Shown piece by piece: positions 1-64,000 of a stretch of 64,000 nt of DNA. Below the pieces are notes generated by a model that saw only the letters and a program-made list of their open reading frames with translations, was not told the origin of the DNA and did not search any database. Source of the DNA: Pedobacter boryungensis (lineage in GTDB: Bacteria; Bacteroidota; Bacteroidia; Sphingobacteriales; Sphingobacteriaceae). The position numbers and the translations under genes were made by a program. The stretch is taken from positions 868,001 through 932,000 of the forward strand of contig NZ_JABMKV010000002.1 in NCBI RefSeq assembly GCF_013204825.1, read 5' to 3'. Each line of letters starts with the position of its first letter. Position 1 is the first letter of the stretch.

Positions 1-1771
1 TAGGTAAAAGACCATAATTTTTATTGAATTGATCAGAAAATCTGATTTTATTTGTTTTGATATCTAATTCATAAGAGCCGAATCTTCCGGCTTCTAATGC
101 TATTTCTAATCGCTGATTTATCCTTATGAGTTCTTCTTTAGCATTTCGTTGTTGGGTAATGTCCATAACAGTACCCAACATCCTAAGTGCTTTGCCATCT
201 CCATCATAATAAATTTTTCCTTGAACCCTTATCCAATGAATAGATTTATCTTCCCAAATAACACGCACTTCGTAATATATCTGCCCAATATCTAAGGCTC
301 GTCTATGCGCATTTAACCTTATTTCATGGTCATCTGGATGTATAACACTTACATAACTAGCTCTTGGAACATGATGTTTATAACCAAAAATTTCATCAAA
401 ACGTTCAGATGTATTCATTTCTCCTGTACGAAGATCAAGATCAAAAGTGCCCAGTCCTGCAGCAGCAGTCGATAATCTAGCCCGTTCTTCAGCATCTTGG
501 ATTTTACGTTTGCTTTCGAGCATTTCAGTTACATCAATTGCAACAACCATAATTCTGTTAATGCTTCCATCTGCATCTTTCAGAGGTTCATAAACATAGT
601 TGATGTAAACCGTTTGCCTTTGACCATTTTTAATTAAATTAATGGGTTGTTCGTTGCCATGATGAGCAATGCCAGTTTTCATTATGTTTTTTAGGATATT
701 ATCAAATCCTAAGGTTTTAGATTCCGGTAGGGCTTCCCACAAGGTTTTTCCAGCGAAATCGCTCCTGCTTTTTCCTGCAATATTTAAATAAGCATCATTC
801 ACTAATTCTACAAAGAGTTGCTCTCCATTTAAAATAATCATTCCTACTGGAGCCTGTAAAATTAACTTACGAAAATTTTCCTCACTTTCTTTAAAAGCAT
901 TTTGAGCAGCTACTTCATCAGTAATATCTTGTAATGTTCCGTTTAAACGGTAGGCAATGTTTTGATCATTAAACAGTGCTTTTCCTTTTGCTTTTACAAG
1001 TCTCTCTTTTCCGGTTTTTGAATTGATGATGGTATATATTTCGGTATAATTACCTCCAGATGGATAATCAACAGCTTTTGAAATGGCTTCATTTACTTTT
1101 TTCCTATCACTTTCTGCAATAGAATTTAGCGCAACAGATAAGTCAATTTCCGTATCTGAAGCAATTCCAAACCAATGTCTTAATCGAGCATTACAAGTAA
1201 ATTTATTAGTAAGTGGATTATAATCCCAAGTGCCTAATTCAGCAGCATTTAAAGCAAACTCAAGTTCGTCTTTACTCTCACTTAAAGCCTTTAAACTTTT
1301 TACTTTTGGTGTACTTTCTGTACAGGTTACAAAAACTCCTGCAGATTCTCCAGTTTCATCATAAGCTGGGCTATAGCTAAAAGTCCAATAAACTTCTTCG
1401 AGTTTGCCATTGCGATGAATTGGAATTAATTGATCTTCGCTCCATGTGGCCTCTCCACCAGAAAGCACTTGATCTATTAAGGGCTTAATAACTTCCCAAA
1501 TTTCTGGCCACACTTCAATACCAGGTTTACCCATAGCTCTAGGATGTTTTCCTTCTATACCTAAGCTGGGTCGATAAGCGTCATTGTAAAAGCAAATTAA
1601 ATCTGGTCCCCAAAATAAAAACATTGGGAATTTTGAGTTTAGCAGAATACCGAGCGTAGTACGTAAACTTTGGGGCCATGTTTCAATAGGTCCAAGAGGA
1701 TTTTTAGCCCAATCTATGGAACGGATTAATGTACCACATTCTCCACCTTTGCTAATGAAACCTAAATTCAT
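1..1771 (-). CDS. Multi-PAS-domain sensor protein, C-terminus outside window
   Basis: The reading frame is open from an ATG at 1771 to the window edge, giving about 590 residues with no stop, so the C-terminal part is missing. Translation shows at least four consecutive PAS/PAC-type modules and the start of a fifth. PAC-like ends are seen as LNGTLQDITDE (about residue 280), MVVAIDVTEMLESKRK (about 410) and MLGTVMDITQQRNAKEEL (about 540). The N-terminal module (KGGECGTLIRSIDWAKNPLG, then WGPDLICFYNDAYRP) is typical of the first PAS domain of Bacteroidota multi-PAS histidine kinases. No transmembrane segment is visible, so a cytoplasmic sensor is likely. A HisKA/HATPase output beyond the edge is inferred, not seen; a diguanylate cyclase or other output is possible. 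Confidence 0.85.
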   Translation of the reverse strand, partial: MNLGFISKGGECGTLIRSIDWAKNPLGPIETWPQSLRTTLGILLNSKFPMFLFWGPDLICFYNDAYRPSLGIEGKHPRAMGKPGIEVWPEIWEVIKPLIDQVLSGGEATWSEDQLIPIHRNGKLEEVYWTFSYSPAYDETGESAGVFVTCTESTPKVKSLKALSESKDELEFALNAAELGTWDYNPLTNKFTCNARLRHWFGIASDTEIDLSVALNSIAESDRKKVNEAISKAVDYPSGGNYTEIYTIINSKTGKERLVKAKGKALFNDQNIAYRLNGTLQDITDEVAAQNAFKESEENFRKLILQAPVGMIILNGEQLFVELVNDAYLNIAGKSRSDFAGKTLWEALPESKTLGFDNILKNIMKTGIAHHGNEQPINLIKNGQRQTVYINYVYEPLKDADGSINRIMVVAIDVTEMLESKRKIQDAEERARLSTAAAGLGTFDLDLRTGEMNTSERFDEIFGYKHHVPRASYVSVIHPDDHEIRLNAHRRALDIGQIYYEVRVIWEDKSIHWIRVQGKIYYDGDGKALRMLGTVMDITQQRNAKEELIRINQRLEIALEAGRFGSYELDIKTNKIRFSDQFNKNYGLLP

Positions 1772-1874
1772 ACTTTGTCAAAAAAGTTCACTGTAAATTA
1801 AGAATTTATACCTCCAATAAACAAATTATTTATTTTTTTGTTCGATTGATTTTAAGAAACAACCTTTTAGTTTT

Positions 1875-3020
1875 TTATAAAGGAGTAATAATTTTTTGAG
1901 CAAGAATACAAGGGATTATTGCTGCTTTTTCCTTTGCGATGTAGGCTTCTTTACCTAATTTTCTTAGCATACGATAGTGAGAACTTATGGCACTTAAAAA
2001 TGTAGGACTTTCAATATAGGGTAGATTAAATTCCAAAGCAGTACTTTTAACTATTTTGCCAATAGCTGGATAATGGATATGACATATTTTTGGGAAAAGA
2101 TGGTGTTCTACCTGTCTATTTAAACCCCCAAATATAAAACCAGCAAGTTTACTATCGACTGCAAAATTAGCTGTGGTCATCATTTGATGTGCAGCCCAAG
2201 CTTCTTCTATATTTCCTTCAATATTAGGATGAGGGAAACTTGTACCTTCTACTACGTGTGCCAATTGAAAAACTAAGCCTAGCACTAAACCCTGTGCAAA
2301 TTGCATAGCTAAAAAACCAATAATAAATTGCCACCATGTAATATCTAAAACAATAAGTGGCAAAATTATAAACAAGAAATAATATAAGAATTTGAAGAAA
2401 AACAGATTAAAATATTCAATTTTTGGATGGTTTGCTACTTGACACCCAATTTTTGTTTGAAAGAATTTCTTATAATCTTTTCTGAAAACCCACGATAGCA
2501 TAGCTAAACTATATAATCCGAAAGCATACAGATGCTGATAGCGTTGTAATTTATTTACAGGTTCATTTTCGCAAAAGCGGATTAGACCTGGTGCTACATC
2601 AATGTCTTCATCATGTCCTGAAATATTGGTGTAGGTATGGTGTACAATATTATGGCAAATGCTCCAAACATAAGCGCTTGCACCAATTAAACTAAATAGA
2701 AAACTAAATGATTTATTGATGATTGGCTTATCAGAAAAAGCTTTGTGAATAGCATCATGGCAAATATTAAAGCCAACAAAAGCGCCAAACATACCTAATA
2801 AAATAGCCATGCCTAACATTATTAAGGGATTAAATCCACCTAATAAAATTAGAAAATATAACGTAATGAATGTCCCCAAAAAGAAAACAGCTTTAAACCA
2901 CATCGCTCCATTGGCATGCACACTTATTTGCTGTTCATCAAAATGTTCATCAACACGTTTACGTAAGGTGGCATAGAAGGTGGATTTGTTGGTATTCGTA
3001 AACTTGACTTTCTTTGTCAT
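1875..3020 (-). CDS. Membrane fatty acid desaturase (acyl-CoA/acyl-lipid type)
   Basis: This 381-residue protein has the three histidine boxes of the di-iron membrane desaturase family: HDAIH (88-92), HNIVHH (123-128) and QVEHH (303-307). Hydrophobic segments lie at about 43-85, 105-122 and 208-255, as expected for four membrane spans with the histidine clusters on the cytoplasmic face. The QxxHH third box and HNxxHH second box are those of the linoleoyl-CoA/delta-6-like front-end group. There is no N-terminal cytochrome b5 domain, so electrons must come from a separate donor. It probably inserts a double bond into membrane acyl chains, for example in cold adaptation. Regiospecificity cannot be read from the sequence. 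The gene stands alone, with 103 bp before the PAS sensor gene. Confidence 0.9.
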   Translation of the reverse strand: MTKKVKFTNTNKSTFYATLRKRVDEHFDEQQISVHANGAMWFKAVFFLGTFITLYFLILLGGFNPLIMLGMAILLGMFGAFVGFNICHDAIHKAFSDKPIINKSFSFLFSLIGASAYVWSICHNIVHHTYTNISGHDEDIDVAPGLIRFCENEPVNKLQRYQHLYAFGLYSLAMLSWVFRKDYKKFFQTKIGCQVANHPKIEYFNLFFFKFLYYFLFIILPLIVLDITWWQFIIGFLAMQFAQGLVLGLVFQLAHVVEGTSFPHPNIEGNIEEAWAAHQMMTTANFAVDSKLAGFIFGGLNRQVEHHLFPKICHIHYPAIGKIVKSTALEFNLPYIESPTFLSAISSHYRMLRKLGKEAYIAKEKAAIIPCILAQKIITPL

Positions 3021-3171
3021 ATTTTATGTAAAGTGTAGTATGGGCAGTTTTATAATTTTAGCTAATGTAGTTTAATTACTGAGTTATGTCACATAAATAG
3101 TAGTTTAATTTTAGCTGGTTATTCCTTATTTACGCAAATACTCAATCAAAAGATGTAATTCGAGATTTAAA

Positions 3172-3624
3172 TTATTTTATAGTAGGGGAAATCATGTGTT
3201 GAGTGGGGATATCGATTACAACAAGTGTTCCTTCGCCGAGTTGCCTTTCAATACTTATTTTAACATTATCGTAATCTATTCTATTAGATAGTGAAGTAAT
3301 TCTTTTCGCATCACACTCTTCTCTATCATTCGTTATTTCCTTCCAATTATCTTCTATATATACATTAATTGAGTCGGGATGTTCTATCAATTGAAAAATA
3401 GCATTTGTAGCTTTGGTGTGCTTTACAATATTTTGAAAAAGTTTTTGCACAAGCTGATAAAAAGCAATTTGAAAATCTTCTGAATATTTAGAAAGATCAT
3501 CAAATCCATAAATTAGATGTTCAATATAAATTTTGCCAGATGTATTAATGACTTTTATTAATTGCTCAATGCAAATAATTAAGCCATATTTACGAATAAC
3601 GACTGGCATTAATTGTTGATTCAT
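3172..3624 (-). CDS. Degenerate histidine-kinase-like ATPase domain protein
   Basis: The 150-residue product resembles only the C-terminal part of NarL-partner (HisKA_3-type) sensor kinases. An N-box-like stretch QNIVKHTKATNAIF is at about residues 84-97. It is followed by VYIEDNWKE, where a real kinase would have D-x-G-x-G. The end, RQLGEGTLVVIDIP, resembles the G2-box/terminal strand (GxGTxVxIxIP). No phosphoacceptor histidine region, sensor domain or membrane segment is present, and both glycine-rich ATP motifs are damaged. It is probably not an active kinase; it may be a protein-binding remnant or a decaying gene. It lies divergent from the GH13 gene, with 105 bp between the start codons. 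Confidence 0.6.
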   Translation of the reverse strand: MNQQLMPVVIRKYGLIICIEQLIKVINTSGKIYIEHLIYGFDDLSKYSEDFQIAFYQLVQKLFQNIVKHTKATNAIFQLIEHPDSINVYIEDNWKEITNDREECDAKRITSLSNRIDYDNVKISIERQLGEGTLVVIDIPTQHMISPTIK

Positions 3625-3700
3625 TTTACTGAATTTTTTTAAACGACTATTTAAATGAAAATTACAGTTAATTTTATAGAGCTAAATACCTAATATTAAG

Positions 3701-3708
3701 TATTTTTG
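3701..3708 (+). promoter_or_regulatory. Bacteroidota -7 promoter box upstream of GH13 gene
   Basis: TATTTTTG is a perfect match to TAnnTTTG and ends 21 nt before the ATG at 3730. No clear TTG lies about 20 nt upstream, so the -33 element is weak. The TTG inside this box could be taken for a start codon in the same frame as the downstream gene, but as promoter DNA it would lie upstream of the transcript. Confidence 0.5.
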
Positions 3709-3729
3709 AATTCAAATATAACCCATGGC

Positions 3730-5640
3730 ATGAAAAAATTGATTTTCCCATTATTGTTTGCAATAGTCGCTTTGCTTTTTAGTTGTAAAAAATCGGGAAC
3801 GTTCCCAGAACCCGATCCAATACCAACTCCACCAACCGTTCCAGTAACACCAACTTATCCTTTACCAAGTGCGGCCAAAGATGGCGTGGTATTTATCAAT
3901 GGCGGTACATCAGCAATTGTAACTTTATATGCACCTTCAAAATCATCAGTTTATTTAATTGGCGATTTTAATGATTGGCAAACTTTACCTGCCTACCAAA
4001 TGAAATTAGCACCTGATAATACAACTTGGTGGGTTCAAATTGACAACCTAAATCCGAATACAGAATACACCTATCAGTTTTTTGTAGATGGAACCTTGAA
4101 AGTAGCCGATCCTTACTGCGAGAAGGTTTTAGATCCTAACAATGATAGTTATATTTCATCAGTAACTTATCCTAATCTAAAAGCATATCCAACTGGAAAA
4201 ACAACTGGGATTGTAAGTGTTATGCAAGCTAACCAACCAACTTATACATGGAAAAATGGAAGTTTTACACGTCCAGCAAAAGATAATTTAGTAGTATATG
4301 AATTATTGATTCGCGATTTTACAACCGAACATAGTTATGCATCTACACTCCAAAAATTAGATTATTTAAAAGATCTTGGAATTAACGCAATCGAATTAAT
4401 GCCTGTAACAGAGTTTGAAGGCAATTTAAGTTGGGGCTATAATGTGTCTTATTATTTTGCGCCTGATAAATATTATGGTACCAAAACTGCGCTACAAAAC
4501 TTTATAGATGAATGTCACGGTAAAGGGATTGCTGTAATTATGGATATGGTATTAAATCATTCTTTTGGTCAATCCCCAATGGTCCAATTATATTTTGATG
4601 GGAATAAACCAACTTCAAATAGTCCGTGGTTTAATGTTGATGCGAAACATCCTTATAATGTTGGGTATGATTTTAATCACGAAAGTGCAGCGACTAAATA
4701 TTTTGTTAAAAATGTGGTTAAATTTTGGATGCAACAATATAAAATTGATGGTTTCAGATTTGATTTATCGAAAGGATTCACGCAAAATTATTCAACAAAT
4801 GATGCAGGTTTTGCTGCTTACGATGCAAGTCGAATTGCGATTTGGAAAGAATACAACAACTACATTAAAAGTATAGATCCGAATAATTTTTATGTGATTT
4901 TGGAGCATTTTGCTGATGCCAGCGAAGAAAAAGTATTAGCAGATGACGGGATGATGTTGTGGAATAATTTAAATTACAACATGAACGAAGCAACAATGGG
5001 CTGGATAGGAACTTCTGATTTTTCTTGGGCATTTTTTAATAAACATGGCTTTAGTAAGTCAGAAAATTTAGTCGATTATATAGAAAGTCATGATGAAGAG
5101 CGCTTGAACTTTAAAAATATTACCTACGGTAATGTGGTTAGTGGTTATTCTGTTAAAGATTTAACTACCGCTTTAAAGCGGGAAGAAATGGCTGCAGCAT
5201 TTTTATTTGCGATTCCAGGGCCTAAGATGATTTGGCAATTTGGCGAACTTGGATATGATATAAGCATAGATTTTAATGGTCGCACAGGTGATAAACCAAT
5301 TAAATGGGAATATTTTAATGATAGCCGTAGAAAAGCTTTATATGATGTTTACAGTAAATTCATCAAATTGAAAAAGAATAATACTATTTTTACTAGCCCA
5401 ACTTTTACCTATAGTGTTAATGGTGGAATAAAATATATCAAATTAACTAACGGTACAAATACAGTAGTGGTGGTAGGTAATTTTGATGTAACTAACCAAA
5501 CTGCAAATATTGATTTTGGGACAACAGGAACTTGGATTGATGCAACTAGCGGTTCAGCTATTAATTTAGCTAGTACTTCCTATGTTGCAACTTTGGCTCC
5601 TGGAGAATACCATATTTATAGTAAACAAGCTTTAAATTAA
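3730..5640 (+). CDS. GH13 alpha-amylase-family lipoprotein
   Basis: The 636-residue product starts with a lipoprotein signal (LLFSC, lipid-modified Cys19), followed by a Pro/Thr-rich linker. An immunoglobulin-like E-set/CBM48-type domain (VYLIGDFNDW, about 75-84) comes next, then a GH13 barrel. The four GH13 regions are intact: DMVLNH (272-277), GFRFDLS with nucleophile Asp345, EH with acid/base Glu392, and SHDEE with His454-Asp455. It should cleave or rearrange alpha-1,4/1,6-glucans at the cell envelope. I chose ATG 3730 because an in-frame TTG at 3706 lies inside a promoter box and would spoil the signal peptide. No SusC/SusD pair is adjacent, so this is not a standard starch locus. The phosphodiesterase gene follows after 6 bp, suggesting an operon. 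Confidence 0.9.
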   Translation: MKKLIFPLLFAIVALLFSCKKSGTFPEPDPIPTPPTVPVTPTYPLPSAAKDGVVFINGGTSAIVTLYAPSKSSVYLIGDFNDWQTLPAYQMKLAPDNTTWWVQIDNLNPNTEYTYQFFVDGTLKVADPYCEKVLDPNNDSYISSVTYPNLKAYPTGKTTGIVSVMQANQPTYTWKNGSFTRPAKDNLVVYELLIRDFTTEHSYASTLQKLDYLKDLGINAIELMPVTEFEGNLSWGYNVSYYFAPDKYYGTKTALQNFIDECHGKGIAVIMDMVLNHSFGQSPMVQLYFDGNKPTSNSPWFNVDAKHPYNVGYDFNHESAATKYFVKNVVKFWMQQYKIDGFRFDLSKGFTQNYSTNDAGFAAYDASRIAIWKEYNNYIKSIDPNNFYVILEHFADASEEKVLADDGMMLWNNLNYNMNEATMGWIGTSDFSWAFFNKHGFSKSENLVDYIESHDEERLNFKNITYGNVVSGYSVKDLTTALKREEMAAAFLFAIPGPKMIWQFGELGYDISIDFNGRTGDKPIKWEYFNDSRRKALYDVYSKFIKLKKNNTIFTSPTFTYSVNGGIKYIKLTNGTNTVVVVGNFDVTNQTANIDFGTTGTWIDATSGSAINLASTSYVATLAPGEYHIYSKQALN

Positions 5641-5646
5641 TTTGAA

Positions 5647-6906
5647 ATGCTCATTAAGAAGTTATTATTTGTAGTCGTACTATTTTTTTTAGGAGCATCG
5701 GCTGATGCTCAAGACACTACTCAAAAAGTAATCCTTAATAGAGTAAATGGTGTTGAACAACAGAAAAAACCATACGTAATTTTGATTTCTATCGATGCAT
5801 TTAGATGGGATTTAGCCGATAAATACAATGCTAAAAACTTAATTAAATTAAGAGAAAGTGGCGTACAGGCAGAATTTTTGAAACCTTCTTTTCCTTCTCT
5901 AACATTCCCAAACCATTATAGTATCGTAACAGGTTTGTACCCTGCACATCATGGTGTAGTAGATAATATTTTTTACGATAAAGCGAGAAACGTTATTTAC
6001 AAAAAGTCTGATAAATTAATGGCAGCTGATAGCTCATGGTATGGAGGCAAACCACTTTGGGTAATAGCAGAGCAACAAAAAATGTTAAGCGCTATTTTTT
6101 ATTGGCCAGGTTCAGAAATTTCTATGGATGGTATAAAACCAACCTATTTATATAATTATAGCGAAATTATACCAGTAGATAAACGCGTGACTGTTGTAAA
6201 AGATTGGCTGAAATTACCTGATGAAAAAAGACCACATTTCATCGCCTTATATTTCCCTCAAGTAGATCAGGCAGCACATAAATATAAACCAGATTCAGAA
6301 GAAACAAGAAAAGCAGTACAATTAGTAGACGATGCCGTTGGCAAATTAGTTGATGCTGCTAAATCGACTGGTTTAGATGTTAATTTTATCCTTGTATCAG
6401 ATCACGGAATGTCTGCAATTGATAATGTAAATACTATCCCTTTGCCTAAAGCGATAGATTTAGCGCATTTTAAAGTTACGCCTGGCAATGCGTTATTGCA
6501 TGTATTCGCAAATGATAAAGCATTTATTAAACCAACTTACAAAGCATTAAAAGTTGGGGCAAAAGACTACGATGTATATTTAAGTAAAAATATTCCTAAA
6601 ACATGGCATTACAATAAGGAGGAAGATATTTATAACAGAGTTGGTGATATTTTACTAGTCCCACATTTGCCAAAAGTATTTAATATAAATGGTGTAAAAC
6701 CAGATATTGGTCAGCATGGTTTCGATCCAGCAATAGCCGATATGCATGCAATTTTTTATGCATGGGGACCAAATTTTAAACAGAATTTAAAAATTCCTTC
6801 TTTTGAGAATGTGAACATTTATCCGCTAATTGCAAAAATTTTAGGATTAACCTATACTCAAAAAATTGATGGCAGTGCAAAGGTGTTATCACCAATTTTA
6901 AAATAA
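5647..6906 (+). CDS. Exported NPP-type nucleotide pyrophosphatase/phosphodiesterase
   Basis: This 419-residue protein has a signal peptide (residues 1 to about 21, cleavage near ASADAQ) and the metal site of the alkaline phosphatase superfamily, ectonucleotide pyrophosphatase/phosphodiesterase (NPP) branch. Asp50 lies in ISIDAFR, the nucleophile Thr86 in PSLTFPNHY, Asp207/His211 in QVDQAAH and Asp252/His253 in SDHGM; a late His is in GQHGFDP. The family hydrolyses phosphodiester or pyrophosphate bonds of nucleotides, nucleotide sugars or phospholipids in the periplasm using two zinc ions. The substrate cannot be assigned from sequence. The gene starts 6 bp after the GH13 gene and is probably co-transcribed with it. 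Confidence 0.9.
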   Translation: MLIKKLLFVVVLFFLGASADAQDTTQKVILNRVNGVEQQKKPYVILISIDAFRWDLADKYNAKNLIKLRESGVQAEFLKPSFPSLTFPNHYSIVTGLYPAHHGVVDNIFYDKARNVIYKKSDKLMAADSSWYGGKPLWVIAEQQKMLSAIFYWPGSEISMDGIKPTYLYNYSEIIPVDKRVTVVKDWLKLPDEKRPHFIALYFPQVDQAAHKYKPDSEETRKAVQLVDDAVGKLVDAAKSTGLDVNFILVSDHGMSAIDNVNTIPLPKAIDLAHFKVTPGNALLHVFANDKAFIKPTYKALKVGAKDYDVYLSKNIPKTWHYNKEEDIYNRVGDILLVPHLPKVFNINGVKPDIGQHGFDPAIADMHAIFYAWGPNFKQNLKIPSFENVNIYPLIAKILGLTYTQKIDGSAKVLSPILK

Positions 6907-6912
6907 ACATAT

Positions 6913-6985
6913 TGTCATTCAGAGCGTAGCGAAGAATCTCATTTGATAAATTCTATTATGAGATTCCTCCCAAGTCGGAATGACA
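6913..6985. repeat. REP-like intergenic palindrome (GTCATTC ... GAATGAC type)
   Basis: The outer arms TGTCATTC (6913-6920) and GAATGACA (6978-6985) and the inner arms GAATCTCAT (6934-6942) and ATGAGATTC (6958-6966) are each perfectly complementary, giving a two-step hairpin. The sequence around GAGCGTAGCGAAGAATCTC resembles a dispersed intergenic repeat I recall from many Bacteroidota genomes. No second copy is visible in this window, so its repeat status rests on prior knowledge. Confidence 0.65.
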
Positions 6986-7077
6986 GCTAGAATGCGTAAC
7001 AATTTCGTGTTCGTTGCTAATTATGGAGTTCAATTTTTGATATTTATAACCACCAACCAAACCAAACTAAAAACTCC

Positions 7078-8655
7078 ATGAAGAAATTTTTTATCTCAAC
7101 GCTTATCGCATTAAGTTTTGTGAGTTTTGCACAAGCTCAACAACGCACTCAAGGTCAAAATGGACCAAAACCAACTCCAAGCGGAACGCCAGCGGCAACT
7201 CCTGCTAAGGAAGAACCAAAAATTAATACAAATATCGTTTCAAGAACAATTGTTCCAGAAAGTTCTGTAGTCACAAATCATACGGTAAGCATTAGAGGAA
7301 AATCTGTTCCTTATAAAGCCACAACAGGCACTTTACCAGTATGGGATGAAGATGGAAAGCCAATTGCAGGGTTATTTTATACTTATTATGAACGTTCAGA
7401 TGTTCAAAATAGAGAAAGCAGACCTTTAGTTATTTCCTTTAATGGCGGCCCAGGCTCTGCTTCAGTTTGGATGCACATTGCTTATACTGGTCCTGTGGTT
7501 TTAAATATAGATGACGAAGGATATCCAGTTCAGCCTTATGGTTATAAAGACAATAGTTCTTCTATTTTAGATGTTGCAGATATTGTTTACATCGATCCAG
7601 TAAATACAGGTTATTCTCGTGCAACAAGCAAAGATGTTCCAGGCAGTAAATTCTTTGGCGTAAGAGCAGATATTAAATACTTGGCCGAATGGTTAAATAC
7701 ATTTGTAACTCGTAACAATCGTTGGGCATCACCTAAATTTTTAATCGGCGAAAGTTATGGAACTACAAGGGTTTCCGGTTTAGCATTAGAATTACAAAGT
7801 AATCAGTGGATGTACCTAAATGGTGTTATTTTAGTATCACCTACAGAATTGGGAATGGAAAGAGGAACGGTATTAGACGCCGCTTTGCGTTTGCCATATT
7901 TCGCTGCAACTGCATGGTACCACAAAAAATTACCTACCGATTTACAGAGCAAAAAGCTAACTGATATGTTGCCTGAAGTAGAAAACTTCACAGTTAATGA
8001 ACTTATTCCTGCCATAACAAAGGGTGGTTTTTTACCAACAGCGGATAAACAAAAAATTGCTACAAAAATGGCAAGATTTTCAGGAATATCTGAAAAAGTA
8101 ATTATGCAAAATAACTTAGATGTATCGACTAATTTGTTTTGGAAAGAATTATTACGCGATCAAGGATTTACCGTAGGACGGTTAGATTCGAGATATAAGG
8201 GAATTGACAAGGCTGATGCTGGTGATGGACCGGATTACAATGCAGAATTAACATCGTGGTTGCACTCATTTACACCAGCCATAAACATGTACATTCGCAA
8301 CGAACTCAATTATAAAACAGATTTAAAATATAATATGTTCGGGTCAGTTTACCCATGGGATAATACTGGCGATCGTACCGGAGAAAATTTACGTGCTGCA
8401 ATGGCGCAAAATCCGTACTTACATGTGCTAGTTCAATCTGGATATTTTGATGGTGCTTGCGATTATTTTAATGCCAAATATAATATGTGGCAAATGGACC
8501 CAAGTGGTAAATTAAAAGATAGAATGAGTTGGGAAGGTTATGAAAGTGGACACATGATGTATTTACGTAAACCAGATTTAAAAATGGGTAACGATCACAT
8601 TAGAGAGTTTATAGAAAAAGCATTGCCAAAACCTGGTGTTCCTGCCAAGTTTTAG
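7078..8655 (+). CDS. Exported S10-family serine carboxypeptidase
   Basis: The 525-residue product has a signal peptide (about 1-20, ending AQA), a Pro/Thr-rich linker to about residue 45, and an alpha/beta-hydrolase fold of peptidase family S10. The oxyanion-hole motif FNGGPGSASVW is at 121-131 and the nucleophile Ser226 is in GESYG. Asp458 (GYFDGACDY) and His492 (ESGHMMY) complete the triad. S10 enzymes remove C-terminal residues from peptides, usually at acidic pH; this one probably acts in the periplasm or outside the cell. It has a 171-bp upstream gap holding a REP-like palindrome, so it is probably transcribed separately from the NPP gene. Confidence 0.9.
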   Translation: MKKFFISTLIALSFVSFAQAQQRTQGQNGPKPTPSGTPAATPAKEEPKINTNIVSRTIVPESSVVTNHTVSIRGKSVPYKATTGTLPVWDEDGKPIAGLFYTYYERSDVQNRESRPLVISFNGGPGSASVWMHIAYTGPVVLNIDDEGYPVQPYGYKDNSSSILDVADIVYIDPVNTGYSRATSKDVPGSKFFGVRADIKYLAEWLNTFVTRNNRWASPKFLIGESYGTTRVSGLALELQSNQWMYLNGVILVSPTELGMERGTVLDAALRLPYFAATAWYHKKLPTDLQSKKLTDMLPEVENFTVNELIPAITKGGFLPTADKQKIATKMARFSGISEKVIMQNNLDVSTNLFWKELLRDQGFTVGRLDSRYKGIDKADAGDGPDYNAELTSWLHSFTPAINMYIRNELNYKTDLKYNMFGSVYPWDNTGDRTGENLRAAMAQNPYLHVLVQSGYFDGACDYFNAKYNMWQMDPSGKLKDRMSWEGYESGHMMYLRKPDLKMGNDHIREFIEKALPKPGVPAKF

Positions 8656-8664
8656 AAAAATATA

Positions 8665-8710
8665 TTTAGCCGCAGATTTACAATTTATAATCTACAAATC
8701 TGCGGCTAAA
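8665..8710. repeat. Perfect 15-bp inverted repeat downstream of S10 peptidase gene
   Basis: TTTAGCCGCAGATTT (8665-8679) and its exact complement (8696-8710) are separated by a 16-nt AT-rich loop. No T-run follows, so it is not a classical intrinsic terminator, although a 3'-end stabilising role is possible. The arm resembles a common Bacteroidota intergenic phrase. Confidence 0.65.
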
Positions 8711-8742
8711 TAATGTAAAAAATTCCTGCGATAAATAAAGTC

Positions 8743-8818
8743 AGTCCTGCTTTATGCTAACTCTTTTTTTACAAAAAAGTATACCGCTTCAATCAGGGCT
8801 AAAAACTTAAAACAGCGC
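8743..8818. repeat. Dispersed intergenic palindromic element, copy 1
   Basis: The element runs from AGTCCTGC (8743-8750) through a T7/A6 inner stem (8763-8778) to CAGGGCT (8794-8800), and then AACAGCGC (8811-8818). AGTCCTG pairs with CAGGGCT with one wobble. The same order of blocks recurs at 62250-62363, so this is a repeat within the window. Confidence 0.7.
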
Positions 8819-9003
8819 TCTTAAACCAAAAATAGCACCAAAAAGCCTGCGAAAATTAAACCCGATAGTACGAATGCCATTCTTCATGGCAGTAGGGATA
8901 GCGGGGCAACTGTAGCCATAAATTGCTGAAATTGATTTTCGCTAAAATTTTACAAGATATAGCTAAATAAAATCTGTTATATAACAAACTAAAAATAATT
9001 ACT
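8819..9003. other. Non-coding remainder before accA, no gene supported
   Basis: This 185-bp remainder of a 366-bp gap holds no convincing gene. The minus strand has a hydrophobic 19-codon frame (8821-8880, MAFVLSGLIFAGFLVLFLV) preceded by a stop, which could be a decayed membrane-gene tail or part of the adjacent repeat. Confidence 0.4.
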
Positions 9004-9011
9004 TAGTTTTG
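9004..9011 (+). promoter_or_regulatory. -7 promoter box of accA
   Basis: TAGTTTTG matches TAnnTTTG exactly and lies only 10 nt before the accA ATG at 9022, so the 5' leader should be just a few nucleotides. The bases after it (TAACCC) resemble those after the ribosomal promoters in this window. No clear -33 TTG is seen. Confidence 0.55.
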
Positions 9012-9021
9012 TAACCCGCTT

Positions 9022-9987
9022 ATGGAACAGATAAAAACATCATTCGATTTCGAAAAGCCTTTAGCTGATTTAATGCAGCAAATTGAAAAGGTAAAGCAAG
9101 TTGCCGATAAAACTAAAGTAGATATGTCTGCAACTTTAGCAGAACTTGACGAAAAAGTAGACGCAACCAGTAAAAAACTGTACAATAACTTAACTGGATG
9201 GCAAAAAGTGCAAATGTCTCGCCATGCAGAAAGACCGCAAACTTTGGATTATATTTCCATGATCTGCGATGATTTCATCGAAATGCATGGTGATAGAACT
9301 GTAAAGGATGATAAGGCAATTATTGGAGGTTTTGCAACTATTGATGGTCAAACTGTGATGATTATCGGTCATCAAAAAGGAAAAAATACCAAAGAACGCC
9401 AGTACCGTAATTTTGGTATGGCAAATCCAGAAGGCTATAGAAAAGCCTTACGTTTAATGCGATTGGCAGAAAAATTTAATAAACCAGTAATTTCTTTTAT
9501 AGATACGATGGGTGCTTATCCAGGTTTAGAAGCAGAAGAACGCGGACAAGGAGAAGCAATTGCTCGTAATTTATTGGAAATGTCTGTATTAAAAGTGCCA
9601 ATATTGTGTTTTGTAGTAGGAGAGGGTGCATCGGGTGGAGCTTTAGGTATTGGAATAGGGGATAAAGTATATATGTTAGAGCACACTTGGTATTCGGTAA
9701 TTTCACCAGAGTCTTGTTCTTCTATTTTATGGAGAAGCTGGGATTTTAAAGAAAAAGCAGCTGAGTGTTTGAAGCTAACATCAGATGATATGTACAAAAA
9801 CCAATTAATAGATGGCGTTGTAAAAGAACCATTAGGTGGTGCACATCAAAATCCTGAGCTAATGGCTCAGACTCTTAAAGGACAAATTGTAAAAGATTTA
9901 GAAGAATTGAAAAAAGTAAATGCCGATAAACTAATTGAAACCAGAATTGAGAAGTTCTGTTCAATGGGAGTGGTAGTCGAAAACTAA
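9022..9987 (+). CDS. accA: Acetyl-CoA carboxylase carboxyltransferase subunit alpha
   Basis: The 321-residue protein matches AccA along its length. It has an N-terminal helical region ([18 protein letters not shown]), then [12 protein letters not shown], the crotonase-like core with [37 protein letters not shown] (about 163-171) and the oxyanion-hole region [14 protein letters not shown]. With AccD it transfers the carboxyl group from carboxybiotin to acetyl-CoA to make malonyl-CoA, the first committed step of fatty acid synthesis. accB, accC and accD are not in the window. It is a single-gene unit with its own promoter box and a terminator. Confidence 0.97.
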
Positions 9988-10004
9988 TTTTTTTCTACAT
10001 CATT

Positions 10005-10039
10005 AAAAAGCCATCATGTTTTAAACGTGATGGCTTTTT
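10005..10039. terminator. Bidirectional terminator between accA and the DUF2723 gene
   Basis: AAAAAGCCATCA and TGATGGCTTTTT form a long stem with A- and T-runs on both sides, so it can end the convergent genes on both strands. Confidence 0.85.
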
Positions 10040-10085
10040 AATTTTAAACCCTTCGTATTTCGAAGAAGTTTTATCGAATATCATC

Positions 10086-13000
10086 TTATTGCTGCGGTGC
10101 AGGACCAAAGAATTGACTAAATCTGTTATACAGTGCGTCGTATTGTTTATTTAATTGATCTGCAAGTTTTTGTTGCTTGTATTGAGTAGCTACCTTAACC
10201 ATCGGTTCTAATCCATACATTAATCCAATTTGTAAATTTTGACCGCCAATTAATTGATTTTTACTTTTCGAAACATCTGCTAAATACGAAATCTCTTTCT
10301 GTATATAATCTGCTGATTTTTTAAGCAAATTATTTGCCTTTTCAGTCTCACCTAAAATATATAAGTTTTGGGCCATAGTTGGCACACCCATCATTGTACG
10401 CAAATTATAAATTTTGGTAGGCATTACTTCATCATACTTACGCACTACTTTTTTAGCATCCTCAAGTCTACCAGCTTTAATTAGCTCAGTAATTAAACTG
10501 TTAAACATATTATTAAAAATAGAAATGTCATCAGATGATTGTTCATCTAAATAAGATGCATTTTTAATATTTCCCCATTTAAATTTATTCATGATGTGTG
10601 AATACATCGGGTCTAAATTGATAGGTTGCTCACCAGTATTGGCAATACTATCTTGCTTTAAGGGTAATAAACGCAAAGCTAATCCTTCACTATATAAATA
10701 ATTATCTAAACCATTAAATTGTTCGGAGGGAACAGTACTACAGAAATAAACAGGTCTTTTCCAGTTGTTGTGAGCTAAAATGTCCATCATAGCTAGCGTA
10801 CCCTTGGTCACAATACCCTTGTTAAATTTCCATTCCATTACAGGAGTAATATTTGACATCGCAGATGCTGGTAAAGTACCTGAACTAATCACATCTTGTG
10901 GATTTACTGTTAATTTCCAATTTTTTGTTGGAATAAAATTGGTTTTACTACCATCAATCAACGGAACTTTATCTTCTGGATTATCTGATAATAAAAGATC
11001 TACAATTTGTTTCAATTCTACTGAACCTTGAATTTGGAACTCTTTATAATACATCACATCTCTTACCCCTGAAATATATTGAGATGGTTTCATGGTAATG
11101 GGCAATGGCTCTGATTGATGTACTTTTCTTCTCATTCCATTGATGTACCAATCTGTGTCGAACAGACTTAAATTCACCAAGCGTATATCAGGACGAACAC
11201 CTTCAACTTCTTGAATATACCATAATGGGTAGGTATCATTATCTCCATAAGTAAATAGAATGGCATTTGGTGCGCAGGATTCCATATAGCTTACAGCAAT
11301 ATCATGTGCAACCATTTTTGTAGAACGATTATGATCATTCCAACCCTGACTAGCCATTAAAACCGGAGCACAAAGTAAAGCAATTGCAGTAGCTCCAATT
11401 GCAGCATTTTTTGCGCTTAATTTTTTAAATACCCATTCTTTTATAGCTAATACTCCTAGTCCTATCCAAATCGCAAAAGCATAAAACGAACCTACATACG
11501 CATAATCCCTTTCTCTAGGCTCCATTGGTTTTTGGTTTAGATATAAAACAATTGCTAAACCAGTAAAGAAAAACAATAAACCTATAATGCCACCATCCTC
11601 TGGTTTGCGTTTAAAATGCCAAATCGCACCTAATAACCCTAAAATTAATGGTAAGAAGAAAAATCTATTGTAAGCAGTACTTTCTTTAATAGATGGAGGC
11701 AAATTAGTTTGATCTCCTAAATTTAAAGCATCAATAGGTTTAATTCCACTTAATGATCTTCCTTCATATAAACTTCCCTGACCTTGTATATCATTTTGAC
11801 GACCAACAAAATTCCACATGAAATAACGCATATACATTAACCCAACTTGATAACGAGCAAAAAAACCAACATTATCAAAAAAGGAAGGGAAATGTGTTTG
11901 ATCAAAACCCATCATGTCTTGATAATATTTCACATGTCTTTCGTCATCACTATACATTCTTGGAAACAAGACTTCGTGCTGTAAACGTTTAATACTATCT
12001 GGGAAATTCTCATTTTCGCCATAAATATGATCAGATTTGATGCCAGCTACTTCATATTTAGTTTCACCTTTTCTATAAATTTTACCGCCTGGGATATTAA
12101 GAGGATTGCTGCCGTCATCATTATATTTAGGAATTGAATTGTAATTTGGCCCAACCAATAACGGTCTATCTCCATATTGTTCTCTGTTTAGATAACTTAA
12201 AAATGAAAATGCATTATCTGGGTCGCTGTTATTTAAATTAGGTTTAGCTTGAGCTCTAATTACAATCATCGCAAAAGAACCATAACCAAAAATTACCAAC
12301 ACAGTTGATAATAAAGCCAAGTTTAAAATCTTTTTCTGGTGTTTAATAGAATAACGGATACCCCAAACTAAACCGCCAATTAGTAAAATTGCAAAGAAAA
12401 GTACACCAGTACCAAAACCTAGGCCTAAAGTGTTTACAAAGAAAAGATCGAAATAAGCACCAGCTGAAACAAGATATTGGATAATACCGTATTGGATAAT
12501 AGCTAATATAACAACGCCAATTCCAAAGGTTTTAAGGATGCCTGCAGTACTTGGTTTGGCTGTTTTTTTGAAATAATAAACAAAAGCAATAGCAGGTATA
12601 GTTAACAAATTCAATAAGTGAATACCAATGGAAAGCCCCATAATGTAGGCAATAAAAAGTAACCATCTATCTGCTCTAGGTTCGTCGGCAATGGCTTCCC
12701 ATTTTAAAATAGCCCAAAAAACTATTGCTGTAAATAATGATGAAAGCGCATAAACCTCTGATTCTACCGCCGAGAACCAAAAGCTATCAGAAAAAGTATA
12801 GGCTAATGCACCAACAGCTCCAGCGCCCATTATACTGATTAAATTGCCTGTGCTAATTTCTTCATTTGCTTTTATTAGGACTTTTTTAGCAAGAGCTGTA
12901 ATTGTCCAAAACAAAAATAAAATAGTAGCTCCACTGGCAATTGCCGAACCTAAATTCATAAAATAAGCAACTTTAGTTACATCGCCCATAGCGAACATAG

Positions 13001-13190
13001 AAAAGAAGCGTTGAATCATTAAGAATAAGGGTGCGCCTGGTTGATGCACTACTTGCATTTTTAATGCCGAAGCAATGAATTCTCCACAATCCCAAAAACT
13101 TACTGATGGTTCTAAAGTTAAAATGTAGGTTAAAGTGGCTATAAAGAAACAAATCCAGCCGACTACGTTGTTTATTTTTGAATAGTTCAT
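10086..13190 (-). CDS. DUF2723/TMEM260-type membrane glycosyltransferase with C-terminal helical repeats
   Basis: From ATG 13190 the product is 1034 residues (MNYSKINNVVGWICFF...). An upstream in-frame start at 13259 would add 23 residues and is less likely, because the membrane domain begins right after MNYSKIN. The N-terminal half has about ten or more hydrophobic spans with an early acidic loop (EPSVSFWDCGEFIASALKM), the hallmark of DUF2723. The family is related to human TMEM260, a protein O-mannosyltransferase, so polyprenyl-phosphate-sugar-dependent glycosylation of exported proteins is a reasonable inference. A globular part follows (YGDNDTYPLWYIQEVEGVRPDIR), and TPR-like helices end the protein. 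It is a single gene convergent with accA. The substrate sugar is unknown. Confidence 0.85.
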   Translation of the reverse strand: MNYSKINNVVGWICFFIATLTYILTLEPSVSFWDCGEFIASALKMQVVHQPGAPLFLMIQRFFSMFAMGDVTKVAYFMNLGSAIASGATILFLFWTITALAKKVLIKANEEISTGNLISIMGAGAVGALAYTFSDSFWFSAVESEVYALSSLFTAIVFWAILKWEAIADEPRADRWLLFIAYIMGLSIGIHLLNLLTIPAIAFVYYFKKTAKPSTAGILKTFGIGVVILAIIQYGIIQYLVSAGAYFDLFFVNTLGLGFGTGVLFFAILLIGGLVWGIRYSIKHQKKILNLALLSTVLVIFGYGSFAMIVIRAQAKPNLNNSDPDNAFSFLSYLNREQYGDRPLLVGPNYNSIPKYNDDGSNPLNIPGGKIYRKGETKYEVAGIKSDHIYGENENFPDSIKRLQHEVLFPRMYSDDERHVKYYQDMMGFDQTHFPSFFDNVGFFARYQVGLMYMRYFMWNFVGRQNDIQGQGSLYEGRSLSGIKPIDALNLGDQTNLPPSIKESTAYNRFFFLPLILGLLGAIWHFKRKPEDGGIIGLLFFFTGLAIVLYLNQKPMEPRERDYAYVGSFYAFAIWIGLGVLAIKEWVFKKLSAKNAAIGATAIALLCAPVLMASQGWNDHNRSTKMVAHDIAVSYMESCAPNAILFTYGDNDTYPLWYIQEVEGVRPDIRLVNLSLFDTDWYINGMRRKVHQSEPLPITMKPSQYISGVRDVMYYKEFQIQGSVELKQIVDLLLSDNPEDKVPLIDGSKTNFIPTKNWKLTVNPQDVISSGTLPASAMSNITPVMEWKFNKGIVTKGTLAMMDILAHNNWKRPVYFCSTVPSEQFNGLDNYLYSEGLALRLLPLKQDSIANTGEQPINLDPMYSHIMNKFKWGNIKNASYLDEQSSDDISIFNNMFNSLITELIKAGRLEDAKKVVRKYDEVMPTKIYNLRTMMGVPTMAQNLYILGETEKANNLLKKSADYIQKEISYLADVSKSKNQLIGGQNLQIGLMYGLEPMVKVATQYKQQKLADQLNKQYDALYNRFSQFFGPAPQQ

Positions 13191-13357
13191 TGTATAAATG
13201 GATAAAAATAAATGCCTTAATACATAAAAATGCTGCCGAAAATAAAGAAATAGATTCATATAAATACAAATACTTAAGGTCTTTTAACAAAAATTAACCC
13301 TTTTTTAACGTACTAAATGAGCTTTTGAAATTATTTTAAATTTTTTTGATTTGGGAC

Positions 13358-13387
13358 TTGCAGCTATAAAAAATAAGCGTAAATTTG
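13358..13387 (+). promoter_or_regulatory. Promoter of tRNA-Gln
   Basis: TTG (13358-13360), a 19-nt spacer and TAAATTTG (13380-13387) form a complete Bacteroidota promoter, ending 34 nt before the mature tRNA. Confidence 0.75.
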
Positions 13388-13421
13388 CATTCCATTTCAG
13401 AACAACGATATGGGAAATGAT

Positions 13422-13492
13422 TGTCCGATAGTATAAGGGTAGTACAACGGTTTTTGGTACCGTTTGTCTTGGTTCGAATCCAGGTCGGACAA
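13422..13492 (+). tRNA. tRNA-Gln (anticodon UUG)
   Basis: The acceptor arms TGTCCGA (13422-13428) and TCGGACA (13485-13491) pair perfectly. A D-arm containing GGGTAG, an anticodon stem ACGGT/ACCGT around the loop TTTTGGT (anticodon TTG) and a T-arm with GGTTCGAATCC complete the cloverleaf. The discriminator base is A13492, and CCA is not encoded (CAA follows). It decodes CAA and CAG glutamine codons. Confidence 0.95.
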
Positions 13493-13563
13493 CAAATTTT
13501 TTTCGGATTGTGAATAAAACCGCAATCCGATTTTTTTTAACCAGCATTGATACCCGCGAAATC

Positions 13564-14505
13564 ATGCCATTGCAATTTAACCCAGTTAAAATTTTTGCCG
13601 GAAGCGGTACAAAAGATTTAGCGCAAAAAATTGCCGAAGCTTACGGCAAACCACTAGGAGATGTAACTTTAAGTCGGTTTAGCGATGGTGAGTTTCAACC
13701 TTCTTTTGATGAATCAATTAGGGGATGTGATGTTTTCTTAGTACAATCTACTTATCAGCCAAGTGATAATTTAATGGAACTATTGCTAATGGTTGATGCC
13801 GCTAAAAGAGCATCAGCGCATTATATCACAGCAGTTGTACCTTATTATGGTTTAGCCCGTCAGGATAGAAAAGATAAACCCCGTGTGGCAATTGGGGCAA
13901 AGTTGGTTGCTAATTTATTAAAGTCTGCAGGTATTCATCGCATTATGACAATGGATTTGCATGCGGCTCAGATACAGGGTTTCTTTGATATTCCGGTAGA
14001 TCACTTAGATGGATCGGTTATTTTTGTTCCTTATATCAAAAGCTTAGGCTTAAAAAACTTAACCATTGCTTCGCCAGATATGGGCGGATCATACAGAGCT
14101 CGTACTTTTGCAAAGTTTTTTAATGCAGAGGTTGTAATTTGTGATAAACGTCGTTTACGTGCTAATGAAATCGAATCAATGTCGATTATCGGAGATGTAA
14201 CTGGACAAGATATTGTACTGATGGATGATATTTGCGATACCGCAGGAACCTTAGCTAAAGCAGCGGCTTTAATTATGGAAAATGGCGCAAATAGTGTGAG
14301 AGCAGTTTGTACCCATGCTGTTTTGTCTGGCAAAGCGTATGAAACTATAGAAAACTCGATGTTAGAGGAATTGATTGTAACAGATACTATCCCTTTAAAA
14401 CAAGAGAGTGCTAAAATTAAGGTGTTGAGTACCGCTAAATTATTTGCAAAAGCAATTGCTAATGTAAATGAGCATGGCTCGATAAGTGACCTGTTTAGGG
14501 TTTAA
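13564..14505 (+). CDS. prs: Ribose-phosphate pyrophosphokinase (PRPP synthase)
   Basis: From ATG 13564 the protein is 313 residues (MPLQFNPVKIFAGSGT...), a normal PRPP synthase length; an in-frame start at 13510 just after the tRNA would add 18 unrelated residues. Visible motifs are FSDGEFQP, the flexible loop RQDRKDKPR (99-107), MDLHAAQIQGFF (about 130-141) and the PRPP-binding loop DDICDTAGTL (221-230). It transfers pyrophosphate from ATP to ribose 5-phosphate, supplying PRPP for purine, pyrimidine, His, Trp and NAD synthesis. The tRNA-Gln gene is 71 bp upstream with no terminator between, and rplY follows 39 bp downstream without an evident promoter, so tRNA-prs-rplY may be one transcript. 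Confidence 0.96.
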   Translation: MPLQFNPVKIFAGSGTKDLAQKIAEAYGKPLGDVTLSRFSDGEFQPSFDESIRGCDVFLVQSTYQPSDNLMELLLMVDAAKRASAHYITAVVPYYGLARQDRKDKPRVAIGAKLVANLLKSAGIHRIMTMDLHAAQIQGFFDIPVDHLDGSVIFVPYIKSLGLKNLTIASPDMGGSYRARTFAKFFNAEVVICDKRRLRANEIESMSIIGDVTGQDIVLMDDICDTAGTLAKAAALIMENGANSVRAVCTHAVLSGKAYETIENSMLEELIVTDTIPLKQESAKIKVLSTAKLFAKAIANVNEHGSISDLFRV

Positions 14506-14544
14506 TTAAGAATTTTAACAATATTAACAATAAATAAATATAAA

Positions 14545-15126
14545 ATGAAAACAATCGCAATTAGCGGTTCTCCAAGAGAGAACGTAGGGAAACGCGATGC
14601 TAAAGAGCTTCGCTATGAAGGTAAAGTTCCTGCAGTATTGTATGGTGGTAAAGAGCAAGTGCACTTTGCTGTATTAAGTACCGATTTAAACGAAGCTATT
14701 TACACTCCAGAAGCTAACTTTTTAGAAATCACTATTGGTGGTACTAAAACTAAAGCTATCATTAAAGAAGCTCAATTTCATCCATTAACTGATTTATTAT
14801 TACACGTAGATTTTCTTCAATTATTTGACGAAAAAGAAATTGTAATGGAAATCCCTGTTAAATTAACTGGAACTTCTCCAGGTGTTAAAATGGGTGGTAA
14901 GTTAGTTCAAAAACTACGTAAGTTACGTGTTAAATCTTTACCTAAAAACATGCCTCAAGTAGTTGAAGTAAGTATTGCTAAAATGGAAGTTGGAAACTTA
15001 TTCCGCGTTCGTGATTTGCAAAAAGGTGATTATGTTGTAACTAACACTCCTGAAGATACAATTGTTTCTGTAGGTATGTCTAGAGCATTAAAACAAGCAG
15101 AAACTGAAGCAGCTAAAGGTAAATAA
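14545..15126 (+). CDS. rplY: 50S ribosomal protein L25/general stress protein Ctc
   Basis: The 193-residue protein has the N-terminal L25 5S-rRNA-binding domain (SGSPRENVGKRDAKELR, VPAVLYGGKE). A C-terminal TL5/CTC beta domain follows (about 95-185, with VKLTGTSPGVKMGGKL), making it the long CTC form rather than the short E. coli L25. It binds 5S rRNA in the large subunit. The prs-rplY-pth order is common in bacteria. A strong hairpin terminator follows the gene. Confidence 0.95.
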   Translation: MKTIAISGSPRENVGKRDAKELRYEGKVPAVLYGGKEQVHFAVLSTDLNEAIYTPEANFLEITIGGTKTKAIIKEAQFHPLTDLLLHVDFLQLFDEKEIVMEIPVKLTGTSPGVKMGGKLVQKLRKLRVKSLPKNMPQVVEVSIAKMEVGNLFRVRDLQKGDYVVTNTPEDTIVSVGMSRALKQAETEAAKGK

Positions 15127-15157
15127 TTAAGGATTTAAATCCCTTGGTTTACAAGAT

Positions 15158-15189
15158 AAAGCGGTAAAGAAGAAATTCTTTACCGCTTT
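15158..15189 (+). terminator. Terminator after rplY with GAAA tetraloop
   Basis: A perfect 14-bp stem (15158-15171 with 15176-15189) closes a GAAA loop and ends in a short T-run. Confidence 0.8.
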
Positions 15190-15270
15190 TGCTTTTGTGT
15201 AAACTGTAGGTAATCGTAAGAACTGAAAACTGGTAACTGAAAACTACCAACTAAATTTTATCTTTACAGA

Positions 15271-15831
15271 ATGAAATATCTGATCGTTGGCTTAGGAAAT
15301 ATTGGTCCAGAATACGCTAACACCCGACATAATATTGGTTTTAATATTGCTGATGAATTAGTAAAAGATTTAAACGGAAGTTTTGAGCTTTTACGATTAG
15401 CTTATTATGCAGAAGTAAGTTTTAAGGGTAAAAAGTTGCATGTTATAAAACCTACTACATTTATGAATTTAAGCGGTAAAGCTGTTAATTACTGGATGAA
15501 GGATTTGAAAATTGCCCCTGAAAATGTATTGGTTTTGGTAGATGATTTGGCTTTACCTTTAGGGAAGCTGAGGATGAAGTTACAAGGCGGAAGTGCTGGA
15601 CATAATGGTTTAAAAAGCATCGAAGAAGTTTGTGGCGGACAAAATTATGCCCGCTTAAGATTTGGTATCAGTGATAATTTTAGAAAAGGCCAACAAGCTG
15701 ATTATGTGTTGGGTTTATTCGATAAAGATGAACAAAAAGAATTACCAACCTTAATAAATAGGGGCGTAACGATGATTAAAAGTTTTGTCACCATTGGCCC
15801 GGCACAAACCATGACCTTGTTTAATAAATAA
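15271..15831 (+). CDS. pth: Peptidyl-tRNA hydrolase
   Basis: The 186-residue protein carries the Pth signature: GLGNIGPEYANTRHNIGF with Asn10 and catalytic His20, KPTTFMNLSGKAV, VDDLALPLGKLRMK and GSAGHNGLKSI. It releases the peptide from peptidyl-tRNAs that drop off the ribosome, recycling tRNA. Upstream, TATCTTTA (15259-15266, one base off TAnnTTTG) sits 4 nt before the ATG, so a leaderless start is possible. The gene is convergent with the downstream kinase gene, with only 4 bp between the stop codons and no room for a separate terminator. Confidence 0.97.
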   Translation: MKYLIVGLGNIGPEYANTRHNIGFNIADELVKDLNGSFELLRLAYYAEVSFKGKKLHVIKPTTFMNLSGKAVNYWMKDLKIAPENVLVLVDDLALPLGKLRMKLQGGSAGHNGLKSIEEVCGGQNYARLRFGISDNFRKGQQADYVLGLFDKDEQKELPTLINRGVTMIKSFVTIGPAQTMTLFNK

Positions 15832-15835
15832 TACG

Positions 15836-17431
15836 CTATTTCAGATAGATTTTAATTTTTTGGTGTAAAATAGCAGGTTTAAATGGTTTACTTAAAATAT
15901 CATTTGCTCCAGCTTTTACAGAAGTTTCTTTATCAGTTTCGAGTACGCCGGCAGTAAATGTAATAATTGGTATATTTTCCTTTCCTTCAATAAAACCAGT
16001 CCTAATTTTCTCCGTTACTTCTAGTCCATTCATACCAGGCATATAGGTGTCCATTAAAATTACATCATAGTCATTTGTTTTAAGTATTTCCAAAACATCT
16101 AAGCCATTTCCTACTACGTCAGACTTTACTTCCCATCCATCTAATACCTTAAGCAATACAAACTTATTGATTATATTATCTTCCGCAACTAGAACTTTTA
16201 ATCCTTTTAACGATGACAAAATTTCAGTTTCATTTGTATTATCTCCATCCTTTTTTGTTTTATCTTCAGCCATAAATTCATACCATTTTGTAAAACTAAA
16301 CGTACTCCCTTCGCCTTCTTTACTTGTTAATTCAAGTGTTCCACCTTTTAATTCTACTAATTTTTTCACAATAGCTAGACCTAATCCCGTACCTCCATGT
16401 TGGGCAATGGTATGGTCTTCAATTTGCTCAAATTTATCAAATATTTTAGCTTGATCTGCTGGTGAAATGCCTATTCCGGAATCGATAACAGAAAAACGAA
16501 TTTGTACTGTATTTGTTTTCTTGCCTAAAACTTCTGCTTTAAGTTTAATCTCTCCTTTTTGAGTAAATTTAACTGCATTGCTTAATAAATTCATGAAAAT
16601 TTGGTTCAATCGAAGCGAATCAGCAATAATTATTTCAGGTAAATCATCAGGAATTTCTAATTTTAAGTCAAGCTTTTTTTCTTTCGCTCGAATGTCTAAA
16701 AGATTTGTAGCTTGAGTTAAAATGAGTCTTATATCTGTTTTAGCATAATTAATTCTGAATTTCCCTGCTTCTATTTTAGAAATATCCAAAATATCATTAA
16801 TTACTCCAAGTAATGATTCAGATGAGACTTCTAAAAGACCTAACATCTCTTTTTGATTATTATCCAGCTCAGTTTTCTTTAGGAGGTTTATTAAACCAAT
16901 GATTCCATTTATTGGGGTACGAATTTCGTGGCTCATATTTGCCATGAAATTTTCTTTAGCTTTTTTACTCAGCTCAGCTTCATTTTTAGCCTTGATAAGC
17001 TCTTTTTGAAATTTTTCTAGCTGTTGATTTTTATTTTTTATTTCTCGCTGAGTGCGAATAAGTTCTATAAATGAGTCAACTTTTGCTGCAGTTACATAAG
17101 GGTCAAGTGGTTTATATAGGTAATCAATTGCGCCAGCGTTTAATCCTTTAAGTGCATATTTAACTTCAAGAGATATGGCGGTTACAAAAATTACCATAAT
17201 ATCTTGGGTTTTAGCATTGCTTTTCAATATCTCTACCAATTCAAAGCCATTCATACCTGGCATTTGTACATCTACAAGAGCAAGAGCAATATCTTTTTCC
17301 CAACAAATTCTTAAGGCTTCGTTAGGCGAGGTTGTGGATATAATATTGATATCCTGCTGATCTAAAACTGCTTCTAATGCAATTATATTCTCAGGTTTAT
17401 CATCTACAATTAAAAGATTGACTTTGTTCAT
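15836..17431 (-). CDS. REC - histidine kinase - REC hybrid signalling protein
   Basis: This 531-residue soluble protein has a receiver domain (about 4-120, phosphoacceptor Asp54 in LVDVQMPG), a short coiled coil (130-160) and a HisKA domain with His168 (NMSHEIRTP). An HATPase_c domain (DSGIGIS at 317-323, GGTGLGLA at 346-353) and a second receiver (about 412-531, Asp461 in LMDTYMPGMNG) follow. No membrane segment is present, so its input is probably phosphotransfer from a partner, the large hybrid kinase two genes upstream being the obvious one. It is the last gene of a three-gene operon, 10 bp after cheR-like. All catalytic residues look intact. Confidence 0.92.
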   Translation of the reverse strand: MNKVNLLIVDDKPENIIALEAVLDQQDINIISTTSPNEALRICWEKDIALALVDVQMPGMNGFELVEILKSNAKTQDIMVIFVTAISLEVKYALKGLNAGAIDYLYKPLDPYVTAAKVDSFIELIRTQREIKNKNQQLEKFQKELIKAKNEAELSKKAKENFMANMSHEIRTPINGIIGLINLLKKTELDNNQKEMLGLLEVSSESLLGVINDILDISKIEAGKFRINYAKTDIRLILTQATNLLDIRAKEKKLDLKLEIPDDLPEIIIADSLRLNQIFMNLLSNAVKFTQKGEIKLKAEVLGKKTNTVQIRFSVIDSGIGISPADQAKIFDKFEQIEDHTIAQHGGTGLGLAIVKKLVELKGGTLELTSKEGEGSTFSFTKWYEFMAEDKTKKDGDNTNETEILSSLKGLKVLVAEDNIINKFVLLKVLDGWEVKSDVVGNGLDVLEILKTNDYDVILMDTYMPGMNGLEVTEKIRTGFIEGKENIPIITFTAGVLETDKETSVKAGANDILSKPFKPAILHQKIKIYLK

Positions 17432-17441
17432 TTTAACTTAT

Positions 17442-18281
17442 TTAATTAATTTTTTGGTAGATATTATTTTTTTTATCTATTATTTTAAATTTCTTCAAGA
17501 GCTCATTGTCTCTAATACTTTCTTTTGTACCAAGACATAAAAAACCAAAGTTTGCTAAACTATTATAAAATAACCTGATTACACTTGATTGAAGTTCAGT
17601 GTTAAAGTAGATCAGTACATTTCTGCAGCAGATCATTTGAAATTCATTAAAAGGGCCATCGCAAACTAAATTATGCATGGAAAAGAAAATATTCTTTTTA
17701 AGTTTTCTACTCATTGAAGCAGCATCATATTTAGCTGTATAGTAATTTGTTAAGGGATTTTCCGATCCAATTTGAATATAGTTTTCAGAATAACTTTTCA
17801 TCTTTTTGAGATCATAAATTCCTTCCTTTGCTTTCGTCAATACATCATGATTAATGTCTGTTCCATACAAGAAACTTCGTTCGTATAGTTTTTCTTCAGA
17901 AAGTAAAATAGACAATGAATAGATTTCTTCTCCAGTTGAACACCCAGCACTCCAGATTTTAATATGCTGATATGATTTTAAATAAGGGAAGACTTTTTCT
18001 TTAATGGATTTGAAGAAGGGCGGATCTCTAAACATTTCAGTAACATTAACTGTAACCTCTGTTAAGAAATAATCGAAATAAGTAGTGTCATTTATGAGTA
18101 GATTACTTAGGTTAAAATAATCTAACTTTTGTAAATCCATTATACGATTTACACGTCGCTTAAGCGACGCCATCGTATAATTGCTAAAATCAAAGCCATA
18201 TACTTTTTTAATCAGAAAAATTAGCGCCTGTAATTCTTCATCAGAAATACTTTCTGCAGTTTTCTTAGGTATATTTTTCAT
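17442..18281 (-). CDS. CheR-family protein-glutamate O-methyltransferase
   Basis: The 279-residue product matches CheR. It has a short N-terminal helical domain (MASLKRRVNRIMDLQ), TEVTVNVTEMFRDPPFF and the SAM-binding IWSAGCSTGEEIYSL (109-123). LYGTDIN (about 138-144) and CCRNVLIYF (218-226) follow. CheR transfers methyl groups from SAM to glutamates of chemoreceptors. No receptor, CheA, CheW or CheB gene is nearby, and it lies between two hybrid kinases (5 and 10 bp gaps), so it more likely modifies a signalling kinase or another local partner. That role is inferred from context. It lacks the TPR extension found in some CheR proteins. Confidence 0.9.
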   Translation of the reverse strand: MKNIPKKTAESISDEELQALIFLIKKVYGFDFSNYTMASLKRRVNRIMDLQKLDYFNLSNLLINDTTYFDYFLTEVTVNVTEMFRDPPFFKSIKEKVFPYLKSYQHIKIWSAGCSTGEEIYSLSILLSEEKLYERSFLYGTDINHDVLTKAKEGIYDLKKMKSYSENYIQIGSENPLTNYYTAKYDAASMSRKLKKNIFFSMHNLVCDGPFNEFQMICCRNVLIYFNTELQSSVIRLFYNSLANFGFLCLGTKESIRDNELLKKFKIIDKKNNIYQKIN

Positions 18282-18286
18282 TTATA

Positions 18287-21200
18287 TTAGCTTAACCAAA
18301 CACGAAGCATTGATAGCAGTTTATCTACATCAACAGGTTTAGAAACATAATCATTTGCTCCTGCTTCAATGCATTTTTCACGATCGTACTTCATCGCTTT
18401 TGCAGTTAGTGCGATTACTGGCAGGTTTGCAAGTTTCTTTTGTTCTCTAATTTTACGCATCGCTTCATATCCATCCATTTCAGGCATCATAATATCCATC
18501 AATACTAAATTAATTTCAGGATGTTCTTCCAATTTTTGTAATGCCTCTACACCATTGTTTGCAATGATTATTTTTATATCATAGGCCTGTAATGCACTTG
18601 ATAACGCAAAGATATTTCGCATATCATCATCTGCAATTAAGATTATTTTCTCTTTTAAAGCTTTCTCTAATGTAGTTGCTGCAGGTTTTTTTGTTATAGT
18701 GTTTTGCGTTCTATTTGAAACAGTAGGTGGACTTTGTAATTTGTTAATGAACAAACTCACTTCATCCAATAATCTATCATTAGATTTGTTTGTTTTTAAT
18801 ACCATAGCTTCGGTATACTGCATGATATGAGCCATTTCATTTCTATCCAGTTCCATTGCTGTATTGATAATTACAGGAATGTGTTTTAACTCTTCTTTCA
18901 TTTTAATCTGATCTAAAAGATCAAATCCATTTATATCCGGAAGTTTTAAATCTAGAATTATACAATCAAAATGATGATTTTCCAAAAGGCTTAATGCATC
19001 CTTACCTGTAAAGGCTTGCGCCACTTTTGCACCCTTTAGCTCCAATTGTTCGGTTAAATGGTTGTTTTGTAAGACTTGATCCTCAATCACCAACACATTT
19101 TTAAAATCGTATAGATGTTGAACACTTAGTAAATCCAAGGCCGCGTCTAATTTTTCTTTTTCAATTGGCTTTTTTAAAAATCCAATCGCACCTTCTTTTT
19201 TTGCTTTCGTTTCTTTCTCATCGCCTGCCGACATCATATGAACAGGAATATGTTGAGTGGCGGGGTTTGACTTTAATTTTTTAAGGATAGTCCACCCATC
19301 CATAACTGGCAACATTACGTCTAAAACAATCGCATCTGGTAATAGATCTGTTGCCATTTCCAATCCTTTATCACCACTGTGTGCCAAAGTGGGATGAAAT
19401 CCTTTTTCTAACGCATACGTTTTTAAGATATCGGCAAACTCAATATCATCTTCTATAATTAATAAGCTGTTGTTCTTATTTGCAGTTAAAATCGGACTTG
19501 AATCAATTTCTGTTTTAATAGGTTGAATATTTTGAGCTACTTCTGATAAATCTATAGCCTCTGTAGTTTCGGTATTTAAATCTTGAATAATAAATAAAGT
19601 GAATGTACTGCCCACACCTTGCTCACTTTCTACCTGAATTTCTCCTCCCAGTAAACTTGCTAATTCTTTACTAATAGATAGACCAAGGCCAGTTCCACCA
19701 AATTTTCTACTAGTTGATCCATCTTCTTGCTGAAATGCTTCAAAAATTACCTTTTGTTTATCTTTAGAAATGCCAATTCCAGTATCACTAACAGCAAAAG
19801 ATAAGTATTTCTCTGTACTGTTTTTTGAATTACTATCGTTTTTAAGCTGATTTGAATGAGCCAACCCTATTGTTAAACTAATTTTTCCTTGCTCAGGGGT
19901 AAATTTGAAAGCGTTTGATAATAGGTTTTTAAGAACTTGCTCTAATCTAGTTTGATCTGATGTGAAATCAGCTGGCAAATCTGTACTCAAATTAATTTTA
20001 AAATCAATTTTTTTGTGATTTGCTAATTCTGTAAACAATGATTCAAGGTTGTTTTTGATTTCAACAGGCCTAATTTTTTCGACATGCAAATCAATATTCC
20101 CTGATTCTATTTTGGATAAATCTAAAATATCATTAATTAAATTTAAAAGATCATTACCTGCATTGTGGATTACTCCTGCATATTTTATTTGTTCTTCCGA
20201 CAAATTATTAGGCTTGTTTTCTTTTAATATTCTAGCTAAGATTAGAATACTATTTAATGGCGTCCTGAGCTCATGGCTCATATTTGCTAAAAATTCAGAT
20301 TTGTATTTACTACTTAATTCTAATTCCTCGGCTTTAATGCTAATCGCTTCTTTAGCTTCATTTATTAAAATATTTCTTTCTTCTAATAACTGTGCTTTTT
20401 CTTCTAATTCAGCATTTGTTTGTTGTAACTCTTCTTGTTGTACTCTAAGTTCTTCTTCAGATGCTTGCAGTGCATCTGTTTTATACATTAGTTCCTCATT
20501 TGTTGTACGTAGTTCTTCTTGCTGACTTGCTAACTCTTCTGCTTGTTGTTGAGTTTGTTCGAACAAATCTCTTAATTGCAAATGTGCTAATGCACTGTGT
20601 AATGCTATACCTATATTTTCTGCAATATTGCTAATTAATTGAAGTTTGTTTTCTTGAGGTTTTATTAAAAATCCCAACTCTGCCACTGCAATTGTTTTAT
20701 TCTCGAAAATAATTGGGACTAAAAATATATAAGAAGGAGGGGTATCACCTAATGCAGAGTTTACTTTGATGTAGTCTTTGGGGATATCATTAATGAATTT
20801 TGATTTCTTTTCTAAAGCTGTTTGACCAACTAAACCTTCGCCAAATTTGATTTGATTTTTTTGCCTACTCTGATAAGCGTAAGATCCAGTTAAGTATAGG
20901 ATTTTTCTTTTATCATCTACTAAATATAAGGCTCCAATTACCGCATCAATATAGTTCCCAATTTTTGAAATGATATTGGAAGAAAGCTCGTCGATTTCTT
21001 GCTCTCCCTGCATAGCTTCGTTAATCTCAGCAGCGCCAGTTAAAAGCCAGTTATGATGTTCATTTAATGCAGAAACTTGTGCTAATTCTGCATTGGTAAT
21101 TAAAATTTGGCGTTCTGTTTCTTTTTGTTGATCGAACGTACGCCTGATATAAGAAAGTAGAAATAAAATTAATACGAAAATTATTAAAGAGCTTGATAAA

Positions 21201-21760
21201 ACAATAGCAATGGTTTGTTGACTTTTTTCTTCATTATTCTTTTTACGTTGCTGTAATAAAGCTAATTCTGTATTAATAAATTTTTCGGTAATTCGTAAAA
21301 AATTTAGTTTAGCTATTTGACCTCTATCAGTTAAAATCTCATTGCGTCCAGCTTCAAAACTAATAGTCTCAGCTTTTTGCATGGCATTTTTCATATTCTC
21401 AACCTTTAGTCTTGCATAGTATTCAATACTATCAACCTTGAAAGATTGCTCTGGATTATCTCTTACAAGTGTTTTTAGAGCATCTACGTTTTTTAAAACT
21501 TGGTCTATACTCTTATTATATGGACTTTTATAGGTTGCTCTTTGCGTAAGAATAAATCCTCTCAATCCAGTTTCTGCATTGATTAACTCTGTCTTTGTAT
21601 TTTCGGCAGTACTGATAACCTTATACGTATGCTCAATCCAGTTAGAGCTTTCATTAAAAGATTTTATGCTTAAATATGATACTAAAGCAGCTATAAAGAC
21701 AAATACAAGCGAAACCGCAAAGCCAGTTAATACTTGTTGCTTGAATGAGAGTTTAAACAT
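18287..21760 (-). CDS. CHASE3-GAF hybrid histidine kinase with three receiver domains
   Basis: This 1157-residue membrane kinase has TM1 (about 10-32), a CHASE3-type periplasmic domain (about 35-180), TM2 (about 182-204), a GAF domain (about 240-390) and a long Gln/Glu-rich coiled coil (395-485). HisKA with His496 (NMSHELRTP) and HATPase_c (DTGIGIS 659-665, GGTGLGLS 689-696) follow. Three receivers have intact aspartates: Asp814 (LDVMLP), Asp937 (LDLKLP) and Asp1089 (MDIMMP). The layout resembles stress-response hybrid kinases with CHASE3-GAF input. It heads a minus-strand operon with CheR and a REC-kinase-REC protein. Three receivers imply branched or regulated phosphotransfer. The output is not identifiable here: no DNA-binding domain is in the operon. 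Confidence 0.93.
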   Translation of the reverse strand: MFKLSFKQQVLTGFAVSLVFVFIAALVSYLSIKSFNESSNWIEHTYKVISTAENTKTELINAETGLRGFILTQRATYKSPYNKSIDQVLKNVDALKTLVRDNPEQSFKVDSIEYYARLKVENMKNAMQKAETISFEAGRNEILTDRGQIAKLNFLRITEKFINTELALLQQRKKNNEEKSQQTIAIVLSSSLIIFVLILFLLSYIRRTFDQQKETERQILITNAELAQVSALNEHHNWLLTGAAEINEAMQGEQEIDELSSNIISKIGNYIDAVIGALYLVDDKRKILYLTGSYAYQSRQKNQIKFGEGLVGQTALEKKSKFINDIPKDYIKVNSALGDTPPSYIFLVPIIFENKTIAVAELGFLIKPQENKLQLISNIAENIGIALHSALAHLQLRDLFEQTQQQAEELASQQEELRTTNEELMYKTDALQASEEELRVQQEELQQTNAELEEKAQLLEERNILINEAKEAISIKAEELELSSKYKSEFLANMSHELRTPLNSILILARILKENKPNNLSEEQIKYAGVIHNAGNDLLNLINDILDLSKIESGNIDLHVEKIRPVEIKNNLESLFTELANHKKIDFKINLSTDLPADFTSDQTRLEQVLKNLLSNAFKFTPEQGKISLTIGLAHSNQLKNDSNSKNSTEKYLSFAVSDTGIGISKDKQKVIFEAFQQEDGSTSRKFGGTGLGLSISKELASLLGGEIQVESEQGVGSTFTLFIIQDLNTETTEAIDLSEVAQNIQPIKTEIDSSPILTANKNNSLLIIEDDIEFADILKTYALEKGFHPTLAHSGDKGLEMATDLLPDAIVLDVMLPVMDGWTILKKLKSNPATQHIPVHMMSAGDEKETKAKKEGAIGFLKKPIEKEKLDAALDLLSVQHLYDFKNVLVIEDQVLQNNHLTEQLELKGAKVAQAFTGKDALSLLENHHFDCIILDLKLPDINGFDLLDQIKMKEELKHIPVIINTAMELDRNEMAHIMQYTEAMVLKTNKSNDRLLDEVSLFINKLQSPPTVSNRTQNTITKKPAATTLEKALKEKIILIADDDMRNIFALSSALQAYDIKIIIANNGVEALQKLEEHPEINLVLMDIMMPEMDGYEAMRKIREQKKLANLPVIALTAKAMKYDREKCIEAGANDYVSKPVDVDKLLSMLRVWLS

Positions 21761-21871
21761 TTTAATGGAATAATGATAGTTACTTATAAAGCACTAAGAT
21801 AGTATTTTAGCCAAATGTTGACCAAAGATATTCGCTTTCCTAAAAATAAAAGTTTAAACAGTTAGTTTTTG

Positions 21872-22552
21872 TTAATTTAATTTAAGATTTGGCAGATAAG
21901 TTGTGCCAATTGGAAGTGGTACTTTGCCTATCCAAACCTGTGAACGGTCATATTTAGTAATTTTATCTTTTGCAATAATAAATGCTCGATGTGTACGAAT
22001 AAATAGTTTGTTTGGTAAAAGTTCTGTTAGCTCATTTATGGTAATTCTTGAGCTTAGCAATTTATCATTTAACAAATGAATTTGTGTGTAATTTCCAGAA
22101 GCTTCGATATACAAAATGTCGGATAAAAGCACCTTTATTTGTTCGTAGCCATCTTTTATAAAAATAAAATTTGCTTTGCTCTCTGGTGCTTGATTACGTA
22201 AGTCCAATAACTCTTTTGCCTTATTACAAGCTTTTAAAAATCTTGATAATGAAAAAGGTTTTAACAAATAATCAACAGCGTCAAGTTCAAAACTTTGTAC
22301 GGCATGCTCACTATAAGCTGTAGTAAAAATTACCATCGGAGGTTTGCTCAAAGCTTTTAAAAAATCAATACCATTAATATCTGGCATTTTAATATCTAAA
22401 AAGATTAAATCAACTTTGTTTTGCTGTAAATAAGTAATGGCCTCAAAAGCGTTAGTGAATTGAGCATTTAAATCTATAAAAGGCACCTTGCTAGCGTGAG
22501 CTGCAACTATATCTAAAGCGATGGGTTCATCGTCTATTGCAATTGCAATCAT
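21872..22552 (-). CDS. LytTR-family response regulator
   Basis: The 226-residue protein has a receiver domain (1 to about 115) with an acidic pocket (IDDEP) and phosphoacceptor Asp53 (FLDIKMPDING). A LytTR DNA-binding domain follows (about 130-226, SDILYIEASGNYTQIHL, FIRTHRAFIIAKDKI). It is a transcription regulator that should be phosphorylated by the adjacent LytS-type kinase, encoded 81 bp upstream on the same strand. Targets are unknown. The stop codon lies 111 bp upstream of the start of the large hybrid kinase operon on the same strand, and that gap shows no clear hairpin. Confidence 0.94.
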   Translation of the reverse strand: MIAIAIDDEPIALDIVAAHASKVPFIDLNAQFTNAFEAITYLQQNKVDLIFLDIKMPDINGIDFLKALSKPPMVIFTTAYSEHAVQSFELDAVDYLLKPFSLSRFLKACNKAKELLDLRNQAPESKANFIFIKDGYEQIKVLLSDILYIEASGNYTQIHLLNDKLLSSRITINELTELLPNKLFIRTHRAFIIAKDKITKYDRSQVWIGKVPLPIGTTYLPNLKLN

Positions 22553-22633
22553 TTACGTATAAAATTTTCAGTGTTAAAATACAAATACTTTATTTATAAA
22601 CAATTTTGGAAGTCATTTTTTAATGGCAATTGT

Positions 22634-24139
22634 TTATAACTGAATAGTTAAATGAATAAAAAACTCTTTGGCACTTTCGCGAACAATTAATTCATGTTTT
22701 TTAGGATATAATAACGCTAAACGCTGTTTCACATTTGCTAAACCAATGCCACTTTTCAATTTTTCTGGATCGTTATCAGGTTTTATATGAATGCTATTAT
22801 GAACATCAAAATAAAGTGTCTTCTCTTTGGTTTGTAATGTTATTTTAATATGTGAGGGTTGTTGAAGGCTAATGCCATGCTTAAATGCATTTTCTACAAA
22901 AGGAATTAATAACATTGGTGCAATCTTCAAGTTGCTCAATTGCTCATCAATTTGTGTTTCAATAACAATATCTGCTGATCTTGATGTTCTTAATTTTTGT
23001 AGTGAGATATAGTTTTCTAAATAATCGACATCTCTAGTTAAGGAAATTTCATCCTGCACGTTTTCATGCAGCATAAAGCGCATCATATCGCCTAATTTTT
23101 GAATTCCTTCTCCAGTTCTTTCTGCATTTTCTTGCAATGCAGTTCCATAAAGTGTGTTTAATGCATTAAATAAGAAGTGAGGATTAATTTGAGATTGTAA
23201 AAAACTTAAGGACGCATCAGACTTTCCTAATTCGGTTCTTAGAGATGTTAATTCGTTATTACTTGCTAAACGCCTTTTATATACATACCAGGCTAATGGC
23301 GCACTAATAATTAATTGTGTTGGTAAATGAAATAAAAACACAATAAAAATACCTTCAGGTCTTGTATAAAAAAAGAACATTGAAATGAAGCTCATCGGCA
23401 CTGCTAAAAAAATGCTGATAAAAAATACTTGCCAAAAAAACGATTTAAACTTTTTTCCCTGAGTATAAATGTAAGGAAGCAAATAATAGAGAGAATAAAT
23501 GATTATACCAATGGTTGAAAAAATGACAAGAGTCCAAATAATTATTATTTCAAAGGGAGATCTTGTGGTCAGCCATAATAACATTCCAACAAGCCAAAAT
23601 GCTAGTCCCAAACCAACATCTAGCCTCATTTGATTTTGGCTTTGTGTATTCCTATCCTTATTTTCAAGCATGTAAATGACGAAAGCTTTAGCACAAACAT
23701 AGGATGATATTAAAATAATTAACCAAATTGAATAGCTAAAACTGCTAAAGAAAATACGATTATAGGCTTGTTGCAATGAATCATACTGAACCAATAAGTA
23801 GGCGTCCGTATAGGTGGTGCATACGCCATTAACTAGGCCAATAAATACAATACAAAATAAAATTAATGAGTAATTAAGAATTTCATTTTTTCTTTGAATA
23901 AGAGCTGGGATGATGCAAAAATTGAGCAGTAAAAAGGTGAAATAAATAATAGATATCCGAAAAATTCCTGGGATAAAGTAGTTTGAAAAAAAGGAGTAAT
24001 TAACTTTTGCTTCTTTAAAAGAATAGTAATCAAAATCGTGATTTCTATTACTTGTATTAGATATGATTATGACAATAGCAAATGCATATAAGATTGTTGC
24101 TATCCAAAATTCTGCTTTTTGTAAATCTTTTAATTTCAT
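22634..24139 (-). CDS. LytS/YehU-type membrane sensor histidine kinase
   Basis: The 501-residue protein has about eight hydrophobic segments in residues 10-290, then the His_kinase domain (PF06580 type) with phosphoacceptor His321 in SQINPHFLFNALNTL. An HATPase_c domain follows, with PFVENAFKHG (Asn417) and SGIGLANVKQRL (463-474). The spans are not a recognisable 5TM-LYT unit, and no extracytoplasmic domain of useful size is visible, so the signal is probably a membrane or small-molecule cue. It forms a two-component pair with the LytTR regulator downstream. The start codon faces a 169-bp AT-rich gap shared with the divergent yffB-like gene. Confidence 0.93.
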   Translation of the reverse strand: MKLKDLQKAEFWIATILYAFAIVIIISNTSNRNHDFDYYSFKEAKVNYSFFSNYFIPGIFRISIIYFTFLLLNFCIIPALIQRKNEILNYSLILFCIVFIGLVNGVCTTYTDAYLLVQYDSLQQAYNRIFFSSFSYSIWLIILISSYVCAKAFVIYMLENKDRNTQSQNQMRLDVGLGLAFWLVGMLLWLTTRSPFEIIIIWTLVIFSTIGIIIYSLYYLLPYIYTQGKKFKSFFWQVFFISIFLAVPMSFISMFFFYTRPEGIFIVFLFHLPTQLIISAPLAWYVYKRRLASNNELTSLRTELGKSDASLSFLQSQINPHFLFNALNTLYGTALQENAERTGEGIQKLGDMMRFMLHENVQDEISLTRDVDYLENYISLQKLRTSRSADIVIETQIDEQLSNLKIAPMLLIPFVENAFKHGISLQQPSHIKITLQTKEKTLYFDVHNSIHIKPDNDPEKLKSGIGLANVKQRLALLYPKKHELIVRESAKEFFIHLTIQL

Positions 24140-24308
24140 AATTGTGAGTTTGATAGCGCAATTTTAACAACTGCAAATCTATCAAATATAAAAATGTGAT
24201 AAACCAATAAAAAAATGTGATGAACTGTAAGTTTTTATAAGAAAGTGTATTAATATTGATGATTTACTTTTAGACTTATAACTTAGGCCTATAATTTACA
24301 ACTCAAAA

Positions 24309-24656
24309 ATGGTAGTATACGGCATTCCAAATTGCAATACAGTTAAAAAAGCACAAGATTGGTTAAAAGAAAATCAGCATGATTTCGAATTTCATGATTT
24401 TAAAAAGAAAGGAATATCTGCAAAGAAATTAACAGAGTGGTTTAACACATTTGGTTGGGAGAAAGTAATTAACAAAAATGGATTAACTTTTAAGAAATTA
24501 AGTAAAGAAGAACAGTTAGCGATTAATTCGGCTGATAAAGCGATTGTTTATTTAATGCAAAATACAAGTGCCATTAAACGTCCAATTGTTGAGCAAAATG
24601 GTAAAGCCATTTTAATTGGTTTTGTTGAAGATACCTATAAAGAAAAACTAAAGTAG
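24309..24656 (+). CDS. ArsC/Spx-family thioredoxin-fold protein (YffB-like)
   Basis: The 115-residue product begins VVYGIPNCNTVKKAQDWL, the N-terminal strand and helix of the ArsC/Spx/YffB fold, with a single active-site Cys9 (CNT) and no CXXC. HDFKKKGIS, the NKNGLTFKKL region and a C-terminal KRPIVEQNGKAILIGF with the conserved Arg-Pro follow, as in YffB and Spx proteins. It may be a glutathione- or thiol-dependent reductase. The arsenate reductase sequence HX3CX3R is not evident, so arsenate resistance should not be assumed. No arsenic genes are nearby. Confidence 0.88.
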   Translation: MVVYGIPNCNTVKKAQDWLKENQHDFEFHDFKKKGISAKKLTEWFNTFGWEKVINKNGLTFKKLSKEEQLAINSADKAIVYLMQNTSAIKRPIVEQNGKAILIGFVEDTYKEKLK

Positions 24657-24728
24657 TTTTTGGCTGTTCATCAATTGGTCCATTCTGTTAAATATTGTTA
24701 AATAGAAAAGCTTAAGCTAAAAGAGCTT

Positions 24729-24736
24729 TAAATTTG
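24729..24736 (+). promoter_or_regulatory. -7 box immediately before the carboxypeptidase-regulatory-like gene
   Basis: TAAATTTG matches TAnnTTTG and ends 3 nt before ATG 24740. If used, transcription would start at or inside the start codon. Confidence 0.4.
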
Positions 24737-24739
24737 AGT

Positions 24740-25465
24740 ATGCTTAAAAAGTTAATTTTAATACTATTTCTTGTTGCTCCAATTAAAATATGGGCTCAAA
24801 ATAACACCTTAACAGGAAATATTTTTGACAATGAAAATAGGGCAACTAGTTTAGAAGGGGCATCTATAAAAAATCTAAGTACTAGAGCTTTAGTGTTAAC
24901 AAATAAAGACGGTCATTTTGCAATCCCTGCAAAAATAGGTGATTTAATCTCTTTTGGCATGGTGGGTTATCAAACCGATACTGTCTATTTAACTAATCTT
25001 TTTCCTAAAAATATATATCTGCGTGTACAAGTAAATAGTTTAAATACAGTTGATATTAATTCTACTAAATTGTCGCCAATGTTGGGCAATCTAGGTAATC
25101 CAGATAATAAACCTCCAACGCGTCAATTAGATTATTCAAAAGAAAAAGGAGGTTTACGCCTTAATTTAGGATATGGCAAATGGCGAAAAGAAAAATTGAA
25201 AATCCAAGAGCTAAACGAGCAAGAAAATTATCAAGAGGAGATTACCAAAAATTTTAATGAGCAAACGATCAAAAGTACGTTGAAGTTTGAAGGAGCGGAT
25301 ATTAAAAATTTTATAGATTTATTTCGTCCAACTGTTGATCAAGTCAAAGCAGAGAGACCATTTAATTATTCATACTACATCGTAAAAGCATATCATGCTT
25401 GGTTAAAATTGCCTTTAGATCAAAGAAAGCTCCCTTCGCTAATTAAGCCTAAAACTTCTAATTAA
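24740..25465 (+). CDS. Exported carboxypeptidase-regulatory-like (peptidase-associated fold) protein
   Basis: From ATG 24740 the product is 241 residues with a signal peptide (MLKKLILILFLVAPIKIWAQ). A CarboxypepD_reg-like beta-sandwich follows (about 22-110: LTGNIFDNENR, LEGASIKNLSTRALVLTNKDGHFAIPAKIGDLISFGMVGYQ). This domain normally begins TonB-dependent receptors, but here it stands alone with a charged C-terminal region (FNEQTIKSTLKFEG) of unknown role. A TTG two codons upstream (24734) is part of a perfect -7 box (24729-24736), so ATG is preferred and the transcript may be almost leaderless. Function unknown beyond envelope location. Confidence 0.75.
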   Translation: MLKKLILILFLVAPIKIWAQNNTLTGNIFDNENRATSLEGASIKNLSTRALVLTNKDGHFAIPAKIGDLISFGMVGYQTDTVYLTNLFPKNIYLRVQVNSLNTVDINSTKLSPMLGNLGNPDNKPPTRQLDYSKEKGGLRLNLGYGKWRKEKLKIQELNEQENYQEEITKNFNEQTIKSTLKFEGADIKNFIDLFRPTVDQVKAERPFNYSYYIVKAYHAWLKLPLDQRKLPSLIKPKTSN

Positions 25466-25496
25466 TAAAAAATTAGCGGCGTAACAATATTGAATA

Positions 25497-25504
25497 TATA
25501 TTTG
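25497..25504 (+). promoter_or_regulatory. -7 box of the M1 peptidase gene
   Basis: TATATTTG matches TAnnTTTG exactly and leaves a leader of roughly 35-40 nt before ATG 25548. No TTG is evident at -33. Confidence 0.5.
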
Positions 25505-25547
25505 AATTTATTCAATTAGAAATTACCTTTAACAAAAAACAATTAAC

Positions 25548-27803
25548 ATGCTTAAATTTATAACTAAACCCTTTTTATGTGCGGTGGTTATTAGTGCGTG
25601 TAGCCTTACCAGCTTTGCACAACAATCAACAACTCCACCCACAACAAATTATGTTCCTGCAGATGCATTCGGGCCATTGTTCTATACACAAAATGGAAAC
25701 GAATTTCGCTCTGCAAACGGTGCGCCTAGTGCTAAATACTGGCAAAACAGAGTAGATTACAATATTACCGCTAGTCTTGATGAAACCAAAAATATGGTTA
25801 GTGGAACAGTAACACTTACTTACAAAAACAATAGCCCAGATAAATTACCATATTTGTGGTTGCAATTAGATCAAAATACTTTTAAAGAAACTTCTCGTGG
25901 GTATGCAGTTACACCTGCACGTAGTCGTTATGGCGCCCAAGGCGAGAAATTTGATGGTGGTTACAAAATTCAAAACATTAGTGTTTCTCAAAAAGCTGCT
26001 GCGGTTAAATTCACTTCAATAGTAGAAGATACACGCATGCAAATCCGTTTAGATCAGCCAATGGCTGCCAATGGCGATGTAATTACCATTAAAATGGATT
26101 ATTCTTATATTCTTCCAAAAGAAGGTTCGGACAGAACAGGTCATTTAACTACAAAAAATGGAGAAATTTTTGCTATTGCACAATGGTTTCCACGTATGTG
26201 TGTATATGATGATGTGTTAGGGTGGAATACATTGCCTTATTGGGGTGGTGGCGAGTTTTATTGCGAGTATGGTGACATAACTTATGCTATTACTGCACCG
26301 GCAAGTCATATTGTAATGGGTTCTGGAGAGTTATTAAATCCACAAGAAGTATTTACAGCAGAACAATTAAAAAGATGGAATGCTGCAAAAGCAAGTGATG
26401 CAACAGTTCATATTCGTTCAGAAGCGGAGGTTTTAGATCCTAAATCTCGCCCTGCAAAAGATAAATTAACTTGGAAGTTTAAAATTACTAATGCTCGTGA
26501 TGCAGCTTGGGCTTCTTCAAAAGCATTCGTGTTAGATGCAGCACGCATCAATTTCCCTAGCGGAAGAAAAGGTTTAGCAGTTTCTGCACATCCAGTAGAA
26601 AGTAATGGGATAGATAGTTATGGTCGTGGAGTAGAATATGTTAAATCTACAATTGAGCATTATTCAAAAATGTGGTATGAGTTTCCATATCCAATGGCAG
26701 TTAACGTAGCTACTAATATTGGTGGTATGGAGTATCCTGGTATTGTTTTTTGCGGTTGGACTGCTAAAAAAGGTGGTGCTTGGGGTGTAATTGACCACGA
26801 GTTTGGTCACTCATGGTTCCCTATGATTGTGGGCTCAAACGAACGTAAATACGGTTGGATGGATGAAGGTTTCAATACATTCATTAACGGTATTTCTTCA
26901 CAGAATTTTAACAATGGCGAGTACAAACAACGCCCAGCAGATATGAACCGAATTGGGAAAGCTAATATTGGTAATCCACGTTACGAAAACATTATGCAAA
27001 TGCCTGATGGAATGGCAGAAGCTAATATTGGGATTAACTTATACAGCAAACCAGGATGGGGTTTAGATATTTTAAGAAACCAAATTTTAGGTAAAGATCG
27101 TTTTGATTATGCCTTTAGACAATACATTAAAAACTGGGCGTTTAAACATCCTACACCTTTTGACTTCTTCCGTTCAATGGAAAATGGAGCTGGCGAAGAT
27201 TTAGCTTGGTTCTGGAGAAGCTGGTTCTTAAACAGTTGGAAAAATGATCAAGGTTTAGGAGATGTTAAACCAGTAATGAAAGATGGAAAATTAACAGGTT
27301 ATACTATTCAAGTGAAAAACTTGGAGAAAATGCCAATGCCGATTATATTACAAATTAAATCGAAAAGTGGTAAAACCGAAATTGTTAAAGTTCCAGTTGA
27401 TGTTTGGATGAAAAATACAACTTGGTTGGTACGCTATCCTACAACAGAAGAAATTACTGAAGTAACATTGGATCCTGAAAAAGTATTGCCAGATGGAAAT
27501 CCAGATAATAACAAATGGACTTCTGAAGGAACTGCTGCTGTTTCAACAACTCCACCAGCTAATTTAGATGTATTTTTAGGCACTTACTCTTCTCCGGATA
27601 TACCAGTTAAAATTGTAATTACTAAAGCTGATAATAAGTTAATGGCTCAAATTGGAACAAATCCAGCATTTCCTATAACTTTTTCAAGCGGTACTAAATT
27701 TGTTCAAGAAGCAAATGACTTAGAATTTGATTTTAATACAACGAAAAATGAACTTACGTTAGGGGCACAGGGTCAAAGCTTTGTGTTAACAAAAGCTAAA
27801 TAA
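25548..27803 (+). CDS. Exported M1-family (gluzincin) metallopeptidase
   Basis: This 751-residue protein has a signal peptide (to about residue 24, SFAQQ) and an N-terminal beta-rich domain. The M1 catalytic domain contains NIGGMEYPG (390-398, the exopeptidase GXMEN counterpart changed to GGMEY) and the zinc site HEFGH (417-421) with Glu440 in WMDEGFN. The last 75 residues form a separate small beta domain ([17 protein letters not shown]...), like lipocalin or DUF3471-type add-ons. It probably trims N-terminal residues from peptides in the periplasm. The GGMEY variant suggests atypical substrate binding compared with classical aminopeptidase N. It is a single gene with its own promoter box and a strong terminator. 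Confidence 0.9.
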
Positions 27804-27824
27804 AAAATATTAAGCTTTGTAGAG

Positions 27825-27863
27825 AGGTGTGAGGATTAGGCAACTAATTCTTGCACCTTTTTA
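27825..27863 (+). terminator. Terminator after M1 peptidase with GCAA tetraloop
   Basis: A 15-bp stem with a few G-T pairs (27825-27839 with 27844-27858) closes a GCAA loop and is followed by a run of T. Confidence 0.85.
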
Positions 27864-27901
27864 CTTTTTATAGTAGTGTTTCTGCTTTCAGCTTAAACTA
27901 T

Positions 27902-27909
27902 TACCTTTG
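27902..27909 (+). promoter_or_regulatory. -7 box of the VF530-like gene
   Basis: TACCTTTG matches TAnnTTTG exactly and is followed by only 5 nt before ATG 27915, which predicts a leaderless or nearly leaderless mRNA. Confidence 0.5.
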
Positions 27910-27914
27910 TTCAA

Positions 27915-28136
27915 ATGGCATTACAAGAACAAAAAAATAATCCGCTACATGGTTTAACACTCGAGTTTATCGTAAAGCAATTGTTTTTCCATTATGGTTG
28001 GGAGGAACTAGGAAAACTGGTTAACATTGCTTGTTTCAAAAATGATCCATCTTTAAAATCAAGCCTTAAATTTTTGCGTAAAACCGATTGGGCAAGAAAA
28101 AAAGTCGAAAAACTTTACCTAAATACCTTCCATTAA
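27915..28136 (+). CDS. VF530-family (DUF2132) small protein
   Basis: The 73-residue protein matches the VF530/DUF2132 family over its whole length: [57 protein letters not shown] is split between two helical halves, with the characteristic HYGW and FL(R)KTxWAR motifs. The family has a known fold and is named a DNA-binding family in databases, but no clear cellular role is established. The ThuA-domain gene starts 14 bp downstream and is probably in the same operon. Confidence 0.9.
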
Positions 28137-28150
28137 TTGACTAAATTGCA

Positions 28151-28885
28151 ATGAAGTTTCAATCGAAAATAATTTTGTTTTTATTATGCCTACTATCTTT
28201 TGGTTTTAAAATCGAAAAGAAAAAAACGGCTAAAAAACCTGTTGTTCTTGTGTTTTCTCTAACAAAAGGATATCATCATGCATCGATAACAGATGGAATT
28301 AATGCTATTCAAAAACTAGGTGCAACAAATAGATTTACGGTAGATACAACAACAAACGTAAATTTATTCACTGCAGAAAATTTGAAAAAATATAAAGCAC
28401 TTGTGTTTTTAAGTCCTACAGGCAGTAATATTTTTACTGATGAACAAAAAGCAGCTCTTAAGAAGTACATAAATAATGGAGGTGGTTTTGTTGGCATTCA
28501 TGCAGCATCAGATTGTAATTTTGAATGGGAGTGGTATGGTAAAATGGTAGGTGGGTTCTTTGATAGTCACCCGAAAATTCAAGAAGCAAAATTGAATATT
28601 ATTGAGGCCAAAAATAAAATGGTTAAAGATTTGCCTCAACCATGGTCACATAAAGATGAATGGTATAATTTTAAATCTTTTAATACTTCAGTTAACGTAT
28701 TAATTAAAGTAGATGAAACTTCATACCAAGGGGGAACTATGAAAAATGATCATCCTATCAGTTGGTACCATAATTTTGAAGGAGGAAAAGTGTTTTATAC
28801 CGCACTTGGTCATACCAAAGAGTGTTATACAGACTCTTTATTTTTGCAGCATTTGCTTGCGGGTATAAAATGGGTAATGAAATAA
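28151..28885 (+). CDS. Exported ThuA-domain protein
   Basis: This 244-residue protein starts with a hydrophobic signal (MKFQSKIILFLLCLLSFGF). A ThuA/glutamine-amidotransferase-like fold follows: VVLVFSLTKGYHHASITDGINAI, LVFLSPTGSNIFTDEQKAALKKYINNGGGFVGIHAASD, GGFFDSHP and the C-terminal WYHNFEGGKVFYTALGHTKECY. ThuA-like domains occur in sugar metabolism and in many Bacteroidota and Planctomycetota exported enzymes. The biochemical role of this stand-alone form is unknown, with trehalose-derived sugar handling only a family association. No sugar-utilisation genes are adjacent. Confidence 0.88.
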   Translation: MKFQSKIILFLLCLLSFGFKIEKKKTAKKPVVLVFSLTKGYHHASITDGINAIQKLGATNRFTVDTTTNVNLFTAENLKKYKALVFLSPTGSNIFTDEQKAALKKYINNGGGFVGIHAASDCNFEWEWYGKMVGGFFDSHPKIQEAKLNIIEAKNKMVKDLPQPWSHKDEWYNFKSFNTSVNVLIKVDETSYQGGTMKNDHPISWYHNFEGGKVFYTALGHTKECYTDSLFLQHLLAGIKWVMK

Positions 28886-28992
28886 CCAATAAATTTTATT
28901 TTTGAGTAATGATTAACTTCACAGAAACTTCATTTTAGATATTGAATTTAGTATTGTTAAACGATTTTAATAATCACTAAATCATAAAAAAA

Positions 28993-29178
28993 ATGAAAGC
29001 AATTAAAGTTTTAATGATCGCCTTGGTAGCAGCATTTACAGTAAACACAGTAAGTGCGCAAACCACTCCAGCTAAACCAGCCGCAAAAACAGAAAAACCT
29101 GCAGCTAAACATGTGAAAAAAACACATAAAGGGCATAGAAAACATGCCGCTAAAAAAGTTAATGCAGTTAAAAAATAA
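28993..29178 (+). CDS. Small exported Ala/Lys/His-rich basic peptide (copy 1)
   Basis: The 61-residue product has a signal peptide MKAIKVLMIALVAAFTVNTVSAQ. The mature part consists almost only of Ala, Lys, Pro, Thr and His (TEKPAAKHVKKTHKGHRKHAAKK). Its signal peptide is almost identical to that of the next gene, and the 5' leader (CACTAAATCATAAAAAA before ATG) is shared too. The mature peptide would be about 38 residues and strongly positive. Possible roles are binding nucleic acid, lipopolysaccharide or cell wall outside the inner membrane; none can be shown. A hairpin terminator ends the unit. Confidence 0.75.
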   Translation: MKAIKVLMIALVAAFTVNTVSAQTTPAKPAAKTEKPAAKHVKKTHKGHRKHAAKKVNAVKK

Positions 29179-29196
29179 TTAATGTTAACAGCAATT

Positions 29197-29234
29197 AAAA
29201 GCCCCTTGGTACAGTCTGCCAAAGGGCTTTTTCT
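29197..29234 (+). terminator. Terminator after first Lys-rich peptide gene
   Basis: AAAAGCCCC..TTGG and CCAAAGGGGC-like arms (AAAGGGCTTTTT) form a stem ending in a T-run. Confidence 0.8.
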
Positions 29235-29343
29235 TTTACTTAGAAAATTTTAAAATAGAAATATCAATATTCATTAAATCTTCATCTTGTATATAGAATT
29301 TAGCAGTGTTAAATAATTATAACAATCACTAAATCATAAAAAA

Positions 29344-29553
29344 ATGAAAGCAATTAAAGTTCTAATGATCGCCCTAGTAGCAGCATTTACAGTTAACACA
29401 GTAAGTGCACAAACTGCACCAGCTAAAGCAGCTAAACAAACTGTAAAAGCAGCTAAACCAGCTAAAGTTGAGAAAAAAGCAGATACTACATCGGCAAAAA
29501 AAGCTGTTAAAAAAGCAAAAAAAGAAGCTAAAAAAGCAGCGACTAAAAAATAG
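29344..29553 (+). CDS. Small exported Ala/Lys-rich basic peptide (copy 2, paralogue)
   Basis: The 69-residue product has the same signal peptide as the gene 351 bp upstream (MKAIKVLMIALVAAFTVNTVSAQ). The tail differs, lacking His and rich in KA repeats (VKAAKPAKVEKKADTTSAKKAVKKAKKEAKKAATKK), with some resemblance to histone H1-like or AlgP-like Lys/Ala tails. The signal-peptide region is nearly identical at DNA level, but the mature parts have diverged and only the tails changed composition. It has its own terminator, so the two genes form a tandem duplication of complete units. Function unknown. Confidence 0.75.
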   Translation: MKAIKVLMIALVAAFTVNTVSAQTAPAKAAKQTVKAAKPAKVEKKADTTSAKKAVKKAKKEAKKAATKK

Positions 29554-29576
29554 TCAATAATTAAGTTTTGTTTATA

Positions 29577-29612
29577 AAACTCTCTAGTATGGATATGCTA
29601 GGGAGTTTTTTT
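29577..29612. terminator. Terminator between second Lys-rich peptide and MmcQ-like gene
   Basis: AAAACTCTCTAG and CTAGGGAGTTTTTTT flank an ATATG-type loop. The T-run overlaps the last two bases of the stop codon of the convergent gene. Confidence 0.8.
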
Positions 29613-29949
29613 ATAATCGATAATTTTCTGCAAGTTTTTTTGGAGCGATATTACAATAAGCAGTTGTTAAGGCATCGGTAAACAAATCAACCCTAACTTT
29701 ATTCAAAATGAAGAAAGTTGCTCCTTTTTGGCCCCACTTATTAGTCACCGCAAAAATAATACTCGGATCAAATGCAGAGAAAACCGATTGATCTATTGGT
29801 GATACCATAAGGCAAGCCTGATTTTTCTTTACATCATACGTAGCAAATATTTTTTTACCTACACGAAAAGAAATTTTATCAAAATGAGGCTGTTCACTAG
29901 TTTCTGGGAATGATAAAGCAATTTCTCGCATTGTTTCTAAAGTAACCAT
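29611..29949 (-). CDS. MmcQ/YjbR-family protein
   Basis: The 112-residue protein matches the MmcQ/YjbR double-wing fold family. It opens MVTLETMREIALSFPETSEQPHFDKISFRVGKKIFATY and continues with a central QACLMVSPIDQ and a C-terminal WGQKGATFFILNKVRVDLFTDALTTAYCNIAPKKL. The family resembles CyaY-like/DNA-binding folds, but its cellular role is not settled. A divergent small gene starts 54 bp beyond its ATG, on the other strand. The 3' end shares a terminator with the Lys-rich peptide gene. Confidence 0.9.
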   Translation of the reverse strand: MVTLETMREIALSFPETSEQPHFDKISFRVGKKIFATYDVKKNQACLMVSPIDQSVFSAFDPSIIFAVTNKWGQKGATFFILNKVRVDLFTDALTTAYCNIAPKKLAENYRL

Positions 29950-29979
29950 AATTAAAATTAGGTATTAATTTAAAGAGTT

Positions 29980-29987
29980 TAACTTTG
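29980..29987 (+). promoter_or_regulatory. -7 box of the small hypothetical gene at 30004
   Basis: TAACTTTG matches TAnnTTTG exactly and ends 16 nt before ATG 30004. Confidence 0.45.
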
Positions 29988-30003
29988 TAATGAAAATTAA
30001 GTT

Positions 30004-30186
30004 ATGATTAGAATAAATGATGAAACTTCTGAAGAAATACTTCAAGCTATTAAAGTTGGCGATTTAGTAACAGATGGTTTTAGTAAAACAAGTTTGGTAG
30101 AAAGTATTGAAACAACCGATGATGGGTTGTATAAAATTTATGAATTCCATCTAATTACTGGAAGAATAATCAAAACAAAAAGATAA
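30004..30186 (+). CDS. Hypothetical 60-residue protein
   Basis: The product (MIRINDETSEEILQAIKVGDLVTDGF ... HLITGRIIKTKR) has no signal peptide or membrane span and I do not recognise a family. It is a small acidic-to-neutral protein with alternating strands, reminiscent of a small beta-barrel (VGDLVTDGFSKTSLVESIE). A good -7 box in front, an ATG start and the absence of an overlapping gene support it as real. It ends 211 bp before rpsL. Confidence 0.55.
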   Translation: MIRINDETSEEILQAIKVGDLVTDGFSKTSLVESIETTDDGLYKIYEFHLITGRIIKTKR

Positions 30187-30286
30187 TCACACTTAAAAGA
30201 CACTAAACTGAGTACTTAAGTTGTGAATCAATAATTTACATCATTTAGCTCATCTACATCTTTCTTAAAAAATATCATACAAGCCC

Positions 30287-30317
30287 TTGATTATCACAAA
30301 TTAAGTTCCTACTTTTG
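30287..30317 (+). promoter_or_regulatory. Promoter of the str operon (rpsL)
   Basis: TTG (30287-30289), a 20-nt spacer and TACTTTTG (30310-30317) make a full Bacteroidota promoter, followed by CAGTCCC. The leader to rpsL ATG 30398 is about 75 nt. Confidence 0.8.
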
Positions 30318-30320
30318 CAG

Positions 30321-30366
30321 TCCCTTAATGTGGCCTTGTTGTAGGCTGGCCATTATGGGAGTTTTT
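30321..30366 (+). promoter_or_regulatory. Attenuator-like hairpin in the rpsL leader
   Basis: TCCC (30321-30324) pairs with GGGA (30357-30360), TAAT with ATTA and GGCC with GGCC, making a stepped stem. It is followed by GTTTTT (30361-30366), like an intrinsic terminator. It lies directly after the predicted start site, so it could cut or regulate str operon transcription. Confidence 0.55.
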
Positions 30367-30397
30367 AAATAAAAATAGAAAAAACAAAAAGCAAGAA

Positions 30398-30811
30398 ATG
30401 CCAACCATTCAACAATTAGTTAGAAAAGGTAGAGTAGCACTGGAGTTCAAGAGTAAGTCTCCAGCGTTGGACAGCTGTCCACAGCGAAGAGGTGTATGTA
30501 CACGTGTATATACTACTACCCCTAAAAAACCAAACTCAGCAATGCGTAAAGTTGCCCGTGTACGTTTAACCAATGGAAAAGAGGTGAATGCCTATATTCC
30601 TGGAGAAGGCCACAACTTACAAGAGCACTCAATCGTGTTAATTCGTGGTGGTCGTGTTAAAGATTTACCAGGTGTACGTTATCACATCATTCGTGGTGCA
30701 TTAGATACGTCAGGTGTAGCTGGTCGTAACCAACGTCGTAGTAAATATGGTACTAAGCGTCCTAAACCAGGACAAGCGGCTGCAGCACCAACTAAAGGAA
30801 AGAAAAAATAA
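30398..30811 (+). CDS. rpsL: 30S ribosomal protein S12
   Basis: The 137-residue protein shows S12 landmarks: [29 protein letters not shown] (in two parts), [32 protein letters not shown]. The PKKPNS loop and the KDLPG loop, where streptomycin-resistance changes occur, have the normal wild-type lysines. It sits in the decoding centre and heads the str operon with rpsG 16 bp downstream. Confidence 0.98.
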
Positions 30812-30813
30812 TT

Positions 30814-30819
30814 AGGAGG
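30814..30819 (+). promoter_or_regulatory. Shine-Dalgarno sequence of rpsG
   Basis: AGGAGG lies 8 nt before the rpsG ATG in non-coding DNA between rpsL and rpsG. Most genes here have no such site, so this one stands out. Confidence 0.7.
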
Positions 30820-30827
30820 AAACAGAA

Positions 30828-31295
30828 ATGAGAAAATCAAAACCAAAAAAGAGAATTATTCTTCCTGATCCTAAATTTAACGATGTTCAGGTTACAAGAT
30901 TTGTAAACAATATGATGTTTGACGGTAAAAAATCTATCGCTTACTCTATTTTTTATGATGCAGTTGAAATCGCTGAGAAAAAAACAAGCGAGAACGGATT
31001 AGAAGTATTTAAACGTGCTTTAACTAACATTATGCCAGCAGTAGAGGTTAAATCTCGCCGTGTTGGTGGTGCAAACTTCCAAGTACCTACAGAGGTAAGA
31101 CCAGACCGTAAAATTGCTTTAGGCATGAAATGGTTAATTTCTTACGCTCGTAAACGTGGGGAAAAAACCATGAAAGAAAAATTAGCAGGTGAAATCGTTT
31201 CAGCAGCTAAAGGCGAAGGTGCAGCAGTTAAAAAGAAAGAAGATACGCATAAAATGGCTGAAGCTAACAAAGCGTTCTCACACTTTAGATTCTAA
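30828..31295 (+). CDS. rpsG: 30S ribosomal protein S7
   Basis: The 155-residue product matches S7 ([62 protein letters not shown]). S7 nucleates the 30S head and, in E. coli, represses the str operon. It has a rare intergenic AGGAGG ribosome binding site. fusA follows after 10 bp. Confidence 0.98.
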
Positions 31296-31305
31296 TAAGA
31301 TTATA

Positions 31306-33420
31306 ATGTCAAGAGATTTAAAATTTACAAGAAATATCGGAATCGCTGCTCACATTGATGCGGGTAAAACTACAACAACTGAGCGTATTCTTTATTATGC
31401 TGGTGTTAGTCACAAAATTGGAGAGGTACACGAAGGTGCTGCAACAATGGACTGGATGGCACAAGAGCAAGAACGTGGTATTACCATTACTTCTGCTGCA
31501 ACGACAGTTAATTGGAACTATAGAGGTAGCAAATACCACATTAATATTATCGATACACCTGGACACGTTGATTTTACCGTTGAGGTAAATCGTTCACTAC
31601 GTGTGTTAGATGGTCTAGTGTTTTTGTTTTCAGCTGTTGATGGTGTTGAGCCTCAATCTGAAACTAACTGGCGTTTAGCTAACAACTATAATGTTGCTCG
31701 TATCGGTTTCGTTAACAAAATGGACCGTTCTGGAGCAGACTTCTTAAAAGTTGTTAAACAAGTTAAAGATATGTTAGGTAGTAATGCAGTTCCATTGCAA
31801 TTACCTATCGGTTCTGAAGATTCATTTAAAGGCGTAGTTGATTTGATCAACAATCGTGGTATTGTTTGGAATGAGCATGATAAAGGAATGACCTTTACAG
31901 AAGTGCCAATTCCTGATGATATGTTAGATGAGGTTGCTGAATGGAGAGAGAAATTACTAGAATCAGTTGCTGATTATGATGAGACTTTGATGGAGAAATT
32001 CTTCGAAGATCCAAATTCAATCACTGAGCGTGAAATTTTAGATGCTTTACGTGCAGCAGTTTTAGATGCTAAAATTGTTCCTATGGTTTGTGGTTCGTCT
32101 TTCAAAAATAAAGGTGTACAAACTATGCTAGATTATGTGATGGAATTATTGCCTTCACCATTAGATAGCGAAGGTGTAACTGGAACAAATCCTAATACTG
32201 ATCAAGAAGTATTATTAAAACCTTCTGAAAAAGAACCTTTTGCAGCTTTAGCGTTTAAAATTGCAACAGATCCTTTTGTAGGTCGTTTGTGCTTTATCCG
32301 TGTTTATTCAGGTAACCTAGAAGCAGGTTCTTACGTTTATAATACACGTTCTGAAAACAAAGAACGTATTTCTCGTATCTTCCAAATGCATGCAAACAAG
32401 CAAAACCCAATTCCTAATGTAGGTGCTGGTGATATTGCTGCTGTTGTAGGTTTTAAAGATATCAAAACTGGAGATACACTTTGTGATGAGAAAAACCCAA
32501 TCATCCTTGAATCAATGAACTTCCCTGAGCCAGTAATTGGTTTAGCAATTGAGCCTAAAACTCAAGCAGACGTTGATAAATTAGGTATGGCTTTAGGTAA
32601 ATTAGCTGAGGAAGATCCTACATTTAGAGTTCAAACTGATGAGGAAACTGGTCAAACAGTTATCTCGGGTATGGGTGAGCTTCACTTAGATATTTTAATT
32701 GACCGTTTAAAACGTGAATTTAAAGTAGAGGTTAACCAAGGTGCACCACAAGTAGCTTATAAAGAGGCAATTTTTGGCACAACTGAGCATCGTGAAACTT
32801 ATAAAAAACAATCAGGTGGTCGTGGTAAATTTGCTGATATCAAAGTTGTTATCTCTCCAATTGATGCAGATTATGAAAAAGGCGGTTTACAGTTTGTGAA
32901 TGAGATCGTAGGTGGTGCAATTCCTCGTGAATTTATTCCTTCGGTTGAAAAAGGTTTTGCATCTGCAATGTCAAATGGTGTATTAGCTGGTTATCCACTA
33001 CCTGATATGAAAGTTCGTTTAATTGATGGTTCATTCCACGCAGTCGATTCAGATGCTTTGTCATTTGAGTTAGCAGCTAGAATGGCATACCGTGAGGCTT
33101 TGCCAAAATGTAAGCCTACTTTGATGGAGCCAATTATGAAAATCGAGATCTTAACTCCTGAAGAAAACATGGGTGATGTTATCGGTGACATGAACCGTCG
33201 TCGTGGTCAATTACAAGGTATGGATACACGTAATGGTGCTCAAGTAATTAAAGCATTGGTTCCACTTTCAGAAATGTTTGGTTATGTAACTCAATTACGT
33301 ACAATTACTTCTGGCCGTGCAACTTCAACAATGGAATTTGATCATTATGAAGCAGCGCCTAAAAACGTACAAGATGAAGTAATTGCCAAATCAAAAGGTA
33401 AAGTTAAGTCAGAAGACTAA
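31306..33420 (+). CDS. fusA: Elongation factor G
   Basis: From ATG 31306 the protein is 704 residues ([33 protein letters not shown]). An in-frame upstream start inside rpsG would add 39 unrelated residues and is rejected. GTPase motifs are [16 protein letters not shown] and NKMD; domains II-V follow, with the domain IV loop [16 protein letters not shown]. It drives ribosomal translocation. The order rpsL-rpsG-fusA is the normal str operon; tuf is absent at this site. A perfect hairpin separates it from rpsJ. Confidence 0.97.
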
Positions 33421-33432
33421 TAAAAATAAACC

Positions 33433-33466
33433 GATCCCTTGTTATTAATAGCTCTAACAAGGGATC
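33433..33466 (+). promoter_or_regulatory. Perfect 12-bp hairpin in the fusA-rpsJ gap
   Basis: GATCCCTTGTTA (33433-33444) and TAACAAGGGATC (33455-33466) flank a 10-nt loop. No T-run follows, so an RNA-processing or regulatory role is more likely than termination. Confidence 0.55.
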
Positions 33467-33481
33467 ATAATTAAAAATATA

Positions 33482-33787
33482 ATGAGCCAAAGAATTAGAA
33501 TCAAATTAAAATCTTACGATTATAACTTGGTAGATAAATCTGCTGAGAAAATCGTTAAAACTGTAAAACCTACGGGTGCAGTAGTTAGCGGGCCAATTCC
33601 GTTGCCAACAGAAAAGAAAATCTTCACTGTTTTGCGTTCACCACACGTAAACAAAAAAGCACGTGAGCAATTTCAATTATGTGCATATAAACGTCTTCTA
33701 GATATTTATAGCTCTAACTCTAAAACTGTTGATGCGTTGATGAAACTTGAATTACCTAGCGGTGTTGAAGTAGAAATCAAAGTTTAA
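33482..33787 (+). CDS. rpsJ: 30S ribosomal protein S10
   Basis: The 101-residue protein is S10 by [46 protein letters not shown] and the terminal [14 protein letters not shown]. It sits in the 30S head and doubles as NusE in antitermination. In most bacteria rpsJ is directly followed by rplC. Here it ends in a strong terminator 16 bp after its stop and is separated from rplC by 2.3 kb, so it behaves as the last gene of the str unit. Confidence 0.98.
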
Positions 33788-33802
33788 TGATTTTATAGAA
33801 TT

Positions 33803-33839
33803 AAAAAAAGACCCTTAGAATTTCTAAGGGTCTTTTTTT
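33803..33839. terminator. Strong bidirectional terminator after rpsJ
   Basis: AAAAAAAGACCCTTAGAA and TTCTAAGGGTCTTTTTTT form a nearly gapless 18-bp stem with A- and T-tracts. It ends rpsJ and the convergent coiled-coil gene. Confidence 0.92.
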
Positions 33840-33861
33840 ATGAATTATTTTTTGTGTTAAA

Positions 33862-34524
33862 TTACTTTCCTTTACTTTTCATTTCTTCAATGACATTGCG
33901 TTCATCTTGGAGCTCTCGTGCTAATTTACGTTGTTGTTCATTTGTTTTTACCTTATATGCTTGATATTCAGTAGAAATTTCATCGTAAAGTTGTGTTCTA
34001 TGCTTAGCTTCTAAAATGTTTTTTGCAGAACGAGCAATTACAATAAACAAAGATATAGCTAAAATGATGATGATAGACCAAACAATAATATTGTAAGTTC
34101 CTTTAGTAAAAGAAATACCTAAAAAAGCAATTTCATCAGCTTTGGCAGTTGTATCGTTTAAGGTGTTTTCTTTACCGCTAATTTCAGTTTTTAAACTTGA
34201 AATTTTTTTTTCTTGCTCAATAACCTTCGCTTTTGCGTTCTTTAACTCTGTGCGTTCTTTACGTAAGGTGTCAGTTACACTTTGCCAAACTGTTGATAAT
34301 CGATAAGGATTGATCAATTTATATCCATTTAAGCTTTTCGATCTAGACAACATAAATAAATATTGTCCTTTTAAACTCGGATCAGTGTTTTTAGCAGTGT
34401 CTAATGCCTTTGTGTAAACTCGTTGTGTTTTAACAGGTGTTTTAATTGGAGTTTGTGCCCAAATATTTTGAGCAAAGATTCCTAAAATTAGAATGGCAGT
34501 AATAGAAAGTAATCTTTGTTTCAT
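33862..34524 (-). CDS. Exported/membrane coiled-coil protein of unknown function
   Basis: From ATG 34524 the protein is 220 residues with a signal peptide (MKQRLLSITAILILGIFAQNIWAQ); a longer start at 34563 would hide that signal. A region FMLSRSKSLNGYKLINPYRLSTVWQSVTDTLRKER is followed by a heptad-like coiled coil (about 90-130) and a membrane span (YNIIVWSIIIILAISLFIVIA, about 145-165). A basic, charged cytoplasmic C-terminus with a second coiled coil follows. Similar Bacteroidota proteins are sometimes misnamed tRNA (guanine-N1)-methyltransferase; no methyltransferase motif is present. It lies between rpsJ and rplC on the opposite strand. Confidence 0.7.
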   Translation of the reverse strand: MKQRLLSITAILILGIFAQNIWAQTPIKTPVKTQRVYTKALDTAKNTDPSLKGQYLFMLSRSKSLNGYKLINPYRLSTVWQSVTDTLRKERTELKNAKAKVIEQEKKISSLKTEISGKENTLNDTTAKADEIAFLGISFTKGTYNIIVWSIIIILAISLFIVIARSAKNILEAKHRTQLYDEISTEYQAYKVKTNEQQRKLARELQDERNVIEEMKSKGK

Positions 34525-34704
34525 ATTAGTAATATCGTTGTTAACTTTAACAAGTATAATCAAAAAATATTGTGTTTACCTAATTTGCAGCACCTCGAAA
34601 TATACGCCTTATTTACTCTATTCATAAGCTTAAAGCCTATTAAGCACATCTTTTTGGTAGTTTACTTAATGCAAATTATTCTAGGTTAAGCGAATTAAGG
34701 CGGG

Positions 34705-34712
34705 TATATTTG
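34705..34712 (+). promoter_or_regulatory. -7 box of the TSUP transporter gene
   Basis: TATATTTG matches TAnnTTTG and is followed by 5 nt (CCAGC) before ATG 34718, predicting a leaderless or near-leaderless mRNA. Confidence 0.5.
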
Positions 34713-34717
34713 CCAGC

Positions 34718-35554
34718 ATGTCGGTATTGCTTTTTACCATTATTGTTTTAATTGGTGCTTTCCTTGCAGGATTATTGGGCTCCCTAACGGGTCTTGGCGG
34801 AGGTGTAATTATTATACCCTTGCTTACTTTGGGTTTAGGAGTTGATATTCATTATGCAATTGGTGCTTCAATCATCTCGGTCATCGCAACATCTTCAGGT
34901 TCTGCTGCCGCTTATGTGAAGGAAGGAATTACTAATGTAAGGATTGGGATGTTTTTAGAGATAGCAACAACAGCAAGTGCGATAGCTGGTGTAATCATCG
35001 CTACCTATATAAAAGCCGACTATATCATTGTTATTTTTGGCTTCATCTTATTGTTTTCTGCTTTTATGATGCTTCGCAAAAAAGTAGACCACTCTAATAA
35101 TGAAAAAACAAGTATTCTTGCTAATTACTTTAAATTAAATGGTAGTTATCCAACTGAAAATGGACCAAAACAATATGCAGTTCATCATGTTGTAGGCGGT
35201 TTTGCTATGATGTTTATTGCAGGTACGCTTTCAGGTCTTCTAGGGATTGGCTCAGGTGCACTAAAAGTAATAGGAATGGATAACATCATGAAAATACCTT
35301 TTAAGGTCTCCACTACTACTAGTAACTTCATGATTGGTGTTACGGCGTCAGCAAGTGCATTAGTTTACTTACATAAAGGACAAATCGATCCAGCTATTGC
35401 AATGCCAGTAACTATTGGAGTAATTACGGGAGCTACTATTGGTGCAAAAATTTTAATCAGGACTAAAACCGATAAATTGAAAGTAATATTTGCTATTGTG
35501 GTAACTTTCTTAGCCCTTCAAATGATTTATAAAGGATTAACAGGTGGAGCATGA
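34718..35554 (+). CDS. TSUP (TauE/SafE/YfcA) family membrane transporter
   Basis: The 278-residue protein has about eight hydrophobic segments and the two-fold repeated TSUP signature: LAGLLGSLTGLGGGVIIIPLL near the N-terminus and AGTLSGLLGIGSGALKVIGM in the second half, an inverted duplication typical of the family. TSUP proteins export sulfite, sulfonates or other small organosulfur or carboxylate anions; the substrate is not predictable here. It overlaps the DUF1634 gene by 4 nt (ATGA), a known pairing that suggests joint function. The pair is inserted between rpsJ and rplC. Confidence 0.92.
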   Translation: MSVLLFTIIVLIGAFLAGLLGSLTGLGGGVIIIPLLTLGLGVDIHYAIGASIISVIATSSGSAAAYVKEGITNVRIGMFLEIATTASAIAGVIIATYIKADYIIVIFGFILLFSAFMMLRKKVDHSNNEKTSILANYFKLNGSYPTENGPKQYAVHHVVGGFAMMFIAGTLSGLLGIGSGALKVIGMDNIMKIPFKVSTTTSNFMIGVTASASALVYLHKGQIDPAIAMPVTIGVITGATIGAKILIRTKTDKLKVIFAIVVTFLALQMIYKGLTGGA

Positions 35555-35946
35555 GTAGACAAATTAAACATTATTTAGGCGATAAAGATGTACAGGTTAT
35601 ACTAGGTACACTTTTGCGTGTAGGTGTAATAGTTTCTACTAGCGTTGTATTAATTGGTGGAATTATTTTTTTATTGAGCCATACTCATCAAGCTATTTCC
35701 TATACAGATTTTAAACCTGAAGAGGCAAAATTTTCTTCGGTAGCTGAAATATTTAAGGGGCTTAAAGCACTCGATGGGCTTGCGATTATCCAGTTTGGAG
35801 TTTTGCTGCTTATCTTTACGCCAATAGCCAGAGTAGTTTTTTCTATTTTCAGCTTCTTAATGGAAAAAGATTACATGTATGTACTTATTGGAATAATAGT
35901 ATTGTGTGTGATTATCACCAGTTTATACCTTGACGTGGCCCATTAG
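35551..35946 (+). CDS. DUF1634 membrane protein, partner of TSUP transporter
   Basis: The 131-residue protein has three hydrophobic spans (about 20-42, 72-96 and 106-128), matching DUF1634: VILGTLLRVGVIVSTSVVLIGG..., then LDGLAIIQFGVLLLIFTPIARVVFSIFSFLMEKD and YVLIGIIVLCVIITSLYL. DUF1634 genes commonly follow a TSUP gene, as here with a 4-nt overlap, so it probably acts as an accessory subunit. Its function is otherwise unknown. Confidence 0.88.
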   Translation: MSRQIKHYLGDKDVQVILGTLLRVGVIVSTSVVLIGGIIFLLSHTHQAISYTDFKPEEAKFSSVAEIFKGLKALDGLAIIQFGVLLLIFTPIARVVFSIFSFLMEKDYMYVLIGIIVLCVIITSLYLDVAH

Positions 35947-36020
35947 CTGTGTTTTTAGGCTATCTCATTGTGTGCTAGAAAAATAATTGAAATTATTTAC
36001 AATTATTTTTAGCTAACTAT

Positions 36021-36050
36021 TTGAAAATTAAGAATTCTTTCCTATTTTTG
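36021..36050 (+). promoter_or_regulatory. Promoter of the S10-spc unit (rplC)
   Basis: TTG (36021-36023), a 19-nt spacer and TATTTTTG (36043-36050), followed by CCGTCCC, form a full promoter. It gives rplC and downstream genes an independent start after the three-gene insert. Confidence 0.82.
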
Positions 36051-36076
36051 CCGTCCCTTAGCGGGGAATGTATATC

Positions 36077-36110
36077 CACCTTGAACGAAGCCCTACTGCT
36101 TCGATGGGTG
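36077..36110 (+). promoter_or_regulatory. Structured leader of rplC
   Basis: CACC (36077-36080) pairs with GGTG (36107-36110) and CGAAG (36086-36090) with CTTCG (36099-36103), leaving an 8-nt apical loop. It lies in the approximately 75-nt leader of rplC, where S10 operons often have an autoregulatory RNA. The regulator (L4 by analogy with E. coli) is inferred. Confidence 0.5.
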
Positions 36111-36128
36111 TTAAATTTAAAATAGAAA

Positions 36129-36746
36129 ATGTCAGGTATTATTGGAAAAAAAGTAGGAATGACCAGCATTTTTGATGCCGAAGGAAAAAATATTCCTTGT
36201 ACGGTGATCGAAGCTGGACCTTGTGTGGTAACACAAGTTAAGACCGAAGAGAAAGATGGTTACGTATCAGTTCAACTAGGATACGATGAAGCCAAAGCAA
36301 AAAACACTACCCAGCCTTTAAAAGGTCACTTTGCGAAAGCAAACACAACTCCAAAACGTAAATTGGTAGAATTTGAACAGTTTGAAGCATCACTTAGTTT
36401 AGGTGATACAGTTACTGTTGATATTTTTGCTGAAGGCGATTTTGTTGATGTTGTTGGTACTTCAAAAGGTAAAGGTTTTCAGGGTGTAGTAAAACGTCAC
36501 GGTTTTGGTGGTGTGGGTGGTCAAACTCACGGTCAACATAACAGATTGCGTGCTCCAGGTTCATTGGGTGCTGCATCTTATCCAGCTCGCGTATTTAAAG
36601 GAATGCGTATGGCAGGAAGAACTGGTGGAGACAGAGTGAAAATTCAAAACTTACAAGTATTGAAAGTTTATGCTGAGCAAAACCTAGTTGTAGTTAGTGG
36701 TTCCATTCCAGGAGCTAAAGGTTCTTACGTAATCTTAGATAAGTAA
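36129..36746 (+). CDS. rplC: 50S ribosomal protein L3
   Basis: The 205-residue product starts [19 protein letters not shown] and contains [23 protein letters not shown] followed by the long loop [24 protein letters not shown], the L3 finger reaching the peptidyl-transferase centre. L3 is an early assembly protein for the 50S subunit. It is the first gene of a long ribosomal run and has its own promoter. Confidence 0.98.
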
Positions 36747-36750
36747 GCAG

Positions 36751-37380
36751 ATGGAAGTAAAAGTAGTAAACATAACAGGAAAAGAGACAGGTGCCAAGGT
36801 GCAACTTCCTGAGTCGGTATTTGGAATTACTCCAAGCGATCACGCGATTTATTTAGATGTAAAACAGTATTTGGCTAATCAACGTCAAGGAACTCATAAA
36901 TCTAAACAACGTAACGAAATTGCAGGTTCAACCCGTAAATTATATAAACAAAAAGGTACTGGCGGTGCACGTGCCGGAAGCATTAAATCTCCATTGTTCA
37001 ATGGTGGTGGTCGTGTTTTTGGTCCACAACCAAGAGACTACAGTTTTAAATTAAACAAGAAATTGAAATCATTAGCACGTAAATCAGCTTTATCATATAA
37101 AGCAATTGATAACAGCGTTGTGGTTTTAGAAGATTTCACGTTTGATAACATTAAAACTAAAAACTATATCAATTTAGTTAATGCATTGAATTTAGCTGGA
37201 GAGAAAACGTTATTAGTTTTACCTGCACAAAATAACAATATCTATTTATCAAGCAGAAATATTCAGAAAGCAAAAGTAACTACTGCTGATCAGTTAAATA
37301 CTTATGATGTATTAAACGCTGGTAAACTTTTGTTAACTGCAGATTCGCTTAAAACATTGGAGGAGGCATTTGCCAAGTAA
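36751..37380 (+). CDS. rplD: 50S ribosomal protein L4
   Basis: The 209-residue protein has the L4 internal loop ([31 protein letters not shown] in two parts, then [24 protein letters not shown]), which lines the exit tunnel. The extended loop is intact, with the normal [11 protein letters not shown] where macrolide-resistance changes arise. In E. coli L4 represses its own operon. It starts 4 bp after rplC, and its 3' end carries a purine-rich GGAGGAGG before rplW. Confidence 0.98.
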
Positions 37381-37381
37381 T

Positions 37382-37672
37382 ATGGAAATTTTACAAAAAC
37401 CAATATTAACCGAAAAAGCTTCTGCATTAACTGAAAAAGCTAACCGTTTTACTTTCAGGGTAGATCATAGAGCTAACAAGTTGCAGATTAAATCGGCCAT
37501 CGAAAAAATGTATGGAGTGAACATTATTGCCTTAAACACTATGGTGGTTGTAGGTAAAATGAAATCAAGAAATACTAAAGGTGGTTTAGTGTCGGGACGT
37601 AGCCCGAAATATAAAAAAGCTATTGTAACATTGAAAGATGGCGAAACAATAGATTATTACGCGAATATTTAA
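37382..37672 (+). CDS. rplW: 50S ribosomal protein L23
   Basis: From ATG 37382 the protein has 96 residues (MEILQKPILTEKASALTEKANRFTFRVD), the usual L23 start. An in-frame TTG 12 nt upstream lies inside rplD and is not used here. L23 forms the docking site for trigger factor and SRP at the tunnel exit. It follows rplD after one base. Confidence 0.97.
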   Translation: MEILQKPILTEKASALTEKANRFTFRVDHRANKLQIKSAIEKMYGVNIIALNTMVVVGKMKSRNTKGGLVSGRSPKYKKAIVTLKDGETIDYYANI

Positions 37673-37695
37673 TAAGAATTGAATAATTTATAACT

Positions 37696-38520
37696 ATGGG
37701 CTTAAGAAAATTTAAACCAGTCACTCCGGGAACCCGTTTTAGGGTAGGCGCAAGCTTTTCGGAGATTACAGCAACCAAGCCCGAAAAATCATTGGTTGTA
37801 TCTTCTAAGAAATCGGGAGGTCGTAACAATACAGGAAAGATGACAATGCGCTACATGGGCGGTGGTCACAAAAAATCTTATCGTTTAATTGATTTTAAAC
37901 GTGATAAGTTTGATATCCCTGCAACAGTAGCTACTGTTGAGTACGATCCAAACCGTACAGCTCGTATTGCTTTGTTGCATTACGCAGATGGTGAGAAGCG
38001 TTACATTATTGCTCCTGAGGGATTGCAAGTAGGACAGACAGTGCTTTCGGGTGACAAAGCTACTCCAGAAGTAGGTAACACTTTGAAATTGGCAAATATC
38101 CCTTTGGGATCTATTGTACACAATTTAGAAATTCATCCTGGTAAAGGTGCTCAATTGGCACGTAGCGCAGGTGCTTATGCACAGCTTGCAGCTAGAGATG
38201 GTAAATATGCAACTATTAAAATGCCATCAGGCGAAGTAAGATCTATCTTAGTTACCTGTTTAGCAACAATCGGTGCAGTTTCTAACTCTGATCACGCTAA
38301 TGAAGTATTAGGTAAAGCAGGACGTAGCCGTTGGTTAGGTCGTCGCCCTAGAACTCGTCCAGTAGCGATGAACCCAGTAGATCACCCAATGGGTGGTGGT
38401 GAAGGTCGCTCTTCAGGAGGTCAACCTCGTTCAAGAAACGGAGTTTACTCTAAAGGCTTCAAAACCCGTACACTGAAAAAATACTCAAATCGTTTCATCA
38501 TAGAGAAAAGGAAGAAATAA
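37696..38520 (+). CDS. rplB: 50S ribosomal protein L2
   Basis: The 274-residue protein carries the L2 signature near its C-terminus, [22 protein letters not shown], with the conserved histidine near the peptidyl-transferase centre. The start [15 protein letters not shown] is canonical for Bacteroidota. It overlaps rpsS by one base (TAATG), giving translational coupling. Confidence 0.98.
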
Positions 38521-38786
38521 TGGCTCGTTCGATAAAAAAAGGACCTTATATTGACCATAACGTAGAGAAGAAAGTAGTCTCTATGAATGATTCAGGCAAA
38601 AAGTCTGTGATCAAAACTTGGTCTCGCAGATCAATGATCTCACCAGATTTTGTGGGTCATACATTTGCAGTACACAACGGAAATAAATTTATTCCGGTAT
38701 ACGTAACAGAAAACATGGTTGGTCACAAACTAGGAGAATTTGCTCCAACCAGAACATTTAGAGGGCACTCTGATAAGAAAAAATAA
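38520..38786 (+). CDS. rpsS: 30S ribosomal protein S19
   Basis: The 88-residue product ([59 protein letters not shown]) is S19, which contacts S13 and 16S rRNA in the 30S head. Start overlaps the rplB stop by one base; rplV follows after 7 bp. Confidence 0.98.
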
Positions 38787-38793
38787 TTAAGAG

Positions 38794-39159
38794 ATGGAAG
38801 CACTAGCGAAATTAAACAATTGTCCAACCTCACCACGTAAAATGCGTTTGGTTGTAGATCTAATCAGAGGTGAGCGTGTTGAGAAAGCATTAAGCATTTT
38901 GAAATTTACCAATAAAGAAGCAGCAATAAGAGTTGAGAAACTTTTATTATCAGCAATCAAAAATTGGGAATCTAAAAATGAAGGTTCTCGCCCTGAAGAA
39001 AACCAATTATACGTGAAAACGATAATGGTAGGCGGTGGTCGTCAATTAAAAAGATTAAGACCAGCTCCTCAAGGTCGTGGTTATAGAATACGTAAGCGTT
39101 CAAACCATGTTACTTTGGTAGTAGATAGTAAAAACGTTGAAACTCAAACTAATTCATAA
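38794..39159 (+). CDS. rplV: 50S ribosomal protein L22
   Basis: The 121-residue protein has the L22 core ([31 protein letters not shown]) and the beta-hairpin [32 protein letters not shown] extending into the exit tunnel. Hairpin length is normal, with no duplication or deletion of the macrolide-resistance type. It is 2 bp before rpsC. Confidence 0.98.
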
Positions 39160-39161
39160 AC

Positions 39162-40004
39162 ATGGGACAAAAAGCAAATCCAATAGGCGCCAGATTAGGA
39201 ATCATCAGAGGATGGGATTCTAATTGGTTCGGAGGCAACAACTATGCTGATAAATTAGTTGAAGACGAACAAATAAGAAAATACCTTTCAGCTCGTATTG
39301 CAAAAGGTGGAGTAGCTAAAGTTGTAATTGAACGTACGTTAAAACGTATCACTGTTACTATTCACACAGCTCGTCCAGGTATTGTAATAGGTAAAGCAGG
39401 TCAAGAGGTTGATAAAATCAAAGAAGAGTTAAAGAAATTGACTAAAAAGGAAATTCAAATTAACATCTTTGAAATTAAACGTCCTGAACTTGATGCACAA
39501 TTAGTTGCAGAAGGTGTTGCAAAACAACTTGAGGCTAGAATCTCATTCCGTAGAGCAATGAAATCTACTATCGCATCAACAATGCGTATGGGTGCAGAAG
39601 GTATCAAAATAATGACTTCAGGTCGTTTAGGTGGTGCCGAGATGGCTCGTAGCGAACAGTATAAAGAAGGAAGAATTCCTTTACATACTTTCCGTGCAGA
39701 CATTGATTACGCATTAGCAGAAGCTTTAACTACTTATGGTAAAATAGGTGTTAAAGTTTGGATCTGTAAAGGTGAAGTTTACGGTAAACGTGATCTTTCT
39801 CCAAACATCGGTGCTGCGAGCAATGCTCCAGGCAAAGGTGGCGACAGACCTCAAGGTGCTTTCGGTGGTCGTGATGGCGGTAGAGATAATAGAGGCGGTG
39901 GAGACAGAAGAAATGACAAACGCCCAGGCGGTGGTCGTCCAGGTCAAGGCGGAGCCGGAAGAGATAATAAAGGTGGTGGTGCCAACAGAGGCCCACGCAA
40001 ATAG
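39162..40004 (+). CDS. rpsC: 30S ribosomal protein S3 with Gly/Arg/Asp-rich tail
   Basis: The first about 210 residues are ordinary S3: [22 protein letters not shown], a KH domain with [20 protein letters not shown], and [27 protein letters not shown]-type C-domain motifs in order. Residues about 215-280 form a low-complexity extension of Gly, Arg, Asp and Asn ([35 protein letters not shown]), like RGG RNA-binding tails. Such tails on S3 are known in Bacteroidota but vary in sequence. S3 is part of the mRNA entry tunnel helicase. Confidence 0.97.
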
Positions 40005-40039
40005 TTAACAAGATCGTTTAACGATAATATTAAAATAAA

Positions 40040-40462
40040 ATGTTACAGCCAAAAAGAACGAAGTTCAGAAAGATGCAAAAAGGCAGAATGAAAGGTTTAG
40101 CAACTCGTGGTGCTGAATTATCATTCGGATCTTTCGGGATTAAATCTTTAGAGGCAACTTGGATTACAAGTCGCCAGATAGAAGCAGCCCGTATTGCGGT
40201 AACTCGTTTCATGAAACGTGAAGGTCAAGTTTGGATTAGAATATTCCCGGATAAACCGGTAACTAAAAAGCCAGCTGAGGTACGTATGGGTAAAGGTAAA
40301 GGTGCTCCAGAATATTGGGTAGCTGTTGTTAGACCCGGACGTATAATTTTTGAAGCAGAAGGTGTTCCAATGGAAATTGCCAAAGAAGCATTAAGACTTG
40401 CAGCTCAAAAATTACCTATTCAAACAAAATTTGTAGTACGTAGAGATTACGTAGAAGCATAA
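40040..40462 (+). CDS. rplP: 50S ribosomal protein L16
   Basis: The 140-residue protein matches L16 ([63 protein letters not shown]). It stabilises tRNA at the A-site side of the 50S subunit. It lies 35 bp after rpsC; rpmC follows after 72 bp without a clear promoter. Confidence 0.98.
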
Positions 40463-40534
40463 AAAAGTTTTGGGATCAATGTTGTAAATAACTTGTTGTT
40501 ATAACCGCTAGACCCGAACATAAAAATTAATAAA

Positions 40535-40744
40535 ATGAAGAACTCAGAAATCATAGGGCTTTCAAAAGAAGAACTAGTAGCTAAGATTGCAGAAGAAAGA
40601 GAAAACTTAGTAAAGTTAAAATTTGCACATACAATTTCGGCTATAGAAAATCCTACCCGTATTACTAAGGTAAGAAAAGACATTGCCCGATTAAACACTG
40701 AATTGACTAAGCTTAATGCTCAGTCTGCAACTGAAACTAAATAA
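40535..40744 (+). CDS. rpmC: 50S ribosomal protein L29
   Basis: The 69-residue helical hairpin ([49 protein letters not shown], shown in order of its two helices) is L29, located near the tunnel exit beside L23. The start is MKNSEIIG. It is followed by rpsQ after 13 bp. Confidence 0.96.
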
Positions 40745-40757
40745 CTTTAGAGTCGAA

Positions 40758-41012
40758 ATGGAAAGACAATTAAGAAAAACAAGAACCGGGTTGGTGGTAA
40801 GCAACAAAATGGATAAATCTGTTGTTGTGGCGGTTGAACGTAAAGTGAAACACCCGATCTATGGTAAGTTTGTTAAGAAAACTACCAAATTTATGGCTCA
40901 TGACGAAAAGAACGAATGTGGTATCGGTGATACTGTATTAATTCAAGAAACTCGTCCGCTGAGTAAAAACAAGAACTGGAGATTGGTACAAATTTTAGAA
41001 AGAGCTAAATAA
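40758..41012 (+). CDS. rpsQ: 30S ribosomal protein S17
   Basis: From ATG 40758 the product has 84 residues ([29 protein letters not shown]), a standard S17; a start at 40716 inside rpmC is rejected. It has an OB fold that binds 16S rRNA helix 11. It ends one base before rplN. Confidence 0.97.
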
Positions 41013-41013
41013 G

Positions 41014-41382
41014 ATGGTACAACAGGAATCACGATTAAACGTAGCCGATAATAGCGGCGCAAAACAAGTACTGGTTATCCGTGTACTTGGTGGAACTGGC
41101 AAAAGATATGCTTCTATAGGTGACAAAATTGTTGTTACAGTAAAAAGCGCTTTGCCATCTGGTAACATTAAAAAAGGAACAGTTTCTAAAGCAGTTGTAG
41201 TAAGAACTAAAAAAGAAATCAGACGTAAGGATGGTTCTTATATTCGTTTTGATGACAATGCAGCAGTATTGTTAAATGCACAAGACGAGCCACGTGGTAC
41301 ACGTATTTTTGGCCCGGTTGCGAGAGAACTACGTGAGAAACAATTCATGAAAATTGTATCATTAGCACCGGAGGTATTATAA
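41014..41382 (+). CDS. rplN: 50S ribosomal protein L14
   Basis: The 122-residue product starts [27 protein letters not shown] and matches L14 throughout, including the end [17 protein letters not shown]14 lies at the subunit interface. Its last codons contain GGAGG 9 nt before the rplX ATG, which may help ribosome binding by chance. Confidence 0.98.
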
Positions 41383-41383
41383 T

Positions 41384-41722
41384 ATGAAAAATCAAGTAAC
41401 ACAAGCCAAAGTAAAAATCCGTAAAGGAGATTTAGTAAAGGTGATAGCTGGCGATTCAAAAGGCCAACAAGGTAAAGTACAAGAAGTATTGGTTGCCAAA
41501 AGTAGAGTTGTTGTTGAAGGTATTAACCTTGTATCAAAACATACTAAACCAAATGCTGCTACACCAAATGGTGGTATAATTAAAAAAGAAGCTGCTCTTC
41601 ATATTTCTAACGTTCAGTTGGTTGATCCAAAATCTGGTAAAACTACTCGTGTTGGTCGTAAATTAAACGCTGACGGAAAATTAGTTAGAGTTGCTAAAAT
41701 TTCAGGGGAGGAAATCAAATAA
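41384..41722 (+). CDS. rplX: 50S ribosomal protein L24
   Basis: The 112-residue protein has the KOW motif [22 protein letters not shown] and [14 protein letters not shown], typical of L24, an assembly initiator near the tunnel exit. It overlaps rplE by one base (TAATG). Confidence 0.98.
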
Positions 41723-42288
41723 TGGCATACGTACCAAGATTAAAAAGTAAATATAAAGAGGAAATTGTAACTGCTCTTAAAGATAAGTTCAATTACAAAA
41801 GCATCATGCAAGTTCCTAAATTAGAGAAAATTGCGATTAACCAAGGTGTTGGCCGTTATTCTGTAACTGATAAGAAAGTTATGGATAGCTCTATCTTAGA
41901 AATGAGTACGATCGCTGGTCAACAAGCTGTTGGAGCAAAATCTAAAAAAGATATCTCAAACTTTAAATTACGTAAAGGTATGCCAGTAGGTGTAAGAGTA
42001 ACATTACGTGATAATAACATGTATGAGTTTTTAGATCGATTAATTTCAGTAGCTTTGCCTCGTATCCGTGATTTCAAAGGTATCAATGATAAAGGATTTG
42101 ACGGAAAAGGTAATTATACATTAGGTATTACTGAGCAAATCATTTTCCCAGAGATCAACATTGATAAAATCAACAAGATTTTAGGTATGGACATTACCTT
42201 TGTAACGTCTGCTACTACTGATGTTGAAGCATTGGAACTTTTAAAACAATTTGGATTACCATTTAAAAATCAAAAAACAGAGCAATAA
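41722..42288 (+). CDS. rplE: 50S ribosomal protein L5
   Basis: The 188-residue product matches L5 ([59 protein letters not shown] in sequence). It binds 5S rRNA and P-site tRNA. Start and stop overlap the neighbouring genes by one base each. Confidence 0.98.
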
Positions 42289-42557
42289 TGGCAAAAGAAG
42301 GTGTAAAAGCTCGCGAAGTTAAGCGTCAAAAATTGGTTGCTAAATATGCAGATAAACGTGCTGAATTAAAAGCAGCAGGTGATTTCGCAGGATTAGATAA
42401 ATTACCTAAAAATTCATCGGCAGTGCGTTTGCACAACCGTTGCAAATTAACAGGTCGTCCTCGTGGATATATGCGTACTTTTGGTATCTCAAGAGTAACT
42501 TTCCGTGAAATGGCTTTAGACGGTAAAATACCAGGAGTTAGAAAAGCTAGCTGGTAA
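42288..42557 (+). CDS. rpsN: 30S ribosomal protein S14 (zinc-free form)
   Basis: The 89-residue protein is the long, C-minus form of S14. It ends [40 protein letters not shown] (one Cys only), so it lacks the CXXC zinc ribbon. A 160-bp gap with a promoter follows, so rpsN may end an early transcription unit. Confidence 0.97.
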
Positions 42558-42574
42558 TTACTGAGTTATAAATT

Positions 42575-42604
42575 TTGAGTTATAAGTTGTAAGTTGTATT
42601 TTTG
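42575..42604 (+). promoter_or_regulatory. Internal promoter upstream of rpsH inside an inverted repeat
   Basis: TTG (42575-42577), a 19-nt spacer and TATTTTTG (42597-42604), followed by CAACCC, form a full promoter. The -7 box sits in the loop of a 17-bp inverted repeat (42577-42593 with 42610-42626). Confidence 0.75.
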
Positions 42605-42626
42605 CAACCCTTACAACTTATAGCTC
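42577..42626. repeat. 17-bp inverted repeat between rpsN and rpsH
   Basis: The arms (GAGTTATAAG... at 42577-42593 and ...CTTATAGCTC at 42610-42626) match with a single G-T pair. The left arm is also preceded by a direct repeat of GAGTTATA (42563-42570). Confidence 0.7.
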
Positions 42627-42659
42627 ATTATATATATAGCTAAAAATAGAATTTTAACC

Positions 42660-42703
42660 GATAGCAGGTCCCAAAGTCAGGTGGCAAAAAGGATACCACT
42701 ATC
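42660..42703 (+). promoter_or_regulatory. Structured leader just upstream of rpsH
   Basis: GATA (42660-42663) with TATC (42700-42703) and GTGG (42681-42684) with CCAC (42696-42699) can form a stem with an internal bulge. It ends 14 nt before the rpsH ATG. An S8-binding autoregulatory role is a guess by analogy with spc operons. Confidence 0.35.
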
Positions 42704-42717
42704 ACAAATAAATAATA

Positions 42718-43116
42718 ATGAATACAGATCCAATCGCAGATTATCTGACACGAGTGAGAAATGCTATCAAAGCTAATCACAGAATTGTAGAAATTCCTGC
42801 ATCAAACCTTAAAAAAGAAATTACAAAAGTTCTTTTTGACAAAGGTTACATCGCAAACTACAAGTTTGAAGACACGAATGCTCAAGGCGTAATTAAAATC
42901 GCTTTAAAGTACAATGCAATTACTAAAATCTCGGCTATCCGTACGTTAACTCGTATTAGTAAACCAGGTTTACGTCAATATGCTGGTGTAGAAAACATGC
43001 CAAGAGTATTAAATGGTTTAGGTATAGCAATCTTATCTACTTCTAAAGGTGTAATGACCGATAAAGAAGCAGCCAAATTAAATATTGGTGGTGAGGTATT
43101 GTGTCACGTTTATTAA
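42718..43116 (+). CDS. rpsH: 30S ribosomal protein S8
   Basis: The 132-residue protein (MNTDPIADYLTRVRNAIKANHRIVEIPAS, ISKPGLRQYAGVENMPRVLNGLGIAILSTSKGVMTDKEA, GGEVLCHVY) is S8, which binds 16S helix 21 and represses spc operons in E. coli. It has a promoter and leader of its own here. Confidence 0.98.
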   Translation: MNTDPIADYLTRVRNAIKANHRIVEIPASNLKKEITKVLFDKGYIANYKFEDTNAQGVIKIALKYNAITKISAIRTLTRISKPGLRQYAGVENMPRVLNGLGIAILSTSKGVMTDKEAAKLNIGGEVLCHVY

Positions 43117-43120
43117 TTAA

Positions 43121-43126
43121 AGGAGG
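43121..43126 (+). promoter_or_regulatory. Shine-Dalgarno sequence of rplF
   Basis: AGGAGG in the non-coding 18-bp gap between rpsH and rplF, 8 nt before the rplF ATG. It mirrors the site in front of rpsG. Confidence 0.7.
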
Positions 43127-43134
43127 ATAGCACA

Positions 43135-43692
43135 ATGTCAAGAATAGGAAAAAATCCAATTAACGTACCTGCTGGTGTAACTATAACTGTTTCTAATGAT
43201 AATTTAGTAACCGTTAAAGGTCCAAAAGGAGAGTTATCTCAACAAGTAGATACAGATATTATAGTTAAGCAAGAAGATAATGTTTTAACTGTTAGTCGTC
43301 CAACTGAACAAAAAAGACATAAAGCCCTTCACGGGTTATATCGTTCTTTAATTAACAACATGGTTGTTGGTGTTACAGAAGGTTATAAAATAGAACAAGA
43401 ATTAGTGGGTGTGGGTTACCGTGCTACTAACCAAGGTAATACTTTGGATCTAGTTTTAGGTTATTCTCACCACTATGTATTCCAATTGCCACAAGAGATT
43501 AAAGTAACCACCACATCTGAAAAAGGTCAGACTCCTAAAATTATTTTAGAGAGTATTGATAAACAATTGATAGGTCAAGTAGCAGCAAAAATCCGTTCGT
43601 TACGTGCACCAGAGCCATATAAAGGTAAAGGTATCAAGTTTGTTGGTGAAGTGTTAAGAAGAAAAGCAGGTAAATCAGCTTCTAAAAAATAA
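43135..43692 (+). CDS. rplF: 50S ribosomal protein L6
   Basis: The 185-residue product has the two L6 repeats ([71 protein letters not shown]). It stabilises the factor-binding region of the 50S subunit. An intergenic AGGAGG precedes it. Confidence 0.98.
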
Positions 43693-43697
43693 TTAAA

Positions 43698-44051
43698 ATG
43701 GCAGGAAAAAAATTATCTCGTAGAGATCGTATCAAAAAAGGTATCAGAAAAAGACTTACTGGATCTGAGAGCCGTCCACGTTTATCAGTTTATAGAAGCA
43801 ATAAAGGTATTTATGCTCAAATCATTAACGATGTAACTGGTAATACTATAGTTTCAGCATCTTCTTTATCTAAAGATTTTACTGGTAAAGGAAACAAATC
43901 TGATCAGTCTGTAGCAGTAGGCAAATTAGTTGCCGAAAAAGCAATCGCAGCTGGTGTTAAAGAAGTTGTTTTTGACAGAAATGGTTACTTATACCATGGT
44001 CGTGTTAAATCGTTGGCAGAGGGTGCTCGCGAAGCTGGTTTAGTATTTTAA
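43698..44051 (+). CDS. rplR: 50S ribosomal protein L18
   Basis: The 117-residue protein matches L18 ([43 protein letters not shown], in two parts, and [32 protein letters not shown]). It binds 5S rRNA with L5. Spacing to rplF is 5 bp and to rpsE 18 bp. Confidence 0.98.
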
Positions 44052-44069
44052 TCTAAGAAATAGGATAAG

Positions 44070-44588
44070 ATGTCAACTATCAATATAAAAAGAGTTAAGA
44101 CTAGCGAAATCGAATTGAAAGATCGTTTAGTTAGCATACAACGTGTTGCCAAAGTAACCAAAGGTGGTCGTACTTTCAGCTTCTCAGCCATTGTGGTTGT
44201 TGGAGATGAGCAAGGGGTTGTTGGTTATGGTTTAGGTAAGGCCAAAGAGGTTACTGAAGCTATTGCTAAAGGAATTGATGATGCAAAAAAGAACTTAGTT
44301 AAAGTTCCAATTTTGCACGGTACTGTTCCTCACGAGCAAATCGGTAAATTCTCTGGAGGTTTTGTTTTAATCAAACCAGCTGCAGTAGGTACCGGAGTAA
44401 TTGCTGGTGGTGCAATGCGTGCAGTATTAGAAAGTGCTGGTATACATAACGTATTAGCAAAGTCAAAAGGTTCATCAAATCCACACAACGTGGTAAAAGC
44501 AACAGTAGATGCTTTAACTAAAATGCGTGATGCTTATACAGTAGCTCAGCACCGTGGTGTAGATTTAAATAAAGTTTTTAACGGATAA
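44070..44588 (+). CDS. rpsE: 30S ribosomal protein S5
   Basis: The 172-residue product carries [44 protein letters not shown] and the C-terminal [28 protein letters not shown] regions of S5. It contributes to accuracy and mRNA unwinding. rpmD follows after 4 bp. Confidence 0.98.
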
Positions 44589-44592
44589 TATC

Positions 44593-44772
44593 ATGGCTAA
44601 AATTAAAATTACCCAAGTAAAAAGCATTATCGATAGAAGCGAACGCCAAAAAAGAACGATGAAAGCTTTAGGTTTAACTAAAATGAACCAAAGTGTAGAA
44701 GTTGAGGCTAACGCTGCCATTATTGGGATGGTAAGAAAAGTTAATCACTTAGTAGCTATTGAGACTATCTAA
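44593..44772 (+). CDS. rpmD: 50S ribosomal protein L30
   Basis: A short 59-residue gene (MAKIKITQVKSIIDRSERQK, then RTMKALGLTKMNQSVE) between rpsE and rplO, exactly where rpmD belongs. LGLTKMNQSVE is the L30 LGL-x3-N signature. A hairpin with a T-run lies 12 bp after its stop. Confidence 0.96.
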   Translation: MAKIKITQVKSIIDRSERQKRTMKALGLTKMNQSVEVEANAAIIGMVRKVNHLVAIETI

Positions 44773-44783
44773 GAATTAAAGAC

Positions 44784-44830
44784 TGATTGAATGACGGAAT
44801 GCATAGCTATTCTATCATTCAATCATTTTT
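44784..44830 (+). terminator. Terminator-like hairpin between rpmD and rplO
   Basis: An 11-bp perfect stem (TGATTGAATGA 44784-44794 with TCATTCAATCA 44815-44825) is followed by TTTTT. It is AT-rich, so termination would be partial at best. Confidence 0.6.
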
Positions 44831-44853
44831 ATTTCAATAATTATTTATTTACC

Positions 44854-44885
44854 GTTGTCCCTGATTAGTGAAAGCGAAGGGCAAC
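44854..44885 (+). promoter_or_regulatory. Leader hairpin of rplO
   Basis: GTTGTCCCT (44854-44862) pairs with AGGGCAAC (44878-44885) with one bulged T. A near-consensus -7 box (TACCGTTG, 44850-44857, one mismatch) overlaps it, so promoter or RNA structure are alternative readings. Confidence 0.45.
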
Positions 44886-44900
44886 ACAACAAGTTTAAAA

Positions 44901-45347
44901 ATGAACTTAAGTAATTTAAAACCTGCAAAAGGGTCTATTAAAAAAATTAAAAGAATTGGTCGTGGTCAAGGTTCTGGTCGTGGTGGTACATCTACTCGTG
45001 GTCATAAAGGAGCTGGTTCACGTTCTGGTCACTCAACTAAAATTGGTTTTGAAGGTGGTCAAATGCCATTGCAACGTCGTGTACCTAAAGTAGGTTTCAA
45101 ACCTATCAATCGTACTGAATATGTTGGTGTTAACTTAGACGTATTACAAGGTTTAGCAGAGAAATTCAATTTAACTAGTATAGATTTTGCTGCTATCCAA
45201 GAGCATGGTTTAGCTTCAAAAAATGACTTAGTAAAAATCTTAGGTCGTGGTGAAGTTAAAGCTAAATTAGAAGTTACAGCTCACGCTTTTTCTGCAACTG
45301 CACAAAAAGCCATCGAAGCTGCTGGAGGCTCAATCGTAAAATTGTAA
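44901..45347 (+). CDS. rplO: 50S ribosomal protein L15
   Basis: From ATG 44901 the protein is 148 residues ([43 protein letters not shown] in two parts), a typical L15; an upstream in-frame GTG at 44868 falls within the leader hairpin and is rejected. The Gly/Arg-rich N-terminus winds into 23S rRNA. secY follows after 3 bp. Confidence 0.97.
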
Positions 45348-45350
45348 TTA

Positions 45351-46688
45351 ATGAAGAAGCTATTTACTACTTTCAGTAATATTTGGAAAATACAAGAATT
45401 AAAAGAGCGTATTCTTTTTACGCTAATGATTCTTGTTATTTACAGGTTCGTTTGTCAAGTGGTTCTACCAGGCGTAGACCCAGCTCAGTTGGTGAATACT
45501 CAAAAAACAGGCATTTTAGGTTTGTTAGATATGTTTGCAGGTGGTGCTTTTTCTAAAGTATCAATTCTTGCATTAGGTGTAATGCCATATATCTCAGCAT
45601 CTATCGTTGTTCAGTTATTAGGTATTGCAGTTCCTTCTTTCCAAAAAATGCAAAAAGAAGGTGAGAGTGGCAGAAAAAAATTAACTCAAATTACTCGTTA
45701 CTTAACTGTAGCTATTACAGCGGTTCAAGCTGTTGGGTATGTTAAAACACAAGTTCCTTTAGAGGCCATATTGATAGATCATACTATGTTCTATGTGCTT
45801 TCTGGATTTGTTTTAACTGCAGGAACGTTATTTGTAATGTGGTTAGGAGAGAAAATAACCGATAAAGGTATAGGTAATGGTACATCATTAATTATTATGG
45901 TGGGTATTATTGCTCGTTTGCCGTTAGCATTGAAACAAGAGATTGAATCAAGGTTTACTGGTAATGAAGGCGGTATGATTATGCTTGTGCTGGAAATAGT
46001 TGCTTTATTTGCTGTTGTGATGTTCACTATTCTTATTGTGCAGGGTGTGCGTAAAGTGCCTGTACAGTATGCTAAAAGAATTGTTGGTAACAGACAAGTT
46101 GGTGGTGTAAGACAATATATTCCATTAAAAGTAAATGCAGCTGGTGTTATGCCAATCATTTTTGCGCAAGCATTAATGTTTATTCCTAACGCTTTAATTG
46201 GTTTATTCCCTAAATTGACAGATAGTTGGTTGCATCAGTATACTGATATCACTTCATTAACATACAGCTTAACTTTTGCATTTTTAATCATTGCATTTAC
46301 CTTCTTTTATACGGCAATTACAGTTAATCCAACTCAAATGTCTGATGATATGAAAAAGAATGGTGGATTTATTCCTGGTATTAAACCAGGTTTAGCTACG
46401 TCTTCTTTTATAGATGATGTAATTTCTAAGATTACTTTCCCTGGATCGTTGTTCTTAGCTATTATTGCTATTCTTCCTTCATTTGCGGTTAAAGTTGGAA
46501 TACAACAAGAATTTGCTCATTTCTTTGGAGGTACTTCTCTATTAATTTTAGTAGGTGTAGTATTAGATACTTTGCAACAAATTGAAAGTTATCTATTAAT
46601 GCGTCATTACGATGGATTAATGAAAACAGGTAGAGTTACTGGTCGTACAGGAATTCCTGCAGCAGGCGGTAGCAATGCTGTGCTGTAA
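45351..46688 (+). CDS. secY: Protein translocase subunit SecY
   Basis: This 445-residue membrane protein has about ten spans and SecY motifs: MLVIYRFVCQVVLPGVDP-type first loop, GLLDMFAGGAFSKVSILALGVMPYISASIVVQLL, VQGVRKVPVQYAKRIVG (cytosolic loop C4) and KKNGGFIPGIKPG (C5). It forms the channel of the Sec translocon. It is in the normal position between rplO and map. Confidence 0.98.
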   Translation: MKKLFTTFSNIWKIQELKERILFTLMILVIYRFVCQVVLPGVDPAQLVNTQKTGILGLLDMFAGGAFSKVSILALGVMPYISASIVVQLLGIAVPSFQKMQKEGESGRKKLTQITRYLTVAITAVQAVGYVKTQVPLEAILIDHTMFYVLSGFVLTAGTLFVMWLGEKITDKGIGNGTSLIIMVGIIARLPLALKQEIESRFTGNEGGMIMLVLEIVALFAVVMFTILIVQGVRKVPVQYAKRIVGNRQVGGVRQYIPLKVNAAGVMPIIFAQALMFIPNALIGLFPKLTDSWLHQYTDITSLTYSLTFAFLIIAFTFFYTAITVNPTQMSDDMKKNGGFIPGIKPGLATSSFIDDVISKITFPGSLFLAIIAILPSFAVKVGIQQEFAHFFGGTSLLILVGVVLDTLQQIESYLLMRHYDGLMKTGRVTGRTGIPAAGGSNAVL

Positions 46689-46696
46689 AAAATAAC

Positions 46697-47482
46697 ATGT
46701 CAAAAATTTATTATAAATCTCCGGAGGAGATAGAATTAATAAGAGAAAGTTCTTTACTTGTTTCAAAAACATTGGCTGAAGTAGCTAAGGTCATTGCGCC
46801 TGGAGTTACAACACTTGCGTTAGATAAGTTGGCTTTTGAGTTTATTAAAGATCACGGTGCAATACCAGCTTTTTTAAACTATGGGGGTTTTCCTAATTCA
46901 TTATGTATATCACCTAATGAGCAAGTTGTACATGGTTTTCCAAATGAATATGTAATCAAAGAGGGAGATTTAATTTCTGTTGATTGCGGTGTAATCAAAA
47001 ATAATTTCTTCGGAGATTCTGCTTACACATTTTCTATTGGCGAGGTTGATGCTGAAAAGCAAAAGCTAACCAAGGTAACTCAAGAGTGTTTAAGCTTAGC
47101 TATAGAGAAAGCGGTTGTTGGTATGCGGATTGGTGATATAGCTTTTGCTGTACAAAACCATGCAGAGAATAATGGCTATGGGGTAGTTAGAGAACTTGTT
47201 GGACATGGTGTTGGGGTAAAGCTGCATGAAAAACCAGAGGTACCTAATTATGGTAAAAGAGGCAGCGGAATTAAGTTGGAAGAAGGTATGGTCATTGCCA
47301 TTGAACCAATGATTAATGCAGGAACAGCTGCAGTGAAATTTTGGTCTGATGGATGGACAGTAACAACTAAGGATAATAAACCTTCAGCACATTTTGAACA
47401 TACGGTTGCAATCAAAAAGGGGAAAGCAGATGTTTTATCGACCTTTTCACTTATTGAAGAAGTTTTAAAAGAAAAAAAGTAA
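46697..47482 (+). CDS. map: Type I methionine aminopeptidase
   Basis: The 261-residue protein has the MetAP metal ligands in SVDCGV, FFGDSAYTF, LVGHGVGVKLHEKPEVPN, IEPMINAG and HFEHTVAI. It removes the initiator methionine. It lies 8 bp after secY, the usual spc-operon tail order. Confidence 0.97.
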   Translation: MSKIYYKSPEEIELIRESSLLVSKTLAEVAKVIAPGVTTLALDKLAFEFIKDHGAIPAFLNYGGFPNSLCISPNEQVVHGFPNEYVIKEGDLISVDCGVIKNNFFGDSAYTFSIGEVDAEKQKLTKVTQECLSLAIEKAVVGMRIGDIAFAVQNHAENNGYGVVRELVGHGVGVKLHEKPEVPNYGKRGSGIKLEEGMVIAIEPMINAGTAAVKFWSDGWTVTTKDNKPSAHFEHTVAIKKGKADVLSTFSLIEEVLKEKK

Positions 47483-47501
47483 AAAATTAAAAATTTTTAT
47501 T

Positions 47502-47509
47502 TAATTTTG
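47502..47509 (+). promoter_or_regulatory. -7 box upstream of infA
   Basis: TAATTTTG matches TAnnTTTG and is followed by CAACCC, the same context as the rpsH promoter. No TTG is seen at -33. It would begin an infA-rpmJ-alpha unit. Confidence 0.6.
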
Positions 47510-47553
47510 CAACCCTGTTTAGTAGCAGCTAATTAAGTAAAAATCAATATAAT

Positions 47554-47772
47554 ATGGCTAAACAAGCCTCAATTGAACAAGACGGAGTAATAAGAGAAGC
47601 ATTATCGAATGCCATGTTTCGAGTTGAACTTGAAAATGGTCATGAGATTATTGCTCATATTTCAGGAAAAATGAGGATGCACTACATCAAAATTTTACCT
47701 GGAGATAAAGTTAAATTAGAGATGTCACCTTACGATTTATCAAAGGGTAGGATCACTTATAGATATAAATAA
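47554..47772 (+). CDS. infA: Translation initiation factor IF-1
   Basis: The 72-residue OB-fold protein ([53 protein letters not shown] in order) is IF-1, which occupies the A site during initiation. rpmJ follows after 8 bp. Confidence 0.98.
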
Positions 47773-47780
47773 ATATTATA

Positions 47781-47897
47781 ATGAAAGTTAGGTCATCAAT
47801 TAAAAAACGTAGCGCTGATTGTAAGATTATTCGCCGTAAAGGAAAACTTTACGTGATTAACAAGAAAAATCCTAAATACAAACAACGTCAAGGGTAA
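47781..47897 (+). CDS. rpmJ: 50S ribosomal protein L36 (zinc-free variant)
   Basis: The 38-residue gene reads [38 protein letters not shown]. The zinc-binding C-X2-C-X12-C-X4-H set has only its second cysteine left: Ser, Asn or Tyr stand at the other ligand positions. It is therefore a C-minus form, in line with the zinc-free S14 and S4 in the same cluster. Confidence 0.95.
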
Positions 47898-47909
47898 TTA
47901 AAAAATATT

Positions 47910-47949
47910 GTAATGTACCGCACAACGGTGGCCCGCCGTTCGGAATTAC
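47910..47949 (+). promoter_or_regulatory. Structured leader of rpsM (alpha operon)
   Basis: Nested pairings GTAAT/ATTAC (47910-47914, 47945-47949), CCG/CGG (47918-47920, 47941-47943) and AACGG/CCGTT (47924-47928, 47936-47940) give a GC-rich hairpin in AT-rich surroundings. In E. coli the alpha operon leader binds S4; the same role is inferred here, not shown. Confidence 0.5.
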
Positions 47950-47968
47950 TTAAAAACAACAAATAAAT

Positions 47969-48346
47969 ATGGCAAGGATTTCAGGTATTGATTTACCAAG
48001 AAACAAAAGAGGTGAGATCGGATTAACCTATATCTACGGAATAGGTAAAACTACTGCTCAGAATATTTTAACTGAAGCAGGTATCGATTTCAACAAAAAA
48101 GTACAAGATTGGTCAGATGATGAATTATCTGCTATCCGTACAATCATTAACGATGGTATTAAAGTAGAAGGTGCATTGCGTTCAGAAGTTCAATTGAACA
48201 TCAAACGTTTAATGGATATCGGTTGTTACCGTGGTTTACGTCACAGAAAAGGTTTACCTGTTCGTGGTCAACGTACGAAAAACAATTCTCGTACTCGTAA
48301 AGGAAAGAGAAAAACGGTTGCTAATAAGAAAAAAGCTACTAAATAA
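47969..48346 (+). CDS. rpsM: 30S ribosomal protein S13
   Basis: The 125-residue protein ([59 protein letters not shown]) is S13, which bridges the two subunits in the head. The sequence opens the alpha cluster. Confidence 0.98.
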
Positions 48347-48453
48347 TAACTGATAAGTGACCGTAAGGTTTCTTGGAATAAATAAATTAAAATAGTTAAT
48401 GGGTCCTGATTATTCGTTAATCAAGTAATTCACTAACTGATAATTAAAGCAAA

Positions 48454-48843
48454 ATGGCTAAAAGTAAAAAAGTTACCAAAAAACGTATTGTTGTAATTGA
48501 GTCTGTAGGTCAGGCACACATCAATGCTACGTTCAACAACATCATTGTTACTTTAACAAACAACAACGGTCAAACTATTTCATGGTCGTCTGCAGGTAAA
48601 ATGGGATTTAAGGGTTCAAAAAAGAACACTCCATATGCTGCTGGTCAAGCTGCATCTGATTGCGGTAAAGTAGCATTTGATTTAGGTCTACGTAAAGTAG
48701 AAGTATTTGTTAAAGGTCCAGGCTCAGGCCGTGAGTCTGCAATCAGAACTTTGCAAGTTGCAGGTATCGAAGTGACTTCTATTAAAGATATCACTCCGCT
48801 TCCACACAATGGATGTCGTCCTCCTAAGAAAAGAAGAGTTTAA
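48454..48843 (+). CDS. rpsK: 30S ribosomal protein S11
   Basis: The 129-residue product has the S11 motifs [42 protein letters not shown] in order and the terminal [18 protein letters not shown]. It is in the platform of the 30S subunit. A 107-bp gap with a small hairpin (GATTATTCGTTAATC) precedes it. Confidence 0.98.
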
Positions 48844-48861
48844 TTAATCATTTTTAAAGCT

Positions 48862-48894
48862 AAGAGTCTCCCGATTTAAGTTGGGAAGATACTT
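48862..48894 (+). promoter_or_regulatory. Leader hairpin of rpsD
   Basis: AAG/CTT, TCT/AGA and CCC/GGG pairs (48862-48872 with 48883-48894) stack into a stem with one internal loop and a 10-nt apical loop, 17 nt before the rpsD ATG. It may be a ribosomal autoregulatory site. Confidence 0.45.
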
Positions 48895-48911
48895 TAAAAT
48901 CAAAAACAACA

Positions 48912-49520
48912 ATGGCAAGATATACAGGACCAAAGTCCAAAATAGCCCGTAAGTTCAGAGAGCCAATTTTTGGCCCTGATAAAGTATTAGACAGAAAAAA
49001 CTATCCTCCAGGTCAACATGGCGCTTCAAAAAGAAGAGGAAAGCAATCTGAGTACGCAGTTCAGTTAATGGAAAAGCAAAAAGTAAAATATACTTATGGT
49101 GTATTAGAAAAACAATTCCGTAACTTATTTACTAAAGCTTCATCTCGCGAAGGTATCACTGGTGATAATTTATTGCAATTATTAGAGGCACGTTTAGATA
49201 ATACCGTTTATAGATTAGGTATTGCTCCAACTCGTTCAGGTGCACGTCAATTGGTTAGCCACAAACATGTAACTGTTAATGGCGAGGTAGTAAATATTCC
49301 ATCATATCAATTAAGAGCTGGTGACGTTATTGCAGTACGTGATAAATCTAAATCATTAGAAGCAATTACAAATTCTGTAGCAGGAAGAATGATCAATAAA
49401 TTTAATTGGTTAGATTGGAATGCAAGCGAGTTAACAGGTAAGTTTTTAGCTTATCCTAACCGTGATGAGATCCCAGAAAACATTAAAGAGAATTTAATCG
49501 TCGAGTTGTACTCGAAGTAA
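48912..49520 (+). CDS. rpsD: 30S ribosomal protein S4 (zinc-free form)
   Basis: The 202-residue protein ([65 protein letters not shown] in order) is S4. The N-terminal zinc cysteines are absent, as in E. coli-type C-minus S4. It is an early 16S binder and, in E. coli, the alpha operon repressor. Confidence 0.98.
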
Positions 49521-49596
49521 TAAATTTAGTTAAAGCCTTAATGGCTTTAACTTTTTTACGTTACACAAAATTAATAACGATCTAAAAACATTATAA

Positions 49597-50589
49597 ATGG
49601 CAATTTTAGCATTTCAGAAACCCGATAAGGTAATCATGCAGAAGTCAACTGATTTCGATGGTCAATTTGAATTTCGTCCTTTAGAGCCCGGTTTCGGTGT
49701 AACAATTGGTAACGCCTTAAGAAGAATTTTACTTTCTTCTTTAGAAGGTTTTGCTATTACAAGTATTCGTTTTTCAGGCGTTTCTCACGAATTTTCTACC
49801 ATGAAAGGTGTTGTAGAAGATTTAACAGAAATTATCCTAAACTTAAAACAAGTTCGTTTTAAAAAAGTAGGCGACTCTGGAGATTCAGAAAAAGTTTTCA
49901 TCATTGTAAACGGTCAAGATCAATTCTTAGCTGGTGATATTACAAAATTCTCTAACAATTTTGAGGTTTTAAACCCTGATTTTGTAATCTGTAACATGGA
50001 GAAATCAGTTACTTTAGAAGTAGAATTAACTATTAATAAAGGACGTGGTTATGTTCCAGCTGAAGAGAATAAAATTACTGATACAGTAGTTGGCGTAATT
50101 GCAATTGACTCGATTTTCACTCCAATGAAAAATGTAAAATACACGATTGAGAACTATCGTGTTGAGCAAAAAACAGATTACGAGAAATTAATTTTAGATA
50201 TTTCTACTGATGGATCTATCCATCCAGAAGAAGCTTTAAAAGAAGCAGCTAAAATTTTGATTCAACACTTTATGTTATTCTCTGATGAGAATTTAGTTTT
50301 AGAATCTCAAGCTAAAGAAGAAACTAAAGAAGTTGATGAGGAAATTTTACACATGCGTAAAATCCTTAAAACAGAATTGGTAGATTTAGATCTTTCAGTT
50401 CGTGCTTTAAACTGCTTAAAAGCAGCGGATATTCGTACTTTAGCTGATTTAGTTTCTTACGATGTTGCTGATATGTTAAAATTCAGAAACTTCGGTAAAA
50501 AATCTTTAACTGAAATTCAAGAATTGGTAAAATCTAAACAATTATCGTTTGGAATGAACCTTTCTAAATTCAAGTTAGACGAAGAATAA
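49597..50589 (+). CDS. rpoA: RNA polymerase subunit alpha
   Basis: The 330-residue protein has the N-terminal assembly domain ([35 protein letters not shown]) and the C-terminal domain ([37 protein letters not shown]) joined by a short linker. It sits in the standard place between rpsD and rplQ. Confidence 0.98.
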
Positions 50590-50632
50590 AAACAGTTTTC
50601 AGTTTTAAGTTTGCAGTTGTGAAATTGTACTT

Positions 50633-50690
50633 GAGGCTCGGAATATAATATTAATTAAATATTCACTGTGTATAATTCCCTCAGATTAAG
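50633..50690 (+). promoter_or_regulatory. Possible leader stem before rplQ
   Basis: GAG/CTC (50633-50635, 50680-50682) and GGAAT/ATTCC (50640-50644, 50675-50679) can pair across an AT-rich loop in the 136-bp rpoA-rplQ gap. No promoter box stands out. Confidence 0.3.
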
Positions 50691-50725
50691 TTCAAAGAGA
50701 CGGTATACACTTTACAAAACAAAAA

Positions 50726-51313
50726 ATGAGACACGGTAAAAAACACAACCATTTAGGTAGAACTACATCGCACAGAAAAGCGATGTTGGCTAACATGGCT
50801 TCATCATTAATTAAGCACAAGAGAATTTCAACTACTTTAGCGAAAGCAAAAGCTTTACGTGTGTATGTTGAGCCAATCATTACAAAATCTAAAAACGATA
50901 CTACACATTCTCGTCGTATTGTATTCTCTTACTTGCAAGATAAAGAAACAGTAACTGAATTGTTTCGTGATGTAGCTGCGAAAGTTGCTAATCGTCCAGG
51001 TGGTTATACTCGTATTATCAAATTAAACAATCGTTTAGGTGATAATGCTGAAATGGCATTAATTGAGTTAGTCGATTATAACGAAGTTTACGGTCAAGAT
51101 ACTGCAGCTGCAGAGAAGAAAACTACACGTAGAGGTAGAAGCAAATCGGCTAAGGCTGCTGCGCCTGCTACTGAGGCAAAAGCTCCAAAAGCTGAAGCTG
51201 TAGTTGAAGAGGCTGAAGTTGTTGAAGAAGCAGTTCCGGCTGTTGAAGAAACCCCTGCAACTGAAGAAGCTACTCCAGAAGCAAATGCTGATGAAGAAAC
51301 TCCAAAAGCATAG
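50726..51313 (+). CDS. rplQ: 50S ribosomal protein L17 with acidic tail
   Basis: Residues 1 to about 125 are L17 ([45 protein letters not shown] in order). The remaining about 70 residues form an Ala/Glu/Pro/Val-rich acidic tail ([20 protein letters not shown]) after a basic [13 protein letters not shown] linker. L17 lies near the tunnel exit, so the tail would extend from the ribosome surface there. A strong terminator closes the ribosomal cluster. Confidence 0.96.
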
Positions 51314-51333
51314 TTAAAACTTAACTAAAATAT

Positions 51334-51368
51334 AAAACCCTCTTGATTTTACGTCAAGAGGGTTTTTT
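51334..51368. terminator. Terminator at the end of the ribosomal cluster
   Basis: AAAACCCTCTTGA and TCAAGAGGGTTTTTT flank a 7-nt loop. The A- and T-tracts let it serve the convergent gene too. Confidence 0.9.
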
Positions 51369-51385
51369 GTTGAAATACAAAATTG

Positions 51386-52015
51386 TTATATTTTTATATT
51401 TTCCATTCCATATTGTTTTAAAACGTCAGCTGGAACCCCTGTCCATTGATTTGGAACATTGCCCACGTATCCAATATCTTTAACACCCATTTCAGTAGTG
51501 TAAAAACCAGAAGCAGTAAGACTTCTCATTCTATTAAAAAAAGCAACACCAGCTTGCATTTCTGGTTTAGCTTTTGATGGATAGGCAATTTCATCAATTA
51601 TACTAATCTGTTCTTTTGAAGAAGCTTCTATAAAAGGTTTTTCATATCTATTGAAACATTGAATATCCAACCATTTTAAACCACCACGCATTGGTATTTG
51701 ATGCTCTGGCATATCCTTTACAATAAATTCAATAAATTCTGGGACTTTTGCCTCAGAGGCACTTCCTGAAACACTATCTTTCGGGATAATTATATCAGCC
51801 AAAACAGTTATAGTAGCCATTTCATGCTTAGTGAAAAATGTTTCTGATTTTAATTTTTTATCTCTATCTCTTTCCCATTGCTCTCGTCCTGCTTCTTTTG
51901 AATTGTCCTCTGCTGAAGTCTCAGTATTTGTGCCAGGTTGTTTACATGCTTCGATCAGTACAGTTGTACTTAATGCCGTAAGGCCAATCGCTTTTAAGGA
52001 ATCGCGTCTATTCAT
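51386..52015 (-). CDS. Gluconate 2-dehydrogenase subunit 3-like Tat lipoprotein
   Basis: From ATG 52015 the protein has 209 residues. It begins MNRRDSLKAIGLTALSTTVLIEAC, a twin-arginine-type motif followed by a lipobox, so it is probably exported folded and lipidated. A longer start at 52090 inside the GMC gene is rejected. The mature part (FFTKHEMATITVLADIIIPKDSVSGSASEAKVPEFIEFIVKD) matches the gluconate 2-dehydrogenase subunit 3 family. It follows the GMC gene by 2 bp, as expected for a two-subunit dehydrogenase in which this subunit aids export or maturation of the flavoprotein. Confidence 0.9.
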   Translation of the reverse strand: MNRRDSLKAIGLTALSTTVLIEACKQPGTNTETSAEDNSKEAGREQWERDRDKKLKSETFFTKHEMATITVLADIIIPKDSVSGSASEAKVPEFIEFIVKDMPEHQIPMRGGLKWLDIQCFNRYEKPFIEASSKEQISIIDEIAYPSKAKPEMQAGVAFFNRMRSLTASGFYTTEMGVKDIGYVGNVPNQWTGVPADVLKQYGMENIKI

Positions 52016-52017
52016 GA

Positions 52018-53754
52018 TTAAATATTTTGTTTTTTCTTTTCTGCTAAAATATATTCTGCTGTTCTCATGGCTAGTGCAAGAATAGTCCATGTTGCATTTT
52101 TATCACCTTGTTGTACAAATGGACCAGCATCTACCACAAATAAATTCTTACAATCGTGTGCCTGACAATATTTATTTAATGCTGATTTTTTAGGGTCATC
52201 TCCCATTCGAATTGTTCCAACTTCGTGAATGATTTTACCAGGTGCTTCTAATCCATAATTTGTTTCTGGACCTTCAATTTTGGAAGTTACAACTGCACCC
52301 ATTTCCTTCATTATTGATAAGAAGGTTTCTTGCATATGCTTAGCTTGCAAAATTTCTTCTTTTGCCCATTTGTAATGGAATCTTAACACTGGAATCCCAT
52401 ATTTATCAACTACGTTAGGATCAATTTCACAATAATTATCTTCTCTGGCAATTGCAGTTCCACGACCAGCCATGCCAACGCCTGTACCGTAAAAACGACG
52501 ATAATCATCTTTTAAGGCCGAACCATACCCGCCAGCTTCTTTCATTTTACCATTTCTATCTGGAACCATTCCATTTTGAGTTGGTACTCCTCCACCAAAA
52601 CCATAAGAAGGCATTCGCATTCCACCACCATATTCGATATGGTAGCCACGAGGGAAATCTAATTTTTTATTATCTAACCACCACGGAGAGTAAATGTGAA
52701 CACTACCCACACCATCTTCATTATATCTTTTTCTATCTAATAATTGAGGAAGAAAACCTGAAACGCTTGCACCAGTAGAATCATGCAAGTATTTTCCAAC
52801 TACTCCGCTATTATTTGCTAAGCCATTTGGATGTTGTGACGATTTTGAATTCAGTAAAATTCTAGCTGATTCGCAAGCACTAGCACCTAAAATAATTAAC
52901 TTTCCATTTACTTGATATTCTTGTAAATCTTTTCTATTTACGTAAGATACACCTTTTGCTGTACCATCTTTATCTGTAATTACCTCTCTAACCATAGCGT
53001 CAGTAATTACAGTTAAATTACCAGTATTTACTGCCGGAATGACCAAACATGAGGATGCAGAAAAATCACCGTACACTTTGCAACTTCTTCCACATTGGCC
53101 ACAGTAAAAACAAGGTGCACGATCTTTATTTCCTTTAATTTCTTCAGTCATAACTGCACCACGACCTGTAATTACTTGAACACCAGCTTTTTCTGCACCT
53201 TTTTTAATAAAAAGTTCATTAAGTCTTGGTTTAGGTGGCTTCATGAAAATCCCATCAGGCTCATTTTCTATTCCTTCTACAGTTCCATAAATTCCTATCA
53301 TACGATCAACTTTATCGTAAAATGGTTTTACATCAGCATATGTAATTGGCCAAGGATCGGTTAAACCATCTGTTGGTTTAAAATCTATTGGACCCATTCG
53401 TAAAGAAATCCTTCCCCAATGGTTTGTACGTCCACCTAGCATTCGCGATCTAAACCATTCGAATTCTGTTTTATCTTTAGTTGTGTAAGGTTCACCGTCT
53501 AATTGCCAGCCACCGTAAGAAGCATCAAAATCTCCAAAAGGTCGCGTTGTTCCAGCACCGCGACGGGGAGATTCCCATGGCCATTTCATTTGGTGGGCAT
53601 CAATTCTTGGATCGAAATATTGACCAGCTTCAAGCATCAAAACTTTTTGTCCTGCATTTGCTAAAACATATGCTGCCATTCCTCCACCAGCTCCAGAGCC
53701 AACAATTATGGCGTCATAAACTGTAGATGATTTTTTTATTTGAAAGTCACTCAT
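52018..53754 (-). CDS. GMC-family FAD-dependent oxidoreductase (sugar/alcohol dehydrogenase type)
   Basis: The 578-residue protein has an N-terminal FAD-binding motif IVGSGAGGGMAAYVLANAGQKVLMLEAG, WGRISLRMGP, and the GMC C-terminal part with HEVGTIRMGDDPKKSALNKYCQAHD and NLFVVDAGPFVQQGDKNATWTILALAMRTAEYI. A Cys-rich stretch CFYCGQCGRSCKVYGDFSASSC lies at about residues 215-236. It oxidises a sugar or alcohol with electrons passed to the respiratory chain. With the small Tat subunit it resembles gluconate- or sorbose-type dehydrogenases. It has no signal peptide of its own and may cross the membrane as a complex with the Tat subunit. The substrate is unknown. Confidence 0.9.
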   Translation of the reverse strand: MSDFQIKKSSTVYDAIIVGSGAGGGMAAYVLANAGQKVLMLEAGQYFDPRIDAHQMKWPWESPRRGAGTTRPFGDFDASYGGWQLDGEPYTTKDKTEFEWFRSRMLGGRTNHWGRISLRMGPIDFKPTDGLTDPWPITYADVKPFYDKVDRMIGIYGTVEGIENEPDGIFMKPPKPRLNELFIKKGAEKAGVQVITGRGAVMTEEIKGNKDRAPCFYCGQCGRSCKVYGDFSASSCLVIPAVNTGNLTVITDAMVREVITDKDGTAKGVSYVNRKDLQEYQVNGKLIILGASACESARILLNSKSSQHPNGLANNSGVVGKYLHDSTGASVSGFLPQLLDRKRYNEDGVGSVHIYSPWWLDNKKLDFPRGYHIEYGGGMRMPSYGFGGGVPTQNGMVPDRNGKMKEAGGYGSALKDDYRRFYGTGVGMAGRGTAIAREDNYCEIDPNVVDKYGIPVLRFHYKWAKEEILQAKHMQETFLSIMKEMGAVVTSKIEGPETNYGLEAPGKIIHEVGTIRMGDDPKKSALNKYCQAHDCKNLFVVDAGPFVQQGDKNATWTILALAMRTAEYILAEKKKQNI

Positions 53755-53794
53755 TATAAATGGTTAGAAATTTAACGATATCCTAATTTAAGCT

Positions 53795-53802
53795 TAATTT
53801 TG
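53795..53802 (+). promoter_or_regulatory. -7 box upstream of methyltransferase gene
   Basis: TAATTTTG matches TAnnTTTG and lies 62 nt before ATG 53865, in the divergent gap shared with the GMC gene. Confidence 0.4.
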
Positions 53803-53864
53803 GCAAATGAAAATGTTACATCTGCTATTTTAATAAAATCGATGTAACAAATTAATCTAAAGTT

Positions 53865-55058
53865 ATGAGCAACAGTGAAATATTAGCAAAATTTAGGAAT
53901 CTTTTAAAGGAAATTATTGCTGATGGCAGCTTTGTAAAACTCTCTCTTGGTAACTATCAGGGTAATGATAAAGAATTAAAAAATCTTTATGTGAAAAAGG
54001 TGAAAATCAAGAGGCATGATATGCTTTCTTTTAATTATCGTTATAAAACTAGAGATATTTTTAAAAACCATGCAATTGAAGATGGACTTAATTTAATTTA
54101 CAATTTATTAAGTAACGATTTTAAGATTTGTACTTTATTTTCTGTCAATAAAGAAATAATAATTGAGCATGATAAGAAAGGTATAATAAAAATTAGACAA
54201 AGAGATTTAAATACAAATCTGCAACCAAATTTGAATCATAATAAAGAGAAAAAACGCATTATCAAATCCCAGGGAAATGCTTATTTGCATTCGTTAAAGA
54301 TTACTGATGAAGAAGGAAATGTTTTTAAAAATGCACAAGATAAATACAAACAGATTAATCAATATATAGAGATTTTAAGTTCTTTAATTAAGGAATTACC
54401 TGCAGGAACCATAAAAAATGTAGTTGATATGGGCTCTGGTAAAGGATATTTAACTTTTGCTTTGTATGATTATCTACATCAACAACTAAATTTAAAAGCT
54501 AATGTTACGGGCGTTGAGTTTAGAGATGATTTGGTAAAGTTATGTAATGATATTGCTCAAGAATCTAAATTTGATCAACTAAATTTTGTTGAAGGAACGA
54601 TTGAAGATTATCAAGTAAAAGATATTAATCTATTAATTGCCTTGCATGCTTGTGATACAGCAACCGACGATGCAATTTATAAAGGAATAAATGCTGGTGC
54701 AGAATTAATTGTGGTCGCTCCTTGTTGCCATAAACAGATTAGAAGAGAAATAGAAAAGAACAAAGTTAAAAATGATGTTTCCTTTTTAACCAAATATGGA
54801 ATTTTTCTAGAACGCCAAGCTGAAATGATTACTGATGGCATTAGGGCTTTAATTTTAGAATATTATGGCTACAAAACCAAAGTATTCGAGTTTATTTCTG
54901 ATGCGCATACACCAAAGAATGTGTTAGTGGTAGGAGTGAAGCACAAGGAAAAAGTAGCAAAGAATAAAGAAGAGATATTACAAAAAATTAAAGAGACCAA
55001 AGCTTATTTCGGGATTGATTACCATCATTTAGAAAGATTGCTCAATCTTAAATCGTAA
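53865..55058 (+). CDS. SAM-dependent methyltransferase (Methyltransf_32 type)
   Basis: The 397-residue protein has a divergent basic N-terminal half (to about 180) and a C-terminal Rossmann methyltransferase. SAM motif I is VVDMGSGKGYLTFALYDYL, followed by GVEFRDDLV and LIALHACDTATDDAI, then APCCHKQIRREIE. The APCCHKQ motif and the HACDTATD motif identify the PF13679/Methyltransf_32 group, related to eukaryotic METTL25-type proteins. Substrate unknown; an RNA or ribosomal protein target is plausible but unproven. It is a single gene before dnaK. Confidence 0.88.
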   Translation: MSNSEILAKFRNLLKEIIADGSFVKLSLGNYQGNDKELKNLYVKKVKIKRHDMLSFNYRYKTRDIFKNHAIEDGLNLIYNLLSNDFKICTLFSVNKEIIIEHDKKGIIKIRQRDLNTNLQPNLNHNKEKKRIIKSQGNAYLHSLKITDEEGNVFKNAQDKYKQINQYIEILSSLIKELPAGTIKNVVDMGSGKGYLTFALYDYLHQQLNLKANVTGVEFRDDLVKLCNDIAQESKFDQLNFVEGTIEDYQVKDINLLIALHACDTATDDAIYKGINAGAELIVVAPCCHKQIRREIEKNKVKNDVSFLTKYGIFLERQAEMITDGIRALILEYYGYKTKVFEFISDAHTPKNVLVVGVKHKEKVAKNKEEILQKIKETKAYFGIDYHHLERLLNLKS

Positions 55059-55084
55059 ATCACTGTCATCATTAATATTTGAAT

Positions 55085-55115
55085 ATGGCTTCTGCCAACG
55101 TGTCAGCCATTTTTA
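55085..55115 (+). terminator. Weak terminator-like hairpin after methyltransferase gene
   Basis: ATGGCT (55085-55090) and AGCCAT (55105-55110) pair around a 14-nt loop, followed by TTTTA. The same stretch holds an inverted repeat CTGCCA-N3-TGTCAG that could be a protein-binding site. Confidence 0.4.
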
Positions 55116-55170
55116 CTTGTCTTTTTTACATTTTAACAGGCTTTTTACTATTATTTCTGCCAAAACCTAA

Positions 55171-55187
55171 TTGGCACATTGCTTGTT
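55171..55187 (+). promoter_or_regulatory. Sigma-54-like -24/-12 element upstream of dnaK
   Basis: TTGGCAC (55171-55177), 5 nt, then TTGTT (55183-55187): this fits TGGCAC-N5-TTGCW except that the usual C at -12 is T. The leader to ATG 55232 is about 35 nt. No good -7 TAnnTTTG box is seen here. Confidence 0.45.
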
Positions 55188-55231
55188 ATTAAGCATGTAA
55201 ACATTAAAAATTTAAAGAAATATATAATAAA

Positions 55232-57139
55232 ATGGGAAAAATAATTGGTATAGACTTAGGAACAACAAACTCTTGCGTTTCTGTAATGGAAGGTAACGAA
55301 CCTGTAGTTATAGCCAACAGTGAGGGTAAGCGTACTACGCCATCTATTGTTGCTTTTGCAGAAAATGGCGAGCGTAAAGTAGGTGAACCTGCTAAACGTC
55401 AGGCGATAACGAACCCTACAAAAACAATTTATTCTATTAAACGCTTTATGGGCAGCAGTTATGCTGAAGTTGCTAAAGAAATTGCTAGAGTACCTTATAA
55501 AGTAGTTAAAGGTGATAACAATACGCCTCGTGTAGAAATAGACGATCGTAAATATACACCACAAGAAATTTCTGCTATCATTTTGCAAAAAATGAAGAAA
55601 ACTGCTGAAGATTTCTTAGGACAAGAAGTTACAGAAGCAGTTATTACAGTACCAGCTTACTTTAATGATGCACAACGTCAGGCTACTAAAGAAGCAGGAG
55701 AAATTGCTGGTTTAAGTGTAAAGCGTATTATTAACGAACCAACTGCAGCTGCTTTAGCTTATGGTTTAGATAAAGCACACAAAGACATGAAAATTGTTGT
55801 GTTTGACTGTGGTGGTGGTACGCATGACGTTTCTGTTTTAGAATTAGGTGATGGAGTTTTTGAAGTTAAATCTACTGATGGTGATACACACTTAGGTGGT
55901 GATGACTTTGACCACGTAATTATTGATTGGTTAGCTGCTGAATTTAAAAACGAAAACGGAATGGATTTAAGTCAAGATCCAATGGCGTTACAACGTTTAA
56001 AAGAAGCTGCTGAAAAAGCAAAAATTGAATTATCAAGTACAACTTCTACAGAAGTTAACTTACCTTATATTACTGCTGATGCTAGTGGACCAAAACACTT
56101 AGTTAGAACGTTAAGTCGTGCTAAATTTGAGCAATTAGCTGGCGATTTAATTAAACGTACAATCGACCCTTGTAAATCTGCTTTGAAAAATGCTGGTTTA
56201 AAAGTTACTGATATCGACGAAATTATCTTAGTAGGTGGTTCAACTCGTATTCCTGCAATTCAAGATGCTGTTAAGTCTTTCTTTGGTAAAGATCCAAGTA
56301 AAGGTGTAAACCCTGATGAAGTTGTAGCAATTGGTGCTGCTATTCAAGGTGGTGTTTTAACAGGTGAAGTTAAAGATGTATTGTTATTAGATGTTACTCC
56401 ACTTTCTTTAGGTATTGAAACTATGGGTGGTGTAATGACGAAATTGATCGAAGCAAATACAACTATCCCTTCTAAAAAAGCAGAAACTTTCTCTACAGCT
56501 GCTGATAATCAGCCTTCAGTAGAAATCCATATTTTACAAGGTGAGCGTCCAATGGCTGCTCAAAACCGTACAATTGGTCGCTTCATTTTAGACGGAATTC
56601 CACCTGCACCTCGTGGCGTGCCTCAAGTAGAAGTTGCTTTTGACATTGATGCTAACGGTATTTTACACGTAAGTGCTAAAGATAAAGCTACTGGTAAAGA
56701 GCAGAAAATCCGTATCGAAGCTTCTTCTGGTTTAACTGATGAAGAGATCAAGAAAATGAAAGAAGAAGCTGAAGCTAATGCAGAAGCAGATGCTAAGCAA
56801 AAAGAAGAAGCTGATAAAATTAATGGTGCTGATGCCTTGATTTTCTCTACTGAGAAACAATTAAAAGAGTTTGGTGATAAATTATCTGATGATAAAAAAG
56901 CACCGATCGAAGCTGGTTTAGAGAAATTAAAAGCAGCTCATTTGTCTCGTAACTTTGCAGATATTGATGCAGCTCAAGAAGAATTGCAAAATGCTTGGAA
57001 CGTAGCTTCAGAAGAAATGTATAAAGCCGGTCAAGATGGTCAACCACAAGAAGGAGCTCCACAGGCTGATGCACAACAAGGTGGCGATACAGTTACTGAT
57101 GTGGATTTTGAAGAAGTAAAAGACGACGAGAAGAAATAA
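55232..57139 (+). CDS. dnaK: Chaperone DnaK (Hsp70)
   Basis: The 635-residue protein shows the Hsp70 signatures [36 protein letters not shown] and [16 protein letters not shown], and the substrate-binding domain with [27 protein letters not shown] has His where most DnaK have Phe (GGTFDVS). An acidic, Gln/Gly-rich tail ends in [13 protein letters not shown]. It folds proteins with DnaJ and GrpE, which are not in the window. A strong terminator follows the gene. Confidence 0.97.
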
Positions 57140-57179
57140 GTCTTGAGTCAAAAGTCCTAAGGCGTGATTCTTAGGTTCA

Positions 57180-57221
57180 TAAAAAAAGCGTCGCTGATTA
57201 ATTTCAGTGACGCTTTTTTTA
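57180..57221. terminator. Terminator after dnaK
   Basis: AAAAAAAGCGTCGCTGA pairs with TCAGTGACGCTTTTTTT with one wobble or mismatch. Strong T-run at 57214-57220. Confidence 0.9.
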
Positions 57222-57287
57222 TGGACGTTCGCCATACGAGGCAAGATTAAAACTGTATTTCTTATTGGTATTATTGTATGTTTGATA

Positions 57288-57983
57288 TTACTTCTTACGC
57301 TTCAAACTAGGTTTATGTATAAACTCTAATTCTTTCTTTTTACCGAAGTATCTATTTAAGAGCATAATTGCTGGCCAAATTAGCATTGGGCTAAATCTAC
57401 TCAACATGTTTAAATGATTTTCCCGAGGTAGTAAAAAATTTAGGAGTGCGCCAATAATAAAAATAGAAGGAACAACTAATGTTCTCCAACGAGCTAATTG
57501 CCTAGTTTTAAGATCTTCAAATCCTTCAGAAATCCTTCCTCTATGTTTTATAATGTAAGATAATAGAGCATAATTTAAGAGCCCTGTTGCCGCAACATTT
57601 GCACAATAGAAATAAAAGGGCAACGAATAAATAGTTTGTTCACTATAATAAGCTGAACTAAATGGCATTAATATAATGGTGAAAAGAAAGAAAAAGTTTA
57701 GCCAAATCAATTTATCATCGTAATCTTTAATAAAAGAAAATAACCGATGATGTGAGCGCCAGTAAATAGCAATCACAAAGAAACTAATAATAAAACCAAC
57801 AAATAAGGGTATTAATTCAGACAATTGATTTAACATGTCAATACCAGTCATTCCCTTATGAATATGAGGAGGTTTAATCTCTATAATAAGAAGTGTAATT
57901 GCAATAGCAAAAACAGCATCCGTAAAGAGAATCATCCTTTCAATTTGAAATTCTTTCTTTAATTCTTTATTAACTTGCGACAT
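57288..57983 (-). CDS. TMEM175-family (DUF1211) potassium channel
   Basis: The 231-residue protein has about six membrane spans and the TMEM175 hallmark FTDAVFAIAITLLIIEI (residues about 20-36), where FSD in most members is FTD here. It should form a tetrameric potassium-permeable channel in the cytoplasmic membrane, with the helix 1 hydrophobic residues forming the filter. It is 11 bp after the kinase gene in the same direction and may be cotranscribed, without obvious functional link. Confidence 0.88.
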   Translation of the reverse strand: MSQVNKELKKEFQIERMILFTDAVFAIAITLLIIEIKPPHIHKGMTGIDMLNQLSELIPLFVGFIISFFVIAIYWRSHHRLFSFIKDYDDKLIWLNFFFLFTIILMPFSSAYYSEQTIYSLPFYFYCANVAATGLLNYALLSYIIKHRGRISEGFEDLKTRQLARWRTLVVPSIFIIGALLNFLLPRENHLNMLSRFSPMLIWPAIMLLNRYFGKKKELEFIHKPSLKRKK

Positions 57984-57994
57984 ATATCAGAAAC

Positions 57995-59071
57995 TTAAGA
58001 TAAACACTCATCAATTATACCCTGCAAAATCTTTTCATTTTCAAATAACTCACTTAAAAGTTTAAACTGATTCTTTGCTCTATCCAAATTTTGTGTAGCA
58101 TATGTAATCGGATAATAGATGTTTCCATTTAAATAATCAGTTAAAAAACGCAAGGCCTGCATGTAAACAATATATTTCCCTGAAAATAAAATCAATTCCT
58201 TTTCCGTAGGAGTTAAAATGGTGGACATTTCAGCTAAATAACCTTTAACAGTAGCCTCAAAATAGGGTAATCTGATTTTTACTTTGTTAAGATCAGTTTC
58301 GTTTTCAGAAAAAGCACAAATGTAGGTGCGGATCATATCTCCCAAATCGGAGATGAATTTACCTGGCATTAAAGTATCCAAATCAATAACACAAACACCA
58401 ATATTAGTAGAAGCATTTAATAATACATTACTAATTTTTGTATCGTGGTGCATTACACGATCTGGGAATTCTTTACTATGTTCAAAAGACCGAAAATAAT
58501 CTACTATAAAATGATAATGTAAAGCAGTTTCAATTATTTCTTTAGGATTGGCTTTTAAATTAATTGTAGCTTCGTTTAATGCAAAAGTGAATTGCTCATA
58601 ACGCCAAGCCAAATCATGAAAGCCAGGAATAGTAATAGTTAAAGCTGAAGTATTAAACTCATTTAACAGTCTACTTAATTTGCCAAATTGCTTTGCTGCT
58701 TCGTAAGCTTGTTTAGTATCGCTTAAAGTATCAAAAGCTAATGTATTATCTACAAATGGAAGTAAGCGCCAATACTCATTGTTATAATGGGCCATTAAGT
58801 CGCCATTTAAGGTAGTAATTGGAGCAGGAAAAAGATATTCTGGACTATGCGTCTTTAAATAATCAGCTACTATTTTAATGTTATTTGCAATAGCAGATGG
58901 ATCTTTAAAAATCTCTGCATTAACATTTTGAAGGATATATTTTTTATTGTCTTTTAAAGATGAAAGTAAATAGGTGCGGTTAATATGTCCCGAACCTATT
59001 TGTTGTAAAGATACGTTGTCCGCTGTAAATCCGTAAGCTTCTATTATTTCTTTAGCAATACTTAGCTCCAT
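57995..59071 (-). CDS. Phosphotransferase of the N-acetylhexosamine 1-kinase (NahK)-like group
   Basis: The 358-residue protein belongs to the aminoglycoside-phosphotransferase/choline-kinase fold. Its N-terminus, IGSGHINRTYLL, YILQNVNAEIFKDP and NNIKIVADYL, follows NahK closely as I recall it (GDGHINTTYLV, YILQQMN). The catalytic loop is MHHDTKISNVLL and the metal site is VIDLDTLMPG. NahK phosphorylates GlcNAc or GalNAc at C1. The gene overlaps the nucleotidyltransferase gene by 10 nt, so sugar-1-phosphate made here could be turned into UDP-sugar by its neighbour. Sugar specificity is an inference. Confidence 0.82.
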   Translation of the reverse strand: MELSIAKEIIEAYGFTADNVSLQQIGSGHINRTYLLSSLKDNKKYILQNVNAEIFKDPSAIANNIKIVADYLKTHSPEYLFPAPITTLNGDLMAHYNNEYWRLLPFVDNTLAFDTLSDTKQAYEAAKQFGKLSRLLNEFNTSALTITIPGFHDLAWRYEQFTFALNEATINLKANPKEIIETALHYHFIVDYFRSFEHSKEFPDRVMHHDTKISNVLLNASTNIGVCVIDLDTLMPGKFISDLGDMIRTYICAFSENETDLNKVKIRLPYFEATVKGYLAEMSTILTPTEKELILFSGKYIVYMQALRFLTDYLNGNIYYPITYATQNLDRAKNQFKLLSELFENEKILQGIIDECLS

Positions 59072-59961
59072 AAACTTTCAGGATACATGCCATCTTTTAT
59101 TAACTGATCTATGCTATTTTGCACAAAGGGCTTATCTTCTTTATAGGTAACACCAAACCATTGGTTAGAAGTTGGCACCACTTTAAAAGTTGCAGTATTG
59201 CTTTTAACTAAATTTTCTCCAATTAATGGAATAAAAAATTCTGCCTTTGGATTATTTTTGTTTTCAAGGGCAAAAACTTTAAATAAATCTTCTGTTATCT
59301 TGAAAACAGCAGGAGTAAAGCCCCAAAAATTCATAGAAACGGGTGTTTCATAGGCTAACGGATATTCTTTCTCATTCTCCTCATATACTATAGTGCCATC
59401 TTTTTCATAAACTTTGGTACGCTCTATAATCTCTTCTAAATTTCCGCTTGCATCAACTTTGCAAACTCCACGTGATACAGCACCAAAGTCCGATAATGTT
59501 TTACCAATCTGATATCCAATAATAGAATAATTACTATCAGTAGCCTCGGCATTTAAAAAATGAACCATTTTTTCGTATGCGTCAAAACCATAAAAATCAT
59601 CAGCATTAATTACACAAAAGGGTTCCTTTACTACTTTTCTGCCCGATAAAATAGCATGCGCTGTACCCCAAGGTTTTTCTCTATAAATTTCCTCTTCAAT
59701 ACCGAATTGTTTTAAATCGAAGTTCTGAAAAACATAGTCTACTTCAATTCTACCTTTAAGTTTAGGGTCAAAAATAGCTTTAAAATTATCTACAAACTCC
59801 TCTTTAATAATAAATACCACTTTACCAAAACCAGCTTTAATAGCATCGTAAATAGAATAATCGATAATGGTTTCGCCATTGGGTCCAAAACCATCAATTT
59901 GTTTCATGCTTCCATAACGACTAGCCATACCAGCCGCTAATATTAATAAAGTAGGTTTCAT
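59062..59961 (-). CDS. Sugar-1-phosphate nucleotidyltransferase
   Basis: The 299-residue product has an NTP_transferase fold. LAAGMASRYGSMKQID is the nucleotide-binding GxGxR-like loop, CVINADDFYG the metal-binding motif, and GFGPNGETIIDYSIYDA and PWGTAHAI follow the family. The size is that of glucose- or hexosamine-1-phosphate uridylyltransferases, without a C-terminal beta-helix. Together with the NahK-like kinase encoded downstream with a 10-nt overlap, it probably makes UDP-N-acetylhexosamine from salvaged sugar. Another nucleotide or sugar is possible. Confidence 0.85.
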   Translation of the reverse strand: MKPTLLILAAGMASRYGSMKQIDGFGPNGETIIDYSIYDAIKAGFGKVVFIIKEEFVDNFKAIFDPKLKGRIEVDYVFQNFDLKQFGIEEEIYREKPWGTAHAILSGRKVVKEPFCVINADDFYGFDAYEKMVHFLNAEATDSNYSIIGYQIGKTLSDFGAVSRGVCKVDASGNLEEIIERTKVYEKDGTIVYEENEKEYPLAYETPVSMNFWGFTPAVFKITEDLFKVFALENKNNPKAEFFIPLIGENLVKSNTATFKVVPTSNQWFGVTYKEDKPFVQNSIDQLIKDGMYPESLWS

Positions 59962-59972
59962 CTATTGAAAAA

Positions 59973-60004
59973 TATAGTTGTTAAATAATATAGTTGTTAA
60001 ATAA
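59973..60004. repeat. Tandem duplication of a 16-bp unit
   Basis: TATAGTTGTTAAATAA occurs twice in direct tandem (59973-59988, 59989-60004), upstream of the nucleotidyltransferase gene. It may alter promoter spacing. Confidence 0.75.
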
Positions 60005-60032
60005 TAGTAGTTTAAGTGGGCTAAAGATAATA

Positions 60033-61601
60033 TTAAAAGCCAAATAAACTACCGCCAGTCCTTGGTTTTTTGCCAGTTAGCATCCCAAATAAACCACGTA
60101 CAATTTCTTTCCCAATTTGACGAGTTATTGTGGCTCCCATCACTTGTTCTACAATACTTTTTTCTCCTGGTTTAGGTTTGCTTTCAGCTTCTACACGTTT
60201 TTGTTCTTCGGCAGCGGCTTTTACTTCATTATCTTCCGCTAGTTTTTTATTTACTCTATCGGTTAACATTTCAAAAGCACTTACAGGATCAATTGTTTTC
60301 TGGTATTTAGTAAACAAGGGACTAGCTTGCATCAGGTTTTCACAGTCTATAGGGGCCATTGGCCCCATTACAGCTCTTGGTGGTGTAAGCATGGTGGCTG
60401 CAACTTCTGTTGGAATACCTTTTTCATTTAATACTGTAACTAAAGCCTGTCCAGTACCTAACCCAGTTAGTACTTTATCAATCTCATAAAAGTCGGATTT
60501 AGGATAGGTATTTACAGTTTTTTTCAATGCATCTACATCATTAGGTGTAAATGCTCTCAAAGCATGTTGCACTCTATTTCCTAACTGCGCCAATACACTT
60601 TCCGGAACATCCATTGGCGATTGCGTGCAAAAGAAAACACCAATTCCTTTAGAGCGAATTAACCTGATAATGGTATTTACCTGCTCTAAAAATGCTTTCG
60701 GTGCATCGTTAAACAGCAAGTGTGCTTCATCAAAAAAGAAAATCAATTTAGGCTTATCCAAATCGCCAGCCTCAGGCATTGCATGATAAATTTCGGCTAA
60801 TAAACTTAACAGAAACGTAGAATATAAAACGGGCTGATTTTGAACATCGGAAATATTTAAAAGAGAAATAACACCTTTGCCATCTACACGATTGAATAGA
60901 TCCTCAATATCGTAAGATGTTTCTCCAAACATGCCACCTAAACCTTGTTGTTCTATCGCTACAATTTTTCTTAAAATAGTGCTCGAAGTTGCGGTAGAAA
61001 TAGAGCCGTAGCTGCTTTTAATTTCTGAAGCACCCGTTCCTTCAGATAAATAACCTAAAAGTTTTTTTAAGTCATTTAAATCTACAATAGGCATTTTATT
61101 ATCATCGGCGTATTTAAACAGCACTGCTAAAACACCTGTTTGAGTATCATTAAGCTCTAAGATTTTGGCTAACAATACAGGGCCAAATTCAGTTACGGTA
61201 GCTCGCATTTGTGCACCCAGTTTACCGCTTAGCGAATATAATTCAACCGGAAATCCACTAGGCGAGAAGGGTTTGTTTAATTGTGAGGCTCTTTCTTCAA
61301 TTTTTGGGTTAGTAGTTCCAGGTTGATTTAAACCAGAAAGATCTCCCTTTACGTCTAACATAAAAACTGGTACTCCAGCGTCGGACAGTTGCTCGGCTAA
61401 CAATTGCAGGGTTCTGGTTTTACCTGTTCCTGTAGCTCCTGCAATTAAACCATGACGGTTCATCATTCTTAGAGGCAAATTTACCTCCGCTTCACCTAAT
61501 ACCTCGCCATCTAGAATTCCTGCACCTAAATATATAGATGCACTCGTTGGTGCATATGAGGCTTTTATTTTTTCGATGTATAATGATTTTTTATCGCTCA
61601 T
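60033..61601 (-). CDS. HerA-like ATPase (DUF853/YjgR type)
   Basis: The 522-residue protein has a HAS-barrel-like start, Walker A GATGTGKT (55-62), Walker B LIFFFDEAHLLF (about 285-296) and RLIRSKGIGVFFCTQSPMDVPESVLAQLGNRVQHALRAF, the conserved region of HerA/FtsK-type ATPases called DUF853. It has no NurA partner next to it, so the archaeal HerA-NurA repair complex is not implied. Role in bacteria is uncertain. The gene is transcribed toward the nucleotidyltransferase gene with a 71-bp gap. Confidence 0.88.
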   Translation of the reverse strand: MSDKKSLYIEKIKASYAPTSASIYLGAGILDGEVLGEAEVNLPLRMMNRHGLIAGATGTGKTRTLQLLAEQLSDAGVPVFMLDVKGDLSGLNQPGTTNPKIEERASQLNKPFSPSGFPVELYSLSGKLGAQMRATVTEFGPVLLAKILELNDTQTGVLAVLFKYADDNKMPIVDLNDLKKLLGYLSEGTGASEIKSSYGSISTATSSTILRKIVAIEQQGLGGMFGETSYDIEDLFNRVDGKGVISLLNISDVQNQPVLYSTFLLSLLAEIYHAMPEAGDLDKPKLIFFFDEAHLLFNDAPKAFLEQVNTIIRLIRSKGIGVFFCTQSPMDVPESVLAQLGNRVQHALRAFTPNDVDALKKTVNTYPKSDFYEIDKVLTGLGTGQALVTVLNEKGIPTEVAATMLTPPRAVMGPMAPIDCENLMQASPLFTKYQKTIDPVSAFEMLTDRVNKKLAEDNEVKAAAEEQKRVEAESKPKPGEKSIVEQVMGATITRQIGKEIVRGLFGMLTGKKPRTGGSLFGF

Positions 61602-61696
61602 AATGTAAATGTTTGTACGCTTAATTTAAGAAAGAAAATAGGTTAAACTAAAAATAATTGACTTTTTTACCCATATAGCAGGACCTCGGAATTACA

Positions 61697-62143
61697 TTAA
61701 TTATACTTCTCCTTTAATTTATCAACTATTTTTTGACCAAGCTTCATGCCCCATTGCTGCCCAACTTGCATAGATTCTTGAGTAATGAAAGGGGTTTCTT
61801 TGGCAAATTTTTTTCCTATTGGCGATTGATAGAATGCAATTAATTCATTGATATCAGCAAGGGTTAAATGTTTTTCATATACAGGAGCCAACATGTCAAC
61901 TAAATCGGTCATTGAGGTTTTAACCATCTCTGTACCCATTTCTGTCCAAAATTCTTCAGGTGCATTAGATTTTTGGGTCTTAAAAGCAGTTACCATCTGG
62001 TCAATTACAACTTTATAGGTGTTTTCTGCGCCAGATACAACCATCATTTTTTTTACTGCATTTTTGTATTCTGTATTTGTTTGACTAAAACATACGCTTG
62101 TAGATAGGATAAAAAATACAAGGAGGGTTAAAATTTTTTTCAT
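61697..62143 (-). CDS. Exported DUF2059 protein
   Basis: The 148-residue protein has a signal peptide (MKKILTLLVFFILSTSVCFSQ) and a helical DUF2059 domain (MLAPVYEKHLTLADINELIAFYQSPIGKKFAKETPFITQESM). Such proteins are common in the periplasm of Gram-negative bacteria, and no function is known. Upstream is a 327-bp non-coding gap with a repeat. Confidence 0.88.
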   Translation of the reverse strand: MKKILTLLVFFILSTSVCFSQTNTEYKNAVKKMMVVSGAENTYKVVIDQMVTAFKTQKSNAPEEFWTEMGTEMVKTSMTDLVDMLAPVYEKHLTLADINELIAFYQSPIGKKFAKETPFITQESMQVGQQWGMKLGQKIVDKLKEKYN

Positions 62144-62249
62144 GAGCTTTTTGTTTTTAGGGTTAATTTTTATCTGATTATAAAGCTATTTATTTTTAAT
62201 AGAGTTTACTATTTTCCGAAAAAGAAAGTAAGTATTTCATAGGAATCGT

Positions 62250-62363
62250 AGTCCTGCTTTGCGTTACAATCTTTTTTATATGTATCAGGCAAGTCAAAGG
62301 CCAAGCATCTGCAACAAAAAAGTATTTTCACTGCAATCAGGTTTAAATAACTCAAAACAGCGC
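62250..62363. repeat. Dispersed intergenic palindromic element, copy 2
   Basis: The element has AGTCCTGCTTT (62250-62260), TCTTTTTT, AAAAAAGTAT, CAATCAGG (62334-62341) and AACAGCGC (62356-62363), in the same order as at 8743-8818. This copy has about 35 extra nt in the middle. Confidence 0.7.
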
Positions 62364-62428
62364 AATGGACTTACCTCTTACCAGCGAGTTGGTAACTAAG
62401 CACTGCAAGTTTGTTATAAAAACAAAAA

Positions 62429-62449
62429 GGTCTAAGTTAATCTTAGACC
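62429..62449 (-). terminator. Terminator of the M42 peptidase gene
   Basis: GGTCTAAG (62429-62436) and CTTAGACC (62442-62449) close a 5-nt loop. On the minus strand, the stem is followed by TTTTTG and more T. Confidence 0.8.
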
Positions 62450-62470
62450 CTTATCTACTTTGTCTAGTTC

Positions 62471-63589
62471 TTACTTAAACTCTCTAAAATCTTGATCTGC
62501 TTTAATGTTTAATAAGCTTTCGTAAATTAAGCTAATTACATTATCGACATCTTCTTTATGCACCATTTCTACAGTGGTATGCATATAGCGCAAGGGCAAT
62601 GAAATTAATGCAGAGGGTACTCCGCCGTTTGAATAGGCAAAAGCATCGGTATCTGTACCTGTAGAACGAGATGAAGCCTGACGTTGAAAAGGAATATCGT
62701 TTTTCTCGGCCGTTTTAATTAATAATTTATTGAGGTTGGTTTGTACCGCAGGCGCATAAGAAACTACTGGTCCTTTGCCGCATGCTAAATCACCCTGTGT
62801 AATTTTATTAATCATTGGTGTTGTGGTGTCGTGAGTTACATCAGTTACTATAGCAACATTAGGTTTAATGCGTTGTGCAATCATTTCGGCACCGCGTAAA
62901 CCAATTTCTTCTTGTACCGAGTTTACAATATATAAGCCAAAAGGAAGTTTTTTCTTGTTCTCTTTTAACAAACGGGCTACTTCGGCAATCATAAAACCAC
63001 CTGCACGGTTATCTAATGCTCTACCTACATAATAGCGATCGTTTAAAATCATAAATTCATCTTCGTAAGTAATTACGCATCCTACATGAATACCTAGTTT
63101 TTCTACTTCTTCTTTAGTAGTGCAACCACAATCTAAAAAGATGTTTTTTAGCTCTGGTGCTTGTTCTTTTTCTCCATGACGTGTATGAATTGCTGGCCAA
63201 CCGAAAACAGCTTTGACTAATCCTTGGTCGGTATGAATATTTACGCGTTTTGATGGGGCAATTTGATGGTCTGAACCACCATTGCGGATAACGTAAATTA
63301 AACCATCGGCTGTAATGTAATTTACATACCATGAAATTTCGTCAGCATGTGCTTCTATAACTACTTTGTAAGCTGCTTTTGGATTAATTACACCAACAGC
63401 GGTACCATAGTTATCTATAAAATGTTCGTCTACATAAGGTTTTAAATAATCTAACCATAGTTTTTGCCCTTCCCACTCGTAACCAGTTGGAGCTGCATTG
63501 TTGATGTATTTCTCGAAAAATTGTATAGATTTTTTAGTAACTACTGGTACGTGTTTCTTTTTATTATCTTCTTCTTTTTTCTTTGCCAT
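62471..63589 (-). CDS. M42-family metallopeptidase (glutamyl aminopeptidase/endoglucanase type)
   Basis: The 372-residue protein has the M42 zinc-site motifs in order: VIEAHADEISWYV, YVGRALDNRAGG, VNSVQEEIGLRGAEM and AIVTDVTHDTT, plus C-terminal RYMHTTVEMVHKEDV. M42 peptidases form large tetrahedral complexes that trim short peptides in the cytoplasm. No signal peptide is visible. A Lys/Glu-rich start (MAKKKEEDNKKKH) precedes the catalytic domain. Confidence 0.93.
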   Translation of the reverse strand: MAKKKEEDNKKKHVPVVTKKSIQFFEKYINNAAPTGYEWEGQKLWLDYLKPYVDEHFIDNYGTAVGVINPKAAYKVVIEAHADEISWYVNYITADGLIYVIRNGGSDHQIAPSKRVNIHTDQGLVKAVFGWPAIHTRHGEKEQAPELKNIFLDCGCTTKEEVEKLGIHVGCVITYEDEFMILNDRYYVGRALDNRAGGFMIAEVARLLKENKKKLPFGLYIVNSVQEEIGLRGAEMIAQRIKPNVAIVTDVTHDTTTPMINKITQGDLACGKGPVVSYAPAVQTNLNKLLIKTAEKNDIPFQRQASSRSTGTDTDAFAYSNGGVPSALISLPLRYMHTTVEMVHKEDVDNVISLIYESLLNIKADQDFREFK

Positions 63590-63649
63590 AATTTTATTTT
63601 AATTATCGTTTAAATAGATGCTGCACTAAATTGAGCATTGATGAAACGT

Positions 63650-64000
63650 TTATAAGTTTAACTCCATCACAACGAAATCAAAGCCATCTGCTGTGTAGGT
63701 TTTATTTGTTTCGTGGAAGCCAAATTTAACATAAAATTCTTTCGCATTTACCCTAGCATTGCACCAGAGTTTTGTCAGTTTTTGAATTTTACAGAAATCA
63801 ATTAAGTATTCCATTAATTGCTTGCCCAAACCTTCTCCTTGCAAATCTGGTAAAACCGCTAGTTTACGAAACTGACCAACATCACCCTGTGTAAATAGTG
63901 AAACTACACCAGATAATTCATAGTCTACATAAATGCCAAAATGTATGCCGTCGAAATCGTTTTCGAGTTTTACAAAATCATAAGGGTGCTCGGGATACAT
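63650..64000 (-). CDS. GNAT-family N-acetyltransferase, partial at window edge
   Basis: The frame is read from the edge and has 116 residues. The acetyl-CoA loop is FRKLAVLPDLQGEGLGKQLMEYLIDFC (Q/R-x-x-G-x-G/A type), and VNAKEFYVKFGFHETNK is the usual C-terminal GNAT motif. The ATG at the edge (64000) begins MYPEHPYDFVKLEND, which normally lies some 15-25 residues after a GNAT start, so the true N-terminus is probably outside. Substrate unknown. Confidence 0.8.
   Translation of the reverse strand: MYPEHPYDFVKLENDFDGIHFGIYVDYELSGVVSLFTQGDVGQFRKLAVLPDLQGEGLGKQLMEYLIDFCKIQKLTKLWCNARVNAKEFYVKFGFHETNKTYTADGFDFVVMELNL

Follow-up and report, generated by a model that had tools for sequence, protein, structure and literature searches.

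Comparison of gene orders in Bacteroidota indicates that, within the family Sphingobacteriaceae, an older run of str genes, rpsJ and rplC is cut at the seam between rpsJ and rplC. A conserved RNA hairpin stands in front of each of these two genes. We consider it probable that both hairpins are autoregulatory leaders, responding to S10 and to L4 (or L3), respectively, and that they made rpsJ and the unit from rplC onward independent, so that the linkage between the two could then decay. The stretch of DNA that was analyzed, called here the window, comprises 64,000 nt of Pedobacter boryungensis (Sphingobacteriaceae; NZ_JABMKV010000002.1, positions 868,001-932,000, forward strand), and its relevant features are listed in Table 1.

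Table 1. Features around the rpsJ/rplC seam (positions in the window)
Feature	Position	Strand	Evidence and parts
Candidate rpsJ leader hairpin	33433..33466	+	Fold, covariation, genome searches; 12-bp stem 33433-33444 / 33455-33466; loop UUAAUAGCUC 33445-33454
rpsJ (S10, NusE)	33482..33787	+	Pfam PF00338, 9.5e-36
Intrinsic terminator after rpsJ	33802..33840	+	18-pair stem, 3-nt loop, T run
Gap gene 1, no Pfam family	33862..34563	-	ORF; all 36 genus loci
Gap gene 2, TSUP/TauE membrane transporter	34718..35554	+	PF01925, 4.1e-50; all 36 genus loci
Gap gene 3, DUF1634 protein	35551..35946	+	PF07843, 2.3e-31; all 36 genus loci
rplC promoter, Bacteroidota-type	36020..36050	+	TTTG 36020-36023, 19 nt, TATTTTTG 36043-36050
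Short 5' hairpin	36054..36067	+	Arms 36054-36058 / 36063-36067; at expected transcript start
Candidate rplC leader hairpin	36077..36110	+	Fold, covariation, genome searches; outer stem 36077-36081 / 36106-36110; inner stem 36086-36091 / 36098-36103; internal loop UGAA / AU; terminal loop CCUACU
rplC (L3), first gene of separated S10 run	36129..36746	+	PF00297, 2.6e-13

The order that the initial annotation had proposed, from rpsJ through a terminator, an opposite-strand gene, a TSUP/DUF1634 pair and a promoter to rplC, agrees with the ORF positions and the Pfam assignments. The TSUP and DUF1634 genes overlap by 4 nt, and the product of the minus-strand gene shows, by eye, a signal-like N-terminus, one membrane-like segment and coiled-coil-like parts. 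As the same order is common to separately assembled relatives, an assembly error, raised initially as the alternative, is ruled out. The two conserved RNA hairpins had gone unmentioned in the initial annotation.

We looked at the order of these genes in the phylum. Using L3 of the window, 80 named loci were found, of which 70 were counted as non-family; L032-L041 were counted as family, a placement made by reading their identity, order and leader. Outside the family, rpsJ was seen in 63 Bacteroidota loci, and in 61 of them rplC lies 20-542 bp downstream of it; the two exceptions are both Hymenobacter, with a distance of 1.7 kb. No rpsJ was present within the stretch examined in 7 of the 70 non-family loci, five of which (L042, L050, L064, L071 and L086) have 9-10 kb of sequence upstream of rplC. 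Across the loci compared, the common order is rpsJ adjoining rplC with str in front, with some separate splits elsewhere.

In the family, the positions of both genes are known in 172 of 201 genomes; a first count of 112 was enlarged to 172 partly through positions inferred from hairpin matches, which are accurate to a few tens of bases. The two genes are less than 600 bp apart in 9 of the 172 and are separated by a gap of 2-36 kb, with order and strand retained, in 80. They are distant or in another order or strand in 22 (30 kb apart in one, 43 kb in another, and at least 70 kb in the others), and they fall on different contigs in 61, which in draft assemblies are not necessarily distant. Within Pedobacter (the genus being taken by its named relatives), 35 of 36 genomes have a gap of 2.2-35.8 kb and one has the genes on separate contigs. 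At the far end, 11 genomes of g2 carry both genes on one contig at 0.58-2.75 Mb from each other by the listed coordinates. In g94, g98, g100 and g103 (one genome each) no rpsJ was found within about 18 kb upstream of rplC.

A family tree was built from 13 ribosomal proteins, with two short loci (L037 and L041) dropped. The g86/g92/g102 group (support 0.87) is placed outside all other members of the family (support 0.97). Tight seams of about 75 bp were found in 5 genomes of g92, while g86 has seams of 290 and 342 bp as well as gaps of 10.4 and 12.5 kb, and no gap value was obtained for g102. In the main clade, a seam below 600 bp occurs in g87 only, in 2 of its 4 genomes. Judged by gene order and tree, the fused arrangement is the older state and the split arose inside the family, because 61 of 63 non-family loci are tight and tight seams are also found in the clade outside the rest of the family. 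The same two observations go against the claim of the initial annotation that rpsJ had moved into the str unit, and a transfer of rpsJ into str was rejected.

We also examined what fills the gap, in 36 loci of the genus, 5 of which end before rpsJ. The minus-strand ORF, the TSUP gene and the DUF1634 gene were found in all 36, with the TSUP/DUF1634 pair always toward rplC but not adjoining it in every locus. Other genes vary: a dehydrogenase-like gene is present in 28 of these loci, an HD-domain protein in 23, and PorP/SprF-like proteins and type IX-signal proteins in 16 each. The gene-order comparison that had been suggested at the outset thus gave a split common to relatives, with the same three gap genes throughout the genus. 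We therefore give next to no credence to the idea that mobile or foreign DNA entered recently between rpsJ and rplC in the strain of the window. Such an event would account for three genes breaking a run that most loci of the phylum keep tight, but it does not fit their presence in every genus locus, nor the finding that g87 alone in the main clade showed a seam below 600 bp. Moreover, in L170, the only locus scanned for this, six of ten gap ORFs have Pfam families, none of them a mobile-element family, and four have no family. The initial annotation had argued that a layout conserved in relatives would bear on ribosomal gene regulation and would otherwise mark a recent insertion; the first part stands and the second falls with the conservation of the three genes.

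The constancy of the three genes could also mean that they have a functional tie to ribosome supply and that selection keeps them in the gap. Their occurrence in all genus loci with a fixed side for the TSUP/DUF1634 pair speaks for this, as does the finding of the minus-strand gene between the same two ribosomal genes in loci of g3, g4, g83, g88 and g93. However, the TSUP/DUF1634 pair was not found in 25 stretches from other genera, other genes come and go among the three, and none has a ribosomal domain, and we regard such a tie as quite improbable. The gap of the window is smaller than most in the genus. The dehydrogenase-like gene, found in 5 of 12 genomes searched, lies inside the gap in G267 (a close relative of the window), in G282 and in G122 (another genus) and outside it in G262 and G321; it was not found in the genome of the window or in G257, G192, G312, G242, G213 and G284. 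Because this gene sits in the gaps of G267 and G122 and was not found in the genome of the window, the gap of the window is more likely to have been reduced than newly inserted, and separate gains are possible.

We then considered the signals on both sides of the gap. A scan for terminators and sigma-70 promoters gave 4 terminator-like and 20 promoter-like sites, versus 5.8 and 30.3 in shuffles. By itself such a scan proves nothing; what does, by comparison of relatives, is the conserved position of the terminator. A terminator-like hairpin follows rpsJ in all 30 genus loci with rpsJ, starting 18-25 nt past the last sense codon in 29 of them and 74 nt past it in one. Its stem has at least 9 pairs in 29 of the 30, versus 1 of 600 shuffles (a stem of any kind arose in 16 of 600), so that the 18-bp terminator described initially is upheld both in its stem and in its place. 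Among 12 other family loci, 8 have a terminator-like hairpin (the exceptions are L037, L175, L178 and L194). Outside the family it was present in 23 of 62 loci, in none of the 27 with a gap below 60 bp and in 23 of the 35 with a larger one.

As the sigma-70 scan fell below shuffles and is unsuited to Bacteroidota, we used instead what we take to be the Bacteroidota promoter consensus, and applied it to the site given in Table 1. The pattern TTTG-N17-23-TAnnTTTG precedes rplC in 64 of the 66 distinct regions from the family, versus 18 of 94 from outside it and 4 of 1320 mononucleotide shuffles. Its distance to the ATG is 72-79 nt in 62 of the 64 family matches and 110 nt in the other two; the two family regions in which it was not seen are the tight seams L194 and L037. 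The fresh promoter for rplC that had been postulated from the window alone is thus predicted in nearly all of the family regions, and conservation across relatives supports the view that a terminator and a new promoter divide rpsJ from rplC. L192 (g86) and L185 (g87), with seams below 350 bp, already have both terminator and promoter, and therefore uncoupling can precede separation.

The rpsJ hairpin sits between fusA and rpsJ, ends 15 nt upstream of the rpsJ start and has a predicted fold of -17.3 kcal/mol (z -6.46). All 52 loci with rpsJ identity of at least 94% carry the letters TAGCTCT no more than 170 nt upstream of rpsJ, and these letters were used to choose 49 distinct sequences for alignment, in which they stand 30-37 nt upstream except in L273 (77) and L040 (132). 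The hairpin holds a fixed AAUAGCUCU; in the alignment AATAGCTCT is invariant, as is AGCTCT, which is followed by WA, with UWA paired in the fold. Cells with changes on both sides of a pair numbered 134, a count inflated by related sequences, versus 38.9 in shuffles, and the covariation score was 0.666 versus 0.232 shuffled and at most 0.239 in slid versions; for both measures, none of 500 shuffles was as high. One measure was not clearly above shuffles: 10 of the 12 pairs had both-side changes, with 8.9 expected, matched by 122 of 500 shuffles. Counted from the outer end of the stem, the first pair is open in 36 and the third in 23 of the 49 sequences.

A model of this hairpin matched 171 of the 201 family genomes at E 0.001, with one copy each except in G285, a 7% contaminated genome that has two copies of each of the two hairpins. 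Under these strict filters 30 family genomes, some of them well assembled, gave no match. At E 0.1, 6 of 148 genomes of the phylum matched, all six being family members (G099 only at 0.02), and neither hairpin was found in the 142 non-family genomes sampled. In the genome of the window, each of the two hairpins is present once. Positions were checked for 118 matches per hairpin model, out of the larger number that the searches list. The rpsJ hairpin was in place beside rpsJ to within 12 nt in 116 of the 118, and to within 41 nt in G178 and G319.

The second hairpin heads the predicted rplC transcript and ends 18 nt upstream of the rplC start. It was aligned from 54 distinct sequences chosen by TTGARCG; L192 and L197 (both g86) do not have the motif and were omitted. 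In the outer stem 4 of 5 pairs show both-side changes and 98.5% of cells are paired, while there is hardly any variation in the inner stem within the main clade. Overall 95% of cells are paired, versus 37-51% in slid versions. Cells with both-side changes amounted to 60, a count again inflated by relatedness, versus 21.4 shuffled, and the covariation score was 0.234 versus 0.158 shuffled; none of 500 shuffles was as high for either. Two of five measures were not clearly above shuffles: the number of changed pairs was matched by 15 of 500, and the pair types, 13, were below the shuffled value of 16.1. The leader of the window folds modestly (z -2.12, a value matched by 5 of 200 shuffles), and in g92 the inner stem is different with the same fold (z -3.53). 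The short 5' hairpin ahead of it (helix 1), with 84% of cells paired, has weaker support.

At E 0.001 the rplC model matched 185 of the 201 family genomes, once each except in G285, and the 16 left without a match under the strict filters include all four of g86 and both of g89. At E 0.1 it matched 6 of 148 phylum genomes, again all family members. All 118 checked matches lie beside rplC, with an offset of -3 to 4 nt. As the hairpin is also present in the 75-76 bp seams of L194 (g92) and L037, where no promoter was seen, its origin is not necessarily linked to the split. We also compared the hairpins with rRNA. By local alignment, the best match of the rplC core on the 23S strand, near the 3' end in what is presumably L3 territory, was equaled by 14 of 100 shuffles, and that of the rpsJ loop to 16S by 174-197 of 200; neither is significant.

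These data could be explained by neutral decay only, with a seam opened by chance, ordinary operon ends, and hairpins serving as stabilizers or processing sites without feedback. The gap is indeed filled with ordinary chromosomal genes in varying number, a short 5' hairpin is also seen by eye at the rpsL transcript start, and the five non-family loci named above likewise have no rpsJ in the 9-10 kb upstream of rplC. We nevertheless think this account unlikely, since the loop and internal-loop letters (UUGA, CUAC and the fixed block of the rpsJ hairpin) are conserved beyond what a stabilizing stem needs, and each element stands at one gene only in the 118 matches compared per model. For rpsL, no comparable conserved 5' element was seen by eye across genera.

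On the preferred reading, that of two autoregulatory leaders, rpsJ would be an independently controlled gene ending str, and rplC onward would form a second unit with its own promoter. S10, perhaps with NusB through a boxA-like GCUCUWA in the loop and 3' arm, may bind the rpsJ hairpin and repress rpsJ translation; this hairpin is intercistronic, co-transcription with fusA being assumed. L4 (or L3) may bind the rplC hairpin and repress rplC onward, L4 being the first candidate and L3 the second because L4 regulates the S10 operon of E. coli. Both hairpins would end at the place of an initiating 30S subunit, and the distances of 15 and 18 nt to the start codons are too short for a terminator; therefore, control of translation initiation is likelier than attenuation. 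With a start, a stop and feedback of its own on each side, adjacency would become dispensable, and gap genes could come and go or the halves move apart, the window showing a small form of the gap.

The leader of the E. coli S10 operon precedes rpsJ. The rplC hairpin resembles it in being a structured leader of an operon containing rplC and rplD, but it is small, lies after rpsJ at 18 nt from rplC and has no attenuator terminator. The E. coli leader is described as a long 5' UTR with a Rho-independent terminator and L4 as regulator (PMC10931766). For rpsJ, the closest known case is the boxA predicted upstream of this gene in three genera by a gamma-proteobacterial search, for which NusE autoregulation was proposed (Baniulyte et al. 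2017, PMC5725501). S10 with NusB binds boxA, whose gamma-proteobacterial consensus is GYTCTTTAANA (PMC5725501); the word "Bacteroidota" is absent from the main text of that paper.

The GCUCUWA of the rpsJ hairpin invites a comparison with this gamma-proteobacterial consensus. Loop and 3' arm read AGCUCUUA in g86, g87, g92 and others and AGCUCUAA in the genus of the window, close to boxA up to GCUCU and departing from GYTCTTTAANA after GCTCT. Unlike the known boxA, the motif is half paired, in a covarying 12-bp hairpin, and the lineage is Bacteroidota. The hairpin could be a boxA presented within a hairpin, to which S10 (NusE) would bind with NusB and so shut off its own translation; this would couple rRNA transcription with the availability of an antitermination factor. 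This can be advanced only tentatively, and we are inclined to doubt it. It is weakened because UWA is paired and swapped with its partner (UA in 36 of 49 sequences, AU in 13) and because no GCTCT precedes 16S: the 600 nt before 16S in the genome of the window contain neither GCTCT nor CTCTT, the nearest by eye being GTTCATTAAAG. In Bacteroidales loci, a hairpin of matching layout stands before rpsJ, with a 10-nt loop CGAAUGACUC followed by UUA. If the boxA reading is true, this would be an old mechanism of Bacteroidota and would explain how rpsJ could become detached from the S10 operon.

Both hairpins seem to be new types within a known kind of leader and are apparently undescribed, since they have no match in Rfam 15 and Table 1 of Eckert and Weinberg 2020 (PMC7247131) gives, for Bacteroidota, no leader ahead of either rpsJ or rplC. 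They resemble the leaders of that paper in being covarying RNA structures upstream of ribosomal protein genes. Its table gives Bacteroidia/Flavobacteria leaders for L13, S4, S15 and S16, its sole rplC-rplD leader comes from Archaeoglobi, and the S10 leader in its text comes from Firmicutes. In Rfam 15, nothing matched over either hairpin at the gathering score; up to E 10 the only match was a 12-bit miRNA on the strand opposite to the rpsJ hairpin, and up to E 1 the hairpins of L275 and L212 had no match. Among the titles, abstracts and passages of the open literature that were covered, no report of an rpsJ or rplC leader in Bacteroidota was found; 64 structured 5' regions of a Flavobacterium are mentioned in PMC9723704.

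A different element was seen between rpsJ and rplC in 19 loci, mostly Flavobacteriaceae where named, selected by the pattern ATGTCC...AAAACGG; in 16 of the 19, a hairpin with a T run after it comes within 95 nt of this element, and no Rfam match was obtained over it in the one locus tested. Judging by these sequences, more than one lineage appears to have a regulatory border at the rpsJ/rplC seam, each with an RNA element of its own.

Few bacterial gene orders are as well preserved as that of the S10 run. The family offers a graded series, from a tight junction to genes megabases apart, with regulatory parts that may make the separation tolerable. Bacteroidota ribosomes do not use Shine-Dalgarno pairing (PMC10931766), and the two hairpins are concrete candidate regulators in such a phylum. 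If S10 does exert feedback through a boxA-like element, the supply of ribosomal proteins would be tied to rRNA transcription.

Outside the family Sphingobacteriaceae, 5 of 61 loci carry, before rpsJ, a hairpin with the loop CGAATGACTC followed by TTA, the same layout as the loop of the family's hairpin, TTAATAGCTC then TWA. A sixth locus, L104, has letters identical to these, but the hairpin finder picked a different stem. Upstream in the window, a promoter of the Bacteroidota type stands at the start of the rpsL transcript, whose 5' region is rich in hairpins and, as judged by eye, conserved in the closest relatives only. We also found two matches to Flavo-1 RNA, both scoring above the gathering score, and two adjacent small ORFs whose first 24 residues are identical and whose tails are lysine/alanine-rich, likely a tandem duplication.

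Features located in the window and in the compared loci (L numbers)
Feature	Sequence	Position	Strand
ATGTCC...AAAACGG element	L060	9863-9943	
ATGTCC...AAAACGG element	L063	9877-9958	
ATGTCC...AAAACGG element	L094	9881-9969	
rpsJ hairpins outside the family	L048, L065, L068, L101, L106; also L104	roughly 47-101 nt before rpsJ	
rpsL promoter and 5' region	window	30310-30366	
Flavo-1 RNA (RF01705)	window	62246-62348	minus
Flavo-1 RNA (RF01705)	window	8739-8804	minus
Small ORF	window	28993-29178	
Small ORF	window	29344-29553	

The rpsJ/rplC junction is also open in two Hymenobacter loci (L077 and L096), at the same seam as in the window, with a gap of 1.7 kb and a long-stemmed terminator-like hairpin after rpsJ; this is apparently a split separate from the family's.

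In Flavobacteriaceae-type loci, a conserved ATGTCC...AAAACGG element lies between rpsJ and rplC in the 19 loci of alignment A2, themselves selected by this pattern (L060, L063, L094 and 16 further loci); in 16 of the 19, a hairpin resembling a terminator, with its T run, comes after the element. An Rfam search over the L060 copy returned no match. Element and hairpin together are a candidate leader through which the S10 run of these loci could be controlled by attenuation.
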